Below are positions 1 through 64,000 of a DNA stretch of 64,000 bases, in pieces (within the stretch, counting starts at the first letter, position 1; the number at the start of each line of letters is the position of its first letter). A model generated the notes under the pieces. The model had not been told where the DNA came from, made no database searches, and saw nothing but the letters and a program-made list of their open reading frames with translations. Source of the DNA: Rhodospirillaceae bacterium SYSU D60007 (GTDB lineage: Bacteria > Pseudomonadota > Alphaproteobacteria > Reyranellales > Reyranellaceae). The position numbers were made by a program, and so were the translations under genes. The stretch is taken from NCBI GenBank assembly GCA_003574685.1, contig QOCQ01000010.1, positions 1 through 64,000 of the forward strand. The letters are read 5' to 3'.

Positions 1-49
1 GGCTCACCCTCGCCGAGCCGCTCTCCGATCATGCCATTGACCTCGCCGC

Positions 50-892
50 ATGAACCGATACCTTCAATCCGCCGGTGACCGCCACCCCAATTCCAACACT
101 TCTCGCGACGGCACCGCGCCGTTCGCCTTGCCTGGGACACTCCGCGTCTGTCCGAGCATCGGGGAGGGTACCGGCGGGGCCACAGCCACCCGGCGGCGCA
201 TGCTGGGCGGCACCAATATTCTCGAGTATCAGCTTTACTCAAATTCCGCGCGCACGACGATATGGGGCTCGTACTTCTGGTCGTTTTCTGCGAGGCCACC
301 CAACATCGACGTGCCCATAAACCTGTTTGGCACAGGTTCCGCCACGAGGACAATCTTTGCGCGTGTCTTCGCCAACCAGCAGACGGTGCCGCCGGGCTCA
401 TATATTTCCATGTTCAATGGTGGGCATACCGATTTTCGCTACCGCAACGGCACCACGACCTGCACTGTAACGCCCACGCTCCAGGCGCGCCCCACGTTCA
501 ACGTGACGGCCACTGTGCTCAAGAACTGCCTCGTGACGGCAACGGATATCGATTTCGGCAGCCGTGGCGTGCTGGCGTCAAATGTCGACGCGTCCGGCCA
601 GCTCGGCGTGCGCTGTACCGCCGGGACACCCTATACGGTCGGGCTCAACGGCGGCCTCTCCGGCGGACCGCCGACGGCGCGGCGCATGACCAGGGCCAGC
701 GAGTTCGTCACCTACGGCCTCTTCCGCGATGCGGCGTACGCGCAGCCCTGGGGCGACGTCGCGGGAAGCATGGCGTCCGGCACCGGCACCGGCGTGGTGC
801 AGAACCTCACGGTGTTCGGACGCGTGCCGCCGCAGGCCACCCCTTCGCCCGGCCTCTATTCGGATACCATCGTCGCGACGGTGACCTACTGA
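50..892 (+). CDS. Spore coat U / Csu-type fimbrial protein, 5'-truncated paralogue
   Basis: Two spore-coat-U (SCPU) domains of the Csu-type chaperone-usher pilin family. Residues from about 32 on match the intact downstream paralogue almost domain for domain: RVCPSIG, YQLYSNSART, ANQQTVPPGSY, then LKNCLVTATDIDFGSRG and a C-terminal VTVTY-like end that would be the donor strand. The first ~30 residues are basic and unlike the paralogue: there is no signal peptide and the first conserved Cys strand is missing. An in-frame stop lies just upstream (38-40), and the homologous VTAT segment falls in another frame near 75. Either this is a 5'-broken copy or the window edge hides a frameshift or assembly error. 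Family assignment is strong; functionality is doubtful. Confidence 0.6.
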   Translation: MNRYLQSAGDRHPNSNTSRDGTAPFALPGTLRVCPSIGEGTGGATATRRRMLGGTNILEYQLYSNSARTTIWGSYFWSFSARPPNIDVPINLFGTGSATRTIFARVFANQQTVPPGSYISMFNGGHTDFRYRNGTTTCTVTPTLQARPTFNVTATVLKNCLVTATDIDFGSRGVLASNVDASGQLGVRCTAGTPYTVGLNGGLSGGPPTARRMTRASEFVTYGLFRDAAYAQPWGDVAGSMASGTGTGVVQNLTVFGRVPPQATPSPGLYSDTIVATVTY

Positions 893-1013
893 CGCAGTGC
901 CTTGCGGACGGCACGGCTATAGCATGATGATTCTCTAGACGTTCTGGTTCCCTGGCGTGCTCCCAGACGCCAATCCAGACAAAGACGCTTCTGTACCGGA
1001 AGCGAAGCGGCAA

Positions 1014-1958
1014 ATGACGCTCCGACGGATTGCAAAATGTCTTGCCGTGCTGGCGCTGCTGGCGCCGGGCCCTGCGTTCGCTCAAAGCTGCTCGTTCAGC
1101 ATTTCCAGTGTCACCTTCGGCAACGTGAACATCCTGGGCGGCGCTGCGGTCGACGTCACGGCGACCCTCAGCATCAGTTGCACGTCGCTTCCGTTCGCGA
1201 ACGTCCGGATCTGCCCCAACATCGGCGACGGTTCCGGCGGCGCTACCGCGGGCGAGCGGCGCATGGTCAGCGGCACAAATATTCTGCGGTATCAGCTTTA
1301 CCAGGATTCCGCGCGCAGCGTGGTGTGGGGTTCATATTTCTGGGCATTTTCATCGCGGCCACCCACCATCAACCTGCCGATGAACGGCGCGGGCACGGGG
1401 TCCACCTCGGTGCCCATTTTTGCGCGGGTGTTTGCCAACCAGCAGACAGTGCCCCCCGGCTCATATCTCTCGACCTTCTCGGGGGCCCATACCGACTTCC
1501 GCTATGCCAACACCGTACTGCTCGGCTGCGATGTTGCGTACCTTACCAACGCACGCCCCACGTTCACCGTGAGTGCCAACGTGCTCAAGAATTGTCTCGT
1601 CACGGCAACGGATATCGATTTCGGCAGCCGGGGCGTGCTGACGTCCAACGTCAATGCCACCGGCCAGCTCGGCGTGCGCTGCACGGCCGGGACACCGTAT
1701 ACCGTCGGCCTGAACAATGGCCTCTCCGGTTCGTCACCAACGGCGCGGCGGATGACCAAGGGCACTGAGTTCGTCACCTACGGCCTCTACCGCGACACCG
1801 CGCGCACGCAGCCCTGGGGCAATGTCGCGGGAAGCATGCCATCAGGCACCGGCACCGGCCTGGTGCAGAACCTCACGGTGTTCGGCCGCGTGCCGCCGCA
1901 ATCCACGCCTTCGCCCGGCACCTATTCCGATACCGTCGTCGTCACGGTGACGTACTAG
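1014..1958 (+). CDS. Spore coat U / Csu-type fimbrial protein, two SCPU domains
   Basis: Secreted pilin-like protein of 314 aa. The ATG at 1014 is preferred over the upstream in-frame ATG at 957 because it begins a clean signal peptide (MTLRRIAKC, hydrophobic core, cleavage after AFA-Q). Mature protein begins with Cys-rich SCSFS, followed by a first SCPU domain (VTATLSISC, RICPNIGDGSGG, YQLYQDSARS, ANQQTVPPGSY) and a second (ARPTFTVSANVLKNC, DIDFGSRG, QLGVRCTAGTPY, SDTVVVTVTY). Such proteins polymerise by donor-strand exchange with a chaperone and usher, but no chaperone or usher gene is seen in this window; they may lie to the left. Tandem duplicate of the truncated gene at 50-892. Confidence 0.85.
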   Translation: MTLRRIAKCLAVLALLAPGPAFAQSCSFSISSVTFGNVNILGGAAVDVTATLSISCTSLPFANVRICPNIGDGSGGATAGERRMVSGTNILRYQLYQDSARSVVWGSYFWAFSSRPPTINLPMNGAGTGSTSVPIFARVFANQQTVPPGSYLSTFSGAHTDFRYANTVLLGCDVAYLTNARPTFTVSANVLKNCLVTATDIDFGSRGVLTSNVNATGQLGVRCTAGTPYTVGLNNGLSGSSPTARRMTKGTEFVTYGLYRDTARTQPWGNVAGSMPSGTGTGLVQNLTVFGRVPPQSTPSPGTYSDTVVVTVTY

Positions 1959-1964
1959 CAGGGT

Positions 1965-2003
1965 CCCGACGCTTGACGGTGAACGTCGGGCGCAGGCTAT
2001 ACT
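1965..2003 (+). promoter_or_regulatory. Candidate nap operon promoter with dyad over the -35
   Basis: TTGACG (1973-1978) and TATACT (1998-2003) are separated by 19 bp, slightly long for a sigma-70 promoter but both boxes are good. A 7-bp inverted repeat, CCCGACG (1965-1971) and CGTCGGG (1984-1990), brackets the -35 and could be an operator, or a weak hairpin ending the upstream pilin transcript. No FNR-type TTGAT-N4-ATCAA box was found here. napE starts 60 bp downstream. Confidence 0.45.
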
Positions 2004-2063
2004 TTTTTGCGATCGACCTTTCGACTCCTGTGAACGCGAGTCGCGCGGGCGGATGAGGTGACG

Positions 2064-2246
2064 ATGACCACGGACCAAGAAAGCAGGGATCCGCCGGCCG
2101 CATCGCGTCGCAAGGAATTGCTGGCCTTCTTCGTTCTTGCTTTCGGCATTTGGCCCATCGTCGCCGTTGCAGTCGTCGGCGGCTACGGCTTCCTCGTCTG
2201 GATGTGGCAGATCGTCACCGGTCCGCCAGGCCCTCCGGCAGGTTGA
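2064..2246 (+). CDS. napE: Periplasmic nitrate reductase subunit NapE
   Basis: Small integral membrane protein, 60 aa, first gene of napEDABC. A polar N-terminus (TTDQESRDPPAASRRKE) is followed by one hydrophobic helix (LLAFFVLAFGIWPIVAVAVV), then GYGFLVWMWQIVTGPPGPP, the typical NapE/TorE end. The ATG at 2064 is preferred over the GTG at 2058 because GAGGTG lies just upstream. NapE's role is not well established; it is found in many alphaproteobacterial nap operons. Spacing to napD is 5 bp. Confidence 0.9.
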   Translation: MTTDQESRDPPAASRRKELLAFFVLAFGIWPIVAVAVVGGYGFLVWMWQIVTGPPGPPAG

Positions 2247-2251
2247 GCGAG

Positions 2252-2554
2252 ATGACCCGTCCAGCCGATATGAGCAGAAGGGCGTTTCTGGCAGGCGCGT
2301 CTTCCGGCACGCATCACATCTCGAGTGCGGTGGTTGTCGTGCTTCCTCCACGTGCCGCGGACGTTCACCAGCGCCTGAGAGAAATGCCCGAAGTGGAGAT
2401 CCACGCAAGCGAGGGCAACAAGATCGTCATCACGATCGAGGGTCCGACCTCGGGATCACTCGGCATGACCCTCGCACAAATCGCGCTCTTTGACGGCGTC
2501 GTTACGGCGAACATGGTGTTTGAATGCGTTGAACAGTCGGAGGTTGCACCATGA
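2252..2554 (+). CDS. napD: NapD, chaperone for NapA maturation
   Basis: Cytoplasmic chaperone that in the family binds the Tat signal peptide of NapA and holds it back until the molybdenum cofactor is loaded. The ferredoxin-like NapD fold is visible as [30 protein letters not shown], and a final [21 protein letters not shown]. 100 aa from the ATG at 2252; a second ATG at 2270 is possible. The N-terminus itself reads [11 protein letters not shown], resembling a Tat motif, but there is no long hydrophobic region, so export is unlikely. The stop overlaps the napA start (ATGA, 2551-2554), implying translational coupling. Confidence 0.9.
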
Positions 2555-5055
2555 CGGCAGAATTGACGCGTCGTGATCTCCTCAGGGCGCAAGCGGCATC
2601 GGCCGCAGCTGCGGCGGCCGGCATTTCCCTTCCCGCGTCAGCACAACCCGTGCCCGGAGGGGTGGGCGCGCTCAGCATCAAATGGTCGAAAGCGCCATGC
2701 CGGTTTTGCGGCACTGGCTGCGGTGTCATGGTCGGGGTGAAAGACGGACAGGTCGTCGCGACTCACGGCGACATGCAGGCCGAGGTCAACCGCGGCCTTA
2801 ACTGCGTGAAGGGCTATTTCCTTTCGAAAATCATGTATGGCGCCGACCGCCTGACGAAGCCGCTCCTGCGTAAGACAAACGGCGCCTACGACAAGAACGG
2901 CACGTTCGAGCCGGTCTCCTGGACCGAAGCATTCGATGTCATGGCCGCGCAACTGAAGGCGGTGCTGCGAGAGAAGGGGCCAACGGCCATCGGCATGTTC
3001 GGCTCCGGGCAGTGGACCATCTTCGAAGGATACGCCGCCACCAAGCTCATGCGAGGCGGCTTCCGCTCCAATAACCTCGATCCCAACGCGCGCCACTGCA
3101 TGGCGTCCGCGGCCGTGGCCTTCATGCGGACGTTCGGGATGGACGAGCCGATGGGCTGCTATGACGATTTCGAGCATGCAGACGCGTTCGTCCTGTGGGG
3201 ATCGAACATGGCCGAGATGCATCCCATCCTCTGGACGAGGGTGGCGGACCGCAGGCTCGGACATCCGCATGTACGCTGCGCCGTGCTGTCCACTTTCACG
3301 CACAGGTCCATGGACCTCGCGGACATTCCCATCATCTTCAAGCCCGGAACGGACCTGGCCATTCTCAACTACATCGCCAATCACATCATCAGGACGGGCC
3401 GGGTCAACCAGAAGTTCGTGCGCGATCATACGGTTTTTGTAAGGGGCGCGACCAATATCGGTTACGGGCTGCGTCCGGAGAATCCGATGGAAAGATCAGC
3501 AACGGGCCGTGGCGATCCGGGGAAGATCGAGCCGACCGACTTCGAGAGCTTCAGCAAGCTGGTCTCGGAATACACGCTCGACAAGGTTTCGAAGCTCACC
3601 GGTGTTGAGCCCGGGTTTCTCGAAGAGCTCGCCGAGCTCTACGCCGACCCGGGCAAGAAGGTGATGTCGCTCTGGACCATGGGCTTCAACCAGCACGTGC
3701 GCGGCGTCTGGGCGAACCAGATGATCTACAATCTGCACCTGCTGACGGGAAAGATCTCGGAACCGGGTAACAGCCCGTTTTCTCTTACCGGTCAGCCGTC
3801 GGCCTGCGGGACGGCGCGTGAGGTCGGTACGTTCGCGCACAGGCTGCCGGCCGACATGGTGGTCACGAACCCCGAGCACCGCGCGCATGCGGAGGAGCTT
3901 TGGAAGCTGCCGCGCGGGCTTCTGCCCGACAAGCCGGGCTACCATGCGGTCGAACAGGACCGCATGCTCAGGGACGGCAAGCTCAACTGGTACTGGATAC
4001 AGGTCAACAACAACCTCCAGGCGGCGCCGAACACAACGCAGGAAACCTATCCTGGCTATCGCAACCCCGAGAATTTCGTGGTCGTCTCGGATGCCTATCC
4101 GACCCTTACGGCCGTCAATGCCGACCTGATCCTTCCTGCCGCCATGTGGGTGGAAAAGGAGGGGGCGTACGGCAATGCCGAGCGCCGGACTCACGTATGG
4201 CATCAGCTTGTCGATGCACCCGGCGAGTCCCGCTCCGATCTCTGGCAACTGGTCGAATTTTCCAGGCGGTTCACGACGGATGAGGTCTGGCCGGCCGATC
4301 TGCTCGCAGCCAACCCCGCCTTCCGCGGGAAGAGCCTCTTTGACGTACTGTTCCGTAACGGCAATGTCGACAGGTTTCCCCTGACTGAGCTTGATTCAGA
4401 GTACGCGAATCACGAAGCGAAGCATTTCGGTTTCTACATTCAGAAGGGGCTGTTCGAGGAGTATGCCTCTTTCGGCCGCGGTCATGGGCACGACCTCGCA
4501 CCGTACGATACCTATCATCAGGTCCGCGGCCTGCGCTGGCCGGTTGTCGAGGGCAAGGAGACCCGATGGCGGTATCGTGAAGGCCACGATCCCTACGTAA
4601 AGCCCGGGCAGGGCGTCAGGTTCTACGGCAACCCCGACGGCAAGGCGAAGATACTCGCCGTACCCTACGAGCCACCGGCGGAGTCTCCGGACAGGGAATA
4701 TGATCTGTGGCTGGTGACGGGCCGGGTGCTCGAGCACTGGCATTCCGGTTCAATGACCATGCGCGTCCCGGAACTCTACAGGGCATTCCCGGATGCGGTG
4801 TGTTTCATGAACGCGGAGGACGCGCGTAACCGTGGCCTCAACCAGGGTGCTGAGATACGCATTGTTTCGCGCAGGGGAGAAATCCGCACGCGCCTCGAGA
4901 CGCGCGGCCGTAACCGCATGCCCAAAGGCGTGGTCTTCGTTCCCTGGTTCGATGCCCGCAGGCTGATCAACAAGGTGACCCTCGACGCCACCGACCCGAT
5001 CTCCAAACAGACGGATTTCAAGAAATGCGCAGTCAAGATCGTCTCCGCGACCTGA
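2551..5055 (+). CDS. napA: Periplasmic nitrate reductase catalytic subunit NapA
   Basis: Reduces nitrate to nitrite in the periplasm using a bis-MGD molybdenum centre and one 4Fe-4S cluster. 834 aa, the usual length. Tat signal [10 protein letters not shown] then an Ala-rich core cleaved near PASAQ. The cluster cysteines are C50, C53, C57 and C85 (C-x2-C-x3-C-x27-C). The molybdenum ligand is C183 in NARHCMASA. Later family motifs include [10 protein letters not shown] and the C-terminal [15 protein letters not shown] cofactor-binding domain. NapA needs MobA-made guanylated cofactor; a mobA homologue lies at 29247. Fourth-domain end [10 protein letters not shown] is intact. Electrons come from NapC through NapB. 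Confidence 0.97.
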
Positions 5056-5519
5056 CAGGGCTGCGCGTTCTCGCGGTTGTGCTTGGCATGGCCGCGGTCA
5101 CCGCTTCGGTTGCGCTCGCCCAGCAGGGAGCACAACTACGTGGCAACGTGCCGTTCACGGAAACGCCACGGGCCGAGCCGATGCCTAGATGGATCGTCGA
5201 TGATGTGCGCAAGATGCGCGCCTATCCTGACCAGCCGCCGCTCATCCCGCACTCGATCGAGGGATACCAGCTTTCCGTCAACACGAACCGGTGCCTTTCC
5301 TGCCACAAGCGGGAATTCACGGAAAGTTCGGGCGCGCCGATGATCAGCGTCACGCATTACATCACCCGCGAGGGGCAAATGCTCGCCGATGTCTCCCCTC
5401 GACGCTATTTCTGCACGGCCTGCCACGTACCGCAGGCGGACGCCAGACCCCTGGTCGAGAACACCTTCAAGGATATGAGCCGGATGGGCGTTGGACATGC
5501 CGGGGACAACAGGCGATGA
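5025..5519 (+). CDS. napB: Dihaem cytochrome c NapB, electron transfer subunit
   Basis: 164-aa periplasmic dihaem cytochrome that passes electrons from NapC to NapA. N-terminal hydrophobic signal ([21 protein letters not shown]). Two haem-binding sites: C90-LS-CH and C130-TA-CH. The conserved IPHSIEGYQ and NRCLSCH contexts are typical of NapB, as is the final [11 protein letters not shown]-type tail. The gene overlaps the last 31 bp of napA in another frame, and its stop overlaps the napC start, so the operon is tightly coupled. Confidence 0.95.
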
Positions 5520-6151
5520 CAGGGATCAAGAGCCAGATCGCCTGGGCCTGGCGATTCCTGACCCGGCCGGCCGCCACCCTGAGTCTCGCTTTCCTGACGC
5601 TCGGTGGCTTTGTCGGAGGGGTTTTGTTCTGGGGCGCATTCAATACGGCCCTGGAAGCAACCAACACCGAACAATTTTGCATTTCCTGTCATGAGATGAA
5701 GGACAACGTCTATCAGGAGCTGACGCGCACCATTCATTTCACCAATCGCTCCGGCGTGCGCGCGTCCTGCCCTGACTGTCATGTGCCACACGAGTGGACC
5801 GACAAGATCGCGCGCAAGATGCAGGCCTCAAAGGAGGTATGGGGCAAGATATTCGGGACCATCGATACGCGGCGCGAGTTTCTGGATCACCGGCTTGAAC
5901 TTGCCCAGCATGAATGGAAGAGGCTCAAGGCCAACGACAGCCTGGAGTGCCGCAACTGCCATTCCTCGGTTGCCATGGATCTCTCCAAGCAGACACGGCG
6001 GGCGGCCGACATCCATTCACGCTATCTGCTGTCCGGTGAGGCGACCTGCATCGACTGCCACAAGGGTATCGCGCACGAGCTGCCGAACATGGCGGATGTC
6101 CATCCGGGCTGGTTTGTTCCTCCGGAGCTGCGGGACTACCGTCCACGGTAG
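5516..6151 (+). CDS. napC: NapC/NirT tetrahaem cytochrome c, quinol dehydrogenase
   Basis: Membrane-anchored tetrahaem cytochrome that oxidises quinol and reduces NapB. 211 aa from the ATG at 5516, which overlaps the napB stop (ATGA). One N-terminal transmembrane helix (residues ~18-42, [21 protein letters not shown]) and four haem sites: C55-ISCH, C85-PDCH, C145-RNCH and C178-IDCH, with the family sequence KGIAHELPN near the end. Last gene of the operon; the next gene is convergent 42 bp away. No napF, napG or napH is present, the common alphaproteobacterial arrangement. Confidence 0.95.
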
Positions 6152-6193
6152 CGTCAGTGGGGCAAGGCAGTCCCGCGCCGCCCTCGTCGAACG

Positions 6194-7294
6194 TCACTTC
6201 TTCTCGGGCCAGTAATAGTTGGCGCCGGCCTCATAGGGCGGGATCACGAACCGGCGTGCCGGCACCACTTGCGAGGCATAGGCGCGCTGCGACTCGTAAA
6301 CCTTCTTGAAGAAGGGATTCTTCTCCGCCTCTGCCCTGGCGATCTGGTCCCACGCTTCCAGCGTTTTCCTCAGGATGTCCTCGGGCGTGCGTTCGATCTT
6401 GACGCCGTGCTTTTCGCGCAATTCCTTTAATGCCTCGGCATTGAGCTTGTTACTGATTGTCTGCGAGCGGAATGTCGCTTCCCAGCTCGCAGCCCTGATA
6501 ATTGCCTGAAGATCAGGTGTCAGATTCTTCCACACGTCGGCGTTGATGAGCAGCTCCAGGACTGTGGCAGGCTCATGGGTGGAGGGCATGTAGTAGTGCT
6601 TCCACACGGTCTGGAAGCCGACTTTCATGTCCTCGGCGGGCCCGACCCATTCGCCGCACTCGATCACGCCGCGCTCGGCAGCCGGCACAATCTCGCCGCC
6701 CGGCATGTTGACGGTGGCCATGCCCGACTTGCTGAACACCTCGGCGGTAATTCCTGTCTCTCGACACTTGCGCCCTTTGAGGTCCTCCCAGCTCGTGATC
6801 GGGCGCTTGAACCAGCCCAATACCTGGTTGGCAACAGAGGTGAGGGGAATGGGCACCACGTCGCGCTTGAGCTGATCCTGATAGAGCTCGCGATAGAGCT
6901 CAAGGCCGCCGCCATCATAGAGCCAACCCATGTAGTCGATCATGTCCATGCCGAACGGTCCGCCGGGAGCCGGGCCGAACAGTGTCGCGGCGCGCTGCTT
7001 GCCCACCCAGTAGGCAGGGGCGGTATGGCCGCCATCAATGACCTTCTTGTGCACCGCGTCGAGCACCTCAAAGGCCGGGACGATGGCGCCGGCGGGCGCC
7101 AGCTCGATGTCGAGGCGCCCGGCTGACATGACCTTCACCCGGTCCGCCCAGTACTTGAAGTTCTCGAAGATCAGGCCGGAAGGGGGGAAGCTCGACTGAA
7201 AGCGAAGCTTTTGGGGCGCTTGCGCCACCGCGGGCGGAGCGTGGACGAAGAGGGCAGCCAGGGCAGCCGCCAAAGCAAAACCAGGGACTCGCAT
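6194..7294 (-). CDS. TRAP transporter substrate-binding protein, DctP family
   Basis: Periplasmic binding protein of a tripartite ATP-independent transporter, 366 aa. Signal peptide MRVPGFALAAAL...AVAQ. The DctP core includes LRFQSSFPPSG, VLDAVHKKVIDGGH, and the conserved block MPGGEIVPAAERGVIECGEWVGPAEDMKVGF that carries the ligand-facing Arg/Glu and resembles TakP-like 2-oxoacid binders; that ligand is inference. No DctQ or DctM membrane gene is adjacent, so this is an orphan binding protein or serves a distant transporter. It converges with napC. Confidence 0.88.
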   Translation of the reverse strand: MRVPGFALAAALAALFVHAPPAVAQAPQKLRFQSSFPPSGLIFENFKYWADRVKVMSAGRLDIELAPAGAIVPAFEVLDAVHKKVIDGGHTAPAYWVGKQRAATLFGPAPGGPFGMDMIDYMGWLYDGGGLELYRELYQDQLKRDVVPIPLTSVANQVLGWFKRPITSWEDLKGRKCRETGITAEVFSKSGMATVNMPGGEIVPAAERGVIECGEWVGPAEDMKVGFQTVWKHYYMPSTHEPATVLELLINADVWKNLTPDLQAIIRAASWEATFRSQTISNKLNAEALKELREKHGVKIERTPEDILRKTLEAWDQIARAEAEKNPFFKKVYESQRAYASQVVPARRFVIPPYEAGANYYWPEKK

Positions 7295-7374
7295 GGCATT
7301 TCCTCCTGAAGTTCTTTGTCACGGGGCTAATTGGGCAACAATGATTGCACAATCGCAATTCCCTTTGAGATTCT

Positions 7375-8580
7375 TCAGATGCCTGACGTCGAGCCGGCGA
7401 CGTGATGGCGTGCACGCAGGCTGTAGAGGCCGATCGCCAGAGTCGGCAGGGCACCGATCAGGAAGCCGATGCGGTAGCTTTGCGTCAGGGCCAGCGCGGC
7501 GCTGAACAGCAACGGCATGATCAGCGAGCCGGCATCGCCGAAGGCCAGCACCACGCCGGTCGTGCTGCCGATGCGGCCGCTGGGCGAGAGGCGGGCCACC
7601 TCGGCCAGCAGCACGCCATGCCAGCTCACCGCCGTGGCGCTGAACGCCATCGAGACAACGATGATGAGCCATGCCGGCCACTGTGCGTCGAGCGCAGCCG
7701 TCAGCGCCGCCGACACCGACATGGCAATGCCAAGGCCGGCCAGCAGTACGCCGGGCTGCACCAGCCGTCCCGCGACCCAGCCCCAGCCGATGCGCGCCGG
7801 CACGGCCACGGCGACGGCAATCGAGAACGCAAGGCCGGCACTCGACAGGTCGCGGCCGAGGCCTTCCACGAGGTAGAGGACGAAGAAGCCGGTGAACAGC
7901 GCCTGCAGGCCAACGAAGCTGAACATGGTGAAGCACAGCAGCCGCAGCGCCGGTACACGCAGCACCGACAGCACATTGCTGCGCATGTCGGCCGGCGACA
8001 GCGGCTGGGCAGGGTTTCTGTCGGTGTCGAAGCGCGCGCGCAGCGGCTGCAGCGCCAGCGCCGTGCCGGCGCAGATCGCAGCGGCGCAGAGCAGCGTCGC
8101 CTGCCAGCCGGCCGCGTCGACCAGCGCCGGCGCCAGCACGCCCGCCAGCATCAGCCCCGCCGGCACGCCGGTCTGCTTCAGCGAGAAGATCAGCGGCGCC
8201 AGCCGCGGCGGCGCGAAGCGGCCCAGCAGATGCGAGCTGGAGGGCGTTGACACCGCCTGACCCAGGCCGGCCGCGAAGGCACCGGGCACAAACGCGGCAA
8301 CGACACCCGCCGCGCTCACCGCGAGACCGCCGCCCAGAAGCAGCATGCCGGCCTGTGTCATGCGCAGCGCACCGTAGCGCAGGATGAAGCCGCCGCACCC
8401 CAGGGTCGACAGAAAGCCGGCGGCCGACGAGAGACTGAGATACACGCCGACCAGCGCCGGGCTGATGTCGAGGTCGGCAACGATTGCCGGCGCGATCAGG
8501 GGCACCACCGAGCGGCCCAGCGTCGCACAGGTCTGCTGTGCCAGCATCGAGGCGAGGGCGAGCTTGAGGTGCGAGATGAT
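7375..8580 (-). CDS. MFS transporter, start codon unusual
   Basis: Major facilitator superfamily permease with about 12 hydrophobic segments and MFS-like loops (GFILRYGALRM, HLLGRFAPPRLAPLIFSLKQTG, GWGWVAGRL, LLAEVARLSPSGRIG). Substrate cannot be predicted. The open frame extends up to 8676, but the extra N-terminus is Cys-rich and unlike an MFS start. A perfect AGGAGG (8588-8593, reverse strand) sits 7 nt before ATC-ATC at 8580; the first canonical ATG is at 8547, inside the first helix. I placed the start at the ATC for that reason, with low certainty about the start but high certainty about the family. Divergent from the next gene. Confidence 0.8.
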   Translation of the reverse strand: MISHLKLALASMLAQQTCATLGRSVVPLIAPAIVADLDISPALVGVYLSLSSAAGFLSTLGCGGFILRYGALRMTQAGMLLLGGGLAVSAAGVVAAFVPGAFAAGLGQAVSTPSSSHLLGRFAPPRLAPLIFSLKQTGVPAGLMLAGVLAPALVDAAGWQATLLCAAAICAGTALALQPLRARFDTDRNPAQPLSPADMRSNVLSVLRVPALRLLCFTMFSFVGLQALFTGFFVLYLVEGLGRDLSSAGLAFSIAVAVAVPARIGWGWVAGRLVQPGVLLAGLGIAMSVSAALTAALDAQWPAWLIIVVSMAFSATAVSWHGVLLAEVARLSPSGRIGSTTGVVLAFGDAGSLIMPLLFSAALALTQSYRIGFLIGALPTLAIGLYSLRARHHVAGSTSGI

Positions 8581-8720
8581 GCCGGTTCCTCCTGTGCGCA
8601 AGGCCGGTGCGTCATGCAGCGGCCCGCGGCATAGTTGGCACGTTTGCGCGGTGCGGGTGGAGCGCGTGTTCGTCAACGCTGCTTCTCAGTTCGGCCAGCG
8701 GAACCACGAAAGGAGCATTG

Positions 8721-8740
8721 CCTTCCCCTGGAGGGGAAGG
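8721..8740. repeat. GC-rich hairpin of the CCTTCCCC repeat family
   Basis: A perfect 20-bp palindrome (CCTTCCCCT / AGGGGAAGG arms) lies in the divergent spacer between the MFS gene and the folate/biopterin-type transporter. It is the simple form of the element found at 15510-15631, where two such hairpins face one another. Confidence 0.6.
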
Positions 8741-8780
8741 TCGTTTTGATTCTCATACGATAGCCTTGGGAGGAGAGGGG

Positions 8781-10451
8781 ATGGGTGTTGCGCCACGGGT
8801 CAGGCGGGCGATGTTCGGCGCCTGGCCTGCGCTTGCGTACCGCTGGATCGACAACACCTTCATCGATCTCGCTCGCCAGTTCCGCTGGTCTTATCTGCCG
8901 CCGCTGATGGTGTACCTGGCCGCCGGCATTTCGGGGCTCACCGGCATTGTCGGCATCTTCTTCGTCAAGGAGCACCTCAGCCTGTCGGCGGCGCTGCTGG
9001 CGGCGCTGACCTTCTGGGTCGGGATTCCCTGGGCGCTGAAGATGCCGCTGGGCCACCTGGTGGACCTGATCTGGCGCTGGAAGGCGGCACTCGTGTACCT
9101 CGGCGCGGCGTTGATCGCGCTCAGCCTGCTGGTCATGTACGGCCTGATCATCCGGGACCCGCGCCTGTCATCGGTGATGACCGTCGAGGCCTGGTACATC
9201 CTGAGCGCCTTGCTGGCGCCGGTGGGCTACGTCCTGCAGGACACCGTCGCCGATGCCATGACCGTTGAAGCCGTGCCGGCATTCGACGCACAGGGACAAA
9301 AGCTGCCCGAAGACGACGTCAAGGCAATGCACACGACGATGCAGACGCTGGGCCGCATTGCCATCATCTCGGGCTATGCCATTGTCGCTGCGGTCAATAT
9401 CGGACTGTTCTCCGGCGTCGCCGAAATGAGCCAGGCAGAGACGACAGAGATCTACGCGCAGATCTACCTTCTCGCGCTGATCATCCCGGCGATTTCCGTC
9501 ATCGGCGTGACGCTTGGCAGCATCGGCCTTCGCTTGCGCGCAGCACGCCTGCGGCGGCAGGGCGTCGATGCTACACGCATTGCCGGGATACTGAACCCGG
9601 CCGGTGAAGAGACGGCGCCCAACTGGTGGATCCTCGGCGGTAGCGGCGTCTTCGTGGCCTTTACGCTCGCAATGGGCCTGTCAGGCATTCCTTTCAACCA
9701 GGAGATCATCTTCCTCGGCTCGATGGGCATCGTCATCTTTCTGATGCGCCGGCTTGTCATGGAGTTGCCGCCTGGTGTGCGCGGTGCGCTGATCGGTACG
9801 GCGATCATCATCTTCGTGTTCCGCGCGGTGCCGCTGCCCGGCCCCGGCGTCGAATGGTGGGAAATCGATGTGCTGGGCTTCGACCAGCAATTCCTGGCGG
9901 TGCTGAGCCTCATCACCTTCGGCCTTGCGCTGGCGGGAATGGTGGTGTTGCGGCCGTTCATCGCCCGGCACTCGATTGCCGACGTCGTGCTGGTGCTGAC
10001 AATCGCCTCGGGCGTGCTGATGCTGCCCCTGATCGGCATGTATTACGGCGTGCACCAGTGGACATCGCGGCTGACCAACGGCGTCGTCGATGCGCGCTTC
10101 ATCGCTATCCTGAACACCGCCCTGGAGTCGCCGCTGGCGCAGATCTCGATGATCCCGATGCTGGCCTGGATTGCGCGCAACGCGCCCGCGCACCTGAAGG
10201 CGACGTTCTTCGCGGTGATGGCCTCGTTCACCAACCTGGCGCTGTCCGCCGCCAGCCTGGGCACCAAATACCTCAACCAGATCTTTGTCGTGACGCGCGA
10301 GGTCCGCGACCGGGCAACCGGTGCCGTCACCACGGCGGCCGACTACAGCCAGCTCGGCTGGCTGCTGATCACCGTGGCGCTGGCGAGCGTGCTCCTGCCA
10401 TTGCTCGCCATCGTGCTGGTGCAATCCAGCCGCCTGCGCACCACGCAGTGA
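8781..10451 (+). CDS. Folate/biopterin-type (FBT/BT1-like) MFS membrane transporter
   Basis: Polytopic membrane protein, 556 aa from the ATG at 8781, which has AGGAGAGGGG directly before it; the open frame further upstream is a repeat and not protein-like. Many hydrophobic helices. Residues resembling the FBT family of the MFS include LPPLMVYLAAGISGLTGI, GIPWALKMPLGHLVD, and VLQDTVADAMTVEAVP after the fifth helix. FBT proteins in plants, protists and bacteria move folates or pterins; the bacterial substrate here is unproven. It stands alone, divergent from an MFS gene and converging with a small secreted protein gene. Confidence 0.65.
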   Translation: MGVAPRVRRAMFGAWPALAYRWIDNTFIDLARQFRWSYLPPLMVYLAAGISGLTGIVGIFFVKEHLSLSAALLAALTFWVGIPWALKMPLGHLVDLIWRWKAALVYLGAALIALSLLVMYGLIIRDPRLSSVMTVEAWYILSALLAPVGYVLQDTVADAMTVEAVPAFDAQGQKLPEDDVKAMHTTMQTLGRIAIISGYAIVAAVNIGLFSGVAEMSQAETTEIYAQIYLLALIIPAISVIGVTLGSIGLRLRAARLRRQGVDATRIAGILNPAGEETAPNWWILGGSGVFVAFTLAMGLSGIPFNQEIIFLGSMGIVIFLMRRLVMELPPGVRGALIGTAIIIFVFRAVPLPGPGVEWWEIDVLGFDQQFLAVLSLITFGLALAGMVVLRPFIARHSIADVVLVLTIASGVLMLPLIGMYYGVHQWTSRLTNGVVDARFIAILNTALESPLAQISMIPMLAWIARNAPAHLKATFFAVMASFTNLALSAASLGTKYLNQIFVVTREVRDRATGAVTTAADYSQLGWLLITVALASVLLPLLAIVLVQSSRLRTTQ

Positions 10452-10820
10452 TCACCTCAGGCAGCGCTGGGCGGCGGCCTCGGCGGCGGGCTTGTCCGGG
10501 GCGCGCGCTCCTGGCGTGCGTTCGTAGCTGACGCGGGTAATGCCGTCCTCGGACTGAAGGACGTAGAAGACCGCGATCGGCGGATCGTAGTCGCGGCCGC
10601 GCAGCCAGACATTGACGAGGGCCTCGCGGCGCGGCGGTGCGTAGACCAGCGGCCAGGCCTTGTACTGGCCGCCGGAGAGCTGACGCATCAGGCAATTCGC
10701 CACCAGGTCATACGGTTTGCCCGGCGCGTCGGCGAGGGCCACACGTGATGCTGTCTGGGCATGGACAGGCATGCTGAACGCGACCGGGAAACCGGCAAGT
10801 GCGACGCAACCAAGCCGCAT
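10452..10820 (-). CDS. Hypothetical secreted protein
   Basis: 122 aa with a short signal peptide (MRLGCVALAGFPVAFSMPVHAQ). Mature part has two cysteines (NCLMRQL and QRCLR at the very end) that could form a disulphide, and a predicted beta-rich middle (REALVNVWLRGRDYDPPIAVFYVLQ). I do not recognise the family. It abuts the stop of the convergent transporter at 10451 and lies downstream of the ABC exporter's 3' end, with no clear operon partner. Confidence 0.6.
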   Translation of the reverse strand: MRLGCVALAGFPVAFSMPVHAQTASRVALADAPGKPYDLVANCLMRQLSGGQYKAWPLVYAPPRREALVNVWLRGRDYDPPIAVFYVLQSEDGITRVSYERTPGARAPDKPAAEAAAQRCLR

Positions 10821-10892
10821 CGGTAAACCACTCCCGCTTGAGCCAACCCTCTTGTTAACTCAGATGAATGCGAAAAGTTCCCAAGGGCGCTG

Positions 10893-13800
10893 CTACTGCG
10901 CGGCTGGCGCCCAGGCCGCCGCCAGTTGCCGGGAGACGAGCTGCGCATAAAGGCCGTTGCGGGCGAGCAGGGCCGGATGGGTGCCGGTCTCCGCGATGCG
11001 GCCCTCGTCGAGCACGACGATCAGGTCGGCATCGCGCACCGTCGACAGCCTGTGGGCGATCACGATGGTGGTCCTGTTGGCCTGCAGGCGGTCTAGGGCG
11101 CGGCGCACCGCCTGCTCGTTGACGGCGTCGAGATGCGAGGTCGCCTCGTCGAGGATCAGGACGGGCGCGTCCTTGAGGAAGGCGCGCGCGATCGCCACGC
11201 GCTGCCGCTGTCCGCCGGACAGGCTGGTGCCGCGCTCGCCGACCGGCGAGTCGAGTCCTTCCGGCAGTGCCTCGACGAGGTCACCCAGCGAGGCGTGCTC
11301 TACCGCGGCCACAAGCTCGGTATCGCTGGCCTCGGGACGGGCGATCCGGATGTTGCTTCGGAGCGTGTCGTTGAACAGATACGTGTCCTGCGCCACCAGC
11401 GCGATGTGACGGCGCAAATCGTCGAGCTTCCAGTCGCGCAGATTGCTGCCGCCCAGGGCGATGGTGCCTTGGTCCGGATCCCAGAAGCGCATCAGCAACT
11501 GCGCGGTCGTCGTCTTGCCCGCGCCGGAGGTGCCGACCAGGGCCACGGTCTTGCCGGCGGGGATGGCGAGGCTGACATCCGCCAGTGCGCGCCGGTTCTG
11601 GCCGGGATAGGCAAAGCTCACCTTGTCGAGCGTCAGAGGGACGGCACCGGAACACGGCGGCACGCCCGGGCCGTCCGTCACCGGCACGGGCTCGTTCGCC
11701 AGCGCGTAGATGCGGCGCGTAGCACCCAGCGTGTCGGCAAGCTGGCGGCCTACCTGTGCGATCTCGGACACGGGCAGGAACGCCGCCATGGCGAGGAGCG
11801 TGAGCAGCGGCAGGGTCGCCGCATCGATCGTGCCGCGCGACGCCTCCAGCGCGCCCACGACCACCACGGCAAGCCCGCCCAGGCCGGTGAAGACTTCCAG
11901 CAGGCTGTGCTGCAGCGTCAGCTCGCCGAAGAAGGGCAGGCGCAGGCGGATATGATGCTCCGACAGCTCGTCGAGACGCTCGCCCCGCCGGCGCTCTTGC
12001 TGAAAGGCAACGATCTCGCCCAGCCCTTGCACGGAATCGACGGCGAAAGCGCCCAGCTCGCCCGCCGCTTCGCGCGCCTGCGAGCCCAGCCGGTCGACGC
12101 GCTTGCGCATCAGGAACGGACTTAGCCCCACGGAGATCAGAAACGGCAGCAGGGCGAGCGCGATCCATACGCTCTGCGAGGCGAGCACGGTGACCACGAC
12201 TGCCGGCACCAGCACGGCAACGAAGGCAGGCGCCACGGTATGCGCGAAGAAGTATTCGACCAGTTCGACATCATGCGTGGCCAGCGCCAGCAGATCGCCG
12301 GTGCGGCGACGCACGAGGTAGGCGGGTGCCAGCGCATCCAGCTTGCGGAAAACGTCGATACGCATCTCGGCCAGCAGACGGAAGGCCATGTCGTGCGCGA
12401 TCCATGATTCCAGCCAGTGCAGCACGCCCGACAGCGGTGCCACCACCGCCAGTGCCCAGAGGTATGGTGCATAGGAGGTGCCGTTCTTCAGCGCCAGCAC
12501 CACCAGCGCGCTCAGCACGCCCACGCCGATGAAGGCGAGCACGCGCAGCACGCCAAAGACGAAGGTCGCGGCCAGCCGTCCCTTCCATGGGCCGATCAGC
12601 TTCATCAACTCGCTGACCAGCCGCGGCCAGCCCAGCCCTTCCGCCCTGATAACGCCTTCGGTCACCACCGTGGCAGCGGCGCCGCCATCCGTGGCGCCGG
12701 CCGTTGCGATGGTGGGCGTCGCGGGCGAGGCGTCGATGAACTGCGGCGCCGCTTCGGCGATCTGCTCCGACATCAGGCGGGCATAGACACCGCCGCGGCG
12801 CATCAGCTCATCGTGCCTGCCGCTTTCGACAACGCGACCCTCGTCGAGCACGAGGATGCGATCGCAATCAATCACGCTGGAGAGCCGGTGCGCCAGGATG
12901 AGCGTCGTGCGGCCCCGCATCAGCCGGTCGAGGGCCTGCTGGATCACCGCCTCGTTCTCGGCATCGACCGCCGACAGCGCCTCGTCGAGCACCAGGATCG
13001 GCGTGTCGCGCAACAGCGCCCGTGCGATCGCCACGCGCTGGCGCTGGCCACCGGAGAGCTTGATGCCCTTTTCGCCGACCACGGTCGCATAGCCCTGCGG
13101 CAGGCTGCTCACGAAATCGTGGATGTTGGCGGCGCGCGCCGCGGCCTCGATATCGGCGTGCGATGCTTCCGGCCGGCCCATGCGGATGTTGTCCTCGATG
13201 GTGCCGTGGAACAGGAAGGTGTCCTGGTTCACCACCGAGATCATCGAGCGGATCTGCGCGAAGGAAAGCTGCCGCAGGTCATGGCCGCCGATGCGCAGGG
13301 TCCCCGCATCAGGATCGTAGAAGCGCAGCAGCAGGCGCACGATGGAGGACTTGCCCACGCCGGAGGGACCCACCAGCCCGATGCGTTCACCCTGCGCGAC
13401 GCGGAAATCGAGCGCCTCGTGGATCACACGGCGCGAGCCGGGATAGCGGAAGCGCACGCCCTCGAACGCAATCGTCGGCTCGAGCGCGCTGGGGGCGTGC
13501 GACTCCAGTCGCGCGTCTTCATCATTGGCAGCATGTGACGCGTCACTGTAGTGACGCGCCCCCGGCGCATCGGCCACGATCGGCTGCTCGTCGAGGATGC
13601 GATAAATGCCCTGGGCGGCCGACATGCCCACCATGCCCTGATGGAGCACCGAGCGCAGCTCGCGCATCGGCCGGAAGATCTCGACCCCCAGCATCAGGAT
13701 CACCAGCAGCGCCGTCAGCGACATGCTGCCGGCATCGACCCGCCAGGCGCCTAGCGCCAGCGCCGCGGCCGCGCCGCAGGCAATGGCGCTGTCGGTGATG

Positions 13801-14531
13801 CCGCGCGCCAGCACGTTGGTGCCCAGCACCCACATGGTGCGGCGGAAGAGATCGCGTGCCTCGTGCTCCAGACGATCGGCGCGGGCCTTGCTCTGGCCAA
13901 AGGCCTTGAGGGTGGCCAGCCCCTGGATCGAGTCGAGGAACTCGGCGGCGAACCTGGCATAGGCCTCCTGCCGGCCGCGCGAGGCGGCAACCTCATGGCC
14001 GTGCCACAGGGCTGGCGCGAACAGGGCCAGCAGGGCGAAGCCCAGCATCACCGCCGCTACCGGCAGGTCGATGAAGGCAACGGCGGCGAAGATCAGCAGC
14101 GGCGTCAGCAGCGAGATCAGGAACTGCGGCAGGAACTGCCCGAAATAGACTTCGAGCTGCTCGACGCCTTCGGTCAGCGAGAGGGTGAGCGCCCCGGAAC
14201 GCTGGCGGCCCACCGTGCCGGGGCCAAGCGCGGCGATGCGGTCATAGATGGCGCGCCGCAGCTTCTTTTGCACGCGTGCGGCCGTCTCGTGCGCCAGCAT
14301 CGTGCGCCAGTGCTCGAAGGCGCCGCGCAGCACCATCACCACCGCGATCAGCGCTGCCGGCAGTACCAGATCCTGCAGGTCGCGGCCGGCAAACACCTGG
14401 CCGATGAGCCAGCCCAGCAGGCCCAGCCGTGCCACGCCCAGCGCGACGGCAATGAGGCCGATCAGGACGGCCCAGGCAATGCGCAGCCGCACGCCTTCGG
14501 TGAACTGCCATAGACGCGGTTCGAAATGCAT
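10893..14531 (-). CDS. Fused full ABC exporter (two TMD-NBD halves, CydDC-like)
   Basis: 1212-aa polypeptide containing two complete ABC exporter half-transporters in series. Half 1: membrane domain residues ~10-300, Walker A GPSGVGKSS near 385, LSGGQRQRVAIARAL, VLDEALSAVD. Half 2: membrane domain from about 630, Walker A GTSGAGKTT near 995, LSGGQRQRVAIARAF, LDEATSHLD. Both ATP sites look intact. The organisation resembles CydD followed by CydC (thiol export for cytochrome bd assembly), but no cydAB is here, so the substrate is open. Start at 14531; the frame continues to 14591 without a good start. Divergent from a LysR gene 89 bp away, a likely regulator. A repeat element encodes residues ~321-347. 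Confidence 0.85.
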   Translation of the reverse strand: MHFEPRLWQFTEGVRLRIAWAVLIGLIAVALGVARLGLLGWLIGQVFAGRDLQDLVLPAALIAVVMVLRGAFEHWRTMLAHETAARVQKKLRRAIYDRIAALGPGTVGRQRSGALTLSLTEGVEQLEVYFGQFLPQFLISLLTPLLIFAAVAFIDLPVAAVMLGFALLALFAPALWHGHEVAASRGRQEAYARFAAEFLDSIQGLATLKAFGQSKARADRLEHEARDLFRRTMWVLGTNVLARGITDSAIACGAAAALALGAWRVDAGSMSLTALLVILMLGVEIFRPMRELRSVLHQGMVGMSAAQGIYRILDEQPIVADAPGARHYSDASHAANDEDARLESHAPSALEPTIAFEGVRFRYPGSRRVIHEALDFRVAQGERIGLVGPSGVGKSSIVRLLLRFYDPDAGTLRIGGHDLRQLSFAQIRSMISVVNQDTFLFHGTIEDNIRMGRPEASHADIEAAARAANIHDFVSSLPQGYATVVGEKGIKLSGGQRQRVAIARALLRDTPILVLDEALSAVDAENEAVIQQALDRLMRGRTTLILAHRLSSVIDCDRILVLDEGRVVESGRHDELMRRGGVYARLMSEQIAEAAPQFIDASPATPTIATAGATDGGAAATVVTEGVIRAEGLGWPRLVSELMKLIGPWKGRLAATFVFGVLRVLAFIGVGVLSALVVLALKNGTSYAPYLWALAVVAPLSGVLHWLESWIAHDMAFRLLAEMRIDVFRKLDALAPAYLVRRRTGDLLALATHDVELVEYFFAHTVAPAFVAVLVPAVVVTVLASQSVWIALALLPFLISVGLSPFLMRKRVDRLGSQAREAAGELGAFAVDSVQGLGEIVAFQQERRRGERLDELSEHHIRLRLPFFGELTLQHSLLEVFTGLGGLAVVVVGALEASRGTIDAATLPLLTLLAMAAFLPVSEIAQVGRQLADTLGATRRIYALANEPVPVTDGPGVPPCSGAVPLTLDKVSFAYPGQNRRALADVSLAIPAGKTVALVGTSGAGKTTTAQLLMRFWDPDQGTIALGGSNLRDWKLDDLRRHIALVAQDTYLFNDTLRSNIRIARPEASDTELVAAVEHASLGDLVEALPEGLDSPVGERGTSLSGGQRQRVAIARAFLKDAPVLILDEATSHLDAVNEQAVRRALDRLQANRTTIVIAHRLSTVRDADLIVVLDEGRIAETGTHPALLARNGLYAQLVSRQLAAAWAPAAQ
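13491..13567. repeat. Inverted-repeat element lying inside the ABC exporter ORF
   Basis: Left arm 13491-13517 and right arm 13536-13567 are homologous to the perfect 32-bp arms of the intergenic element at 62758-62894 (shared core ACTCCAGT...CACTG.AGTG.CGCGC). Here the element is shorter and in frame, encoding a polar linker between the first membrane domain and the first ATPase domain. Confidence 0.65.
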
Positions 14532-14620
14532 GCCCAGGACTCCGTTACCCGTGCCAGCGTAGGATGAACATGGATGTTGGCCAATCGACAAATGCGAGGA
14601 TCAGGTGTACATTTTTGAAC

Positions 14621-15637
14621 ATGATCGCAGCCTGGGATGATCTCAGGGTTTTCCTCACGCTGGCGCGCGAAGGCAGCCTGACGGCGGCCGCGCGCAAGCT
14701 CGATGTCAGCCATCCCACCATCGCCAGACGCGTGCGGGCGCTGGAAGGCGCCATCGGCACGCCGCTCTTCGACCGTCTGCCCGACCGTTTCGCGCTGACC
14801 TCCGCCGGCGAAGAGCTGATGGCCGATGCGCTGGCCATGGAGCAGGCCGCCGAGTCGATCGGCCGCCGCAGCACCGGGCTGGCCGCCGATACGACCAAGG
14901 GCACGGTGCGCATCTCCGCAGGCGAAGTGATGGCCTCGTTCCTTGCGCTGCACATGCCGCGTTTGCGCCGCGACCTGCAATGCGTCGAGTTCGAGCTGGT
15001 GGAAAGCCACACGCTGGCGAACCTCTCGCGGCGCGAGGCCGACCTGCTGATCCGCGAACAGGTTCCTGACCTCGCCGGCATCGTGACGCGCCGGCTGGGG
15101 CGCGTGGCCTACGCGATCTATGCCGCGCCGCGGCTGGCGGCGCGCACCTCAGCCGTACGCGAGGCGCTACACGGCACGCCGTGGATCGGCTTCGACGAGG
15201 AACACGCCTACATGCCGGGCGACCGCTGGCTGCGCGGGCTGCTGGACGGTGCGCGCCCAGCGGTGCGGGTCAACAACTGGCTGCTGGTGCGCGATGCCGC
15301 CCGTGCCGGCGCCGGCCTGGCCATCCTGCCTTGCTGCCTCGGCGATGCCGATCCGAAACTGCGGCGGCTGGGCGGCGTACTGGACGATGTGACCTCGGAG
15401 CAGTGGCTGTTGGTGCATCGCGACCTGCGCACCCTGCCGCGCGTGCGCCACGTCATGGACGCGATGGTCGCGCTCTTCCACGAACAGCGCCCCACGCTGG
15501 AGGGAGAATCCTTCCCCCGGAGGGGGAAGGTGGCGCGCCAGCGCCGGAAGGGGGATGCCGCAACAAGCGCGGTGCCTGTTGCACTATCCCCCTTCCGCCC
15601 TTCGGGCACCTTCCCCCTCCGGGGGAAGGTTATCTGA
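14621..15637 (+). CDS. LysR-family transcriptional regulator
   Basis: Winged helix-turn-helix at residues ~4-60 (WDDLRVFLTLAREGSLTAAARKLDVSHPTIARRVRALE), followed by a periplasmic-binding-protein-like effector domain (GTVRISAGE, LVESHTLANL, GAGLAILPC). ATG at 14621 chosen because it starts four residues before the HTH; the open frame upstream to 14564 is leader sequence. It diverges from the fused ABC exporter and may regulate it. The normal domain ends near HEQRPTLEG; the last ~43 residues (from 15510) are Arg/Pro-rich and encoded entirely by a repetitive element. Confidence 0.9.
   Translation: MIAAWDDLRVFLTLAREGSLTAAARKLDVSHPTIARRVRALEGAIGTPLFDRLPDRFALTSAGEELMADALAMEQAAESIGRRSTGLAADTTKGTVRISAGEVMASFLALHMPRLRRDLQCVEFELVESHTLANLSRREADLLIREQVPDLAGIVTRRLGRVAYAIYAAPRLAARTSAVREALHGTPWIGFDEEHAYMPGDRWLRGLLDGARPAVRVNNWLLVRDAARAGAGLAILPCCLGDADPKLRRLGGVLDDVTSEQWLLVHRDLRTLPRVRHVMDAMVALFHEQRPTLEGESFPRRGKVARQRRKGDAATSAVPVALSPFRPSGTFPLRGKVI
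15510..15631. repeat. Paired CCTTCCCC hairpins forming a larger inverted repeat
   Basis: Hairpin CCTTCCCCCGGAGGGGGAAGG (two halves, 15510-15530) and a matching hairpin at 15608-15630 flank inner arms GCGCCGGAAGGGGGAT and ATCCCCCTTCCGCCC. The element lies across the 3' end of the LysR coding frame and just before the convergent channel gene at 15643, so it could also act as a bidirectional transcript end. Confidence 0.75.
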
Positions 15638-15642
15638 GAGCC

Positions 15643-17754
15643 TCACGACGCGGCGGGGGTGGGGCGGACGAGTTCCAGCGCCTGCTGTGCTGCCGCAGGC
15701 GTGGCGTCGCCACCGCCGGCCACAGCGACTGTCGGATGGGCGAACCTGATGCCGTTGGCTTCGAAGGCCTTCTTGAGCAGGGCGTAGGCGCGCCGGCGGA
15801 TGGTGAATTGCTGCCCCGGCCGGGTCTTGATCTTCATGCGGATCTGGATGGCGAAGTCACCGAACTGCTCCACGCCCTGCATCTTCAGCGGCTCGAGGAT
15901 ATGTGGCTTGAAGTCCGGGTTCTCGGCCAGCTCCCTGCCGATCTGCTTGACCAGCTTCTTCACCTTGTCGACATCGGTGTCATAGGTGACGCCGACGCTC
16001 AGCTTGTCGATCACCCAGTCGCGGCTCATGTTCTGGATCGCGCCCAGCTCGCCGAACGGCACGGTGTAGAGCGGGCCGCGGTGATGCCGCAGCTTGATCG
16101 AGCGCAGGCTGAAGGACTCCACGACGCCCTTGTAGCTGCCGCTCTGGATGTACTCGCCGACACGGAAGGCATCGTCCAGCAGGTAGAACATGCCGCTGAA
16201 GATGTCCTTCACCAGCGTCTGGGCGCCGAAGCCGATGGCCACGCCCACCACGCCGGCGCCGGCGATCAGCGGGCCGATCTCGACGCCCACCGAGGCGAGC
16301 GCCATCAGGATCGCCATCACCACCAGCACGATCAGCAGGATGTTGCGCAGGATCGGCAGCAGGGTGCGCAACCGCGCCTGGCGACGCACCTCCTCGCTGT
16401 CGGCCTCGCCGGCCGCCTGCGCCTCGGCAAGCTTGCGGTCGATCATCGCCTTCAGCACATGCCAGGCGAAATCGGCGACCAGGCCGATGACCACGACGTT
16501 GAGCGCGCCGCGCAGCAGACGGGTCACCAGCGCATCGCCCGCTGTCACCTCGGCGAGATCCACATGCCAGGCCCGGGCGAGCAACAACACCGCGCCGACT
16601 ACCAGCAGCGCACGCAGGCCCCGGCCCAGTGACACGGCCAGCAGGCCGGGTGTGGCACTACCGGCATCCGTCGCATCCACCGGCCGCAGGATATGGTTCA
16701 CCGCCCGCTGCGTGGCGGCCATCGTTGCCGGCAGCGCGACGGCGATCAGGACGAGCCAGAACAGCGGCAGCGCGCTCGCGACCCACAGCACCCACAACGA
16801 GACGATCCATGCCGACAACAGGGCCGGAATGGCCAATCCCCCGAACCGTCCGCGCGCCGGTGCTGCTTCCGTCACGTCGGGCACCGTCCGCGGCCGCCGC
16901 CACACTGCTTCCAGGGCGATGGCCAGCAAGCCCAGCCCCAGCACGTAGGCGATGATCCGGCGCACATCGGGCGCGACGCCGAGCGTGCCCGCCAGCGACA
17001 CAGTCACCCAGCCGAAGGCGAACCACGCCACGAAGACGGCGAGTCGGCGATGCCAGAAGCGGGCGGCCGGCGTTGGCATCGGCAGAATCCGGAAGCGCTC
17101 GCCGCCGGGCGCCAGCACAAAGCGGCTCGCAACCAGCGTCAGGCGCAGCGCGAGGAACGCCACCAGATAGCCCAGCACGATCTCGCCCAGCAGTGGCGGC
17201 CACGTGATCACCAGGAAGGCGCCGACGCTGCCCAGGGCAAAGGCGGCGACGATGCCAAGGCCATAGGCCAGCCGCACCGCCACGGCCCGCAGACGCTGCT
17301 CGACCGAGTCCAGCGGTAGCGCCACGATCCAGTTCTCCACGCGCGCCAGGGCCCAGTAGTAGAGCCACTCCGCGCCGAAGCCGAGCGCCACGAAGACGGC
17401 GATCAGCACCAGCACATGCATGAGACCTTTTTCCTCCAGCTCGAGGAACAGGATCGTGCCGGCGCGTTCGAGCTCGTCAGGCACGGCCGGCACTGCGATC
17501 GCCAGCCCTGCGAGATGCTCACGCACCGCTGCAATTCGCGCCCCCAGGGATGCCGTCCCTGCCGCCTCCGGCTTCTCAGCGGGAGCCGCACTGCGTTGCT
17601 GCTTCAGCCATTCCTGTACGGACGGGTCGGCCAGCAGGTCGAGGAGTTCCCTGGCCTTTTCCGGCGGCGGCGCGGCCGTCTGTGCCTGCGCTGCGGCTGA
17701 CAGCCCGCCACAAAGCAATGCCGCCACCAGGACAAGTCCCCGGAACAACCGCAT
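15643..17754 (-). CDS. MscS-family mechanosensitive channel, large type
   Basis: 703-aa inner-membrane channel with an N-terminal signal peptide (MRLFRGLVLVAALLCGGLSAAAQAQ), a periplasmic helical stretch, many transmembrane helices, and the MscS pore at the C-terminal third: GPLIAGAGVVGVAIGFGAQTLVKDIFSG, then the beta domain VGEYIQSGSYKGVVESFSLRSIKLR. ATG at 17754 chosen because it begins the signal peptide; the frame continues upstream to 17880 only through a repeat element. Larger than E. coli MscS, nearer to the YbdG/MscM-like or DUF3772 classes. It relieves turgor on osmotic downshock by family. Upstream spacer holds the 125-bp repeat. Confidence 0.9.
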   Translation of the reverse strand: MRLFRGLVLVAALLCGGLSAAAQAQTAAPPPEKARELLDLLADPSVQEWLKQQRSAAPAEKPEAAGTASLGARIAAVREHLAGLAIAVPAVPDELERAGTILFLELEEKGLMHVLVLIAVFVALGFGAEWLYYWALARVENWIVALPLDSVEQRLRAVAVRLAYGLGIVAAFALGSVGAFLVITWPPLLGEIVLGYLVAFLALRLTLVASRFVLAPGGERFRILPMPTPAARFWHRRLAVFVAWFAFGWVTVSLAGTLGVAPDVRRIIAYVLGLGLLAIALEAVWRRPRTVPDVTEAAPARGRFGGLAIPALLSAWIVSLWVLWVASALPLFWLVLIAVALPATMAATQRAVNHILRPVDATDAGSATPGLLAVSLGRGLRALLVVGAVLLLARAWHVDLAEVTAGDALVTRLLRGALNVVVIGLVADFAWHVLKAMIDRKLAEAQAAGEADSEEVRRQARLRTLLPILRNILLIVLVVMAILMALASVGVEIGPLIAGAGVVGVAIGFGAQTLVKDIFSGMFYLLDDAFRVGEYIQSGSYKGVVESFSLRSIKLRHHRGPLYTVPFGELGAIQNMSRDWVIDKLSVGVTYDTDVDKVKKLVKQIGRELAENPDFKPHILEPLKMQGVEQFGDFAIQIRMKIKTRPGQQFTIRRRAYALLKKAFEANGIRFAHPTVAVAGGGDATPAAAQQALELVRPTPAAS

Positions 17755-17780
17755 ATCGTGCTCTCCCCGACGGTGTTCTC

Positions 17781-17905
17781 GTCGTCCTGAGCGCAGCGAA
17801 GGACCTTGCGATGGCTCGGTCAGAGAACGCCGGCACTGGTGATTCACCAGCACAATCGTGCACGGATCGGACGACCGCAAGGTCCTTCGCTTCGCTCAGG
17901 ACGAC
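17781..17905. repeat. 125-bp inverted-terminus element, copy 1
   Basis: Left arm 17781-17810 (GTCGTCCTGAGCGCAGCGAA...) and right arm 17876-17905 are inverted copies with a single mismatch over 30 bp. The whole is exactly as long as the copy at 23347-23471. It sits between the channel gene and the ThDP enzyme gene. MITE-like in form but without a visible coding capacity. Confidence 0.8.
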
Positions 17906-17919
17906 AGTAGATCGTCGCC

Positions 17920-19584
17920 TCACGCCGCCGGCTTTGCGGGGCGGACGCGGGGGAGCATGAGGTGCGGCCAGGGGTCGGGCATTTCGCCGACCGGGACCTC
18001 AATCAGGACCGGATCGCCCGACGCGAAGGCCTTGCGCAACGCACCGCGCAGATCGTCGGGCGATTTCGCGCGCAGGCCCGTCATGCCGAAGCTCTCTGCC
18101 AGCCGCACGAAGTCGGGATTGGCGAGATCGACGGCGATGGTGCGGTTGCCGTAGCTCTGCTTCTGGATGCGCATGACGTTGCCGAAGGCGCCGTCGTTGA
18201 ACACCACCACGACCACGCCGATGCGATGGCGCACCGCGGTCGCCAGCTCCTGCACGTTGAACATGAAGCCGCCATCGCCACACACCGACAACACCGGCGC
18301 ATCAGGACGCGCCGCCTTGACGCCGATGGCCGCGGCAACGCCCCAGCCCAGCGTGCCCTGGTAGCCCGTCGAGATATAGGTGCGCGGCTTGTACGTCGGA
18401 AAGGCGAGCCGGCTGACATAGCCGATCTGGGTCAGCTCCTCGACGTAGACGCCGTTCTCCGGCAGCTCGGCGCGCAGCGCATCGATGTAAGCGAGCTGCG
18501 GCGCGAGGCTCGCATGCTTGGCCGCGGCTTCGGCGCGCAGTGCGCGGACTTCGTCGGACCGCGGCTCGCGCCTGCCGTTGTGCTTCGGCAATACTTCACG
18601 CAGGCGCGCCAGCACCGGCGCCGCGTCGCCCACAATGCCGACGTCAGGTCGCCGGATGCGGCCGTGCTCCTCGGGGTCGATGTCGACGCGCACGATCTTC
18701 AGCTCGTCGTCCATCCCCCATGCCATCTGCTGCGTTTGCAGCCTTGTGCCCACGGCCAGCACCACGTCCACCCCGGCCCACAGCCGGTTGGCTTCCGTCA
18801 TGCCGACCGAGAGCGGATGGCGCGCATCGAGAATGCCGCGCCCCATGCGATGCGCTGTCACCGGTGCCTGCAGCATTTCCGCGATGGCGGCGACGTGTTC
18901 GGCGGCATCCAGCGCGCCGCCGCCCACCACGATCAGCGGCCGCTTTGCCGCACCCAGCAGCTTCGCGGCCCGCTCGACAGCCTCGTCATCGACCGGCACC
19001 GGCGTGCCGGCGGTCGGGCCCTGAAGCACGGCCGGCGCCTGCTGCGCCCAGACATCCATGGAGCATTCGAGGCCGACCGGCCGCGGCCGTCCGCTGCGCA
19101 ACTGGCGGAAGGCCTCCGCCACAGTGGCCGGCGCCTCGGCCACGCCGTGGATCCGCTGCGCCCATTTGGTCAGCGTGCGCATGATACCGAGCTGGTCGGG
19201 AATCTCGTGCAGCAGGCCGAGACCCCGGCCCAGCGATGCCAGCGGAATCTGGCCGATCACCGCCAGCACCGGCGCGTTGGTGCCGTACGCCGTTGCCAGC
19301 GCCGCCGTGGTGTTGAGGAATCCCGGTCCCGGCACGACGGCGTAGGCGGCCGGCTTTCCCGTCGCCATCGCCGCGCCCACCGCCATGTAGGCGGCGCCCT
19401 GCTCATGGCGCGCGTGGATGGCACGGATGCGTTCCTGCGACTCGAAGAGCGCGTCGAAGAAGGGATCGTTCTGCACGCCCGGCAGACAGAAGACGGTGTC
19501 GATGCCGTTGATCGCCATCGAGCGTACCACGGCCTGGGCAGTGTTCATGCGCTCGGCGCCAGCCGGGGCAGGGGATCCATTCAT
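17920..19584 (-). CDS. Thiamine-diphosphate-dependent enzyme, acetolactate synthase-like
   Basis: 554 aa with the three ThDP-enzyme domains: PYR domain with catalytic Glu61 (HARHEQGAAYMA), a central domain (RPLIVVGGGALD), and a PP domain with the ThDP motif GDGGFMFNVQELATAV...FNDGAFGNV. Overall closest to the large subunit acetolactate synthase/benzoylformate decarboxylase/oxalyl-CoA class, annotated in many genomes only as ThDP-binding protein; no small regulatory subunit is next to it, so branched-chain amino acid synthesis is unlikely. ATG 19584 has GGAG 7 nt upstream; ATG 19548 is an alternative. Divergent from the phosphoesterase gene across a 105-bp spacer. Confidence 0.85.
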   Translation of the reverse strand: MNGSPAPAGAERMNTAQAVVRSMAINGIDTVFCLPGVQNDPFFDALFESQERIRAIHARHEQGAAYMAVGAAMATGKPAAYAVVPGPGFLNTTAALATAYGTNAPVLAVIGQIPLASLGRGLGLLHEIPDQLGIMRTLTKWAQRIHGVAEAPATVAEAFRQLRSGRPRPVGLECSMDVWAQQAPAVLQGPTAGTPVPVDDEAVERAAKLLGAAKRPLIVVGGGALDAAEHVAAIAEMLQAPVTAHRMGRGILDARHPLSVGMTEANRLWAGVDVVLAVGTRLQTQQMAWGMDDELKIVRVDIDPEEHGRIRRPDVGIVGDAAPVLARLREVLPKHNGRREPRSDEVRALRAEAAAKHASLAPQLAYIDALRAELPENGVYVEELTQIGYVSRLAFPTYKPRTYISTGYQGTLGWGVAAAIGVKAARPDAPVLSVCGDGGFMFNVQELATAVRHRIGVVVVVFNDGAFGNVMRIQKQSYGNRTIAVDLANPDFVRLAESFGMTGLRAKSPDDLRGALRKAFASGDPVLIEVPVGEMPDPWPHLMLPRVRPAKPAA

Positions 19585-19689
19585 CAGGGCGCTCCATCCA
19601 TCCAGTCGTTGCCGCGAACCATGGCGGAAGCATCGTCCCGCGTCGAGACTCTCCTCGACAATCCACCGCCGGGCACGACATGGTGAGCC

Positions 19690-20427
19690 ATGTCGTCGCT
19701 GGCGTTTGCATTCAACGGTGTTCATGTCGAGGCCCGGGCCGATGGCACCCTGTGGTGGCCGGAAGAGCGGCTGCTGGCGGTGGCCGACCTGCATCTGGAG
19801 AAGGGCACCTGGTTTGGCGCGCGCACGGGGCAGCTCCTGCCGCCCTACGACACGCGCACCACCTTGCAGCGTCTGGCAGCGACAATTGCCCATCTGCGGC
19901 CGCGCTGTGTGGTCTGCGTCGGCGACTCCTTTCATGACGGCGAGGCGGCGGCCCGCATCGACGGTGCGGACGCGGCGCTGCTGCAAGAGCTGGTGACCTC
20001 CGTTTCAGACTGGATCTGGCTGGTCGGCAATCACGACCCGCGCCCGCCGCGCGGCTGGGGCGGATCGGTCTGCCACGAGCTCGCCTTCACACCATTGGCC
20101 TTCCGGCATGAGGCCGAGCGCATACTACTCACCGCGTGCGATGGCGAGATCTCAGGACACTACCATCCTGTTGCCGTTCTGACCGTGCGTGGCCGCAGCC
20201 TGCGCCGGCGCTGCTTCGTGACCGACGGCCGGCGGCTGGTGCTGCCATCTTACGGCGCCTACACCGGCGGCCTGAACGCGCGCGATCCCGCCATTGCCGA
20301 GCTCTTCGACAGCACCTACGACGTGCTGGCGCTCGGCGCCGCGTCAGTACACCGCCTCCCCAGCCGCATCCTCCGCCCCGACCCGCAAATGGCGCCGCCG
20401 ATCGCACAGCGAGCGCAGCGCATATGA
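19690..20427 (+). CDS. pdeM: PdeM-like metallophosphoesterase (ligase-associated type)
   Basis: 245 aa calcineurin-like phosphoesterase of the ligase-associated DNA damage response endonuclease type. Metal-binding motifs appear in order: VADLHLEKG (D33, H35), VGDSFHDG, GNHDPRPP and SGHYHPV, followed by RCFVTDGRRLVLPSYGAYTGGLN, typical of PdeM. In many bacteria this gene sits with a ligase (ligB) and a DEXH helicase (lhr); neither is here. Start at 19690 fits the family length. Divergent from the ThDP enzyme gene; followed by an inverted-repeat element. Confidence 0.85.
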   Translation: MSSLAFAFNGVHVEARADGTLWWPEERLLAVADLHLEKGTWFGARTGQLLPPYDTRTTLQRLAATIAHLRPRCVVCVGDSFHDGEAAARIDGADAALLQELVTSVSDWIWLVGNHDPRPPRGWGGSVCHELAFTPLAFRHEAERILLTACDGEISGHYHPVAVLTVRGRSLRRRCFVTDGRRLVLPSYGAYTGGLNARDPAIAELFDSTYDVLALGAASVHRLPSRILRPDPQMAPPIAQRAQRI

Positions 20428-20438
20428 GCGAGATTGCC

Positions 20439-20520
20439 TTCATGGTGAGCTTGTCGAACCATGAAGGCACCGCACAGGGGTACTGCCGGCCGCTTCATGG
20501 TTCGACAAGCTCACCATGAA
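20439..20520. repeat. 27-bp inverted-terminus element, copy 1
   Basis: Left arm 20439-20465 (TTCATGGTGAGCTTGTCGAA...) and right arm 20494-20520 are perfect inverted copies. Each arm is itself a partial palindrome (TTCATGGT...ACCATGAA). The 28-bp interior differs from the copies at 25677 and 44245. It lies between the 3' ends of two convergent genes and could double as a transcript terminator. Confidence 0.85.
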
Positions 20521-20526
20521 GCGGTT

Positions 20527-21462
20527 CTACCACCCCATATCGCACCGCAATTGTGCGAGGGTTTCGAGGTGACGGTCGTGGTCGCCGGCGACGCGCAGGA
20601 CAAGGTGGCTGGCGCCGCCATCGACATAGCCCCGCAGCCAGTCGGCCGCACCCGCAGCCGGGCCGGCGTAGCACATCTGCCGCTTGCGCATCACATCGGG
20701 GCGCATGCCGTAGTACTGCTCGAGATACGCATTCAGCCGCACATCGGCGCGGTCCTTGTCTTCGTCGATCGACAACGTCAGGTACATCGCGCCGGTCAGC
20801 GTCGCGGGATCGCGTCCGGCCGCACGCGCGGCATCGAGCACTTCCGGCCATTGCGCGGCGTATTGGGCTGCCGTCGGTCCGTTGGGGAACCAGCCATCGT
20901 AGAGCCGGCCGGTGCGGGCGCGCGCGGCGCCCACCGAGCCGCCGACCCAGATCGGCGGACCGCCCGCGCGGTGCGGGGTCGGCCCCAGCACGCCGGCCCT
21001 GATCTTCCAGCGGCCATCCCAGTCCACGGCCTTGCCGGTCCACAGCGCCCGCGCCAGCGCCAGGCCCTCGACCATGCGGCCCACGCGCTTGTCGAAGGGC
21101 ACGCCCGCGGCTTCGAACTCGGCGCGGATGTTGGGCACGTCGGTGGCAATGCCGACGCCGAGGATCAGCCGCCCCTCGGCGATGCGGTCGAGCGTGGCGA
21201 CCTGTTGTGCCAGCAGCACCGGATTGCGCAGCGCCGGCAGCAGGACGGCGGTGCCGAGCATCACCTTGCGCGTGCGCGCCGCCACGGCCGCAAGCAGGGT
21301 CAGGGGATCATGCCGCGGGCGGGCCAGCAGCGAGTCGCCGACCCAGACGGAATCGAAGCCGAGGCTCTCGGCGCGCTCCGCCAGCGCCAGCAGCGTTCCG
21401 GTTTCGTCGTGGCCCTCCATGACCCGCTCGCGGGTCGGCAGCAGATAGCCCAGTTGCGGCAT
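20527..21462 (-). CDS. LLM-class flavin-dependent oxidoreductase
   Basis: 311-aa luciferase-like TIM barrel that uses F420 or FMN. Sequence begins MPQLGYLLPTRERV and contains FDSVWVGDSLLARPRHDPLTLLAAVAART, LGVGIATDVPNIRAEFEAAG and PIWVGGSVGAARARTGRLYDGW, all standard family landmarks. ATG 21462 is the first that gives the normal N-terminal beta strand; the frame runs open upstream to 21795 in antisense of the SDR gene. Substrate unknown. It follows the SDR gene by 35 bp on the same strand, so the two may be co-transcribed. Confidence 0.85.
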   Translation of the reverse strand: MPQLGYLLPTRERVMEGHDETGTLLALAERAESLGFDSVWVGDSLLARPRHDPLTLLAAVAARTRKVMLGTAVLLPALRNPVLLAQQVATLDRIAEGRLILGVGIATDVPNIRAEFEAAGVPFDKRVGRMVEGLALARALWTGKAVDWDGRWKIRAGVLGPTPHRAGGPPIWVGGSVGAARARTGRLYDGWFPNGPTAAQYAAQWPEVLDAARAAGRDPATLTGAMYLTLSIDEDKDRADVRLNAYLEQYYGMRPDVMRKRQMCYAGPAAGAADWLRGYVDGGASHLVLRVAGDHDRHLETLAQLRCDMGW

Positions 21463-21497
21463 GTTCCCGGCGTTCCTCTGTGATGGAGCGGCGCGTG

Positions 21498-22265
21498 TCA
21501 GGCGGCGAGGCCGATGCGGCGGCGGAATGCATCGTCGCGCATCGAGACATCCTGGCCCAGCAGATCGTCGCTGGCGGCATCCAGCAGATAAAGCATTCCT
21601 CGCACGGCGTGCTCGACCGGCGACAGCTCGGCACGGGGAATGCGGCTGATCATGTTCATGCCCGAGGCGCGGATCTTCACCTGCATGTCGGTGTCGATCG
21701 TGCCGGGCGAGAAGCCGAACACCCGCACGCGCTTGCCTTCGGTCTCCAGGGCAATCGAGCGCGTCAGCATCGCCAGCCCCGCCTTGCCGGCACAATAGGC
21801 GCTCCAGCCTTCGAGGGGCCGGTACGCGGCGCCGGAGGAGACGTTGACGATCGTTCCACCGCCGCCTGCCAGCATGCCGGGAATGACGGCGCGCACCACG
21901 TTATAGGCGCCGACCAGATTGATGCTGATGCTCGCGGCCCAAGCGGCGGGATCGGAACTCGCCAGTTCGGCGATCGGCTCGATCACGCCGGCGTTGTTCA
22001 CCAGAATGTCGAGCCCGCCGAGCTTCTCTTTCGTCATCGCAACGGCCTGTTCGACAGCAGCATAGTCCGCGACATCGCAGCGCTGCGCCTCGGCGCGTCC
22101 GCCCGCTGCGGTGATCTCGCGCGCGACCGCGCCGGCCGCCGCCGCGTCGCGCGCCAGCAGCATCACTGCTGCGCCCTCGGCGGCAAGCGCGCGGGCGACA
22201 CCTTCGCCCAGGCCACGACTTGCGCCCGTGACCAGCGCCACCTTCCCGTCGAAACGTCCCATCAT
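21498..22265 (-). CDS. Short-chain dehydrogenase/reductase
   Basis: 255-aa classical SDR with the dinucleotide motif TGASRGLG, the NNAG motif (ILVNNAGVIEP), the catalytic Ser in IVNVSSGAA and Tyr/Lys pair in SAYCAGK. NAD or NADP preference not clear: Arg/Asp after the second strand reads LLARDAAAA. The C-terminus includes SPGTIDTDMQVKI, typical of oxoacyl/quinone reductase subtypes. Oriented with the LLM oxidoreductase gene. Substrate not predictable. Confidence 0.88.
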   Translation of the reverse strand: MMGRFDGKVALVTGASRGLGEGVARALAAEGAAVMLLARDAAAAGAVAREITAAGGRAEAQRCDVADYAAVEQAVAMTKEKLGGLDILVNNAGVIEPIAELASSDPAAWAASISINLVGAYNVVRAVIPGMLAGGGGTIVNVSSGAAYRPLEGWSAYCAGKAGLAMLTRSIALETEGKRVRVFGFSPGTIDTDMQVKIRASGMNMISRIPRAELSPVEHAVRGMLYLLDAASDDLLGQDVSMRDDAFRRRIGLAA

Positions 22266-22403
22266 TGTCCTCTCTGCATGGCCGTTTCATGCATGGAGGC
22301 ACGAATTGGCCCTGCGGTCCATGTGCCGAGGGAATGGCTGAATCGCTCGCACCGGCCGTGATGCCGTCGTAGCGTTGTCCGGGTCCGCTGACGGAGGCAA
22401 CCC

Positions 22404-23288
22404 ATGCGACAGTCCGTGTCCTTCTACAGCGAAGGCGTCAGGCTCGACGGCGATCTGTTCCTGCCCGACGACCTGCGGCCGGGCGAGAAGCGCGCCGGCA
22501 TCGTGCTGTGTCACGGCTACACCGGCGTGAAAGACCTGTATCTGCCCGACAACGCCGCGGTGCTGAACCAGGCCGGCTATGTCGTGCTGACCTTCGACTA
22601 CAAGGGCTGGGGCAAGAGCGAAGGGGCACGCAGCCGACTGGCGCCGTTCAGCCGGGTCGCCGATGTGCAGGCGGCCACTACCTTCCTCGGCCTTCAGCCG
22701 CAATGCGACAAGCAGCGCATCGGCATCTACGGCACCAGCTACGGCTGCGCGACGGTGGTGTTCGTCGCCGCGATCGACCAGCGGGTGAAATGCACGGTCG
22801 GTGTCGTGGGCATGGGCCATGGCGGGCGCTGGATGCGCGGCGTGCGGCGCCCCGACGAATGGTTCGATCTGCTGGCGGTCGCCGAAGAGGATCGCGAGCG
22901 TCGGGTGCTGACCGGGGAGTCGCGGTTCGTGCCGCGCGAAGAGATCCTGTTACCCGATCGACAATCCGCCGAACTGGCGGCGAGGGCGCGTGCCGCCAAT
23001 CCCAATGCCGTGGGTCAGATCCCGCTGGAGTACATCGACGAGACGCTGTCATTCCACCCGGAGTGGGTGGTGGACAAGATCGCACCGCGCCCCTTGCTTC
23101 TGATCGCCGCTGGCGATGACCGGCTGGTGCCGCCCGAAGAATGCCGCGCCCTCTACGACAGGGCAGGGGAGCCGAGGAAACTGGTGGTGCTGCCCGGAGT
23201 CGGCCACTACGAGGTCTACGCCAAACCCGCCTTCGACGCCGTGATGCGCGAAACCACCGCCTGGTTCCGCCAGCACCTGCCGGCCTGA
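22404..23288 (+). CDS. Alpha/beta hydrolase
   Basis: 294 aa. Serine hydrolase fold of the dienelactone-hydrolase/peptidase S9-like type: oxyanion region IVLCHGYTGVKD, nucleophile elbow GTSYG, acid in GDDRLVPPEE, and catalytic His in VGHYEVYAKPAF. Cytoplasmic; no signal peptide. ATG 22404 has GGAGGCAACCC just before it. Divergent from the SDR gene, converging toward the repeat-rich region at 23.3-23.7 kb. Substrate cannot be assigned. Confidence 0.88.
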   Translation: MRQSVSFYSEGVRLDGDLFLPDDLRPGEKRAGIVLCHGYTGVKDLYLPDNAAVLNQAGYVVLTFDYKGWGKSEGARSRLAPFSRVADVQAATTFLGLQPQCDKQRIGIYGTSYGCATVVFVAAIDQRVKCTVGVVGMGHGGRWMRGVRRPDEWFDLLAVAEEDRERRVLTGESRFVPREEILLPDRQSAELAARARAANPNAVGQIPLEYIDETLSFHPEWVVDKIAPRPLLLIAAGDDRLVPPEECRALYDRAGEPRKLVVLPGVGHYEVYAKPAFDAVMRETTAWFRQHLPA

Positions 23289-23346
23289 GCGGGTTATTGA
23301 CTTGTCATAATACCTTTGTATACATTGATCGCATCTGAAGATTCCT

Positions 23347-23471
23347 GTCGTCCTGAGCGAAGCGAAGGACCTTGCGTTGGTTCGGCCAAAAGAATGACGG
23401 AGATGGTGTATCACTGGCCGCCTCGGGACGGATGGCACGACCGCAAGGTCCTTCGCTTCGCTCAGGACGAC
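23347..23471. repeat. 125-bp inverted-terminus element, copy 2
   Basis: Left arm 23347-23376 and right arm 23442-23471 form a perfect 30-bp inverted repeat (GTCGTCCTGAGCGAAGCGAA...). Same length and partly the same interior as the copy at 17781-17905 (shared GGTTCGG/GGCTCGG and ATGGTGTATCAC/CTGGTGATTCAC-like stretches). It directly precedes the tandem-repeat array, downstream of the hydrolase gene. Confidence 0.85.
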
Positions 23472-23484
23472 AGGGAGGAAGGCA

Positions 23485-23689
23485 CCTGTCTTCATCCGTC
23501 TCCAATCTGTCTCCGGGTTCTCCGCCCGTCTCCACCGGTCTCAACGTGTCTCCCATCTGTCCAACCTGTCTCCACCTGTCTCAACGTGTCTCCCATCTGT
23601 CCAACCTGTCTCCACCTGTCTTCACCTGTCTCCACCTGTCTCCACCTGTCTCCACCTGTCTCCACCTGTCTCAACCTGTCTCCGCCAGG
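23485..23689. repeat. 10-bp tandem-repeat array with a 40-bp higher-order duplication
   Basis: About 20 units of a 10-bp motif, consensus ACCTGTCTCC, with early units more divergent and the last ones (23621-23670) nearly identical. A perfect 40-bp tandem duplication sits inside it: 23541-23580 equals 23581-23620. Units at 23621-23670 are perfect except one TT for TC. The selenoprotein gene on the minus strand ends inside the array (stop 23671-23673), so the array is also its 3' end. No spacers, so not a CRISPR. Confidence 0.9.
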
Positions 23690-24546
23690 CGGCGGTCTTC
23701 TTCAGTCTGGTATTGCGGGGAGGTGTCGCGGGGCATGCGGGTGTCGAGGCCGCGGGTGGAGGCCGCCGCCGCGCGCCAGGTGTCATCCGGCCAGTGTGCG
23801 TCCAGCCGGAGGATGTCGCCGGGCGTCGCCATCTGCTCGAAGGCCTGGAGCGCTGCCCGCACGATCCGCGTCTGGTCGGCGGGATCGAACGGCTTGCCGG
23901 TGCTGTGGCCCAGGGGATAGTCGACGAAGATGCTGCGCGGCGGCGCGCCGGCGTGCAGGATGTCGAGCGCGCTGCCGAGGCAGAGCGTGGGAATGCCCCG
24001 CGCTTCGAGATGCCGTGCTGCCAGACTCACGGTCTGGTGGCAGACGGGTCACATCGGCACGAGCAGCGCGATATCGACCGCCTGCTGCCGGAACACCGCC
24101 TCGACCTGGGGGATCAGCTCTTCGCGCACGCGCCGCTGCGAATAGATGCCGCCCATGCACGAGATCGCCTCGTCCGCCAGCGGGCCGGCCACACCGTCGC
24201 TGCGCAGGCGGCGCAACGCGCCCAGAGGCACGAGGCATTCGGGATCGCGCCGCGCATCCTCCAGGTAGTTCTCGGTGATGTGGGCGAAGCGCAGCCGGTC
24301 GGCAGGGGTATCGACGGGAATGCGCCGGATAGAGGTGTCGTCCTTGTAATGATAGGCGACCTGTCCCGCGACATAGCACCCGGACGTCGTGAGCAGGCCC
24401 AGCCGCGATTCCGCGACCGGCTTCTTCAGCGGCGTGAAGGGCGGCGGCGCATCGGCCACGAACCAGCGATAGGGCGCATAGCCGAGGCTGGCATAGCGCT
24501 GCGTGATGGCTTCGATGTAGCGGACAGGTTCGTGCGGTTGCGCCAT
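23671..24546 (-). CDS. GrdB-like selenoprotein (in-frame UGA, UxxC)
   Basis: 291 aa if the TGA at 24049-24051 is read as selenocysteine 166. Family: glycine/sarcosine/betaine reductase selenoprotein B-like. Before the TGA: MAQPHEPVRYIEAI, TTSGCYVAGQVAYH, DISLLVPM-type strand (DIALLVPM). After it: PVCHQTVSLAARHLE, giving U-P-V-C, then GIPTLCLGSA, DYPLGHSTGKPFDPADQ, and a family-like end PQYQTEEDRRLAE. Both sides lie in one frame without other stops. A hairpin fitting bacterial SECIS rules starts right after the TGA (24013-24048). Start ATG 24546 has AGGGAG upstream. Ordinary gene callers will split it at the TGA. Biochemical role in proteobacteria is unknown; classic GrdB handles reductive deamination. 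SelA/B/D genes are not in the window. Confidence 0.8.
24013..24051 (-). promoter_or_regulatory. Candidate bacterial SECIS element
   Basis: Read on the minus strand, TGA (24051-24049) is followed after 17 nt by an apical loop CGTGA (24031-24027), held by stem CCAGAC/GTCTGG (24037-24032 with 24026-24021). Below an internal CCA the stem continues CTG/CAG and, past one bulged C, CCGT/ACGG. Loop G at position 2 and the 17-nt distance meet the published consensus for bacterial SECIS (16-37 nt to the loop, a G among the first two loop bases). SelB binding is inference. Confidence 0.75.
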
Positions 24547-24716
24547 GGTCTCACTCCCTTTGTCCGGCGAATAGCGCGGCCTCGTGCCAACGGCAACGCC
24601 ACCGCCTTGCGCTCGCAACGCATTTCCTTCCTGAGAGATCGGAACATCGCCGGCATCACCCCGTTGCGGCGAGGGGATGCAGTCAGCTTCTCGTCAGCTT
24701 CAAGGGAGGTCTTGTG

Positions 24717-25649
24717 ATGTCGAAGCGAGCATTAGGCTGGAGCGTTGCGGTTGCGAGTGCGTTGGTCCTTGCGCCCGGAGCCTTCGCCCAGAAGTCCCAG
24801 ACACAGCAGAACAAGGGAACGGCACAGGAAAAGACCGCGCAATCCGGACAGCAGCAGGTTGCTGAGAAGTGCCTGAAGGACCTGCAGGCTTTCTCCGAAC
24901 GCATGAACAAGGACGGCTACTGGCTGACCGGCTGGGGTACCCGCTGGGGATCGGGCACAGCGACGCCGCCGCCGGGAGAAAAGGCCCAGTCGAAGCAGTC
25001 GCGCTCGGACGATGGCAATCCGCCGCGGCAGGCGGAGTCCCGCGCGGCTGCGGATGATGACCGGGCCCCATGGGGCGCATCTCGCTGGGGCATGGAGTCG
25101 CCGCGCTACCAGATCGGCACGCTCTATCGCGCCGCCAACGTGCTGGCGCACCGCGGCGACCAGCAGGCCTGCAACGCCGTGCTGGCCGAGCTGAAGGACG
25201 TCTATTCGGGGCACGTCGCGGCGCTCAAGAAGGCCGGCGTCGAGCCGGGCGAGATCACGTCCTGGCGCAAGGAGCAGATCGCCGGCGCGAAGCCTGTCGC
25301 CGAGCTGAAGAAGGGCAGCGTCAACTTCGCCGATGTGATCGGCATGGAGATCAGGAACGCCAAGGATGAGTCGCTCGGCACGATCGAGGACGTCATCTTC
25401 GATCGGACGTCGAACGACATCAGCTACGTCGTGGTGTCCACGGGTGGTTTCCTCGGGATCGGGGAGGATCACGTCGCGGTGCCATGGAAGGCGCTGAAGG
25501 CGACGCCGGGCATGAACATGCTGGTGCTGCCCGTCTCCCAGGAGGCGATGGAGAAGGCGCCAAAGGTCCATCCCGAGCGGTTCGACTCGCCCGACCCGCA
25601 GCAGGCGAAGCCGGTCGATGATTATTGGGAGAAGCAGATTTCCGGGTAG
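24717..25649 (+). CDS. PRC-barrel domain protein, secreted
   Basis: 310 aa from ATG 24717 (AGGGAGGT at 24702-24709; a GTG at 24714 is in frame one codon earlier). Signal peptide MSKRALGWSVAVASALVLAPGAFAQ. The middle is Gln/Ser/charged low complexity with GYWLTGWGTRWG, then a helical region, and residues ~203-270 form a PRC barrel (VIGMEIRNAKDESLGTIEDVIFDRTSNDISYVVVSTGGFLGIGEDHVAVPW). PRC barrels are found in photosynthetic reaction centre H and in ribosome maturation factors, but this is the common secreted alphaproteobacterial type with no known role. Divergent from the selenoprotein gene. Confidence 0.8.
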   Translation: MSKRALGWSVAVASALVLAPGAFAQKSQTQQNKGTAQEKTAQSGQQQVAEKCLKDLQAFSERMNKDGYWLTGWGTRWGSGTATPPPGEKAQSKQSRSDDGNPPRQAESRAAADDDRAPWGASRWGMESPRYQIGTLYRAANVLAHRGDQQACNAVLAELKDVYSGHVAALKKAGVEPGEITSWRKEQIAGAKPVAELKKGSVNFADVIGMEIRNAKDESLGTIEDVIFDRTSNDISYVVVSTGGFLGIGEDHVAVPWKALKATPGMNMLVLPVSQEAMEKAPKVHPERFDSPDPQQAKPVDDYWEKQISG

Positions 25650-25676
25650 ACCGATGTAGCGAACTCGGAAATGGCC

Positions 25677-25759
25677 TTCAATGGTGAGCTTGTCGAACCA
25701 TGAAGGCGTCGCAGAGCAGCGGTGCTAGCCGCTTCATGGTTCGACAAGCTCGCCATGAA
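25677..25759. repeat. 27-bp inverted-terminus element, copy 2
   Basis: Left arm 25677-25704 carries one extra A (TTCAATGGTGAGC) and right arm 25733-25759 one G for A (GCTCGCCATG) relative to the other copies, so it is slightly decayed. It occupies the spacer before the glucose dehydrogenase gene, only about 18 bp from its start. Confidence 0.8.
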
Positions 25760-25777
25760 GCGGCTTTTCCACGGTAG

Positions 25778-28246
25778 GTGTCGAAGGTGGCACACACGAG
25801 TCGGAGCGTAGCCCTGATTGCTGTGGATGCATTGATCGCCGTGGCTGGTGTCGTGCTGGCGGCGGGCGGGGCGTGGCTCATCGCGCTGGGCGGCTCCTGG
25901 TACTACCTCGCGGCGGGGCTTGCCTTTGTGGTCACGGCCATCCTGTTGTTTCGCGGCAATCCGGCGGCGCTGTGGGTGTATGCGCTTGTCGTTGCGGCCA
26001 CGTTGGTCTGGGCCTTGTGGGAGAGCGGCCTTGACTGGTGGCCGCTGGCGCCGCGCGGCGATGTCGTCTTCCTGATCGGGCTCTTGCTGCTGACGCCCTG
26101 GGTCAGGCGGGCGCTGGGACCTGCCGGAGCGCCGCTCTGGCGCGGGCCGGGACTGGCGCTGTCGGGCGTGCTGGCGGTCGCGCTGCTCACCGGGATCGCC
26201 GCCTGGTTCACCGATCCGCACCGCATCACCGGCACGGCGCCGACAGCGCGCGCACAGGTGCCCGATGACGCGCAGGGTATTCCTGCCGGCGAATGGCACG
26301 CCTACGGACGCACGGACTTTGGCCAGCGCTATGCCCCGCTGACGCAGATCACGCCGCAGAACGTTTCCCGCCTCAAGGTTGCGTGGACCTATCGCACGGG
26401 CGATATCGCACGGCCGGGCGATCCCGAGGAAACGACGTTCGAGGTCACGCCGCTCAAGATCGGCGAGAGGCTGTTCCTCTGCACGCCGCACCAGTTCGTC
26501 ATCGCGCTCGATGCCACGAGCGGCCGGGAAATCTGGCGCTACGATCCCAAAATCCTCGACAAGCTGGCCTTGCAGCACCTGACCTGCCGCGGACTGTCGT
26601 ACTACCCCGGCCCGTCAACGCCGGCTGCGCCGCCCGCCGAAGCGCCGGCCGCGCCGGCACCACCCGCTGAAGACGGTCCCGTTCCCAACCTGCCGATTGC
26701 AGCCGACGGTGCGAAGACGAGCGACTGCACCGCGATGCTGTTCATGCCCACGGCGGACGGCCGGCTGATTGCGCTCAATCCCGAGGACGGCAGCGTCTGC
26801 CGCAATTTCGGCAACGGGTCCGGGCAGATCAGCCTGTGGCCGCACATGCCTAACGTGCGGCCCGGCGCCTACTACTCGACCTCGCCCGTGGCCATTGCCG
26901 GCAATCTGGTGATCGTCGGGGGCACCGTGCTCGACAATGTCTCGACGCAGGAGCAGTCCGGCGTGATCCGCGCCTTCGATATCGCCACCGGCCGGCTGGT
27001 GTGGAACTGGGACTCCGCGAAGCCGGAGGCAACGGAACCGCTGGGCCCCGGCGAGAAGTACACCCCCAACTCGCCCAATAGCTGGTCGATCCTGAGCGTC
27101 GATGAGGCGCTGGGCCTCGTCTATGTCCCCATGGGCAACCAGCCCCCGGACCAGTGGGGCGGCAACCGCAGCCCCGCCGTCGAGCGTTTCTCCTCCGCGG
27201 TCGTCGCCCTTGAGCTTGCCACCGGCAAGGTCCGCTGGAGCTTCCAGACCGTGCACCACGATCTCTGGGACTATGACGTGCCGTCGCAGCCCAGCCTCGT
27301 TGACCTGACGATTGACGGCCAGACGGTGCCGGCGCTGGTGCAGGCGACCAAGCAGGGCGAAATCTTCGTGCTCGACCGCCGCGACGGCAAGCCGATCCTG
27401 CCCGTGCGGGAAGTCGCGGCGCCGAAGGGCGCGGCGCAGGGCGACCACGTTGCGCCCGAGCAGCCCGTGTCCGCGCTGTCCTTCGCGCCGGCGACGCTGG
27501 AGGAAAGCGACATGTGGGGCGCGACGATGTTCGATCAGCTCGCCTGCCGCATTGAGTTCCGGCGCCTGCGCTACGAGGGCCGCTTCACGCCGCCGTCGAC
27601 GCAGGGCACGCTGGTCCACCCCGGCAATTTCGGCGTCTTCAACTGGGGCAGCATCGCCGTCGATCCCAAGCGGCAGATCGCCTTCGTCACACCGGGCTAT
27701 CTGGCGTTCGTGTCGCGGCTGGTGCCGCGCGCCGATGACACGACGCTTTACGTGCAGGGCGAGAACCGCCCGAAGGGCAGCCTGCCGGCGCTGAACGAGA
27801 ATTTCGGTGCGCCGTTTGCCGTGCAGCTCTACGCCTTCACCTCGTTCCTCGGGCTGCCCTGCAACGAGCCGCCCTGGGGCTACGTCGCCGCCGCCGACCT
27901 CGCGACCGGCCAGGTGATCTGGATGCACAGGAACGGCACCGTGCGCGACCGCGCGCCCATCCCTTTGCCGTTCAAAATGGGCGTCCCGACGCTGGGCGGT
28001 CCCCTCATGACCGCGGGCGGCGTCGCCTTCCTGTCGGGCACGCTCGACTACTACGTGCGCGCCTACGAAGTCACCACCGGCGAGCAGCTCTGGCAAAGCC
28101 GCCTGGCCGCCGGCGGCCAGGCCACGCCGATGACCTACATGGGCAACGACGGCCGCCAGTACCTGCTGGTGATCGCCGGCGGCCACGGCTCGCTCGGCAC
28201 CAAACGCGGCGACCACGTCATCGCCTACGCGCTGCCACAGCAATGA
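25778..28246 (+). CDS. gcd: Membrane-bound PQQ-dependent glucose dehydrogenase
   Basis: 822 aa. Oxidises glucose to gluconolactone in the periplasm and feeds electrons to ubiquinone. Five N-terminal transmembrane helices (residues ~10-145) then a PQQ beta-propeller with the conserved pieces GEWHAYGRTDFGQRYAPLTQI, ALDATSGREIWRYDP, QTVHHDLWDYDVPSQPSL, STQGTLVHPGNFGVFNWGSIAVD and GGPLMTAGGVAFLSGTLD. GTG start at 25778. A Pro/Ala-rich insert at about residues 278-300 (PSTPAAPPAEAP...) is an unusual loop between propeller blades. No pqq biosynthesis genes are here. Upstream lies an inverted-repeat element, so its own promoter must be within or before that. Confidence 0.93.
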   Translation: MSKVAHTSRSVALIAVDALIAVAGVVLAAGGAWLIALGGSWYYLAAGLAFVVTAILLFRGNPAALWVYALVVAATLVWALWESGLDWWPLAPRGDVVFLIGLLLLTPWVRRALGPAGAPLWRGPGLALSGVLAVALLTGIAAWFTDPHRITGTAPTARAQVPDDAQGIPAGEWHAYGRTDFGQRYAPLTQITPQNVSRLKVAWTYRTGDIARPGDPEETTFEVTPLKIGERLFLCTPHQFVIALDATSGREIWRYDPKILDKLALQHLTCRGLSYYPGPSTPAAPPAEAPAAPAPPAEDGPVPNLPIAADGAKTSDCTAMLFMPTADGRLIALNPEDGSVCRNFGNGSGQISLWPHMPNVRPGAYYSTSPVAIAGNLVIVGGTVLDNVSTQEQSGVIRAFDIATGRLVWNWDSAKPEATEPLGPGEKYTPNSPNSWSILSVDEALGLVYVPMGNQPPDQWGGNRSPAVERFSSAVVALELATGKVRWSFQTVHHDLWDYDVPSQPSLVDLTIDGQTVPALVQATKQGEIFVLDRRDGKPILPVREVAAPKGAAQGDHVAPEQPVSALSFAPATLEESDMWGATMFDQLACRIEFRRLRYEGRFTPPSTQGTLVHPGNFGVFNWGSIAVDPKRQIAFVTPGYLAFVSRLVPRADDTTLYVQGENRPKGSLPALNENFGAPFAVQLYAFTSFLGLPCNEPPWGYVAAADLATGQVIWMHRNGTVRDRAPIPLPFKMGVPTLGGPLMTAGGVAFLSGTLDYYVRAYEVTTGEQLWQSRLAAGGQATPMTYMGNDGRQYLLVIAGGHGSLGTKRGDHVIAYALPQQ

Positions 28247-28249
28247 CCC

Positions 28250-28350
28250 TTGGGACCGCGGGCTTCCAGCCCGCATCGGCGCGCGAGTGCCGACCACGCA
28301 GGTTCGCCCTTCGCTCGCTGCGGGCGATGCGGGCAGGATGTTCGTGCTCC
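28250..28350. repeat. Imperfect inverted-repeat element, long form
   Basis: Left part TGGGACCGCGGGCTTCCAGC and right part CGATGCGGGCAGGATGTTCG, ending CTCCC, are imperfect inverted partners. The left part, read reversed, resembles the compact element at 41576-41623 (shared CCCGCATCGGCGCGC). It lies between convergent gcd and the hydratase gene. Confidence 0.45.
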
Positions 28351-28354
28351 CAGA

Positions 28355-29152
28355 TCAGAACTCGTACTTCACCGTCACCTCGCCAAGCCCATCGATGCGG
28401 CCAACGGCGGTGGTGCCGACGGGGATGAACTGGCAGGCGACCATGCTGCCGGTGGAGACGATCATGCCCTTTTTGAGCTGCTTGCCGTGCTCGGCGAGCT
28501 TGTTGGCGACCCAGGCCAGCGAGTTCACGCAATGGCCCATCACGTCGCCGGAAGAGCCGCTGGCCACCACTTCGCCGTCGAACGACACCGTGCCCTTGAG
28601 GCTGGCGAGATCGAGCTTGCGCCAGTCGGGCGTCTCCGGCGCCAGCAGGGAGCCCCAGTTCCACCCCACATCCATGATCAGATGCAGCGCCGAGAGCCGG
28701 CTGTAATCGGCGCCGCGGTCCTCGATCAGCTCGAAGCCGGCGCGGGCCGAGGCGATGTACGGGGTGATGCTCTCCTTGTCATACGGCTTGCCGGCGGGTG
28801 GCGGCGGGACATCGGCATTGACGGTGAGGATGATTTCCAGCTCCAGCCCCAGCCGCGTGTGCTGCGCTGCCTTCAGGGTCACGGCACGCTCGAACACGCG
28901 GTTGCGGCGGATCGGGCCATAGGCCGGGCTGCGCAGGCCGGTCTGTTCCCAGATGGCGGGCGCCGTCAGGCCGATCTTGTAGCCGGCCACATCGCCGTCC
29001 TCGGGGATGATGCGTTTCAGGTACGCGTCCTGGCCGGCATAGGCCGCGGCCTCGCCATCGGGCGTCAGCGCCTTGGGCCACCACCCCACCGTCACCCGGC
29101 TGCGGCGCACGTTCATCAGATAGTCGGCGATCTGTTCGGATGTGACGGCCAT
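28355..29152 (-). CDS. 2-keto-4-pentenoate hydratase-like protein (FAH superfamily)
   Basis: 265 aa. Related to MhpD/DmpE-type hydratases that add water to 2-hydroxypenta-2,4-dienoate in aromatic meta-cleavage. Landmarks: AGYKIGLTAPAIWEQTG, LGLELEIILTVNADV, SARAGFELIEDRGADY, VASGSSGDVMGHCVNSLAWVAN and GMIVSTGSMVACQFIPVGTTAVGRIDGLGEVTVKY. Metal ligands (E-x-E) are visible in LELEI. ATG 29152; the frame is open far upstream in antisense of mobA. Divergent from mobA; no other aromatic-degradation genes nearby, so the substrate is uncertain. Confidence 0.87.
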   Translation of the reverse strand: MAVTSEQIADYLMNVRRSRVTVGWWPKALTPDGEAAAYAGQDAYLKRIIPEDGDVAGYKIGLTAPAIWEQTGLRSPAYGPIRRNRVFERAVTLKAAQHTRLGLELEIILTVNADVPPPPAGKPYDKESITPYIASARAGFELIEDRGADYSRLSALHLIMDVGWNWGSLLAPETPDWRKLDLASLKGTVSFDGEVVASGSSGDVMGHCVNSLAWVANKLAEHGKQLKKGMIVSTGSMVACQFIPVGTTAVGRIDGLGEVTVKYEF

Positions 29153-29246
29153 GGCGTTCCTCTCCCGCGCTTGTCGGCATCCTGCCACGCCCGCCGCAGG
29201 GCAGCCATCCCTTGCGGCAGACAGCGCGGCCTGCCCATAGTCGGGC

Positions 29247-29927
29247 ATGTCACGCGCGCGGCCGTCCGTCGAACAGCCGATCAGAGTGGGAGCGCTGGTC
29301 GGGGCGATCCTGGCCGGCGGGGAAGGGCGCCGGCTGGGGCCGGGCACGGAAAAGCCGTTCCGCCGCCTGCACGGCAAGCCGCTGATTGAGCATGTGCTGG
29401 CGCGCCTGACCCCGCAGGTGGCGGGCGTGGTGATCAGCGCGCATACCGATCCGGGCCGCTTCGAAAGGCTGGGTGTGCCGGTGGTCTCCGATACGGTCGC
29501 GCCGGATCCGGATGGCCGCCGGCCGGGACCGCTGGCGGGGGTGCTGGCGGCCATGGCGTGGGCGCGGCGTACGCATCCGTTCTCGCCCTGGCTGCTGACG
29601 GTGCCCGTCGATGTGCCGTTCCTGCCGCTGGACCTCACGGTCTATCTCGCCGGTCACATGCACGTGCCCGAAGCCGAGATCCTGACGGTGCGCTATCGCG
29701 GCCGTGTGCATCACGCGATCGCGGTGTGGTCGACCGAGCTGCTGCCGGCCCTGACGAAGGCCGTGACGGAGGAGGGGGTGCGCAGCATCGAGCGCTTTGC
29801 CGGCACGCGCGAAACCGCGGTGCTGGAGTGGCCGCGACGGCCGCGGGATCCCTTCCTCAATCTCAACACGCCGGCCGACTGGGCACGCGCCGAAGCATGG
29901 CTGTCACATCAACGTCAAGCGCCTTGA
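29247..29927 (+). CDS. mobA: Molybdenum cofactor guanylyltransferase
   Basis: 226 aa. Transfers GMP from GTP to molybdopterin, making the MGD form needed by NapA. Nucleotide-binding loop GAILAGGEGRRLGPGTEKPF is a divergent version of the GGxSxRMGxDK signature; acceptor region VVSDTVAPDPDGRRPGPLAGVLAAM and PVDVPFLPLDL hold the metal Asp. FLNLNTPADWARA near the end matches the family's N-TP motif. Followed after 49 bp by the bufferin operon on the same strand, probably not functionally linked. Confidence 0.88.
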   Translation: MSRARPSVEQPIRVGALVGAILAGGEGRRLGPGTEKPFRRLHGKPLIEHVLARLTPQVAGVVISAHTDPGRFERLGVPVVSDTVAPDPDGRRPGPLAGVLAAMAWARRTHPFSPWLLTVPVDVPFLPLDLTVYLAGHMHVPEAEILTVRYRGRVHHAIAVWSTELLPALTKAVTEEGVRSIERFAGTRETAVLEWPRRPRDPFLNLNTPADWARAEAWLSHQRQAP

Positions 29928-29976
29928 TTGCGATCTGACGGGCTCCTGGCATATAGACTTGGCAAATGGAGGGACA

Positions 29977-30225
29977 ATGAAGACCACCCAGCTCATGCTC
30001 GTCTCGGCCATTGCGTCGCTCGTGGCCGCTCCGGCGATGGCGCAACAGAAGACGGAAAGCGAGAAGTGCTACGGCATCGTCAAGGCCGGCAAGAACGACT
30101 GCCAGACCGCGACCTCGTCCTGCGCCGGCACGTCCAAGACCGACGGCCAGAAGGATGCGTGGATTGCCGTGCCCAAGGGCACCTGTGAGAAGATCGTCGG
30201 CGCCTCCACCACGCCGAAAAAGTAG
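29977..30225 (+). CDS. bufA: Bufferin precursor peptide, DUF2282/BufA1-type
   Basis: 82-aa precursor: signal peptide to about residue 23 (MKTTQLMLVSAIASLVAAPAMA), then the mature core with four conserved Cys at 31, 42, 49 and 70 in the family pattern EKCYG, KNDCQ, SSCAG, GTCEKIVG. In the described Caulobacter bufferins an MNIO enzyme converts Cys residues to thiooxazoles and the product binds copper in the periplasm; that this protein does so is inference from homology. ATG at 29977 has GGAGGGA upstream. The bufB gene follows 19 bp later. A poor TATAGA at 29952 was seen but no clear -35. Confidence 0.87.
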   Translation: MKTTQLMLVSAIASLVAAPAMAQQKTESEKCYGIVKAGKNDCQTATSSCAGTSKTDGQKDAWIAVPKGTCEKIVGASTTPKK

Positions 30226-30244
30226 CGGCCCGTCCGCGGCGGCC

Positions 30245-31063
30245 ATGCGCGCCGGCATCGGTCTGCGCGCCCGGCATCTCGACGAGATCGTGCAACACGC
30301 CGGGGCGGTTGGCTTTCTCGAGATTCACGCCGAGAACTATCTCGCCGGCGGGCCGGCCTTGCGCAAGGTGGAGCGGCTGCGCCGTGACCACGCCCTGAGC
30401 GTGCACGGCGTGGGCCTGTCGCTGGGCAGTGCCGAGGGGCTGGACGCGACGCATCTGGCGCGGGTCGCGGCGCTGGTCGAGCGGCTGCAGCCGGCCTTCG
30501 TGTCGGAGCATCTGGCGTGGAGCCGGGTGGGCGGCACGTATCTCAACGACCTGCTGCCACTGCCGTATACGGAAGAAAGTCTCGGCGTCGTGACACGCAA
30601 TGTGGAGCGGCTCCAGATGGCGCTGCGCCGGCCGGTGATGATCGAGAATCCGGCGAGCTATCTGGCTTTTGTGCATTCGACGATTCCCGAGCCGGAATTC
30701 CTTGCCGCGCTTGCGACCCGGACCGGCTGCGAATTGCTGTGCGATATCAACAACATCTACGTGTCGGCTGAGAATCTCGGTTTCGAGCCCGGTGGCTATC
30801 TGGAGGCGCTGCCAGCCGTCGCGATCGGGGAATTTCATCTCGCCGGCCACGCCCGCAAGGACGTGGATGGCGAGACCGTCCTGATTGATGATCACGGCTC
30901 GCTGATCTGCGAAGCGGTATGGACACTTTACCGGGACGCCGTTGCCCGTCTTGGCAGCAGGCCGACACTGGTGGAGTGGGACACCGGCGTGCCCGAGCTC
31001 GATGTGCTGCTGGGCGAGGCTTCGCGCGCCGATCGCGAGGCCTCGCGGGCGATGCAGGCATGA
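30245..31063 (+). CDS. bufB: MNIO/DUF692 multinuclear iron oxidase, bufferin-modifying
   Basis: 272-aa TIM-barrel enzyme of the DUF692 family, now called multinuclear non-haem iron-dependent oxidases. Conserved metal-site segments visible in order: EIHAENYL, SVHGVGLSLG, VSEHLAWS, MIENPASY, LCDINNIYVS, GEFHLAGH, DDHG and VEWDTGVP. Start ATG 30245 fits the normal N-terminus GIGLRARHLDEIV. It modifies Cys in the precursor BufA, with BufC as partner. Its stop overlaps the bufC ATG (ATGA at 31060-31063), so the pair is translationally coupled. Confidence 0.93.
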   Translation: MRAGIGLRARHLDEIVQHAGAVGFLEIHAENYLAGGPALRKVERLRRDHALSVHGVGLSLGSAEGLDATHLARVAALVERLQPAFVSEHLAWSRVGGTYLNDLLPLPYTEESLGVVTRNVERLQMALRRPVMIENPASYLAFVHSTIPEPEFLAALATRTGCELLCDINNIYVSAENLGFEPGGYLEALPAVAIGEFHLAGHARKDVDGETVLIDDHGSLICEAVWTLYRDAVARLGSRPTLVEWDTGVPELDVLLGEASRADREASRAMQA

Positions 31064-31851
31064 GTGCGCCGGGACTTTCTGCCTTGCAGGAGGCGTTCCG
31101 CACCCAGCTCCTGAGCGGCGAGGTGCCGGAACTGTCGTCGGTGGCCGGCGGCCGGATCCCGGCTGCGGCACGGCTGCGCATCCATCGCCACCACGTGCTT
31201 GCCAGCCTGACGGCGGCGCTCGCGGCCACCTTTTCAACCGTCGAGGCGGTCGTCGGCCCTGAGTTCTTCGCTGCAATGGCGGGCGCCTTCGTCATGAAAG
31301 CGCCGCCGGCCCAGCCGGTGCTGAGCGAATATGGCGCGGATTTTCCGGCCTTCGCCGCCGCATGGCCCGAGGCCTCCGGCTTGCCGTACCTGGCGGATGT
31401 CGCCCGCCTGGACTGGGCCCTGAACCTCGCTTATGGGGCGCCGCAGGTTCCCGCCCTGCGGCTCGAGGACCTCGCCGCCGTACCGCCCCACGAGCTGCCC
31501 GGTTTGCCGGTGTCCCTGAATCCGGGAGTCGCCATTATTACTTCAGCTTACCCGATCGATCGCATCTGGGTTCTGAGCCATCGCCCCGAAGAAGCCGGCG
31601 ATGATCCCGTCGCGCTGGATAGCGGCGCCGTGCGCTTGCTGGTGTTTCCGCGCGCCGATGACGCTGCCTTCGTCGCTCTGGATGCCTTCGAGGCGGCACT
31701 CGCAGCGAGCCTTCTGGAAGGGAAGGCCCTGGGTGAGGCGTTTGAGGCGGCTGCGGCGGCGTGGCCGGACGCTGACCCGCGTGCAGCCCTGGGCCGACTC
31801 CTGGCCGTGGGCGCCCTTGGCTTGCGGGCGGAAATGGTTACGGATCCGTGA
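31060..31851 (+). CDS. bufC: BufC, DUF2063-domain partner of the MNIO enzyme
   Basis: 263 aa. N-terminal DUF2063 domain (LQEAFRTQLLSGEV...RLRIHRHHVLASLTAALAATFSTVEAVVGPEFF) followed by a winged or helical C-terminal region (WPEASGLPYLADVARLDWALNLAY, LSHRPEEAG). In bufferin operons this protein acts as recognition partner that delivers the precursor to the oxidase. Starts inside the bufB stop; no DoxX-type bufD follows, and the dksA gene comes next after 153 bp. Confidence 0.88.
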   Translation: MSAPGLSALQEAFRTQLLSGEVPELSSVAGGRIPAAARLRIHRHHVLASLTAALAATFSTVEAVVGPEFFAAMAGAFVMKAPPAQPVLSEYGADFPAFAAAWPEASGLPYLADVARLDWALNLAYGAPQVPALRLEDLAAVPPHELPGLPVSLNPGVAIITSAYPIDRIWVLSHRPEEAGDDPVALDSGAVRLLVFPRADDAAFVALDAFEAALAASLLEGKALGEAFEAAAAAWPDADPRAALGRLLAVGALGLRAEMVTDP

Positions 31852-32004
31852 TCTTTTGGGGAATTTGCTGCGCTGCACTACAAAGGCGCAGCGCATTGCA
31901 TCGAAGCGCTTGTTTCCGCACCCCCGGTCCACTATTACTCGCCCGCCCTTGGCGGGGTGCAACAAATCGGCGTTGGTTACAGCGTAGAAGCGAGAGGTTG
32001 CGCA

Positions 32005-32415
32005 ATGATGCTGCCGCAGAATTACCGGCCATCGGACAAAGAACCGTTCATGAACCCGATGCAGCAAGAGTACTTCCGACAAAAGTTGTTGAGCTGGAAA
32101 AACGAACTTCTCGTCGAGTCCAACCAGACACTTCAGAACATGACGGAGGAAAGCCTCGCACAGCCCGACCTGGCAGACCGTGCGACGGCGGAGACGGACA
32201 GGGCCCTTGAACTCAGGACGCGCGACCGGTATCGCAAGCTCATCTCGAAGATCGATGCGGCGCTGCGGCGCCTGGAGGAAGACACCTACGGCTACTGCGA
32301 GGAAACCGGCGAACCAATCTCGCTGAAGCGGCTTGAGGCACGCCCCATTGCCACGCTAAGTGTCGAGGCACAGGAGCGCCACGAGCGCATGGAACGCACC
32401 AAGCGCGACGACTGA
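32005..32415 (+). CDS. dksA: DksA-type transcription factor, single-cysteine zinc finger
   Basis: 136 aa. Binds RNA polymerase and with ppGpp alters rRNA and amino acid promoters. The coiled-coil tip motif DLADRATAE carries the two Asp (D55, D58) and Ala60. The zinc-finger region reads YGYCEETGEPISLKRLEARPIATLS with only C98, so three of four canonical Cys are replaced, as in other alphaproteobacterial DksA proteins. ATG 32005 chosen (MMLPQNYRPSDKEPF is the usual alphaproteobacterial start); upstream open frame to 31957 is not family-like. GAGAGG lies 13 nt before. Confidence 0.93.
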   Translation: MMLPQNYRPSDKEPFMNPMQQEYFRQKLLSWKNELLVESNQTLQNMTEESLAQPDLADRATAETDRALELRTRDRYRKLISKIDAALRRLEEDTYGYCEETGEPISLKRLEARPIATLSVEAQERHERMERTKRDD

Positions 32416-32444
32416 CGTCACCTTTCATTTTCGGGGAGCAGGCG

Positions 32445-32822
32445 ATGAGGAAGACCGCGACCCTGCTGCTCGCCCTCGTGACGGCACTGGTAGCCGGCCC
32501 GCTGCCGTCATGGAGCCAGGCAGACAAGCTGACTGGCCTCGCGGCATGGAATGCGCTGGTCGGCAACACGGTGACCGGTACGCTGGAGAACAGGGAGTTC
32601 GCCGATCACTACCTGCCTGATGGCACCGTGAAGTCCGCTGTCGATGGTGAGACGCTTTCGGGCAAGTGGTCGCTGGAGGGCGAGAGCATCTGCTTCGTCT
32701 ATCCTGGCGAGCCCAAGGAATGCTACGAGATGGAGGTGACGGGCGACACCGCCACTTTCACCGACAAGTCCGGCTACGCCATTCGTGCCCGCATTCTCAA
32801 GGGCAATCCGAAGAATCTCTGA
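32445..32822 (+). CDS. Small secreted protein, beta-rich
   Basis: 125 aa. Signal peptide MRKTATLLLALVTALVAGP...WSQA. Mature part is beta-rich with repeated short strands (NTVTGTLENREFADHYLPDGTVK, GETLSGKWSLEGESICFVY, ATFTDKSGYAIRARI) that resemble secreted DUF995/lipocalin-like proteins; I do not recognise it firmly. Two Cys (ICFVY, KECYEM) could pair. It follows dksA by 29 bp and its last 26 bp overlap the convergent DUF421 gene. Confidence 0.7.
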   Translation: MRKTATLLLALVTALVAGPLPSWSQADKLTGLAAWNALVGNTVTGTLENREFADHYLPDGTVKSAVDGETLSGKWSLEGESICFVYPGEPKECYEMEVTGDTATFTDKSGYAIRARILKGNPKNL

Positions 32823-33285
32823 TCCTGTCGGATCTCTTCGGGATGATGCTGATGGAGCCGTTGACCTCCAGCACCGCAAACCTGATGTCTTCCAGCCTTT
32901 CCAGGCCCAGGGACTGACGCGCCGACTCCAGCACGTCTTCCTCATCGACTCGCGCGCGCTTCATGCGCTCCCGCAAGGGTACGCCGTTCTCGACCAGCAC
33001 CATCGGCACACCGTCAAGCAGCTTCCCCACGGACGGTACGTGCGCCTTGAGAAGCGAGAGCCCGATGTCGATGACCAGCAGGGCCGCGATCACGAGGAAG
33101 GCATTGGTGACCGAGAAATCGTCGCCTAGAAGCCCTTGCTGGGTTGCCTCGCCGATGATCAGCAGGAGCACGAAGTCGAAGGTCGTGATCTGTGCCAGCG
33201 TCCGGCGGCCGGAAATGCGGAACACCACGAGCAGAAAAACGTAGATGGCGACGGCTCGGAGAATAGCGTCCATGGCTGGCCTCAC
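32797..33285 (-). CDS. YetF/DUF421 membrane protein
   Basis: 162 aa. Three N-terminal transmembrane helices (IYVFLLVVFRISGRRTLAQITTFDFVLLLIIGEATQQGLLG, AFLVIAALLVIDIGLSLLK) followed by the small soluble YetF domain (DGVPMVLVENGVPLRERMKRARVDEEDVLESARQSLGLERLEDIRFAVLEVNGSISIIPK). The family motif GRRTLAQ and TTFDFV are clear. Function of DUF421 is not established. ATG 33285 overlaps the stop of the upstream gene (33282-33285); an ATG at 33273 is also possible. Confidence 0.88.
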   Translation of the reverse strand: MRPAMDAILRAVAIYVFLLVVFRISGRRTLAQITTFDFVLLLIIGEATQQGLLGDDFSVTNAFLVIAALLVIDIGLSLLKAHVPSVGKLLDGVPMVLVENGVPLRERMKRARVDEEDVLESARQSLGLERLEDIRFAVLEVNGSISIIPKRSDRIRDSSDCP

Positions 33286-33800
33286 GGAAAGACAAACTGG
33301 GTGACCTCCGCCGGCGGCTTGCCGTCCACGGCAAATGCGCTGCGGACCAACCCGGCCCGGCGGGCGCGCACGACCAGGTGCACCGTCAGCGGACCGCCAT
33401 CGCTTCGCTGGAAGCGCAGCTCAATGCCATCTGTCCCGCCGCGCTGCTGCACGGGCAGTGGCTGAATGCTCTCTACTGCGAAGGCGTCGAAGAATGAGTG
33501 ACTGATGATGAGGGTCGCCGGCCCGGCTTCCGCCGGTGCCAATGCGACCCGGATGCCGCTGGAGGCCCCTTGGCGCTCGAAGCGGTCGCAGGAGATTTCA
33601 AGCGCGCCGGACGGATCCCGGATTGTTGTGGAACTGAGTGGGCCGGCACCAAAGCCACCCACCAGGGCAAGGACCACGAGGATGCCGAGCACGAGCCAGC
33701 CGATGCGCTCTATACGCCAGGTCCGGCGCTGGTAGTCCATGTCCTCCGCAATGGGACGGTTTCGGCTTTCCAGCAATTCGGAAGGCGTTTTCGAGGGCAT
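33282..33800 (-). CDS. Hypothetical membrane-anchored protein paired with DUF421
   Basis: 172 aa. Short cytoplasmic N-terminus (MPSKTPSELLESRNRPIAEDMDYQRRTWRIERIG), one transmembrane helix (WLVLGILVVLALVGGFGAG), then an extracytoplasmic domain of about 120 residues with beta strands (ALEISCDRFERQG, LTVHLVVRARRAG). I do not recognise a named family, but genes of this form commonly precede DUF421 genes. The stop overlaps the DUF421 start codon (ATGA), so the two are coupled. ATG 33800 chosen; an earlier ATG at 33842 is in frame. Confidence 0.75.
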   Translation of the reverse strand: MPSKTPSELLESRNRPIAEDMDYQRRTWRIERIGWLVLGILVVLALVGGFGAGPLSSTTIRDPSGALEISCDRFERQGASSGIRVALAPAEAGPATLIISHSFFDAFAVESIQPLPVQQRGGTDGIELRFQRSDGGPLTVHLVVRARRAGLVRSAFAVDGKPPAEVTQFVFP

Positions 33801-33911
33801 CCACACGGTCCACAAACGGCCACGCCGGAATGCGCATGGCATTCCGGAGCGCTGACCTGCAATCTCGCTCCGCCTGCGGGCTTTCGCGCGGCAGGCGCAG
33901 CGCGGGAACTG

Positions 33912-34232
33912 CTAGCGGCGCCTTACGGCGATGTTGTTGTTGACGGCCTTCACACCATCGACGCCCCGGGCGATCTGCGATGCCCTCGCTGCCTCGGTGG
34001 AGCTGTCAACGACGCCCCCCAATGTCACGATGCCGTTCATCGTCGTGACCGACACGTCGCCGAAATTGACGACGGGATCGTCCACGAGGCGGGCGCGGAT
34101 GGTGTTGGTGATCACGGAATCTTCGGCGTATTCGGCAACATCCTGACGCCCCTGAAACACACTGCACGCCGTAACCGGCGCCAGCAGGGCAAGGGCGGCA
34201 AGCAGCCGCACAGTGGCAATCCTTGTACTCAC
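33912..34232 (-). CDS. BON-domain lipoprotein
   Basis: 106 aa from GTG 34232, which has AAGGAG six nt upstream; an in-frame ATG at 34250 lacks such a site. Lipoprotein signal peptide (STRIATVRLLAALALLAPVTAC) with a C after PVTA. The remainder is one BON domain, two beta-alpha units: NTIRARLVDDPVVNFGDVSVTTMNGIVTLGGVVDSSTEAARASQIARGVDGVKAVNNNIAV. BON domains associate with membranes or phospholipid in osmotically induced and secretin proteins. No operon partner is evident. Confidence 0.88.
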   Translation of the reverse strand: MSTRIATVRLLAALALLAPVTACSVFQGRQDVAEYAEDSVITNTIRARLVDDPVVNFGDVSVTTMNGIVTLGGVVDSSTEAARASQIARGVDGVKAVNNNIAVRRR

Positions 34233-34348
34233 GGTTATCTCCTTGAGCATCCGCCCGTCAACGGACGGTCCTGCACAAGGTTGCCTCGGGACACGCACCG
34301 CCCGGCACGGCGGACGCGGCATCGTTCAACAATGTGAAGCGAATGGGT

Positions 34349-34453
34349 TGCTGCCATTTTTTCCATCGCCGCACGTCCGGCGCTATCACCCGCAATGCGG
34401 CCCAGCACGGCGCCGGATACCAGGTCAGTGCCGCCGGGAAGGTTGTGGTAGCA
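34349..34453 (-). pseudogene. 3' remnant of a tricarballylate dehydrogenase-like gene
   Basis: Minus-strand reading gives YHNLPGGTDLVSGAVLGRIAGDSAGRAA, nearly the C-terminal end of the intact flavoprotein gene at 35453-36940 (YHNYPGGTGLVSGAVLGRIAGDSAGRAA). DNA identity to 35460-35560 is obvious over about 100 bp, with the flanks unrelated. No start, no FAD domain. It is therefore a fragment of a duplicated or replaced gene copy. Two toxin-antitoxin genes lie between the fragment and the intact copy. Confidence 0.8.
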
Positions 34454-34507
34454 GCCGGTGCACCAGGCCGGCTGGCGCGATACGCCAGCAATGACTAGAT
34501 TGGCGGC

Positions 34508-34747
34508 ATGACGTTCAATCGCATCACGATCGACCCTGCCGTGTGTGGCGGAAAACCCTGCATCCGGGGCCTGCGGTTTCCCGTCGCCCGGCTGCTGGGC
34601 CTTCTGGCTGCGGGCGAAAGTCGGGAAGCGATCCTGGCTGGCTATCCATACCTGGAGCCGGGCGACATCGATGAGGCGCTGCGCTATGCGGCGTTTCTGG
34701 CTGAGGACGAAACAGTGGCGCTTGTACCAGCCGAACCTGCCAAGTGA
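34508..34747 (+). CDS. DUF433 antitoxin
   Basis: 79 aa. Short DUF433 protein: FNRITIDPAVCGGKPCIRGLRFPVARLLGLLAAGESREAILAGYPYLEPGDIDEALRYAAFLAEDE is a full family match, including the GGKPCIRGLR helix-turn-helix-like core. In DUF433/DUF5615 pairs it is the antitoxin that binds DNA and the toxin. Its stop overlaps the toxin's GTG start (GTGA, 34744-34747), which is the usual coupling. Confidence 0.85.
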   Translation: MTFNRITIDPAVCGGKPCIRGLRFPVARLLGLLAAGESREAILAGYPYLEPGDIDEALRYAAFLAEDETVALVPAEPAK

Positions 34748-35112
34748 GGTTCCTCGTCGACATGCCACTGTCGCCTGCGCTGGCGGTATGGCTGCGGGAC
34801 CAGGGACACGACTCTGTCCATGTCATGGAGCTCGGCCTTCATCGTGCTTCCGACGATGAACTCATAGTCCACGCAAAGCAGGAGGCTCGGACGATCGTTA
34901 CTGCGGATCTCGACTATCCGCGGCTCCTGGCAATGGCACGCACGACCGAGCCAAGTGTCATTCTGTTCCGCGATGGCGAGTGGAGCGAAGCCGAGGTCAT
35001 CGAACGGATAGCTGAGGTGCTCGCGGCCCTTTCAGAAAGCGATATCGAGCAAAGCATCATTGTTATTGAACGAGACCGGGTGCGCAGGCGGCGGTTGCCT
35101 CTTCAATCGTAG
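34744..35112 (+). CDS. DUF5615 PIN-like toxin
   Basis: 122 aa, GTG start overlapping the antitoxin stop. PIN-like acidic residues: FLVDMPLSP (D6), VTADLDYPRLL, and the family's DSVHVMELGLHRASDDELIVHAKQEARTIVTAD. These are predicted ribonuclease toxins paired with DUF433 antitoxins. Its last 10 bp overlap the tail of the interrupted cupin gene on the other strand. C-terminal VRRRRLPLQS is basic and may be a small extension. Confidence 0.85.
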   Translation: MRFLVDMPLSPALAVWLRDQGHDSVHVMELGLHRASDDELIVHAKQEARTIVTADLDYPRLLAMARTTEPSVILFRDGEWSEAEVIERIAEVLAALSESDIEQSIIVIERDRVRRRRLPLQS

Positions 35113-35456
35113 ATTTGCCAGCCCGATGGCCGGCCGATGTGAATCGCCAGCCAGACCGTCGCCTGGCCGACTGCTGTCCAGGCCACGCGGTGACGGCGAT
35201 GCGGCGAGATCCATAGTCAGTCGCCGCGCTGCAAGTGATGCGGGGCATCCCTGTCCTCGAACTGCAAGCCGGCATCACCTTCCAGCAGCAGTACCCATTC
35301 ACCTTGCGGCTGCTCGTACCAGAAGTCCGGCAGGCTCGCCTGGCCGCATGACACGATGCGCTCGATACGCACGCCGGGTAGCGCCAACAGTTCGTCGAAG
35401 CGTTCGGCGGCCGAATCCGGCGCCAGGTTTTCGAACATGTTGCCGGCTTCATTCAT
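35103..35456 (-). pseudogene. Cupin-domain protein interrupted by in-frame TGA
   Basis: Frame is continuous from ATG 35456 to a stop at 35103-35105 except for one TGA at 35217-35219. N-terminal part MNEAGNMFENLAP...RIERIVSCGQASLPDFWYEQPQGEWVLLLEGDAGLQFED is followed after the TGA by LWISPHRRHRVAWTAVGQATVWLAIHIG, the rest of the same cupin family (consensus GD-aromatic-x-x-I-P-x-H-x-x-H-R-V). TGG to TGA by one base change would explain it. Gene start overlaps the flavoprotein stop (ATGA). No SECIS-like hairpin follows, so selenocysteine is unlikely. Readthrough or a sequencing error are alternatives. Confidence 0.7.
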
Positions 35457-36940
35457 CGCGCCGTGGCCGCGCGGCCGGCGCTGTCGCCCGCGATGCGGCC
35501 CAGCACGGCCCCGGACACAAGGCCCGTGCCGCCGGGATAGTTGTGATAGAAGAGCCCGCCCACCAGCTCGCCCGCGGCGTAGAGGCCCGGGATGGCCGTG
35601 CCGTCGGTGTGCTGGACCTGACAGCGCGGATCGACCTTCAGCCCGCCGAACGTGAAGGTGATGCCGCAGGTCACCGCGTATGCCTCGAATGGTGGCGTGT
35701 CGATGACATTGGCCCAATTGGTCTTGGGCACGGCAAGACCGCGCGTGCCGCGGCCATCCTTGATGGCAGGATTGAACGGTACCTCGGTCATCACCGCGGC
35801 GTTGTAGGCCTTGATCGTCTCCAGACAGCGCGCTGCGTCCACGCCCTCCAGCTTGCCGGCCAGCTCCTCCAGCGTATCGGCGCGCACCTTGGTGACACGG
35901 CGGATCCGGTATTCATCGCGCAACTTGTCCAGCACCCTGGCGTCGAAGATCTGCCACGCGAACTGCTCGGGCTGGGACAGGATCACGCCGCCATACTTGG
36001 CGTAGGTGTAATTGCGGAAATCAGCCCCTTCATCGACGAAGCGCTCGCCGCGGGCATTCACCATGATGCCGAGGGGATAGGAGTGCTTCTGAAAGTTGTC
36101 GCCGACTTCCAGATCGCCGAAGGGCGGGGCGTTGAGGTCCCAGCCCACTGCGTGACAGCCCGACCAGTGGCCATGCGGCTGCGCGCCGATATCAAGCGCC
36201 ATGCGGATGCCCGCGCCGGTGTTGAAACGCGTGCCGCGCACCTTGGCGAGATCCCAGGTCGGGCCAAGGTAGCGTGTGCGCATCTCCGTGTTCGACTCGA
36301 AGCCACCGCAGGCCAGCACCGTCTGCCGCGCCCGGACCTGAAAGCGCTTGCCCTTGTGGCGCGCCACCACACCCGACACCACGCCGTCCTGCTCGATCAG
36401 CGATACGGCCGCCGTCTCGTAGCGCAGATCGATGCCCTGCTGCAGGCAGGCCTTGTGCTCCAGCTCGACCAGGCCCGGACCGCCACCCCAGGCCTCGACG
36501 GCAAGGCCGCCCCAGAACTTGAACCGGCCGTCGACCTTGAAGGCCTGGCGGCCGTAGCTGGGCTGAAACCGCACGCCCTTGCCGCGCATCCAGCGCAGGG
36601 TAGGGAAGCTCTGTTCGACCAGCAGCTCGGCCAGCTCCGGATCGCTGCGGTACTGCGTCACGCGCATCAGGTCGTCGAGGAACTGGTCGGCCGTGTAGAT
36701 GCCGAAATCGACGTTGCGCCGCTCGTCTTCCGTCAGGTCATAGAGCTGCGCGAGGTCGCCCACGCCGTTGAACACGACGCGCATGGCGCCCGCCGTGTAG
36801 CGGCTGTTGCCGCCGCTGTCGTCCTGCGGCGCGGCTTCCAGCATCACCACGCTGGCGCCATGCTCACGGGCCGCCAGCGCCGCGCATGCCGCCGCATTGC
36901 CGGCGCCCACTACAACCACGTCACACTCGATATCTTTCAC
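35453..36940 (-). CDS. tcuA: FAD-dependent tricarballylate dehydrogenase-like flavoprotein
   Basis: 495 aa from GTG 36940 (GGGGAAG upstream; ATG 36985 also in frame). Fumarate-reductase/succinate-dehydrogenase flavoprotein fold. FAD motif CDVVVVGAGNAAACAALAAREHGASVVMLEAA near the N-terminus, GGNSRYTAGAMRVV, active-site region HSYPLGIMVNARGERFVDEG, and the C-terminal GLYAAGELVGGLFYHNYPGGTGLVSGAVLGR. This is the TcuA/tricarballylate dehydrogenase class; no TcuB or TcuC is adjacent, so the partner electron acceptor is unknown. Its stop overlaps the interrupted cupin gene. A decayed copy of its 3' end lies 1 kb away. Confidence 0.78.
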   Translation of the reverse strand: MKDIECDVVVVGAGNAAACAALAAREHGASVVMLEAAPQDDSGGNSRYTAGAMRVVFNGVGDLAQLYDLTEDERRNVDFGIYTADQFLDDLMRVTQYRSDPELAELLVEQSFPTLRWMRGKGVRFQPSYGRQAFKVDGRFKFWGGLAVEAWGGGPGLVELEHKACLQQGIDLRYETAAVSLIEQDGVVSGVVARHKGKRFQVRARQTVLACGGFESNTEMRTRYLGPTWDLAKVRGTRFNTGAGIRMALDIGAQPHGHWSGCHAVGWDLNAPPFGDLEVGDNFQKHSYPLGIMVNARGERFVDEGADFRNYTYAKYGGVILSQPEQFAWQIFDARVLDKLRDEYRIRRVTKVRADTLEELAGKLEGVDAARCLETIKAYNAAVMTEVPFNPAIKDGRGTRGLAVPKTNWANVIDTPPFEAYAVTCGITFTFGGLKVDPRCQVQHTDGTAIPGLYAAGELVGGLFYHNYPGGTGLVSGAVLGRIAGDSAGRAATAR

Positions 36941-37040
36941 GCTATCTTCCCCGGTCTGGCGCGCATCTGTAGGATTGGCGCGCAATTTGCACGGTTTGGG
37001 GGCAGCGAGACAAGGCCAACCACAGCCCGGGCAGGAACCA

Positions 37041-37724
37041 ATGGGTGACCGCTACGATCCACGCGCCTTTGCACCGCAGGTCGAGATGCTGCTGCGGCGG
37101 CCGGGCATCGGCCATAATGGCGGGCCGACCTTCGACATGTCGTGGGAGGCCTGGACCTGGCGGCGTGCCGTCGCCAAGGCCTGGAAGCCGCCCAAGCCGG
37201 AAGTGGCGCTGCGCCGGCTGGCGAAGGCGGAGAAGCTCGGCATCACCTACCGCGAGTTCACGGCGGTCATCCTCGACACCGGCTCGCATTTGTCGACCGC
37301 CATCATGCCCCTGGGGCTGGCAGCGCGGATCAGGCCGGCCGGCCCGGGACGATTTCAGGCCGAGCCACGGCCTGAGATGGCTGCCAACATCGCACGATTT
37401 GGCGGCAGGCTCTTCCTGCTGGCCGACGCGCTGCTCTCCGGTGAACTGGACGAGGATGCGCTGGAAGGGATGCGGCTGGAGCTCAATCGCCATTTCGATG
37501 GCAAGATCGCGGGGATGGCCATGGCTGGACGCCATGGCAGCAACCGCCGGGATCCCGGCGCCGAGGCCGTCATGGCCCTGCTGCGCAACCATGGCGTACC
37601 GCGGCAGGAGGTATTCTTCATTGGTAGCGGTTTCGCCGATGCCGCTCTCGCCGAAGCGGCGAGCCTGCCCCTGTTCAAATGGGCCCACGAATGGTTCGCC
37701 GAGGCGGACGGTGCAACCGGGTGA
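37041..37724 (+). CDS. Hypothetical protein with GHNGGP motif
   Basis: 227 aa. Contains a GIGHNGGPTFD motif near the start, common in poorly described alphaproteobacterial proteins, followed by an amphipathic helical block (SWEAWTWRRAVAKAWKPPKPEVALRRLAKAEKLGITYREFTAVILDTGSHLS). The C-terminal half (NRRDPGAEAVMALLRNHGVPRQEVFFIGSGFADAALAEAASLPLFKWAHEWF) resembles a HAD-like tail, but no DxDx motif is seen. I do not assign a function. Its stop overlaps the GTG start of the flavoenzyme gene (37721-37724), indicating co-translation with it. Confidence 0.7.
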   Translation: MGDRYDPRAFAPQVEMLLRRPGIGHNGGPTFDMSWEAWTWRRAVAKAWKPPKPEVALRRLAKAEKLGITYREFTAVILDTGSHLSTAIMPLGLAARIRPAGPGRFQAEPRPEMAANIARFGGRLFLLADALLSGELDEDALEGMRLELNRHFDGKIAGMAMAGRHGSNRRDPGAEAVMALLRNHGVPRQEVFFIGSGFADAALAEAASLPLFKWAHEWFAEADGATG

Positions 37725-38968
37725 CTGAGGCTGCAAGAACCAGCCGGCGGGCTTTCCTCACCGGCCTGGGCGGGTTGGGCGCGGCAGGGCTTGCAGGGTG
37801 TGCTTCAGAGAGCGATGCGCCGTACTTCGCGTCGCGATTCGTCGCACCGCCGCTGGCACCGCTGCGTATGCAGCCCGAGCGCATCACGCGCATGACCGTC
37901 TGTGCGCGTCCCTTCCGCGCCGCCGGACCGCGGCTTGACGTCGAGACGGTCGCCAACAAGCGCGTGGTCCACAACTATGGTCACGGCGGCAGCGGCTGGT
38001 CGCTGGCCTGGGGCTCCAGCACCATCGCCATGCGCAAGGCACTGGAAGGCGGCACGCGCGACGTTGCTGTGATTGGCTGCGGTGCGCTGGGGCTGACGTC
38101 GGCACTCCTCCTACGGCGCGCTGGCGCCCGGGTAACGATCTATACGAAGGAGCGCGCGCCCGACACCCGCTCGGCGCGGGCTACCGGCACCTGGTCACCC
38201 GACTCCCGTATCGCCGACGCCGACAAGGCAGCGCCCGACTTCGCGTCGGTGTGGGAAGAGATGGCGCGCACCTCCTACGCCACGTACCAGACCTATCTGG
38301 GTCTGCCGGGCGAGCCCGTGTCATGGAGCGATCGCTTCATCCTGCTGGATGATGCCGCAACCCGGCCGGCTCCCCCACCGCCCGCGATGGAAGCCGTCCG
38401 TTTCGCAAGCTATGGCGAGCGCGTGGCCGGCCTGGCGCCGCCGTACCGAACCCTCTCGGCCGGCGAGCATCCGTTTCCCGTCGCCCGCGTGGGGCATGGC
38501 ATTTCCATGCAGTTCAATGTCGCGGCGCTGGCGCATCTGCTGACCAACGATTTTCTACTCGAGGGCGGCCGGATTGTGCCCATGACCTTTCATACGCCGG
38601 CCGATCTCGCGCGGCTGCGAGAGCCGGTGGTTGTCAATTGTACGGGCTATGGCGCGCGGTCGCTGTGGAAGGACGAGACAGTCACGCCGGTGCGCGGCCA
38701 GATCACCTGGCTCGCGCCCCAGCCCGAGGTCCGTTACGGCCTCTCATATCGGCATGTCCTGGTGCTGCCCCGGCCCGACGGCATTGCCGTTCAGCAACTG
38801 GGTGAAAGCGACATGTGGGGCTATGGTATCGCCGACGAGATCCCCGACCGCAGCGAGGCCGAGTCCGCTGTCGCAACGATCGCCGCGCTCTATCGCCGGA
38901 CGCGGCTGGCGCATGAAGATCGCATCGATTTGCTACGGCAGGAGGGGCATTCATGCTTGATCACGTGA
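37721..38968 (+). CDS. Tat lipoprotein flavoenzyme, DAO family with permuted motif order
   Basis: 415 aa, GTG start overlapping the previous stop. Tat motif SRRAFLTG at residues 8-15 and lipobox LAGC with C27. Residues 62-100 (RPFRAAGPRLDVETVANKRVVHNYGHGGSGWSLAWGSS) match the C-terminal end of D-amino-acid oxidases, yet they precede the FAD Rossmann motif GCGALGLTSALL (119-131). The DAO middle part follows (TWSPDSRIAD, HGISMQFNVAALAHLL, VVNCTGYGARSLW, PVRGQITWL). Hence a circularly permuted DAO-like protein, predicted extracytoplasmic. Related Tat-exported flavoproteins occur in other alphaproteobacteria, from memory. Substrate unknown; overlaps the VOC gene by 16 bp. Confidence 0.75.
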   Translation: MTEAARTSRRAFLTGLGGLGAAGLAGCASESDAPYFASRFVAPPLAPLRMQPERITRMTVCARPFRAAGPRLDVETVANKRVVHNYGHGGSGWSLAWGSSTIAMRKALEGGTRDVAVIGCGALGLTSALLLRRAGARVTIYTKERAPDTRSARATGTWSPDSRIADADKAAPDFASVWEEMARTSYATYQTYLGLPGEPVSWSDRFILLDDAATRPAPPPPAMEAVRFASYGERVAGLAPPYRTLSAGEHPFPVARVGHGISMQFNVAALAHLLTNDFLLEGGRIVPMTFHTPADLARLREPVVVNCTGYGARSLWKDETVTPVRGQITWLAPQPEVRYGLSYRHVLVLPRPDGIAVQQLGESDMWGYGIADEIPDRSEAESAVATIAALYRRTRLAHEDRIDLLRQEGHSCLIT

Positions 38969-39375
38969 CCTTGCGTGTCTCGGACTACGAGAGGTCGAAG
39001 GCGTTCTACACGACGGCGCTGGCACCGCTCGACTACAGCGTCATGGCGGCGTTTGAACACGAGGGCGCAAAGATCGCCGGCTTTGGGTGGACCGGACCGG
39101 ATGGTCGTCAGAAGGTGGACTGGTGGATCGTGCAGCTCTTGGCCGGCGCGGGCGCGGACGCCGTGTCGGGCCCGACTCATCTGGCGCTGACGGCAAGGGA
39201 TCGCGCCAGAGTTGACGCATTTCATGCCGCAGCCATCGCTGCCGGTGGGAGGGACAATGGACCGCCCGGCCTTCGGCCGCACTATCACCAGCACTACTAC
39301 GGTGCCTTCGCGCGGGATCCGGATGGCAACAACATCGAGGCCGTGTGCCACGCGCCTGTGACCAAGAGCCCTTGA
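38953..39375 (+). CDS. VOC-family (glyoxalase/dioxygenase-like) protein
   Basis: 140 aa. Vicinal oxygen chelate fold: MLDHVTLRVSDYERSKAFYTTALAPLDY at the start, HLALTARDRARVDAFHAAAIAAGG in the middle and HYYGAFARDPDGNNIEAVCH at the end. Metal ligands H4, H (SGPTHLAL) and the C-terminal E (NNIEAV) are visible. Starts within the last 16 bp of the flavoenzyme gene, so it likely belongs to the same transcriptional unit. Substrate not predictable. Confidence 0.85.
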   Translation: MLDHVTLRVSDYERSKAFYTTALAPLDYSVMAAFEHEGAKIAGFGWTGPDGRQKVDWWIVQLLAGAGADAVSGPTHLALTARDRARVDAFHAAAIAAGGRDNGPPGLRPHYHQHYYGAFARDPDGNNIEAVCHAPVTKSP

Positions 39376-39446
39376 CATTGCTTCGGCCAGCCCGTGTGAT
39401 CGCAGGGACAAGAAGAAATTAAACGACTTCATCCTGGGAGGATGCA

Positions 39447-40760
39447 ATGGCCCTACGTGCATTTGGCCGCCTTGCCGGCGGGCTGGTGGGAGCTGCGCTG
39501 ATCGCGCTGGCGCCCGCCGCCGTCCAGGCACAGGCGAAGAAGCTCAAGATCGGCGTGGTGTATGACTACACCGGCCCGCTGGCCGGCGGCGGCTCCGAGC
39601 TGCATGCGCTTGGCGCCAAGATCATGATCGACCACTACATCAAGAAGGGCGGCGTCGAAGGATACCAGATCGAGGCAGTCTACGCGGATGCGCAGAGCAA
39701 GCCCGACATCGCGATCAACGAGGCTGTGCGGCTGGTCGAGCAGGAAAACGTCGACATGCTGCTGGGCTTCTTCTCGTCGGCCCAGTGCGTGCCGGTCGCG
39801 GCCCGCGTCGAGCAGCTCAAGAAATTCATGTGGATCACCACCTGCATCTCTTCGGCGGTGCTGGAAAACCGCAACCTGAAATACGTGTTCCGGGTCCAGC
39901 CCAGCGGCCGGCAATTCGGCCTGATGTCGACGGACTTCATTGCCAAGGTTTCCAAGGAAAAGTTCGGCAAGGATCCCAAAGACCTGAAAGTCGCGATCAT
40001 CCATGAGGACGGCGCCTACGGCGTGGACGTCGCCAAGGGTAACGAGGAGGGCGCCAAGAAAGCCGGCCTCAAGGTTGTGCTGAAGGAAGGCTACGCCGCC
40101 ACCGCACCCGACCTGTCGTCACTGGTGACGAAGCTCAAGCGCGCCCGGCCCGATGTGATCCTCCATACGGGCTACAATCCCGATATCACGCTTTTCCTGC
40201 GGCAGGCGCGCGAGCTCGGCCTGCGGTTCAGCGCGCTGATCGGTCACGGTGCGGGCTACGGCGTGTACGACAAGCTCAAGGAGTCACTGGGCAAGGACGT
40301 GAACTACATATTCAACGTCGATCCGATCTCGATCTGGCTGGCCAACGAGAAGGCGCTGGCGCCGCAACTGCCGCCGATGATCAAGATGATCGGCGAAGAG
40401 TACGAGAAGGCGCGGCCGGGCGTGACCGTTAAGTCGGCCCATGTCGGCATGGCAGCCAGCAATACCTATGTGCTGATGACCGAAGTCCTGCCGCGCGCCA
40501 TCAAGAAATACGGCGGCGTCGATGCCGACGCGCTGCGCAAGGCGGCACTGGAGGTAGACCTGCCGGAGGGCGGCACGATGCTGGGCTTCGGCGTGAAGTT
40601 CGCCGGCGAGGGCTCGCCGATCGCCGGCCAGAACGAACGCGCCTTTCCCGTGATCGTGCAGTACGTCGATGACAAGGCGCATGTCGTCTGGCCGAAGAGC
40701 CTGCAGCTCCGCGACCCGACATTGCCTCTGCCGGACACCTCACCCTATGCGATGAAGTGA
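39447..40760 (+). CDS. ABC transporter substrate-binding protein, branched-chain amino acid type
   Basis: 437 aa periplasmic binding protein of the LivJ/LivK class. Signal peptide MALRAFGRLAGGLVGAALIALAPAAVQAQ. Then KKLKIGVVYDYTGPLAGGGSELHALGAKIMIDHYIKKGGVEGYQIEAVYADAQSKPDIAINEAVRL, all typical. GGGAGG precedes the ATG 5 nt away. It is the first gene of a full liv operon (binding protein, LivG, LivF, LivH, LivM) though binding proteins of this type often bind aromatic or other compounds, so the ligand is open. Confidence 0.9.
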   Translation: MALRAFGRLAGGLVGAALIALAPAAVQAQAKKLKIGVVYDYTGPLAGGGSELHALGAKIMIDHYIKKGGVEGYQIEAVYADAQSKPDIAINEAVRLVEQENVDMLLGFFSSAQCVPVAARVEQLKKFMWITTCISSAVLENRNLKYVFRVQPSGRQFGLMSTDFIAKVSKEKFGKDPKDLKVAIIHEDGAYGVDVAKGNEEGAKKAGLKVVLKEGYAATAPDLSSLVTKLKRARPDVILHTGYNPDITLFLRQARELGLRFSALIGHGAGYGVYDKLKESLGKDVNYIFNVDPISIWLANEKALAPQLPPMIKMIGEEYEKARPGVTVKSAHVGMAASNTYVLMTEVLPRAIKKYGGVDADALRKAALEVDLPEGGTMLGFGVKFAGEGSPIAGQNERAFPVIVQYVDDKAHVVWPKSLQLRDPTLPLPDTSPYAMK

Positions 40761-40781
40761 TTGCACGTCGCTGCGGAACGG

Positions 40782-41546
40782 GTGACGGCCGTGCTGAACG
40801 TCGAAGGACTGGTAAAACGCTTCGGCGGTTTCACGGCCGTCAACCATGTTTCATTCCAGATGGAGCAGGGCGAGATCCTTGGGCTGATTGGCCCCAATGG
40901 ATCGGGTAAGAGCACGATCTTTAACCTGCTGTCGGGAACCCTGAAGCCGACGGCGGGCTCGATCCGATTCCGGGGGCATGAAATTGCCGGCCACTCGCCG
41001 CACAGCATCATCAATGGCGGCATCGGGCGGACGTTCCAGATCCCGCGCCCCTTCCGCCGGCTGTCCATCTTCGACAACGTGGCGCTGGCCGGTTTCTACG
41101 GCCAAGGGCGGCACTCCCGCTCGGCCGCCTTCGAGGCGGCAGAACGCGCCCTGGGCCTTGTCGGGCTGCCGACAGATCGCCACGCAATGGTCGATGGCCT
41201 GGGCGCCGCAGGCCTGAAGAAGCTGGAGCTCGCCAAGGCGCTGGCGACGGGGCCGCAATTGCTGCTGGCGGATGAAAGCCTCGGCGGCCTGGACGAGCAC
41301 GAGATGGACCAGGCCGCCGACATGCTGCGGGCGATCCGCAAGGAGTTGGGCATCACCATCATCTGGGTCGAGCACATCATGGGCGTGCTGATGCGGGTCG
41401 TTGATCGGGTCATGGTGCTGGACCACGGCGAAAAGATCGCCGAGGGCCTGCCGGCCGAGGTGGCCGGCGATCCCCGGGTGATCGAGGTCTATCTCGGCAC
41501 CGACGCCACCGCCGTCCACGCTGCCGCCACCGCGGCACGCGGCTGA
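40782..41546 (+). CDS. livG: LivG-type ABC ATP-binding protein
   Basis: ATPase of the HAAT importer. Walker A GLIGPNGSGKSTIFN, LivG-specific Q-loop region GIGRTFQIPRPFRRLSIFDNV, and Walker B QLLLADESLGGLDEHEMDQ; the H-loop is in ITIIWVEHIMGVL. The usual LSGGQQR signature is replaced by GLGAAGLKKLELAKAL, and the usual DEP reads DES. Start uncertain: TTG 40761, GTG 40782 and GTG 40791 are in frame; 40782 is chosen because GGA precedes it at 5 nt. Only 21 bp or less separates it from the binding protein's stop. Confidence 0.9.
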   Translation: MTAVLNVEGLVKRFGGFTAVNHVSFQMEQGEILGLIGPNGSGKSTIFNLLSGTLKPTAGSIRFRGHEIAGHSPHSIINGGIGRTFQIPRPFRRLSIFDNVALAGFYGQGRHSRSAAFEAAERALGLVGLPTDRHAMVDGLGAAGLKKLELAKALATGPQLLLADESLGGLDEHEMDQAADMLRAIRKELGITIIWVEHIMGVLMRVVDRVMVLDHGEKIAEGLPAEVAGDPRVIEVYLGTDATAVHAAATAARG

Positions 41547-41575
41547 GGGGGGCATACCGATGGTGCTGTATTGCT

Positions 41576-41623
41576 GGGAGCGCGGGCGCGCCGATGCGGG
41601 CGAGACGCCCGCGCTCCGTGTGG
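41576..41623. repeat. Compact GC-rich inverted repeat between livG and livF
   Basis: TGGGAGCGCGGGC (41577 onward) faces GCCCGCGCTCC (41613-41622), with CGCCGATGCGGGC in between, so a strong hairpin of about 46 bp. It shares the CCGATGCGGGC core with the longer element at 28250-28350. It interrupts the liv operon and may adjust livF expression. Confidence 0.6.
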
Positions 41624-41632
41624 AATACCGGC

Positions 41633-42337
<705 letters not shown>

Positions 42338-42350
42338 GGGGAGCCGGCCG

Positions 42351-43220
42351 ATGGAGTTCTTCGACATCTATCTGGTGGAGGCGCTGATCAACGGCGTCCT
42401 GCTGGGCGGCGTGCTGGCGCTGCTGGCGCTGGGGCTCAACCTGATCTTCGGCGTCATCGACGTGGTGTGGATCTGCTACGCCGAGCTGATCATGCTCGGC
42501 ATGTACGCCATGTACTTCCTGTTCTCGGTCTATCAGCTTCCGTGGCCCCTTGCCGCCCTGATCACCATCGCCATCGTCGGCGTGCTCGGCCTCGTCCTGC
42601 ACTATCTGGTGATCGCCCCGCTGCTGGGGTCGCCGCCCATCAACCAGCTTCTGGCAACAGGCGGCGTTCTTTTCTTTCTGCAGAGTGCGGCGACCGTGAT
42701 GTTCGGCATCGACTTCCGCAATCTCGGCATCCGCCTGCCAGTCCTCGAAGCGGGCGACATGTTCATCAGCTACGCCCGCCTGCTGGCCTTCGGCGCGGCC
42801 CTCGTTGGCATGCTGATCGTGTACCTGTTCCTGACCCGCACCTATACGGGGACGGCGATCCGGGCGATCTCGCAGGACCGCGAGATCATGACGCTGATGG
42901 GCGTGGACAGCCGGCGCATCTATCTCATCACCTCGGCACTCGGGGGTTCGCTGGCCGGTCTGGCAGCCTGTCTCCTGGTGCTGCAGTACGACGTGCATCC
43001 CTTTGTCGGGCTGTCGTTCGGCCCGATCACGTTCCTGATCTGCGTGCTCGGCGGCCTCGGTAACTTCGCCGGCGGCTTCGTCGCGGCATTCCTCTTTGCC
43101 GAGATCATCTCGCTGGGCGGGCTCTACTCGGACCTGGAGTGGGGATACGTACTGGCCTTCGCCTTCTTCATCATCATGATGTTCATCCGGCCCGCCGGCC
43201 TGCTGGCGAGGCGGACATGA
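42351..43220 (+). CDS. livH: LivH-type ABC permease
   Basis: 289-aa membrane permease of the branched-chain-amino-acid class with about eight hydrophobic segments. N-terminus MEFFDIYLVEALINGVLLGGVLALLALGLNLIFGVIDVVWICYAELIMLGMYAMYFLF is the family's opening, and the cytoplasmic EAA-like loop GTAIRAISQDREIMTLMGVDSRRIYLIT couples to the ATPases. The final helices end FIIMMFIRPAGLL, typical. Stop overlaps the livM start by ATGA. Confidence 0.93.
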   Translation: MEFFDIYLVEALINGVLLGGVLALLALGLNLIFGVIDVVWICYAELIMLGMYAMYFLFSVYQLPWPLAALITIAIVGVLGLVLHYLVIAPLLGSPPINQLLATGGVLFFLQSAATVMFGIDFRNLGIRLPVLEAGDMFISYARLLAFGAALVGMLIVYLFLTRTYTGTAIRAISQDREIMTLMGVDSRRIYLITSALGGSLAGLAACLLVLQYDVHPFVGLSFGPITFLICVLGGLGNFAGGFVAAFLFAEIISLGGLYSDLEWGYVLAFAFFIIMMFIRPAGLLARRT

Positions 43221-44209
43221 ACCGGTATCTGCCCTGGATAGCGGGGGCAGTACTGGTGGCGCTGCCTTTCGTCTACCACTCGCCCTATCCGCTGCACATC
43301 CTGATCCTGGTCCTGATCTGGTCGTTTGCCTACACCTCCTGGTCGATCATGGGCCGCTTCGGGCTGGTATCGCTGGGCCATGGCGGGTTCATGGGCGTGG
43401 GCGCCTATGTGACGGCGCTGCTGTGGAACCACGCAGGGCTCAGCCCGTGGATCGGCATTCCGATTGCGCTTGTGGCCGCGGGCGTGCTGGCGCTGGTGGT
43501 GGCCTGGCCATGCTTTCGCTTCCGGATCGTCGGCCACTATTTCGCGCTGGTCACGCTGGCGCTGAGCGGCATCGTCCTGCAAGTCATCACCGCGACGCGC
43601 GACTGGACTGGCGGCTCGCTCGGCTACACGCCCGAGCGTTATCAGGGCGGCAGCTCGATCTACGCCTTGCAGTTCGCCGACAAGGAGACGTGGTATCTGA
43701 TCGCGTTGTTCGTCTGGGCGGTCGGACTTGCCATCTGGTATGCCGTGGATCGCAGCATGATCCGCTATGCGCTGGAGGCGATCTCCGAGGACGAGGATGC
43801 GGCGGCAGCGGCGGGAGTCAACGTCACGGCGGAGAAGCTGAAGATCACCGTGCTCAGCGCCGTGATGACCGCCTTCTCCGGCGCGCTTTACTGCCAGTAC
43901 CAGATGTTCATCTCGCCCGACACGGTGAGCGGCATCGCCGTCTCGCTGCAAATGGTGTTCGCCGTCGTGGTCGGCGGCATCTACGTGGCGCTGGGCCCCA
44001 CCGTTGGAGCCGTCATTACGATCCTGATGGCCGAGGGATTGCGCATCTCGTTCGGGACCAAGGCGGTAGGCTACGACAACCTGGTCTACGGCGTGCTGCT
44101 GGTGGTGTTCATCATCTTCCTGCCCAAGGGCATTCTCGGCAGCCTGATGGAAGCTCGCTGGCTGCGCCGCAGTCCACCGCAGCGGCAGGTGCAGCCCGGC
44201 CCGGCGTAA
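43217..44209 (+). CDS. livM: LivM-type ABC permease
   Basis: 330-aa membrane permease paired with LivH. Begins MNRYLPWIAGAVLVALPFVYHSPYPLHILILVLIWSFAYTSWSIMGRFGLVSLGHGGFMGVGAYV (S-x-G-H-x-x-F is the family motif). The cytoplasmic loop RYALEAISEDEDAAAAAGVNVTAEKLKITVLSA fits the ATPase-coupling helix. End reads YGVLLVVFIIFLPKGILGSL. Start overlaps the livH stop. Last gene of the operon; repeat copy 3 follows. Confidence 0.93.
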   Translation: MNRYLPWIAGAVLVALPFVYHSPYPLHILILVLIWSFAYTSWSIMGRFGLVSLGHGGFMGVGAYVTALLWNHAGLSPWIGIPIALVAAGVLALVVAWPCFRFRIVGHYFALVTLALSGIVLQVITATRDWTGGSLGYTPERYQGGSSIYALQFADKETWYLIALFVWAVGLAIWYAVDRSMIRYALEAISEDEDAAAAAGVNVTAEKLKITVLSAVMTAFSGALYCQYQMFISPDTVSGIAVSLQMVFAVVVGGIYVALGPTVGAVITILMAEGLRISFGTKAVGYDNLVYGVLLVVFIIFLPKGILGSLMEARWLRRSPPQRQVQPGPA

Positions 44210-44244
44210 CACGCTGCTCAATCGGACAGGTTTGCCAGAGAACC

Positions 44245-44326
44245 TTCATGGTGAGCTTGTCGAACCATGAAGCGACCGGCACTGCCGCCGTGCGGCGCCT
44301 TCATGGTTCGACAAGCTCACCATGAA
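44245..44326. repeat. 27-bp inverted-terminus element, copy 3
   Basis: Left arm 44245-44271 and right arm 44300-44326 are exact inverted copies, identical to the arms of copy 1 at 20439-20520. The 28-bp interior is different. It stands between the 3' ends of livM and the convergent DUF488 gene. Confidence 0.85.
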
Positions 44327-44339
44327 GGCTATTTGACTT

Positions 44340-44693
44340 TCACCGCGCCTTGCCTTCGAGATACTTTTTGAGGGCGACGGCGTGGCTGTGTTGCACGTCC
44401 CGTGCGGCGAAGACCAGCGTTACGGTTCCCTTGCGGGCCTGGGCACGGATGTTTCTGACTGCGTCGGAATGTTCCGCCAGCTCGTGGAAGTAACGGGTCT
44501 GGAAGGCGGGCCATTTCGCCGGATCGTGGCCGTACCACTTGCGCAATTGCGTGCTTGGCGCGACCTCCTTCACCCAGCCATCCAGGGGAAGTTCGTCCTT
44601 CTTGACGCCGCGCGGCCAGATCCGGTCGACGAGCAGGCGGCGTCCGTCCGATGCCTGTGGCGGGTCGTAGGCGCGCTTGACCTTGATCGACAT
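44340..44693 (-). CDS. DUF488 family protein
   Basis: 117 aa. Short DUF488 protein with the motif KVKRAYDPPQASDGRRLLVDRIWPRGVKKDELPLDGWVKEVAPSTQLRKWYGHDPAKWPAFQTRYFHELAEHSDAVRNI and LVFAARDVQHSHAVALKKYL at the end, a full family match. The family is of unknown function. ATG 44693 overlaps the stop of the Rieske/FAD gene by one base (TGATG), so the two are coupled. An upstream open frame to 44837 is in a different gene's antisense and ignored. Confidence 0.88.
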   Translation of the reverse strand: MSIKVKRAYDPPQASDGRRLLVDRIWPRGVKKDELPLDGWVKEVAPSTQLRKWYGHDPAKWPAFQTRYFHELAEHSDAVRNIRAQARKGTVTLVFAARDVQHSHAVALKKYLEGKAR

Positions 44694-46219
44694 CAGGACC
44701 CCTCCATGGCGAGCTCGGCCTGGAGGCTGTCGATGTCGCGGAAAATGGACGCCACCGCGCATGTCCGTCCCGCGCGCCGGTACCGCAGGAGGCAATCCCT
44801 GGTGGCGATATCGCCCTCGATCGCCAGCTCGTCCCACTGCTCGGCATGGCCGACATAGTTGATCGGGATATCGTAGTGCTGGCTCCAGAAGAAGGGCACG
44901 GCATCGAAGGGCTCGCGACGCCCGAGCATGTTGCGTGCGGTGGTCTGCCCCTGCCGCTGGGCAACGACCCAGTGCTCGACGCGGATCGCCTGGCCACTGT
45001 ACCGGTCCGGCCAGCGGGCGATGTCGCCGGCAGCGAAGATGCCGGGTGCACTGGTTTCCAGTTCGGCATTCACCAGGACTCCCCGGTCGGTGGACAGGCC
45101 GGCGTTTTCGGCGAGCGTCGTTCGCGGGCGAACGCCGATGCCGGCAACCACAAGATCGGCCTGGAGCGTGGCGCCGTTATTGAGCGTGACTTGCGTGCTG
45201 TCGATGCTGTTCGCCAGGGCGCCGAGGTGAAAGATCACGCCGTGTTCCTCGTGCAGCGCGCGGATGAAATCACCCAACTGGGGGCCAAGAATGCGCTCCA
45301 TCGGGCGATTTTCGGGCGCTACCACATGGACCTCCAGCCCGCGGGTGCGCAGCGATGCGGCGACTTCCAGGCCAATGAAGCTCGCACCCAGGACGACAGC
45401 CTGCCGCGATGCGCCGGCACGCGCAATAATGGCCCGGCAATCGGCCAGCGACCGTAATGTATGGACGTGCGGCAGTTCCGCGCCCGGCACGTTCAGGCGG
45501 ACCGGTTCGGCGCCGGTCGCCAGCAGCAACCGGTCCCATGGCAGGCGCGCGCCATCGGCAAGTACGACATGCTTCGATGGAACGTCGATACCGGCGACGT
45601 TCGCGCCAAGGCGAAGCTCGATGTTATTGTCAGCGTAGAAGCTCTCAGGCTGCATCGGCACCCAGTCCTCGGGTGCGTTCCCGGCAAGGTAATCCTTGGA
45701 AAGATTGGGCCGGTCGACGGGAGGGGCGCTGTCGTCGCTGAGCATGACGATGCTGTCCTGATATCCCAGGCGCCGCAGCATCTCGACGGCGGCAAAGCCC
45801 GCCGCGCCACCGCCCACGATTACGATCCTGCCCGGCGTTGCACCTGCTGTCGCGGGGCGGGCAGCCGTCTCCGGCGGCGTGCGTGGGGTACGCACGAAGA
45901 TCCGGCCGTCCTTCTGTTCGACCGACCAGCACGTCAGCGGGCTTAGCGCGGGGGCGCGTACAGCCTCGCCGGTACGCAGGTCGAAGCACGCATGATGCCA
46001 CGGGCAGCGCACGGTATCGCCGACCACTAGTCCTTCGGCGAGCGGGCCGTGGTAGTGCGTGCAATGGGCGCCGACGGCAAAGATATCCGTCCCGCGCCGA
46101 ACCAGCAGGACTTGCTCCTCGCCGACGCGGCCCAGCAGCTTGCCGCCATCCGACAGCTCCGTCTGCGCAACGCCCTGTGCCAGATCCGGAAGGTCGCTCG
46201 CACCCTGATCCTGGGTCAT
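44693..46219 (-). CDS. Rieske-FAD oxidoreductase (AIFL/ferredoxin reductase type)
   Basis: 508 aa. N-terminal Rieske [2Fe-2S] domain with C53-T-H55 (AHCTHYHGPLAEG) and C72-P-W-H75 (RCPWHHACFDLRTGEAV), then a pyridine-nucleotide-disulphide reductase-type FAD/NAD domain: GRIVIVGGGAAGFAAVEMLRRLGY, VVLGASFIGLEVAASLRTRGLEV, IFAAGDIARWPDRYSG. Such fusions resemble animal AIF-like proteins and bacterial ferredoxin reductases. ATG 46219 chosen; GGAGG lies 5 nt upstream. Its job could be ferredoxin or oxygenase electron supply, but no oxygenase is near. Confidence 0.88.
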   Translation of the reverse strand: MTQDQGASDLPDLAQGVAQTELSDGGKLLGRVGEEQVLLVRRGTDIFAVGAHCTHYHGPLAEGLVVGDTVRCPWHHACFDLRTGEAVRAPALSPLTCWSVEQKDGRIFVRTPRTPPETAARPATAGATPGRIVIVGGGAAGFAAVEMLRRLGYQDSIVMLSDDSAPPVDRPNLSKDYLAGNAPEDWVPMQPESFYADNNIELRLGANVAGIDVPSKHVVLADGARLPWDRLLLATGAEPVRLNVPGAELPHVHTLRSLADCRAIIARAGASRQAVVLGASFIGLEVAASLRTRGLEVHVVAPENRPMERILGPQLGDFIRALHEEHGVIFHLGALANSIDSTQVTLNNGATLQADLVVAGIGVRPRTTLAENAGLSTDRGVLVNAELETSAPGIFAAGDIARWPDRYSGQAIRVEHWVVAQRQGQTTARNMLGRREPFDAVPFFWSQHYDIPINYVGHAEQWDELAIEGDIATRDCLLRYRRAGRTCAVASIFRDIDSLQAELAMEGS

Positions 46220-46233
46220 CCGTCCCTCCATTG

Positions 46234-46770
46234 TCAGTGCTGCGCGGCGGGTCCACTCCCTCGACGGCGATACGCCTGGATGGCTCGTCGGTTGCAATCG
46301 TCGACTCTACCCGCTGAACGCCGTCCGCGGTATCCTTCCCGTGCCCGCGCAGCCTGGGGCTGGTACAGGACCTTGTCGACGGCAATGGTCCTTTTGCGCC
46401 CGTCCGGTGCCACGAAGGTGATCGACTGCCCTTCGGACAGGCCAAGCAACGCCGCACCCGACGCCGTCAGAACAGACATCGCGTCCTGGTAGAGGCCACG
46501 TTCGCCCGGCAGTGTCAGGGTCGCAACCATTGCATCGCCATCGCTGTCTTCGCGGAAAGCTACACGCGAGTGGATCGTGACCACTGTGGGTCCGATCTCA
46601 TCGTCGTCCACGAGCCGCGCCCGGGCCATTTCGCCGACCAGGAAGGCGACGGCCTTCCACGAGCGGATCGGTTCATGCTCCCTCAGCAGGCCTTCGAGCC
46701 TGGCCCGGTCGCTACGGGTCATGATGATCTCGGGTGCAATGCGAACGGTGCACACGGCAGGGCGATGCAT
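46234..46770 (-). CDS. rnk: Rnk-like GreA/GreB C-terminal domain protein
   Basis: 178 aa from ATG 46770. Core (residues ~15-140) has SDRARLEGLLREHEPI, VGEMARARLVDDDEIGPTVVTIHSRVAFREDSDG, GERGLYQDAMSVLTASGAALLGLSEGQSITFVAPDGRKRTIAVDKVLYQP, the Rnk/GreA C-terminal fold that binds RNA polymerase. The last ~40 residues are Arg-rich and continue into the upstream sequence of the next gene; this extension is not family-like. Role in E. coli is regulation of nucleoside diphosphate kinase. GAGGAAG at the start. Confidence 0.8.
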   Translation of the reverse strand: MHRPAVCTVRIAPEIIMTRSDRARLEGLLREHEPIRSWKAVAFLVGEMARARLVDDDEIGPTVVTIHSRVAFREDSDGDAMVATLTLPGERGLYQDAMSVLTASGAALLGLSEGQSITFVAPDGRKRTIAVDKVLYQPQAARAREGYRGRRSAGRVDDCNRRAIQAYRRRGSGPAAQH

Positions 46771-47083
46771 ATCTTCCTCCTTGAGGGGCATGCCTCCTGC
46801 CGTGCGGGCGCGCGTTTACCTTGCCGCACCACGTGATGGGCCGGCGGCAGCCTGTTCAGATCCTTCGATGGAAAACCCGGCCCCTGCCTTCAGGGACGCG
46901 CGCAGGAACGGACCGGCGCGGTCAGTTCAGGGCAGGGGCAGGCAGGCGTGCTTGTGTGCAGCGCTTGTGGACTCGGCGCCTCTGCAACAGCGTGGACATC
47001 GCATCCGTCCTGGTTCTGATGACGTACAGCGCATCCTTGATATGGAGCGCCAGCCTTGCAGGATCAAGGGAACGCCCGGCGCA
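46771..47083. other. Intergenic stretch, no gene seen
   Basis: About 313 bp between the rnk-like gene and the AhpD-like gene, both on the minus strand. No open frame with family-like sequence in any frame, no strong inverted repeat and no clear promoter pattern; the minus-strand promoter of the rnk-like gene should be within it. Confidence 0.5.
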
Positions 47084-47656
47084 CTACCGGCTCATTGCAT
47101 GGTACTCGGCGTTCGGCATCATCTCCGTGCCGTGCGCCATGCGGTTGGACATATTGAAGAACGCGGCCACGTCGCAGATGTCGTAGACATCCTGCTCGCT
47201 GAAGCCGTGCTGACGCAGGGCGGCACGATCGGCATCACCGATGTCGAACGGCGTCAGTGTCAGCTTCCAGGTGAAGTCCAGCATGGCGCGCTGTCGCGGC
47301 GGCAGCTCCGCGACGCGGTAGTTCATCACCAGCATTTCGCCGAGCTGCGGATCGCCCGAGTAGTGCCGCACCGCCTGGCCGTGAGCAACCAGGCAGTAAT
47401 AGCAGCGGTTGGCGCTGGAGACGACGACCGCGATCATCTCGCGCTCGAGCTTGCTGAGGCCCGAGTCGCCCAGCATCAGCTCGTTGTACATGGCAATGAA
47501 GTTACGCGCCTTTTTCGGGTTCGCCGAGACCGCGGCGATGACGTTGGGCACCATGCCGAGCTTCTCGCGACACTTGGCCCAGTATTTCTGCAGATCGTCC
47601 TCGGTCGGTTCGCCGGTGGCAATATCGAGCTTCCAGAGTCGGGCGGGCTGGGGCAT
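47084..47656 (-). CDS. AhpD/carboxymuconolactone-decarboxylase-like peroxidase-related protein
   Basis: 190 aa. Alkylhydroperoxidase-like core with CxxC at NRCYYCLVAHGQAV and the family helix YDICDVAAFFNMSNRMAHG near the end. N-terminal PQPARLWKLDIATGEPTEDDLQKYWAKCREKLGMVPNVIAAVSANPKKARNFIAMYNELM identifies it as the peroxidase-related enzyme subgroup. Members use the CxxC pair with a His for peroxide reduction; true substrate unknown. Follows the PH-like protein gene by 12 bp in a four-gene minus-strand run fabI-aroC-PH-AhpD. Confidence 0.87.
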   Translation of the reverse strand: MPQPARLWKLDIATGEPTEDDLQKYWAKCREKLGMVPNVIAAVSANPKKARNFIAMYNELMLGDSGLSKLEREMIAVVVSSANRCYYCLVAHGQAVRHYSGDPQLGEMLVMNYRVAELPPRQRAMLDFTWKLTLTPFDIGDADRAALRQHGFSEQDVYDICDVAAFFNMSNRMAHGTEMMPNAEYHAMSR

Positions 47657-47668
47657 CGGAGTTCTCCT

Positions 47669-48193
47669 TTAGCGGTGCGGCCGCAGGGCTGGCCGCCAGG
47701 CCTGGATCGCTTCCAGCGCCGTCCTCATCGATTTGTCGAGCCCGGCACCCCTGACGGCGATCGCGGTCCCACCACCCGGCACGGTGGTGAGATTGTCGTC
47801 GAGGTTCCACATAGAGACGCGCGCCTTGCTCACATATTCGGGCTCGACGCCGATCTGCAACGTCGGCCGCAAGCCCCGCACACGCGCCCACTGTATGGCA
47901 TCCCAGGGTACGAGCAGGTCGCGGCCGAAGCCCAGACGGACGCCGTCGCGGTCGATCACGACCTGTGGCCGGCGATCGCGAAACCGTAGCACGGAGCGCA
48001 CGACATAATAGAGGATCGCCGCGGCACAGAGCAGCAGGAGCCATGACGGACGTTCCTGCAGCCGGGCCTCGCCGGTCAGGAGAGCAGTCCCATAGATGCC
48101 TGTGATGACCAGCAGGACAACGCCCACGGCGGCGAGCGTCAGGTGAAAGGTCTGGCTGTGGCGGATCTCAAGACGGCGGGGCTTGGCGGCCAT
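47669..48193 (-). CDS. STM3941-like/PH-like membrane protein
   Basis: 174 aa from ATG 48193. Two transmembrane helices (FHLTLAAVGVVLLVITGIYG and SWLLLLCAAAILYYVVRSVL) followed by a bacterial PH-like domain (RRPQVVIDRDGVRLGFGRDLLVPWDAIQWARVRG... EYVSKARVSMWNLDDNL). No known function; the PH-like domains may bind lipids or other proteins. It starts 8 bp before the end of aroC, so it is likely co-transcribed with aroC and fabI. Confidence 0.75.
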   Translation of the reverse strand: MAAKPRRLEIRHSQTFHLTLAAVGVVLLVITGIYGTALLTGEARLQERPSWLLLLCAAAILYYVVRSVLRFRDRRPQVVIDRDGVRLGFGRDLLVPWDAIQWARVRGLRPTLQIGVEPEYVSKARVSMWNLDDNLTTVPGGGTAIAVRGAGLDKSMRTALEAIQAWRPALRPHR

Positions 48194-48200
48194 AATGTCC

Positions 48201-49274
48201 TCAGCCGCCGCACTGGGCGCGATGGCGCAGCAGATGGTCGGCCAGCACACAGGCGATCATGGCCTCGGCGACGGGCGTGGCGCGCAGCCCCACACAAGGA
48301 TCATGACGGCCCTTGGTGCGCACTTCAGCGTCATGGCCAAAGCGATCGACCGTCTTCACCGCCGTCAGGATCGAGCTGGTCGGCTTGACGGCCATGCGGG
48401 CCACGATGTCCTGGCCGGTCGAGATGCCGCCCAGGATGCCGCCGGCGTGATTGCTGAGGAACGTCACCTTGCCTTCATGCATGCGCATCTCGTCGGCATT
48501 CTCCTGGCCCGACAGCGCCGCCGCGGCAAAGCCGTCGCCGATCTCCACGCCCTTGACGGCGTTGATGCTCATCAGCGCGCGGGCGATGTCGCTGTCGAGC
48601 TTGTCGTAGATCGGCGCGCCCAGGCCAACCGGCACGCCGCTGGCATGGACCTCGATGACGGCGCCGCAGGAGGAACCGGCCTTGCGTATCTCATCGAGAT
48701 AGCCCTCCCAGCGCTGCGCGGCCTGACGATCGGGGCACCAGAACGGGTTGTCTGCGACGGCGCTCCAGTCCCAATTGGCACGGTCGATCCGGTGCGGGCC
48801 GATCTGGATCACGGCGCCGCGGATCACAACACCTTCGCCCAGGATCTTGCGCGCGATGGCGCCGGCGGCGACGCGTACCGCCGTTTCCCGTGCCGATTGC
48901 CGTCCGCCGCCGCGGTAGTCGCGCACGCCATACTTGGCAAGGTAGGTGTAATCGGCGTGGCCCGGCCGGAAACGGTCCTTGACGTCGCTGTAATCGCGCG
49001 AGCGCTGATCGACGTTCTCGATCAGCATCGAGATCGGCGTTCCCGTGGTGACGCCCTCGAACACGCCGGACAGGATTTTGACCGCATCAGGTTCCTGGCG
49101 CTGGGTCACGAACCGCGAGGTGCCGGGGCGGCGCTTGTCCAGCCAGACCTGAATATCCGCCTCGCTCAGCGGGATGCGTGGCGGCGTGCCGTCCACGACA
49201 CAACCGATTGCGGGTCCGTGGCTTTCGCCCCAGCTCGTGAATCGGAACAGGTGCCCGAACGTGTTGCCGGCCAT
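48201..49274 (-). CDS. aroC: Chorismate synthase
   Basis: 357 aa. Converts 5-enolpyruvylshikimate-3-phosphate to chorismate with reduced FMN. Family signatures are all present: [24 protein letters not shown] at the start, [37 protein letters not shown], and [19 protein letters not shown]. Last gene of the shikimate pathway; no other aro gene is adjacent. ATG 49274 follows fabI by 15 bp and both run on the minus strand. Confidence 0.97.
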
Positions 49275-49289
49275 GGCCGGGATGCCAGT

Positions 49290-50123
49290 CTAGTCTTCGA
49301 AGTTCGCCAGCAGCTCCGATAGCTGCCGGGCCGAGCCGGTCTTGATCATGCCCACAACATGATAGCCGGCATCGACGTGCATGATCTCGCCCGTGACGCC
49401 TGCACCCAGATCGGACAGCAGGAAGAGGCCGGCATTGCCCACCTCTTCGGTGGTGACATTGCGCTTCAGCGGCGCGTTGAGTTCGTTCCACTTCAGGATG
49501 TAGCGGAAATCGCCGATACCGGACGCGGCCAGCGTCTTGATCGGACCGGCCGAGATGGCGTTGACGCGGATGCCCTGATCGCCGAGATCGGCCGCGAGAT
49601 AGCGCACGCTGGCCTCCAGCGCCGCCTTGGCGACACCCATCACGTTGTAGTGCGGCATCACGCGCTCGGCGCCGTAGTATGTGAGGGTGAGCAGCGAACC
49701 ACCGTTTTTCATCAGCGGCACAGCACGCTGTGCGACCGCCGTGAAGGAGTAGCAGCTCACGTTCATCGTGAGCGCGAAATTGTCGGGCGTGGTGTTGAGG
49801 TACTTGCCTCTCAGTTCGTCCTTGTTGGAGAAGCCGATGGCGTGGACCAGGAAATCGAGCTGGCCCCAACGTTGCGCGATGGCGGCAAAGACACCGTCGA
49901 TGCTTGCCGGATCGGTGACATCGCAGGGCAGGGTGAAATCGCAACCGATGCTCTTGGCCAGCGGCTTGACCCGCTTTTCCAGCGCCTCGCCCTGGAACGT
50001 GAAGCACAGGTCGGCGCCATGGGCGGCGACGGCTTGCGCAATTCCCCAGGCGATCGAGCGCTCGTTGGCGACGCCCATGATCAGGCCTTTCTTGCCGGCC
50101 ATCAGTGCTGCAGGGGCTGCCAT
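49290..50123 (-). CDS. fabI: Enoyl-[acyl-carrier-protein] reductase (NADH), FabI
   Basis: 277 aa. Final reduction in each round of type II fatty acid synthesis. FabI-type [33 protein letters not shown], with the SIA-W motif, [11 protein letters not shown], and the catalytic Tyr-x6-Lys in [29 protein letters not shown]-terminal DAGYHVVGM is typical. ATG 50123 chosen since GAGG precedes it; ATG 50102 is possible. A triclosan-sensitive class by family. Divergent from pdxH across a 156-bp spacer. Confidence 0.96.
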
Positions 50124-50279
50124 ACGTGACCTCGATTGCGACTGGAACGCGGGCTTTTTCAACGCCTTGTCTGCGCCTTGTAGCCGGGCGGCCCAGCAGC
50201 CGCAAGCATTTGGGGTTCGCGCACACTAGGGACAATCGGCGGCTGGCATCCGATTGAGCGCGCAGCCATATTCCGGCTC

Positions 50280-50876
50280 ATGAGTGAGCCTGGGAATGAT
50301 CCGTTCGACAGCTTTGCCGCGTGGTTTGCCGAAGCCGAGAAGGGCGAACCCAATGATCCCAACGCCATGGCCGTGGCGAGCGTCGGCGCCGATGGCATGC
50401 CCTCGCTGCGCATGGTGCTGCTGAAGGGCTGGGACCGGGACGGGTTTGTCTTCTATACCAACCTTGAAAGTCGCAAGGGCGTGCAATTGCAGGCGCACTC
50501 CAAGGCCGCGCTGCTGTTTCACTGGAAGTCGCTGCGCCGGCAGGTGCGCATTGAAGGGCTGGTCGAACCGGCAACGGCGCAGGAGGCGGACGAATACTTC
50601 GCCACCCGGCCGCGCGGCAGCCAGATCGGGGCCTGGGCTTCGCAGCAATCCCGGCCTCTGGAAAGCCGTTTCGCGCTGGAGAAGCAGGTCGCCCTCTATG
50701 CAGCAAAGTTCGCGCTGGGCGCCGTGCCGCGGCCGCCATTCTGGTCGGGCTTCCGGGTCAAGCCCGTAATGTTTGAGTTCTGGCGCGACATGCCCTTCCG
50801 ACTGCATGATCGCACGGTCTTCACCCGAAGCAGCCCGGCCGAAACGGACTGGAAGACGGAAAAGCTCTATCCATAG
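50280..50876 (+). CDS. pdxH: Pyridoxamine 5'-phosphate oxidase
   Basis: 198 aa. FMN enzyme that oxidises PNP/PMP to pyridoxal 5'-phosphate, the cofactor of HemA and many others. Family blocks: [79 protein letters not shown], and C-terminal [32 protein letters not shown]...WKTEKLYP. Divergent from fabI; the CDF transporter gene follows 11 bp later on the same strand. Confidence 0.96.
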
Positions 50877-50887
50877 GACCGAGCGCA

Positions 50888-51817
50888 ATGCCGACTGACC
50901 GTCCCGCGACAGATCTGTCGCTGGCGGACCGGCAGGCGACTGCGAGCGCGTCTCGCTCGCGTCTGCTGCGGCTGGCGACATGGGCATCCACGGGCGTGGC
51001 TGCCATCCTGATCATCGCCAAGCTGATGGCCTGGCTGACGACCGGCTCCGTCGCCATCCTGTCGTCGCTGGTCGACTCCGCGCTTGACCTGGTGGCGTCG
51101 GGAATCGCCTGGATCGCGGTACGCTACGCCCTGGAGCCGGCCGATCGGGAGCACCGTTTCGGCCACGGCAAGGCGGAGGCCATCGCTGCCTTTGCGCAGG
51201 CAGGCTTCATCCTGGCGTCGGTCATCGGGCTGCTGCTGGCGTCCGGCGATCGCCTGCTGAACCCTCAGCCCGTGCAGCATGAGGAAATCGGCGTTGCCGT
51301 GATCGGGCTGGCCATCGCGCTCACGACGGCGCTGGTGCTGTTCCAGCACCAGGTCGTGCGCCGTACCGGTTCTCTGGCCGTTGGAGCCGACCGACTGCAC
51401 TACCTGGGGGACTTGCTGTCGAACCTGGTAGTGGCCGCCACCCTTGTGCTGGCGGTGCGCTTCGACGCGGCCTGGCTCGATGCGGCCGGTGCCATCCTGA
51501 TCTCGCTCTATCTGCTGCTCGGACTTCGCCGGCTCCTCCGAGGCTCGCTGGACGTGCTGATGGATCATGAGCTGCCGGAGGGCGAGCGCGAGCGAATCAA
51601 GGAGATCCTACGGGCTCATCCTGCCGTGCGCGGATTCCACGATCTCAGGACGCGCTCCTCAGGCACGACACGCTTCATCCAGATTCGTATCGAACTCGAT
51701 GCGGCCACAAGTCTCATGGAGGCACACAGCCAGGGCGATCAGATCGAGGCCGCGATCCTCGCGGAATTCCCCGAGGCGGAGATCATCCTGCATCTCGATC
51801 CACATACGGGCTCATGA
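50888..51817 (+). CDS. Cation diffusion facilitator, FieF-like
   Basis: 309 aa. Exports divalent metal ions in exchange for protons. Six transmembrane helices; metal-site motif DSALD in SSLVDSALDLVASGIAW (helix 2) and HYLGDLLSN (helix 5), the DxxxD/HxxxD pattern of the FieF group (zinc or iron). Histidine/Asp-rich cytoplasmic domain SLDVLMDHELPEGERERIKEILRAHPAVRGFHDLRTRSSG at the end. Between pdxH and the kinase fusion, both in close proximity. Confidence 0.92.
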   Translation: MPTDRPATDLSLADRQATASASRSRLLRLATWASTGVAAILIIAKLMAWLTTGSVAILSSLVDSALDLVASGIAWIAVRYALEPADREHRFGHGKAEAIAAFAQAGFILASVIGLLLASGDRLLNPQPVQHEEIGVAVIGLAIALTTALVLFQHQVVRRTGSLAVGADRLHYLGDLLSNLVVAATLVLAVRFDAAWLDAAGAILISLYLLLGLRRLLRGSLDVLMDHELPEGERERIKEILRAHPAVRGFHDLRTRSSGTTRFIQIRIELDAATSLMEAHSQGDQIEAAILAEFPEAEIILHLDPHTGS

Positions 51818-53430
51818 CCGCCGGCCAGCACGAATTCATCACTGAAGACCAGAGCGCCGTTCTTGCGGCGCTGTCGCAACCGCAAGCGTACGCCGTTCTC
51901 GGAGCGGGAAATGGCGGCGAGAGTGTGCGGCGGATCGATACCCAAAGCGCGGTGGTGTTTCTGGTCGGCGCACATGCCGTCAAGCTCAAGCGCGCCGTGC
52001 GCTTTCCCTTTCTCGATTTCGGAACACTCGAACACCGGCGGGCCATGTGTGCGGCCGAGATCGAGGTAAACCGGCGTACGGCACCAACCCTGTATCTGGG
52101 TGTTGCACCTGTCCTCTCGGGAGGAGGCGGCCTGAAGCTCGGCCCTGTCCGCGAACCCGCAGCGGTCCTGGGCGACGAGGCGGGCGCGGTCGAATGGGCT
52201 GTTGTGATGCGCCGGTTTGACGAGCCCACGCTCTTTGTCCGGTTGGCGGAGAAGGGCGAGATCGCGCCGCATCTGCTGGTCGCCCTGGCGGCTGCCATCG
52301 CACGGTTTCATGACGCGGCGCCGGTCAGTCATGCGCATGCCGGCGCGAGCGACTATGAACGTTCGGTAGCAGCGGACATCGAGCAGTTGCGCGCACGCCA
52401 GTCTGTGCTGGACACCGCAGCCACCCGCGAGATCGCCGAGCGCCTGCCGGCAGCACTGGCGCCGCTGCTGCCCATCGTCGAGCAGCGCCGGCAGGCTGGT
52501 GCAGTCCGGCATGTTCATGGTGACCTGCACCTGCGCAACATCTGCCTGGTCGATGGCGTGCCGACCCTGTTCGACGCTGTGGAGTTCAACGACCGCATCT
52601 GCACGATCGATGTGCTGTACGACCTCGCTTTCCTGTTGATGGATCTCGATCGTCGCGGGCTGGCAGCGCAGGCCAACTTTGTCCTGAACCACTATCTGTG
52701 GCGCAGCGACGGGCCCACCGAGGCGCCGCACTTGGCCGCGCTGGCGCTGATGCCGTCATGGCTGGCACGTCGCGCCTGCATCCGGGCCTTTGTTGAAGGC
52801 GCAGCGGCCGAGCTCGCAGCCGATGCGGCCGCGCGCGAACATCGCGCCAGCGAGGCAAAGCTCTACCAGCAGGCGGCCTTACGCTTCCTCCGGATGCATC
52901 CGCCAGCCCTGCTTGCCATTGGCGGCTTGTCGGGTTCGGGCAAGACGACGCTGGCGATGGCGCTGGCTCCACATTTCGGTAATGCGCCAGGCGCCGTCAT
53001 CGTGCGCAGCGATATTGAGCGAAAGCGGTTGGCCGGACTCGCCTGGGACATGCACTTGCCGGCGGATGCCTATACGCCCGAAGCGTCGGCACGAACCTAT
53101 GCCGAGCTCCTGCGCCGTGCGCGCATGGCGCTGGCCGCAGGATGCAGCGTGATCATCGATGCCGTCTCGGCGCGGCCGGAGGAGCGCGCGGCCATCGAGT
53201 CCCTCGCGCGGGAGCAGGGTGTGCCGTTTCGCGGCATCTGGCTGGATGTACCGTCCGACGTGGCGCAGCAGCGGGTGGCCAAGCGGACGGGTGATGCGTC
53301 GGACGCCAGCACCACAGTCGTTGAGCGGCAGCGAGACTACGATCTGGGCGAGATCACGTGGGCACGGCTGGACGCCGAGGTCGGCACGAGGGCGCTCGCG
53401 ACGCGGGCGCGCTCGCTGCTGCCTGGCTAG
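51814..53430 (+). CDS. Fusion of aminoglycoside-phosphotransferase-like and P-loop kinase domains
   Basis: 538 aa. N-terminal ~1-340: aminoglycoside phosphotransferase-like fold with the catalytic loop VRHVHGDLHLRNICLVDG and DAVEFND. C-terminal ~365-535: P-loop kinase with Walker A AIGGLSGSGKTTLAMALA and a nucleotide kinase-like core (IIDAVSARPEERAAIESLAREQGV). Such bifunctional proteins are known across proteobacteria but have no established substrate. Start overlaps the CDF stop (ATGA). Its stop overlaps that of the convergent hypothetical gene by four bases. Confidence 0.9.
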   Translation: MTAGQHEFITEDQSAVLAALSQPQAYAVLGAGNGGESVRRIDTQSAVVFLVGAHAVKLKRAVRFPFLDFGTLEHRRAMCAAEIEVNRRTAPTLYLGVAPVLSGGGGLKLGPVREPAAVLGDEAGAVEWAVVMRRFDEPTLFVRLAEKGEIAPHLLVALAAAIARFHDAAPVSHAHAGASDYERSVAADIEQLRARQSVLDTAATREIAERLPAALAPLLPIVEQRRQAGAVRHVHGDLHLRNICLVDGVPTLFDAVEFNDRICTIDVLYDLAFLLMDLDRRGLAAQANFVLNHYLWRSDGPTEAPHLAALALMPSWLARRACIRAFVEGAAAELAADAAAREHRASEAKLYQQAALRFLRMHPPALLAIGGLSGSGKTTLAMALAPHFGNAPGAVIVRSDIERKRLAGLAWDMHLPADAYTPEASARTYAELLRRARMALAAGCSVIIDAVSARPEERAAIESLAREQGVPFRGIWLDVPSDVAQQRVAKRTGDASDASTTVVERQRDYDLGEITWARLDAEVGTRALATRARSLLPG

Positions 53431-53807
53431 GCGACGAACTGGCGGAACAGGTGGCGCAGGTCCTGCTGTTCCTGCGGCGTGATCTCGCCGTCCAGCACCC
53501 GCGCTTCCCAGCCGCGCAGCTCCTTCTTCACGTGGCTGGGTGTGCGCGGGCTCAGCAGCAGCATGAAGAACTGCTCGTAGGGCGACAGCTCCCGCTCGCG
53601 GCGCATGCCCATGGGGCCGAGTCGCGGTGTGGCTGATTGCGGCGATTGCCCTGCCGGGAGGTCAGAACGCAACACCTCGTCCCACGTGAAGCCGGCTTCG
53701 CGGATCATGGCGCTCGCCAGCCGCGCCGCCGCCAGCGCCTCACCCGCATGGTCGCTGCCAAGAATCTCAAGGGTCCGGGCCAGAGCCGCCCGATTGAACT
53801 GGGTCAT
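53427..53807 (-). CDS. Hypothetical protein
   Basis: 126 aa, predicted soluble and mostly helical (RAALARTLEILGSDHAGEALAAARLASAMIREAGFTWDEVL, YEQFFMLLLSPRTPSHVKKELRGWEARVLDGEITPQEQQDLRHLFRQFV). The pattern GSDHAGEALAAARLA with AGFTWDEVL occurs in many small alphaproteobacterial proteins of unknown role. No catalytic motif recognised. It is divergent from nothing: hemA upstream is on the same strand 110 bp away, and the 3' end overlaps the kinase fusion. Confidence 0.65.
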   Translation of the reverse strand: MTQFNRAALARTLEILGSDHAGEALAAARLASAMIREAGFTWDEVLRSDLPAGQSPQSATPRLGPMGMRRERELSPYEQFFMLLLSPRTPSHVKKELRGWEARVLDGEITPQEQQDLRHLFRQFVA

Positions 53808-53917
53808 TTGAGACCCCCTGCCGGATCCCGAGAGGGGTGGGATACTCCGGCTTGTTGGGTATGCAAACAGACCTACAAGATATTGCGGTTGCGTGCGATT
53901 GGCAAGGAGCCTTTAGG

Positions 53918-55144
53918 TCAAGCCGCTGCCGCGCGGGATAACCCCAGTTCCTGCCAGACGTCCTGCAGGGCGACGACGAGAGCATCCATCAGCCCGTCGT
54001 CGTGCGCCGGCGAGGGCGTGATGCGCAGCCGCTCGCTGCCGCGCGGCACGGTCGGGTAGTTGATGGGCTGAATGTAGATGCCATGCCGTTCCAGCAGGAT
54101 GTCGCTGGCGCGCTTGCACAGCACCGCATCGCCCACCAGCAGCGGCACAATGTGCGTCTGCGAGGGCATCACCGGCAGGTCCACCGCCAGCAACCGGCGC
54201 TTCAGGGTGGCGGCACGCTCCTGGTGCCGGGTGCGCAGATCGGGATGCGCCCGAACGTGACGCACGCTCGCCAGCGCGCCCGCGGCAATGGCGGGCGGCA
54301 TCGCCGTGCTGAAGATGAAGCCCGGGGCGTTGCTGCGCACGAAATCGACCAGGGTCGCCGAGGCCGCGATATAGCCGCCCACGACGCCAAAGCCCTTGGC
54401 CAGCGTACCCTGGATCACGTCCAGGCGTTGCATGACGCCGTCGCGCTCGGCGACTCCAGCGCCGGTGACGCCATAGAGCCCCACGGCATGGACTTCGTCG
54501 AGGTAGGTAAGCGCGCCGAACTCGGCCGCCGCATCGCAGATGTCGGCAACAGGTCCGATATCGCCGTCCATCGAGTAGACGGACTCGAAGGCCACGATCT
54601 TTGGCGCCGCCGGATCGGCACCGGCCAGCAGCTCGCGCAGATGGGCTACGTCGTTATGGCGGAAGACGCGACAGGCCGCCCGACTGTTGCGGATGCCGGC
54701 GATCATTGAGGCGTGGTTCAGCGCATCCGAGAAGACGATGGCGCCGGGCAGGCGGGAGGCCAGCGTTGCCAGCGTGGTCTCGTTGGCAACGTAGCCGGAG
54801 GTAAACAGCAGGGCAGCGTCCTTGCCGTGCAGAGCCGCCAGCTCGCGCTCGAGCTCCACATGCAGATGGTTGGTGCCGGAGATGTTGCGGGTTCCGCCGG
54901 CCCCCGCGCCCTGTACGGCGACGGCGTCCCGCATGGCCTCCAATACGCGCGGATGGCTGCCCATGCCGAGATAGTCGTTGCTGCACCACACCACGACCTC
55001 GCGCGGCGCGCCGGCCGGCGGCCGATAGAGCGCCAGCGGGTAGCGCCCGGCCAGTCGTTCAAGATCGGCAAACACGCGGTAGCGGCCTTCGCGACGCAAC
55101 GCGCCCAGCGTCTCGGCAAAGAACTGCGCGTAGTCGAACCCCAT
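53918..55144 (-). CDS. hemA: 5-aminolevulinate synthase
   Basis: 408 aa. PLP enzyme that condenses glycine and succinyl-CoA in the C4 (Shemin) pathway of haem synthesis, a hallmark of alphaproteobacteria. Landmarks: [88 protein letters not shown], the PLP lysine in [15 protein letters not shown], and [28 protein letters not shown]. Full length. Supplies haem to the Nap cytochromes. Confidence 0.97.
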
Positions 55145-55236
55145 GGCGATCTCCCGGCCGCCCGCGCCCAGATGGACGCGCGGTCCTTACCGCCTCTAAC
55201 CCCTGGTCTGCCAGTGAAATTCCGTCACACCCGGCG

Positions 55237-56328
<1,092 letters not shown>

Positions 56329-56335
56329 GGCCTGA

Positions 56336-57187
56336 TTATCCCTTTACCGAGCCGGTCAGGCCAGAAACGTAGTGTTCAACGAAGAACGAGTAGACCATCG
56401 CCACGGGAATCGAGCCCAGCAGCGCGCCGGCCATCAGCGGGCCCCAGAAAAACACGTCGCCACGGATCAGCTCCGAGGTTACGCCGACAGGCACGGTCTT
56501 CTGTTCGGAGGACGAGAGGAACACCAGCGCATAGATGAACTCGTTCCACGACAGCGTGAAGGCGAAGATGCCGGCCGACAGGATACCGGGAATGGCGACG
56601 GGAATGATGATGTAGAGCATCGCCTGGAGGCGCGAAGCGCCGTCGATGCGGGCGCACTCCTCAAGCTCCCGCGGCACGGCCTTGAAGTAGCCCATCATCA
56701 GCCAGGTACAGAACGGGATCAGGAAGGTGGGATAGGTGAGGATCAGCGCCCAGGGCGAGTCGCCCAGCTTGAAGTTGCGGATGATCTCGGCCAGCGGGAT
56801 GAACAGCAGGGTCTGCGGCACCAGATAGGTGATGAAGATGCCCGTCCCGAGACTGCCGGCGAAGGGGAAGTTCAGGCGCGACAGCGCATAGCCGCCCAGC
56901 ACGCCGCAGAACAGGGAGATCATTGTCGATATGGCGGCGATGAACATCGTGTTCCACAGCCATTTCGAGAACAGCGTCTCCTCGAACAGGTATTTGATGT
57001 GCTCAAGCGTCGGGTTGGCCGTCCAGAACGGCTGGTACCGCGGCGAGTTCCACGGCTGGTACAGCTCCCCGTCGGGCCTGAACGTGGTGATCAGCATCCA
57101 GTAGAACGGGAACAGCAGTACGAACACGAACAGCGTCAGCGGGATGTAGAAGAACACCCAGCGTCGCCAGAGTGCGCCCTCGACCAT
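56336..57187 (-). CDS. ABC sugar/polyol importer permease, MalG-like
   Basis: 283 aa inner-membrane protein with about six transmembrane helices; the EAA motif is EECARIDGASRLQAMLYIIIPVAIPGILSAGIF. The N-terminus VEGALWRRWVFFYIPLTLFVFVLLFPFYWMLITTFRPDGEL is the family opening. Typical second permease of carbohydrate importers. Three bp separate it from the next permease gene. Confidence 0.93.
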   Translation of the reverse strand: MVEGALWRRWVFFYIPLTLFVFVLLFPFYWMLITTFRPDGELYQPWNSPRYQPFWTANPTLEHIKYLFEETLFSKWLWNTMFIAAISTMISLFCGVLGGYALSRLNFPFAGSLGTGIFITYLVPQTLLFIPLAEIIRNFKLGDSPWALILTYPTFLIPFCTWLMMGYFKAVPRELEECARIDGASRLQAMLYIIIPVAIPGILSAGIFAFTLSWNEFIYALVFLSSSEQKTVPVGVTSELIRGDVFFWGPLMAGALLGSIPVAMVYSFFVEHYVSGLTGSVKG

Positions 57188-57190
57188 GGG

Positions 57191-58120
57191 TTAGCGGACC
57201 TCGACCCTGCGAATGTAGAGAAGCTGCACGATCACGATCAGCAGCAGGAAGGGGAACATCGCCAGCGAGATCGCCGCACCCTCCGACAGCAGGCCGGTAC
57301 CGATGCCGATCTGGTAGGCATAGGTCGCGAACAGGTGGGTGGCGTTGGCCGGCCCGCCGCCGGTCATGACGTAGACGAGCTGGAAGTCGGCAAACGTCTG
57401 GATCACCGAGAACAGCACCACCACCATGGTGACCGGCAGCAGCAGCGGCCATGTCACATGCCAGAAGCGCTGCCACGGCTTGGCGCCGTCGATCGCCGCC
57501 GCCTCCTGCAGCTCGGGGCTGATCGTTTGCAGCCCGGCCAGCAGGCTGATGGCGAAGAAGGGGATGCCGCGCCAGATGTTGACGATGATGATCGAGGTCA
57601 TCGCGAGATCCGGGTCGCCGAGCCAGTTGATGCGCGCACTGATGAAACCGAGCTTGAACAGCGCCCAGTTGATGACGCTGAACGTCGGATCGAACATCCA
57701 CTTCCAGGCGAAGGTCGACAGCACCGTGGGAATGATGAAGGGCAGCAGGATCGCGGCCCGGATGTAGGCCTTGCCCTTGAAGTGGCGGTTCAGCAGCAGC
57801 GCGAGCCACAGACCAAGGAACAGTTTGAAAACGGTTGTGATACCCGTGTACCAGAACGTGTTCCACACGGCCGTACGGAAGATGCCGTCGTTCCATATCT
57901 TCTCGAAGTTCTTGAGGCCGACGAACTCGCCCGGCACGCCGACCCGGCTGGCGCTCAGCGACAGGTACACGCCCTCGATGAAGGGATAGGCGATGAACAG
58001 GCCCAGCAGAACGGCCGTCGGCGTCAGCAGCGTGAGCGCCAGCCAGCGTTCGTCCTCCAGGACTCGAATACGGGTCCGGGTCTTCTGCCGGCCTGTAGCC
58101 GGCATGGTCGCTGTTACCAT
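57191..58120 (-). CDS. ABC sugar/polyol importer permease, MalF/UgpA-like
   Basis: 309 aa inner-membrane permease with about six helices. N-terminus LALTLLTPTAVLLGLFIAYPFIEGVYLSL, EAA motif QEAAAIDGAKPWQRFWHVTWPLLLPVTMVVVLF. First permease of the importer. The upstream gap to the first binding protein carries a 12-bp stem hairpin, a likely mRNA processing site that sets lower expression of the membrane parts. Confidence 0.93.
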   Translation of the reverse strand: MVTATMPATGRQKTRTRIRVLEDERWLALTLLTPTAVLLGLFIAYPFIEGVYLSLSASRVGVPGEFVGLKNFEKIWNDGIFRTAVWNTFWYTGITTVFKLFLGLWLALLLNRHFKGKAYIRAAILLPFIIPTVLSTFAWKWMFDPTFSVINWALFKLGFISARINWLGDPDLAMTSIIIVNIWRGIPFFAISLLAGLQTISPELQEAAAIDGAKPWQRFWHVTWPLLLPVTMVVVLFSVIQTFADFQLVYVMTGGGPANATHLFATYAYQIGIGTGLLSEGAAISLAMFPFLLLIVIVQLLYIRRVEVR

Positions 58121-58162
58121 CGGTACTCTCGTCCTGCGACACTAGCCGCCGGCAGATTCAGG

Positions 58163-58191
58163 CCTTCTCCCCGCGACAGGCGGGGAGAAGG
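58163..58191 (-). terminator. Strong hairpin between binding protein and permease genes
   Basis: Perfect 12-bp stem CCTTCTCCCCGC/GCGGGGAGAAGG with loop GACAG (58175-58179). No T-run follows, so not a standard intrinsic terminator, but such hairpins between an ABC binding-protein gene and its permeases often hold back transcription or protect the 3' end of the first transcript. Confidence 0.55.
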
Positions 58192-58196
58192 ACAAA

Positions 58197-59522
58197 CTAG
58201 GCGTAGATCTTCTTCAACTCGCCTTCGGCCCACTTCACGGCTTCCTCGGCCGGCATGCCCTGTACGGCCTTCGCGTACATGTCCACAATGATGTACTTGG
58301 TCCACGCTTCGGCTGCCTTGGCGGTCGGCGGACCGGCATGGCCGATCGCCTGGGCGAGCCGCGCGGCGACCTTGTACGGCCCCATTGCCGGATCCTCGTC
58401 CCAGACCTTGTGCTTCTCCCAATCGGCAGTGCAGGGGGTTGCGTAGCCCTTCTGCGACAGGAACCATTTTTCGTAGTTCTCCGTCGTGTGGATCCATTTG
58501 AGGAACTGCTTCGCCGCACTCTGGTTCTTCGAGTACTTCATCAGCATGTGCGACTGCATCAGGTGGAAGCCGTACTGCCCGGCCGGCCCTTTTGGCAACG
58601 GCGAGTGCAGGATGTCCTTGTTCATCGGCTGGCCCTTCTCAGTCTGGTACTGGTCGGGCTTGCGCAGCGACTCGATGTAGATCGACGCACCGTTCAGTGT
58701 CGCGGAAATGGTCTGCGACAGGAAGGCACGATTGTTGTTGCTGTCATCCCAGGCGAGGCCGCCCTCGTCGTGGGCATCCTTCCAGAAAGCGGTCATGAAC
58801 TTGACGGACTCAACCGTTTCCCTGCTGTTGATAACGACCGTCTTGCCGTCCGCTTCCACCTCCTTGCCGCCCCATGACCACAAATAGGGGTAAGCGAAGC
58901 CCGGCGCGTCTCCGAAGGTGTGGCCCAGTGTCTGGCCGATCGGCCGGCCCTTGGCTTTCAGCTTCTTGCCGACCTCGCGATAGGCTTCCCAGGTCTCGGG
59001 GAACTTGCTTGCTCCAGCCTCTTCGAACCAGGATTTGCGGTAGGCGATCATGGCGCCGATGACCGCCCACGGCATCGAGAAGAACTTGTCGCCGACGCTG
59101 CACATCGTACGAGCGTACTTGTGCATGCCGCCTTCCTTTTTGCCCTGTTCCTCGGCGAGATCGGTCAGCTCCACGAGACTGTCGGAGTACAGGTAAACCC
59201 AGTTGTTGAGCGCCATGATGAGGTCGGCGCCGGCGCCGGACTGGATGGCCGCCGTGACGCGCGGCTGCAGATCGTTGGCGTTGATCGTCTCGAGATTGAT
59301 CTTCAGGCCCAGTGCCTTCTCGGCGGCCGGGAGCAGTTCCTTGCGCAGCAACTGATCGGACGCCGGGACGAAGTCGTTCCATTTCAGCCAGTGCACCGTC
59401 GAAGTCTGCGCGTAGGCCGGCGCACGTCCGCTCGCCAGGATCGCCGCCAGGCCGCCGGCCTTGGCGGCCGCTGCACCGCCGCCGGTGGCCTGCATGAACT
59501 TGCGTCGAGAGATGCGCGACAT
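58197..59522 (-). CDS. ABC substrate-binding protein, Tat-exported, copy 1
   Basis: 441 aa. Tat signal SRRKFMQATGGGAAAAKAGGL...AYAQ. Extracellular solute-binding family 1 fold: TSTVHWLKWNDFVPASDQLLRKELLPAAEKALGLKINLETI and the hinge FMTAFWKDAHDEGGLAWDDSNNNRAFLS. Very close in sequence to the next binding protein, and the two differ mostly in loops around WVYLYSDSLVEL versus NAQLYTESTVDV, so their ligands may differ. Sugar or polyol is the likely ligand class by the associated ATPase. ATG 59522 chosen from the Tat motif. Confidence 0.92.
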   Translation of the reverse strand: MSRISRRKFMQATGGGAAAAKAGGLAAILASGRAPAYAQTSTVHWLKWNDFVPASDQLLRKELLPAAEKALGLKINLETINANDLQPRVTAAIQSGAGADLIMALNNWVYLYSDSLVELTDLAEEQGKKEGGMHKYARTMCSVGDKFFSMPWAVIGAMIAYRKSWFEEAGASKFPETWEAYREVGKKLKAKGRPIGQTLGHTFGDAPGFAYPYLWSWGGKEVEADGKTVVINSRETVESVKFMTAFWKDAHDEGGLAWDDSNNNRAFLSQTISATLNGASIYIESLRKPDQYQTEKGQPMNKDILHSPLPKGPAGQYGFHLMQSHMLMKYSKNQSAAKQFLKWIHTTENYEKWFLSQKGYATPCTADWEKHKVWDEDPAMGPYKVAARLAQAIGHAGPPTAKAAEAWTKYIIVDMYAKAVQGMPAEEAVKWAEGELKKIYA

Positions 59523-59565
59523 TGCCTTCGTCCTCCCAATCGGAATTTTTTCTTTCGTCTCGCAG

Positions 59566-59628
59566 GGTTGGCTACGGCATGCGCAAGCCACAAACGCATT
59601 CTTTGCAACTTCAGTTGAATCCAGTTCA
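59566..59628. repeat. Upstream region copy 1 of the duplicated binding-protein genes
   Basis: 63 bp upstream of copy 1 match 61098-61159 upstream of copy 2 with most bases identical, including CACAAACGCATTCT. Minus-strand reading has TTGCAAAGAATGCGTTTGTG, so this conserved block probably contains the promoter or operator of both genes. Confidence 0.7.
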
Positions 59629-59723
59629 CTATTCCGGGACCGCGCTACTCCCGCGGCGCACCGGCACGCAGCACCGGATGAGCGCGGCAGGAGCCGCGGG
59701 TCCCAATGGAGGGACTGGACGAT

Positions 59724-61049
59724 CTATGCGCCGTAGATCTTCTTCACCTCGCCGTCAGCCCATTTTGCGGCGTCTTCTGCCGGCATGCCCTGTACCGCCT
59801 TGGCGTACATGTCGACGACGATGTACTTGCTCAGCACCTCGGCAGCCTTCTGGCCGGCCGGTCCGGCGTAGCCGTAGACGCGGCCGAGCCGGCCCGCGAC
59901 ACGGTAGGGCGCCATCACCGGATCCTTGTCCCAGATCTTGTGATCCTCCCAGCTCTTGGTCGGCCCCGTGGCATAGCCCTGCTGGACGATGAACCACTTT
60001 TCGTACACCTCGGGCGAGTGGAACCAGCGCAGAAAGTCCTTGGCCGCCTTCTGGTTCTTCGAATAGCCCATGACCATGTGGTTCTGGAACGGATGAACGC
60101 CGTATTGCCCCTGCGCACCTTTGGGCAGCGGCGCGTGCTGGATGTCGGTCTTTATCTGCACGCCCTTTTCGGTCTGGTACTGATCGGGCTTGCGCAGCGC
60201 CTCGATGTAGATCGAGGCGCCGTTGAGCGTGGAGCTGATCGTGCCTGACAGGAACGCCCGGTTGTTGTTGCTGTCGTCCCAGGCGAGGCCGCCCTCGTCG
60301 TGGGCATCCTTCCAGAAGGCGGTCATGAACTTGATGGATTCGACCGTTTCCTTGCTGTTGAGCTTGACGGTCTTGCCGTCGGCCTCCACCTCGCGGCCGC
60401 CGAAGGACCAGAGCAACGGATAGGCGAAAGCCGGCGCGTCGCCGACCGTATGTCCCAGAGACTGGCCGAGCGGCCGGCCCTTGGCCTTGAGCTTCTTGCC
60501 CACCTCGCGATAGGCGTCCCAGGTTTCCGGGAACTTCGTGACTCCGATCTCGTCGAACCACGATTTCCGGTAGGCGATCATGGTGCCGATGATGCAGTAG
60601 GGCACGGCCACCCACTTCTTGCCGTCGTGCGACTGCGCCTTGGAAAGGTCGTAGAACCCGCCCTGCTTGGCCGCGATCTCCTCGCAGACGTCGCTGACGT
60701 CGACCGTGCTCTCCGTGTAGAGCTGGGCGTTGTTGTTGAACGCCATGATGATATCGGCACCGGATTGCGCCTGGATGGCTGCAGTGGCGCGCGCCTGCAG
60801 GTCGTTCAACCCGATCGTCTCGAGATTGATCTTGAACCCCAGCGCCTTCTGGGCCTCACCCAGCATCTGGTTGCGCAGCAGCACGTCGGCCGCGGGTACG
60901 TAGTCGTTCCATTTCAGCCAGTGGATTTGCGTGCCCTGCGCATAGGCGGGCGCACGACCGCTGGCGAGAATGGCGGCCAGCCCGCCGGATGTCATGGCGG
61001 CGGCGCCGGCCGTGGAATGCAGCAGCTTGCGTCGGCTGATACGCGGCAT
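59724..61049 (-). CDS. ABC substrate-binding protein, Tat-exported, copy 2
   Basis: 441 aa. Tat signal SRRKLLHSTAGAAAMTSGGLAAIL...AYAQ. Core QIHWLKWNDYVPAADVLLRNQMLGEAQKALGFKINLETIGLNDLQARATAAIQ and hinge KFMTAFWKDAHDEGGLAWDDSNNNRAFLSGT are shared with copy 1. Same family and likely same transporter but a shifted binding specificity. No transporter gene lies between copies. Start from the Tat motif at ATG 61049, downstream of a GTG-poor leader. Confidence 0.92.
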   Translation of the reverse strand: MPRISRRKLLHSTAGAAAMTSGGLAAILASGRAPAYAQGTQIHWLKWNDYVPAADVLLRNQMLGEAQKALGFKINLETIGLNDLQARATAAIQAQSGADIIMAFNNNAQLYTESTVDVSDVCEEIAAKQGGFYDLSKAQSHDGKKWVAVPYCIIGTMIAYRKSWFDEIGVTKFPETWDAYREVGKKLKAKGRPLGQSLGHTVGDAPAFAYPLLWSFGGREVEADGKTVKLNSKETVESIKFMTAFWKDAHDEGGLAWDDSNNNRAFLSGTISSTLNGASIYIEALRKPDQYQTEKGVQIKTDIQHAPLPKGAQGQYGVHPFQNHMVMGYSKNQKAAKDFLRWFHSPEVYEKWFIVQQGYATGPTKSWEDHKIWDKDPVMAPYRVAGRLGRVYGYAGPAGQKAAEVLSKYIVVDMYAKAVQGMPAEDAAKWADGEVKKIYGA

Positions 61050-61097
61050 TGAAGTTCCTCCCTGCCCTGTCATTTGCTTGACTTGATTGCAGGGGAG

Positions 61098-61159
61098 GGT
61101 TGGCCTGCGTGGCCGAAGTCACAAACGCATTCTGTGCAAGTCCGGTTGAATGCCGTTCA
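61098..61159. repeat. Upstream region copy 2 of the duplicated binding-protein genes
   Basis: Companion of 59566-59628. Both contain CACAAACGCATTCT followed by TTGAAT and a CCGTTCA/CCAGTTCA end. This shows the duplication included the regulatory region. Confidence 0.7.
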
Positions 61160-61172
61160 TCTCAGGAGAGCA

Positions 61173-61502
61173 TCAGTCGACGATGAACAGACGCGCGCCG
61201 GTGCTGGTGCGCGAGCGGTGCGGTTCCGCACCGTCGGCCACCTGGTAGCTCATGCCCGGCTTCAGCACCGAGATGCGGCCGTCCTTGAGCTCCGTCACCA
61301 GTTCGCCCTCGAGGCAGAGGAGGATGTGACCTTTTTCGCACCAGTGGTCGGCGACGTAGCCCGGCGAGTACTCGACCAGCCGCACGCGGATGTCGCCGAG
61401 CTGGCGGGTGCGCCACAAGGCCTTACCAGTTTCGCCCGGATGCTCGCTGGGCGCGACGGCGTTCCAGTCGGTCGTGCCGAACGGGATCCCTGACATCTTC
61501 AT
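61173..61502 (-). CDS. Cupin-domain protein, DHCW-type
   Basis: 109 aa. Single cupin barrel: TRQLGDIRVRLVEYSPGYVADHWCEKGHILLCLEGELVTELKDGRISVLKPGMSYQVADGAEPHRSRT. The metal-binding motif is H53 and H59 (DHWCEKGH) with the second His in EPHRS. Small cytoplasmic protein of unknown substrate, commonly downstream of an MFS gene as here. ATG 61502 overlaps the MFS stop (ATGA, 61499-61502). Confidence 0.85.
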   Translation of the reverse strand: MKMSGIPFGTTDWNAVAPSEHPGETGKALWRTRQLGDIRVRLVEYSPGYVADHWCEKGHILLCLEGELVTELKDGRISVLKPGMSYQVADGAEPHRSRTSTGARLFIVD

Positions 61503-62743
61503 GAGGCACTCCTTGCCAGAGGCGCCGGCCGGCGCCACGTCGCAGGCGACGGAGCGACAAGGATACAGCCGGCGGCCATGAAGGCCAGCACCGCGCCGCA
61601 GACGATGGTCGCGACATAGGACCCAAGAAAGTCGAACATGAATCCCGCCACCGTGGGTCCCAGCAGAGCGCCAGCGGAGACGCTGGCATACTGCGCCCCG
61701 AGGATAGCGCCCAGCGCGCGCGTGCCGAAATAGTCGGCAATGACCGAAGGCGCCATGGCGACGAAGCCGCCGTAGAAGGCGCCGAACAGAACCGCGAAGC
61801 CGGCCAGCAGCCAGGGATCCGTCGTTGCCGCCCACAGAAGCTGCGCGGCGCCGGTGCCGAGGAACATGGCGGCATAGGCACGCTGCCGGCCCAGGCGATG
61901 GGCGAGCCCGGCAAAGGCGAAGCGGCCGACCGTGCTGCCAATGCCCAGCAGCGTGATCAGCATGACGGCATAGCTCTCGCCCAGCCCGGCATCGCGGGCA
62001 TAGGGCACGAGGTGGACGTAGGGAATGAACAGCCCGAACGAGTTGGCGGCGCAGGCCACGAACAGCAGCCAGAAGGGCAGGGTGCGCGCGGCCTCGGCGA
62101 GGGTTTCGCCGCTGCCGTTGGCTGCCGTCGGACTGACGTTCGCGGTATCGCCGTCAGGGTGTTGCCCATAAGCTTCCGGCGAACGCAGCACCGCGAAGGC
62201 GGCGAAGGCTGCGGTGGCCAGCGCCAGCAGACACAGCCCGAGATAGGCGGTGCGCCATCCGAGTGCATCGATCAGCGCTTGCGCCAGCGGTGGCGCGGCG
62301 ATGGTGCCCACGCCGATGCCGGCGACCGCAATCCCCGTGGCAAGCCCGCGGCCGCGCACGAACCAGCGCTGTAGCGCCGCCACGGCCGGCACGTAGGCGA
62401 ATCCGATGCCCACCCCGACGCCGAGCCCATAGCCGACATAGACCTGCCACAGCGCGCTTGCCTGGCTGGCGGCCAGCGCGCCCAGCGCCACCAGCGTCAT
62501 ACCGCCGGTCACCACCCAGCGCGGGCCGATGCGGTCGGCCAGCGTGCCGCTCAGCAGGCCGAGAGAGAAGTAGAGGCCGCCCGCGATCGCGAAGACCAGC
62601 GAGATGTCGCCGCGGCGCGCATCGAACTCCGCCTGCAGCGGCAGAAAGAAGGCCGAGAAGCTGTAGGCGATACCGAATCCGACCGCCAGCACGGCAAAGG
62701 CGCCCGCGACAACCCGCCAGCCCAGAAACCTGTCGCTAGACAA
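61499..62743 (-). CDS. MFS transporter
   Basis: About 414 aa if it starts at TTG 62743, where the protein begins SSDRFLGWRVVAGAFAVLAVGFGIAYSFSAFFLP; the open frame continues up to 63043 but that part is mostly a repeat element and not MFS-like. Twelve or so helices with family loops (LADRIGPRWVV, ALQRWFVRGRGLATGIAVAG, SPEAYGQHPDG, VIADYFGTRALGAILGAQYASVS). Resembles oxalate/formate or monocarboxylate transporters of the MFS, substrate unproven. Overlaps the cupin gene start, so probably one operon. Confidence 0.83.
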   Translation of the reverse strand: MSSDRFLGWRVVAGAFAVLAVGFGIAYSFSAFFLPLQAEFDARRGDISLVFAIAGGLYFSLGLLSGTLADRIGPRWVVTGGMTLVALGALAASQASALWQVYVGYGLGVGVGIGFAYVPAVAALQRWFVRGRGLATGIAVAGIGVGTIAAPPLAQALIDALGWRTAYLGLCLLALATAAFAAFAVLRSPEAYGQHPDGDTANVSPTAANGSGETLAEAARTLPFWLLFVACAANSFGLFIPYVHLVPYARDAGLGESYAVMLITLLGIGSTVGRFAFAGLAHRLGRQRAYAAMFLGTGAAQLLWAATTDPWLLAGFAVLFGAFYGGFVAMAPSVIADYFGTRALGAILGAQYASVSAGALLGPTVAGFMFDFLGSYVATIVCGAVLAFMAAGCILVAPSPATWRRPAPLARSAS

Positions 62744-62757
62744 AGCCGCGAACTCTA

Positions 62758-62894
62758 CGCCGGGAGCGCGCCACTCCAGTGGCGCATTGCCCGGAGCGAC
62801 AGCGCAGGGCAGACGGCGGTCCAGCTTTGCGGTGACAGGACTTGGCTTCGCTGGCGCTTCGCCAATGCGCCACTGGAGTGGCGCGCTCCCGGCG
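62758..62894. repeat. 137-bp element with perfect 32-bp inverted termini
   Basis: Left arm 62758-62789 (CGCCGGGAGCGCGCCACTCC...) and right arm 62863-62894 are exact inverted copies. Each arm contains a further palindrome (GCGCCACTCCAGTGGCGC). It is the intact relative of the shorter version in the ABC exporter ORF at 13491-13567. It sits between ppk2 and the MFS gene and reaches into the frame upstream of the MFS start. Confidence 0.85.
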
Positions 62895-62915
62895 AGGCAT
62901 TCCGGTTTGCGGACA

Positions 62916-63731
62916 CTAGTCGGTGGTCCGGGTGGGTCCTGCACCGGGTTGCCAGCCGAACATTTGCTGGGCGGCGCGGATGACCTCAGGGTCAAGCTCG
63001 GAGGGGGCGAGATTGGCGCCGGTGGAAAGAACCTTGGCAACAAGCTCGATGCCTTCGATGCGGGCGCGCCGCTTGCTGTCGGTGGCGATCACTGTCCATG
63101 GCGCGGCGTCGGTATCCGTGCGCTCAAGCATGTCGTCATAGGCCTCGATGTAGGCGTCCCGCTTGGCGATATTGCGGAAATCGTCCAGCGTCACCTTGAA
63201 ACGCTTCTCGGGTGCTTCCATGCGCTCGATAATGCGCTTGCGCTGTTCCTTCGCGCTGACATGCAGCAGCAGCTTGACCAGCCGTATGCCGTCATCCGTC
63301 AGCACGCGCTCGAACTCGTTGATCTCGCCGTAAGCCCGGCGCCAGGCATCCCTGGCTGCATAGCCTTCGACCCGCTCGACGAGAACGCGCCCGTACCATG
63401 TGCGATCGAAGATGGCGACTTCGCCCGGGGGCGGCAGCTTCTGCCAGAAACGGTAGAGATAGTGCCGTCCTTGTTCTTCCGGCGTCGGCGCCGCGATCTG
63501 CCAGACTGCCAGCGGGCGCGGATCCATCTTCTCCGTCAGGCGCTTGATGAGGCCACCCTTGCCGGCAGCATCCCAACCCTCGATGGCGATGATCGCCCGC
63601 CCGCCGGTGCGGGCCAGCCACTGCTGGATGTGCAGCATGCGGAACTGGGCGCGGCTCAGACGCTCCTCGTAGGCCTCCTCGGTGAGCCCGTCGGCAAGGT
63701 CCATCTTGTCCAGCTTCTTCCACTTGCCCAT
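62916..63731 (-). CDS. ppk2: Polyphosphate kinase 2
   Basis: 271 aa. Transfers phosphate between polyphosphate and nucleotides. PPK2 landmarks: Walker A EGWDAAGKGGLIKRL (residues ~51-65), RPLAVWQIAAPTPEEQGRHYLYRFWQKLPPPGEVAIFDRTWYGRVLVERVEG with the Walker B-like DRTWYGR, and AKRDAYIEAYDDMLERTDTDAAPW. Start ATG 63731 has AGGAGGTTCAGG upstream. The open frame continues to 63995 but is not family-like. Substrate type (GDP or ADP, AMP) depends on the class and is not certain here. Confidence 0.93.
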   Translation of the reverse strand: MGKWKKLDKMDLADGLTEEAYEERLSRAQFRMLHIQQWLARTGGRAIIAIEGWDAAGKGGLIKRLTEKMDPRPLAVWQIAAPTPEEQGRHYLYRFWQKLPPPGEVAIFDRTWYGRVLVERVEGYAARDAWRRAYGEINEFERVLTDDGIRLVKLLLHVSAKEQRKRIIERMEAPEKRFKVTLDDFRNIAKRDAYIEAYDDMLERTDTDAAPWTVIATDSKRRARIEGIELVAKVLSTGANLAPSELDPEVIRAAQQMFGWQPGAGPTRTTD

Positions 63732-63849
63732 CGGCCTGAACCTCCTTGCGCCAGTCTGCGCAGGCACGCCGGCACGATGCAATGGCCAATCGCCCATGTC
63801 ACGTTGCGCCGCGTTGACATGAACAATGCGCTCACTTCCAATCGGACCG

Positions 63850-64000
63850 ATGAAGGACGATGGCTCACCCGCCCACGCAGCATGGTTGCGCCCGGTCGAT
63901 CGCCACGGCCGGATGATCCTGGAAGCGGGCGGCACCTGGACGGTATTTGCGGTGAGCAGCCTTCGCGCGATGGCAAGCCGTGCCGGGGGACGCAAACAGG
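63850..64000 (+). CDS. Partial gene, possibly a STAS/MlaE-type ABC permease
   Basis: Open frame from ATG 63850 to the window edge: MKDDGSPAHAAWLRPVDRHGRMILEAGGTWTVFAVSSLRAMAS. The pattern W-L-R-P, then E-A-G-G-x-W-T-V, resembles the N-terminal STAS segment of MlaE-type permeases, but only about 50 residues are visible. Divergent from ppk2 across 118 bp. Low confidence in product. Confidence 0.35.
   Translation, partial: MKDDGSPAHAAWLRPVDRHGRMILEAGGTWTVFAVSSLRAMASRAGGRKQ

Follow-up and report, generated by a model that had tools for sequence, protein, structure and literature searches.

A predicted PrdB-like selenoprotein with an in-frame UGA and a bacterial SECIS-type hairpin in a genome of the Reyranellaceae

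The window (the whole 64,000-nt stretch of DNA that was analysed) carries on its minus strand a PrdB-like gene that runs from an ATG at 24546 to a TGA stop at 23673−23671 and forms one 291-residue frame when an internal TGA is read as selenocysteine (Sec). Under the standard code (table 11) the same gene gives two open frames of 189 and 119 codons, and such a gene and its paralogues are easily missed or shortened in annotation. The original prediction had described two same-frame ORFs split by this single TGA; its coordinates and residue number were correct, and the strand, on which it was silent, is the minus strand. The predicted Sec lies in the context LVPMUPVCHQT, and the UxxC motif that had been read across the TGA as M-U-P-V-C is seen in the translated 291-residue frame. 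A GGGAG stretch resembling a ribosome-binding site, read directly from the sequence, is located 7 nt 5′ of the ATG (Table 1). The stop codon of the gene falls inside the edge of a tandem array at 23483−23683, consisting of ~20 copies of the 10-base unit CACCTGTCTC. A 38-base inverted repeat is found at 23344−23381 and 23437−23474 (95% complementary, 55 nt apart); since its core recurs as a second inverted pair at 17786−17806 and 17880−17900, it resembles a dispersed palindromic repeat.

Table 1. Positions in the window of the predicted selenoprotein gene and its associated features
Feature	Position	Strand	Basis or remark
Predicted PrdB/GrdB-like selenoprotein gene, 291 codons + TGA stop	23671..24546	−	Sec at 166
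In-frame TGA, predicted to be read as Sec, residue 166	24049..24051	−	TGA or Cys codon in 27/27 relatives and 40/40 fetched copies
Candidate bacterial SECIS hairpin: stem of six pairs, CGTGA loop at 24031−24027	24021..24037	−	Fold, alignment, pair counts
Hairpin with two lower pairs (24041−24040 with 24018−24017)	24017..24041	−	Standard in 25/25 Sec forms, consensus register
Cys169 codon, Cys partner of Sec in the UxxC redox pair	24040..24042	−	Invariant in 29-row alignment
GGGAG, ribosome-binding-site-like stretch	24554..24558	−	Direct reading

Comparison with curated models placed the protein in the PrdB/GrdB superfamily, with a significant profile match extending over the Sec site. Among NCBIfam models the PrdB model TIGR04483 ranked first (118.5 bits, E 3.1e-34, residues 34−248 against model positions 17−230 of 238), short of its equivalog cut-off of 300 bits. 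GrdF and GrdH followed with less than 30 bits each, and the best GrdB-type model scored 28.6 bits (cut-off 800). Pfam PF07355 (GRDB) did not match the window protein at E 0.01 and weakly matched 24 of the 29 aligned family members (E up to 0.01). A PDB sequence search returned no match at E up to 1. The label "GrdB-like" in the original prediction therefore stands at the level of the superfamily, and is better replaced by "PrdB-like" because the closest curated model, albeit matched below its cut-off, is PrdB; the PrdB partner subunit PrdA was not found.

Clostridial PrdB is homologous over nearly the whole TIGR04483 model and has Sec at the same place, followed by Cys three residues on and then His, although its motif reads UGTCHRS instead of UPVCHQT and the window protein has a C-terminal extension, with neither PrdA nor prd genes found. 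The clostridial and enterococcal PrdB records listed show 27.6−29.5% identity over 71−76% of the query. Homology to GrdB, the selenoprotein B of glycine/sarcosine/betaine reductase (PF07355), is weak and concerns the C-terminal part of GrdB, and the window protein has 291 residues compared to ~430 in the GrdB models. Two proteins of Haematobacter and Roseomonas (WP_035710215.1 and WP_207415257.1; 37−39% identical over 87−89% of the query), annotated as "glycine/sarcosine/betaine reductase selenoprotein B family protein", both carry Cys at the site and lie closest to paralogue B of the genome (tree rows L143 and L144).

The codon at residue 166 was compared in 27 relatives found by a scan of genome contigs with six search peptides, one of which spans the site in its Cys reading and five of which do not. 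The codon was TGA in 23 relatives and TGC or TGT in the other 4, giving Sec or Cys in 27 of 27, and TGA was kept down to ~52% identity with the second halves intact, in agreement with the earlier suggestion that the two halves fit one family. Among 40 further copies, selected by form from the class and order listings (one of them, L102, being the same copy as L033), the 20 listed without TGA, one of them with a TAG inside the matched stretch, all had Cys, and each of the 20 listed with TGA did have TGA at the site. The genome itself contains two more Sec-form paralogues (37% and 35% identical; three copies in total) with TGA at the same site, and the UxxC pair and the HQT context were invariant in 29 aligned rows. 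These data bear on the reading of the TGA as a true stop, arising from a nonsense mutation, from a sequencing error in a decaying gene or from a boundary between two small proteins. Both frames being open by table 11 is what such a stop would give; against it stand the intact second halves of the TGA-containing relatives, the occurrence of Cys at exactly that codon in the other four, the TGA site shared by the two paralogues and a hairpin that covaries and is lost in the Cys forms (see below), which together leave a true stop with a close to negligible probability.

A quick tree of 104 copies (115 rows less 11 identical ones, the short row L106 having been removed earlier), labelled by the best-matching query, grouped the A rows, those like the window gene (n = 39), with 99% branch support and separated the D rows, which bear a UPxCTRA-like motif (n = 12), by a branch with 100% support; labels B, C and E did not form single clades. 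The tree implied 11 switches between Sec and Cys, a figure derived from a quick tree with long branches and carrying no direction of switch. Clostridial PrdB was placed on a branch of 1.86, and its position is unsure. In one genome of the same genus (L101), one full and apparently partial copies of the window gene occur at 6437−7738, 12927−13469 and 13830−14924, within 9 kb, as if recently duplicated.

In bacterial SECIS elements, as modelled, the UGA is closely followed by a hairpin whose loop has a G at its start. The hairpin CCAGAC-CGTGA-GTCTGG at 24037−24021 on the minus strand, with 17 nt from TGA to loop and a G as loop position 2, matches this model, and its loop and coordinates had been given correctly in the original prediction. 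Folding of the single sequence was moderately unusual (z −2.2 to −2.4), with 5 or 6 of 200 shuffles folding equally well; in longer stretches the best fold paired the lower part of the hairpin differently, and Rfam at the gathering threshold matched nothing anywhere in the window. The comparison of homologues gave a clearer signal. In an alignment of 25 of the 26 TGA rows (L037, a near-copy of L036, was left out), where covariation was assessed by counting pairs, the nine named pairs were standard in 97.8% of cells. Two stem pairs were changed on both sides: C15-G31 to U-A in 9 sequences, a swap that is synonymous in a His codon and turns a Val into Ile, and G18-C28 to A-U in 2 sequences. Sliding one side of the stem by 1−3 columns lowered the pairing to 21−39% in the same 25 Sec forms.

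The Cys forms provided a second comparison. Among 103 distinct copies (the 104 tree rows minus the clostridial PrdB L142, dropped by the motif filter), all six stem pairs were present in 68 of 79 Sec forms and in none of the 24 Cys forms; pairs were counted at a single fixed register, which may undercount shifted stems. Five pairs were found in a further 10 and four in 1 of the 79 Sec forms, and five in 2 of the 24 Cys forms. Many Cys forms have nearly the same residues encoded by different codons. At codon 9, Ser was encoded by AGT in 44 of 49 Sec forms, in contrast to 47 of 774 Ser codons in the same genes (background codons taken up to ~300 bases either side); in the Cys forms with Ser at this position (n = 9) AGT was never used, TCG or AGC taking its place. 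Many of the rows behind these stem and codon counts are related and do not represent independent events. What raises the predicted SECIS hairpin above chance is the covariation of two stem pairs, together with the absence of the intact stem from the Cys forms.

The complete set of genes for Sec insertion was found in the genome of the window (5.34 Mb, 99.81% complete), in which the window lies on contig C2 and the sel genes on contig C7. All four components scored above their cut-offs: selA (TIGR00474, 566.8 bits; cut-off 267.9), selB (TIGR00475, 450 bits; cut-off 242), tRNA-Sec (RF01852, 75.6 bits; gathering threshold 47), also called by ARAGORN as tRNA-SeC with anticodon tca, and a SelD domain (284 bits; cut-off 125) in the second half of a 741-residue protein. 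On C7, fdhE, selA, selB and the tRNA-Sec gene follow each other on one strand. At L017 12804−15029, SelD is fused behind a pyridine nucleotide-disulfide oxidoreductase domain (TIGR03169), and this gene adjoins the sel operon on the other strand. The original prediction had named two findings that would speak against a selenoprotein, a genome without selB or tRNA-Sec and homologues in which the TGA position is not conserved as Sec or Cys; both genes are present and the position is conserved, so that the sequence data support the predicted selenoprotein.

Occurrence of the Sec form followed that of selB across genomes. In a class sample of 385 genomes, the family (E 1e-15) was detected in 51, of which 38 had at least one TGA form and 13 had none among the matches listed, with up to 6 candidates scored per genome so that some copies may be missed; the 13 include a genome with an N-terminal piece lacking the site (G303) and one with a TAG in its match (G145). 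SelB (E 1e-60, up to 3 candidates scored per genome) was found, among the matches listed, in 35 of the 38 TGA-form genomes as against 0 of the 13 with only other forms, and in 20 of the 334 genomes without a family match. The association between Sec form and selB had a Fisher p of 1.2e-9, relatedness being ignored. The three TGA-form genomes of the class sample without selB over the threshold were G086 (77% complete), G337 and G386; a laxer search gave a partial match below the cut-off in G337 (188.6 bits) and, in G086 and G386, scores resembling those of other GTPases of the window's genome. Within the order, where up to 32 candidates were scored per genome, 74 of 76 genomes carried the family and 72 carried selB. 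Three of them (G017, G033 and G043) had TGA forms and no selB over the threshold, G043 yielding a C-terminal selB fragment in the laxer search, while G020 had selB without a family match and G001 had neither. The subfamily of the window gene itself (>460 bits) was restricted to 8 of the 76 order genomes, with one TGA each. Distant TGA members were located less than 10 kb from selB on the same contig in ten genomes (G267, G269, G359, G128, G176, G109, G334, G413, G141 and G281), those examined being D-type, which suggests that such distant genes may travel together with the Sec machinery. The joint variation of Sec form, Cys form, hairpin and selB over hundreds of genomes amounts to a natural experiment on recoding.

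Taken together, the data make it highly probable that the product of the gene is a selenoprotein belonging to the PrdB/GrdB superfamily, a degree of confidence that does not extend to the reaction catalysed. Decoding of the TGA at codon 166 would proceed through the downstream hairpin, which would recruit SelB with Sec-tRNA, the latter made by the genome's own SelA, SelD and tRNA-Sec; comparative data strongly support this predicted route.

The family has been met before in metagenomes. In the GOS survey, "Proline reductase PrdB" (pfam07355) is listed as a UxxC family counting 235 sequences with Sec and 110 with Cys (PMC2398784), and the Sargasso Sea survey lists a PrdB family with 42 Sec sequences (PMC1088965); in both, "PrdB" is an abundant UxxC selenoprotein family, found in many water samples (PMC1088965, PMC2398784). 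The UxxC motif and the coexistence of Sec and Cys versions (PMC2398784, PMC1088965) are shared with the window gene's family, and the survey proteins are very likely of the same kind, a likeness drawn from the published descriptions. Given the GOS and Sargasso Sea listings and the annotated Cys-form relatives, the window gene is a new sequence within an already described PrdB-like selenoprotein family. Open-licence literature contained no report joining PrdB selenoproteins, proteobacteria and UGA, and none linking "reductase selenoprotein B family" with selenocysteine; in that on Reyranella and selenoproteins, none concerned this gene as judged by title.

By its name the survey family implies D-proline reductase, yet no partner subunit turned up in the window's genome. 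A genuine PrdB subunit, converting D-proline to 5-aminovalerate together with PrdA, would explain why PrdB is the best curated model and would fit the family with such a motif that the surveys list (PMC1088965, PMC2398784), but the match stops far under the equivalog cut-off and the UPVCHQT motif departs from the clostridial one. PrdA had no match in this nearly complete genome in a search that gave 976 bits in a Terrisporobacter plasmid; an earlier PrdA search of the genome had likewise given no match, though no control was scored there. None of 40 other stretches (the window, the loci of the 27 relatives with their flanks and 12 further loci) matched the plasmid's PrdA, PrdD or component B protein, whereas the plasmid's PrdB matched 41 of 41 stretches. 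Three family copies in one genome likewise argue against this function, which we consider very improbable. D-proline reductase in its known form does not seem to be present in this genome, and because PrdA was not found the enzyme is most likely not a D-proline reductase. A family that ranks in the earlier surveys among the commoner selenoproteins of sea water bears a "proline reductase" name that misfits a genome with no PrdA match.

For the PrdB-like selenoprotein, analogy with PrdB and GrdB suggests a mechanism in which the Sec-x-x-Cys pair would form the active site and the Sec selenol would attack the substrate as a nucleophile. Cys169 would resolve the intermediate, and the enzyme would be re-reduced by a glutaredoxin, a thioredoxin or another small thiol protein and would act without the pyruvoyl subunit PrdA. 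We give the scheme of nucleophilic Sec, resolution by Cys169 and reduction by a small thiol protein slightly less than an even chance. Tandem genes for PrdB-like selenoproteins, an E-type copy with a UPLD motif followed by a UPVC copy, were observed in three genomes of the same taxonomic family, at L095 6340−8430, L094 772−2756 and L096 3545−5605; the E-type copies have Asp at the position of Cys169. A frame with a YTTPLCxPC motif follows each pair; in L095 it lies directly behind the pair and was identified as glutaredoxin (PF00462, 51.2 bits), and the frames in L094 and L096 are alike by reading. The link of glutaredoxin to the window gene is indirect since the tandem pairs are paralogues of it.

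The same neighbours are compatible with a general thiol-disulfide or peroxide-type antioxidant selenoenzyme performing no bond-cleavage chemistry. The UxxC pair, the glutaredoxin-like neighbour in three relatives and a 3-mercaptopyruvate sulfurtransferase-like gene (below cut-off) upstream in L021 and L100 would all suit such an enzyme. However, only PrdB and GrdB types, and no thioredoxin-like model, matched among the models searched, and the Asp that takes the place of the second Cys in the UPLD tandem paralogue is ill-suited to a simple dithiol mechanism; an antioxidant role is unlikely, though it retains appreciable weight. Clustering of 247 frames from 30 loci revealed no conserved neighbour of the window gene: one large cluster was the family gene, a second (9 loci) consisted seemingly of its antisense frames, and the others covered at most 4 loci. 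Only some close relatives have a sulfurtransferase-like gene and a gene for a peptide-type transport protein next to the family gene.

Reductive cleavage of a C-X or C-N bond, as in dehalogenation, with a small carboxylic acid or an amine as substrate, is suggested by analogy with FarB, a GrdB-like protein of fluoroacetate-reducing Synergistota whose Sec is proposed to attack the C-F bond (PMC10838667). The predicted Sec at the GrdB/PrdB site would agree with such chemistry, as would two genes for CrcB fluoride channels that adjoin the sel genes; the CrcB genes, however, are on C7 and the window gene on C2, with no known link between them. Fluoride channels are common. Moreover, FarB is proposed to act together with FarE, a relative of GrdE (PMC10838667), and the flanks tested yielded no relative of component B; bond cleavage of this kind is considered improbable for the window protein.

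According to a 2006 survey, the then-known Sec-decoding Alpha- and Betaproteobacteria had a selA-selB-selC operon located by fdhA, which encoded the sole selenoprotein (PMC1794560). In the window's genome no formate dehydrogenase alpha subunit was detected over the cut-off (best 125.2 bits); the search found an inner stop in 0 of 15 matches, and 1 of 14 control genomes exceeded the cut-off. Formate dehydrogenase was for this reason rejected as the main selenoprotein of this genome. FdhE, the gamma subunit (TIGR01583, 174.5 bits; cut-off 115.85) and the C-terminal half of the beta subunit (TIGR01582 positions 145−282 of 283) remain beside selA, the half beta subunit being followed by two CrcB genes. 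At L017 10644−12774 the formate dehydrogenase operon is without the alpha and half of the beta subunit, and the two CrcB fluoride channel genes are there instead.

Ten sel loci of relatives were compared. A Sec alpha subunit was present in 3 of the 10 (L145, L152 and L154, with 1523, 1430 and 1438 bits for TIGR01553; cut-off 814), including L145 from a genome of the same genus. In another 4 (L148, L149, L150 and L151) the neighbourhood of selA gave no match to the beta or gamma subunit or to FdhE, and in the remaining 3 (L146, L147 and L153) the contig end was reached or no call was made. Since the alpha subunit is lost here and kept in L145, the sel genes seem to have outlived the neighbouring selenium formate dehydrogenase, a case in which the Sec machinery seems to have outlasted its adjacent selenoenzyme, and the PrdB-like proteins seem to be at least part of what the sel genes serve. 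The PrdB-like family is multiplied and nearly universal in the taxonomic family of the window's genome (74 of 75 genomes). The Proteobacteria carrying this branch presumably include aerobes. A broader interpretation, in which a PrdA-independent selenoenzyme family of Proteobacteria, misnamed proline reductase, keeps the Sec code alive in place of formate dehydrogenase, is one we hold only tentatively and consider somewhat less probable than its negation. At another locus (L098 6416−7183), a D-type PrdB-like selenoprotein gene is directly preceded by a gene for a protein of AhpC/TSA type, whose in-frame TGA falls in a UPYC motif.
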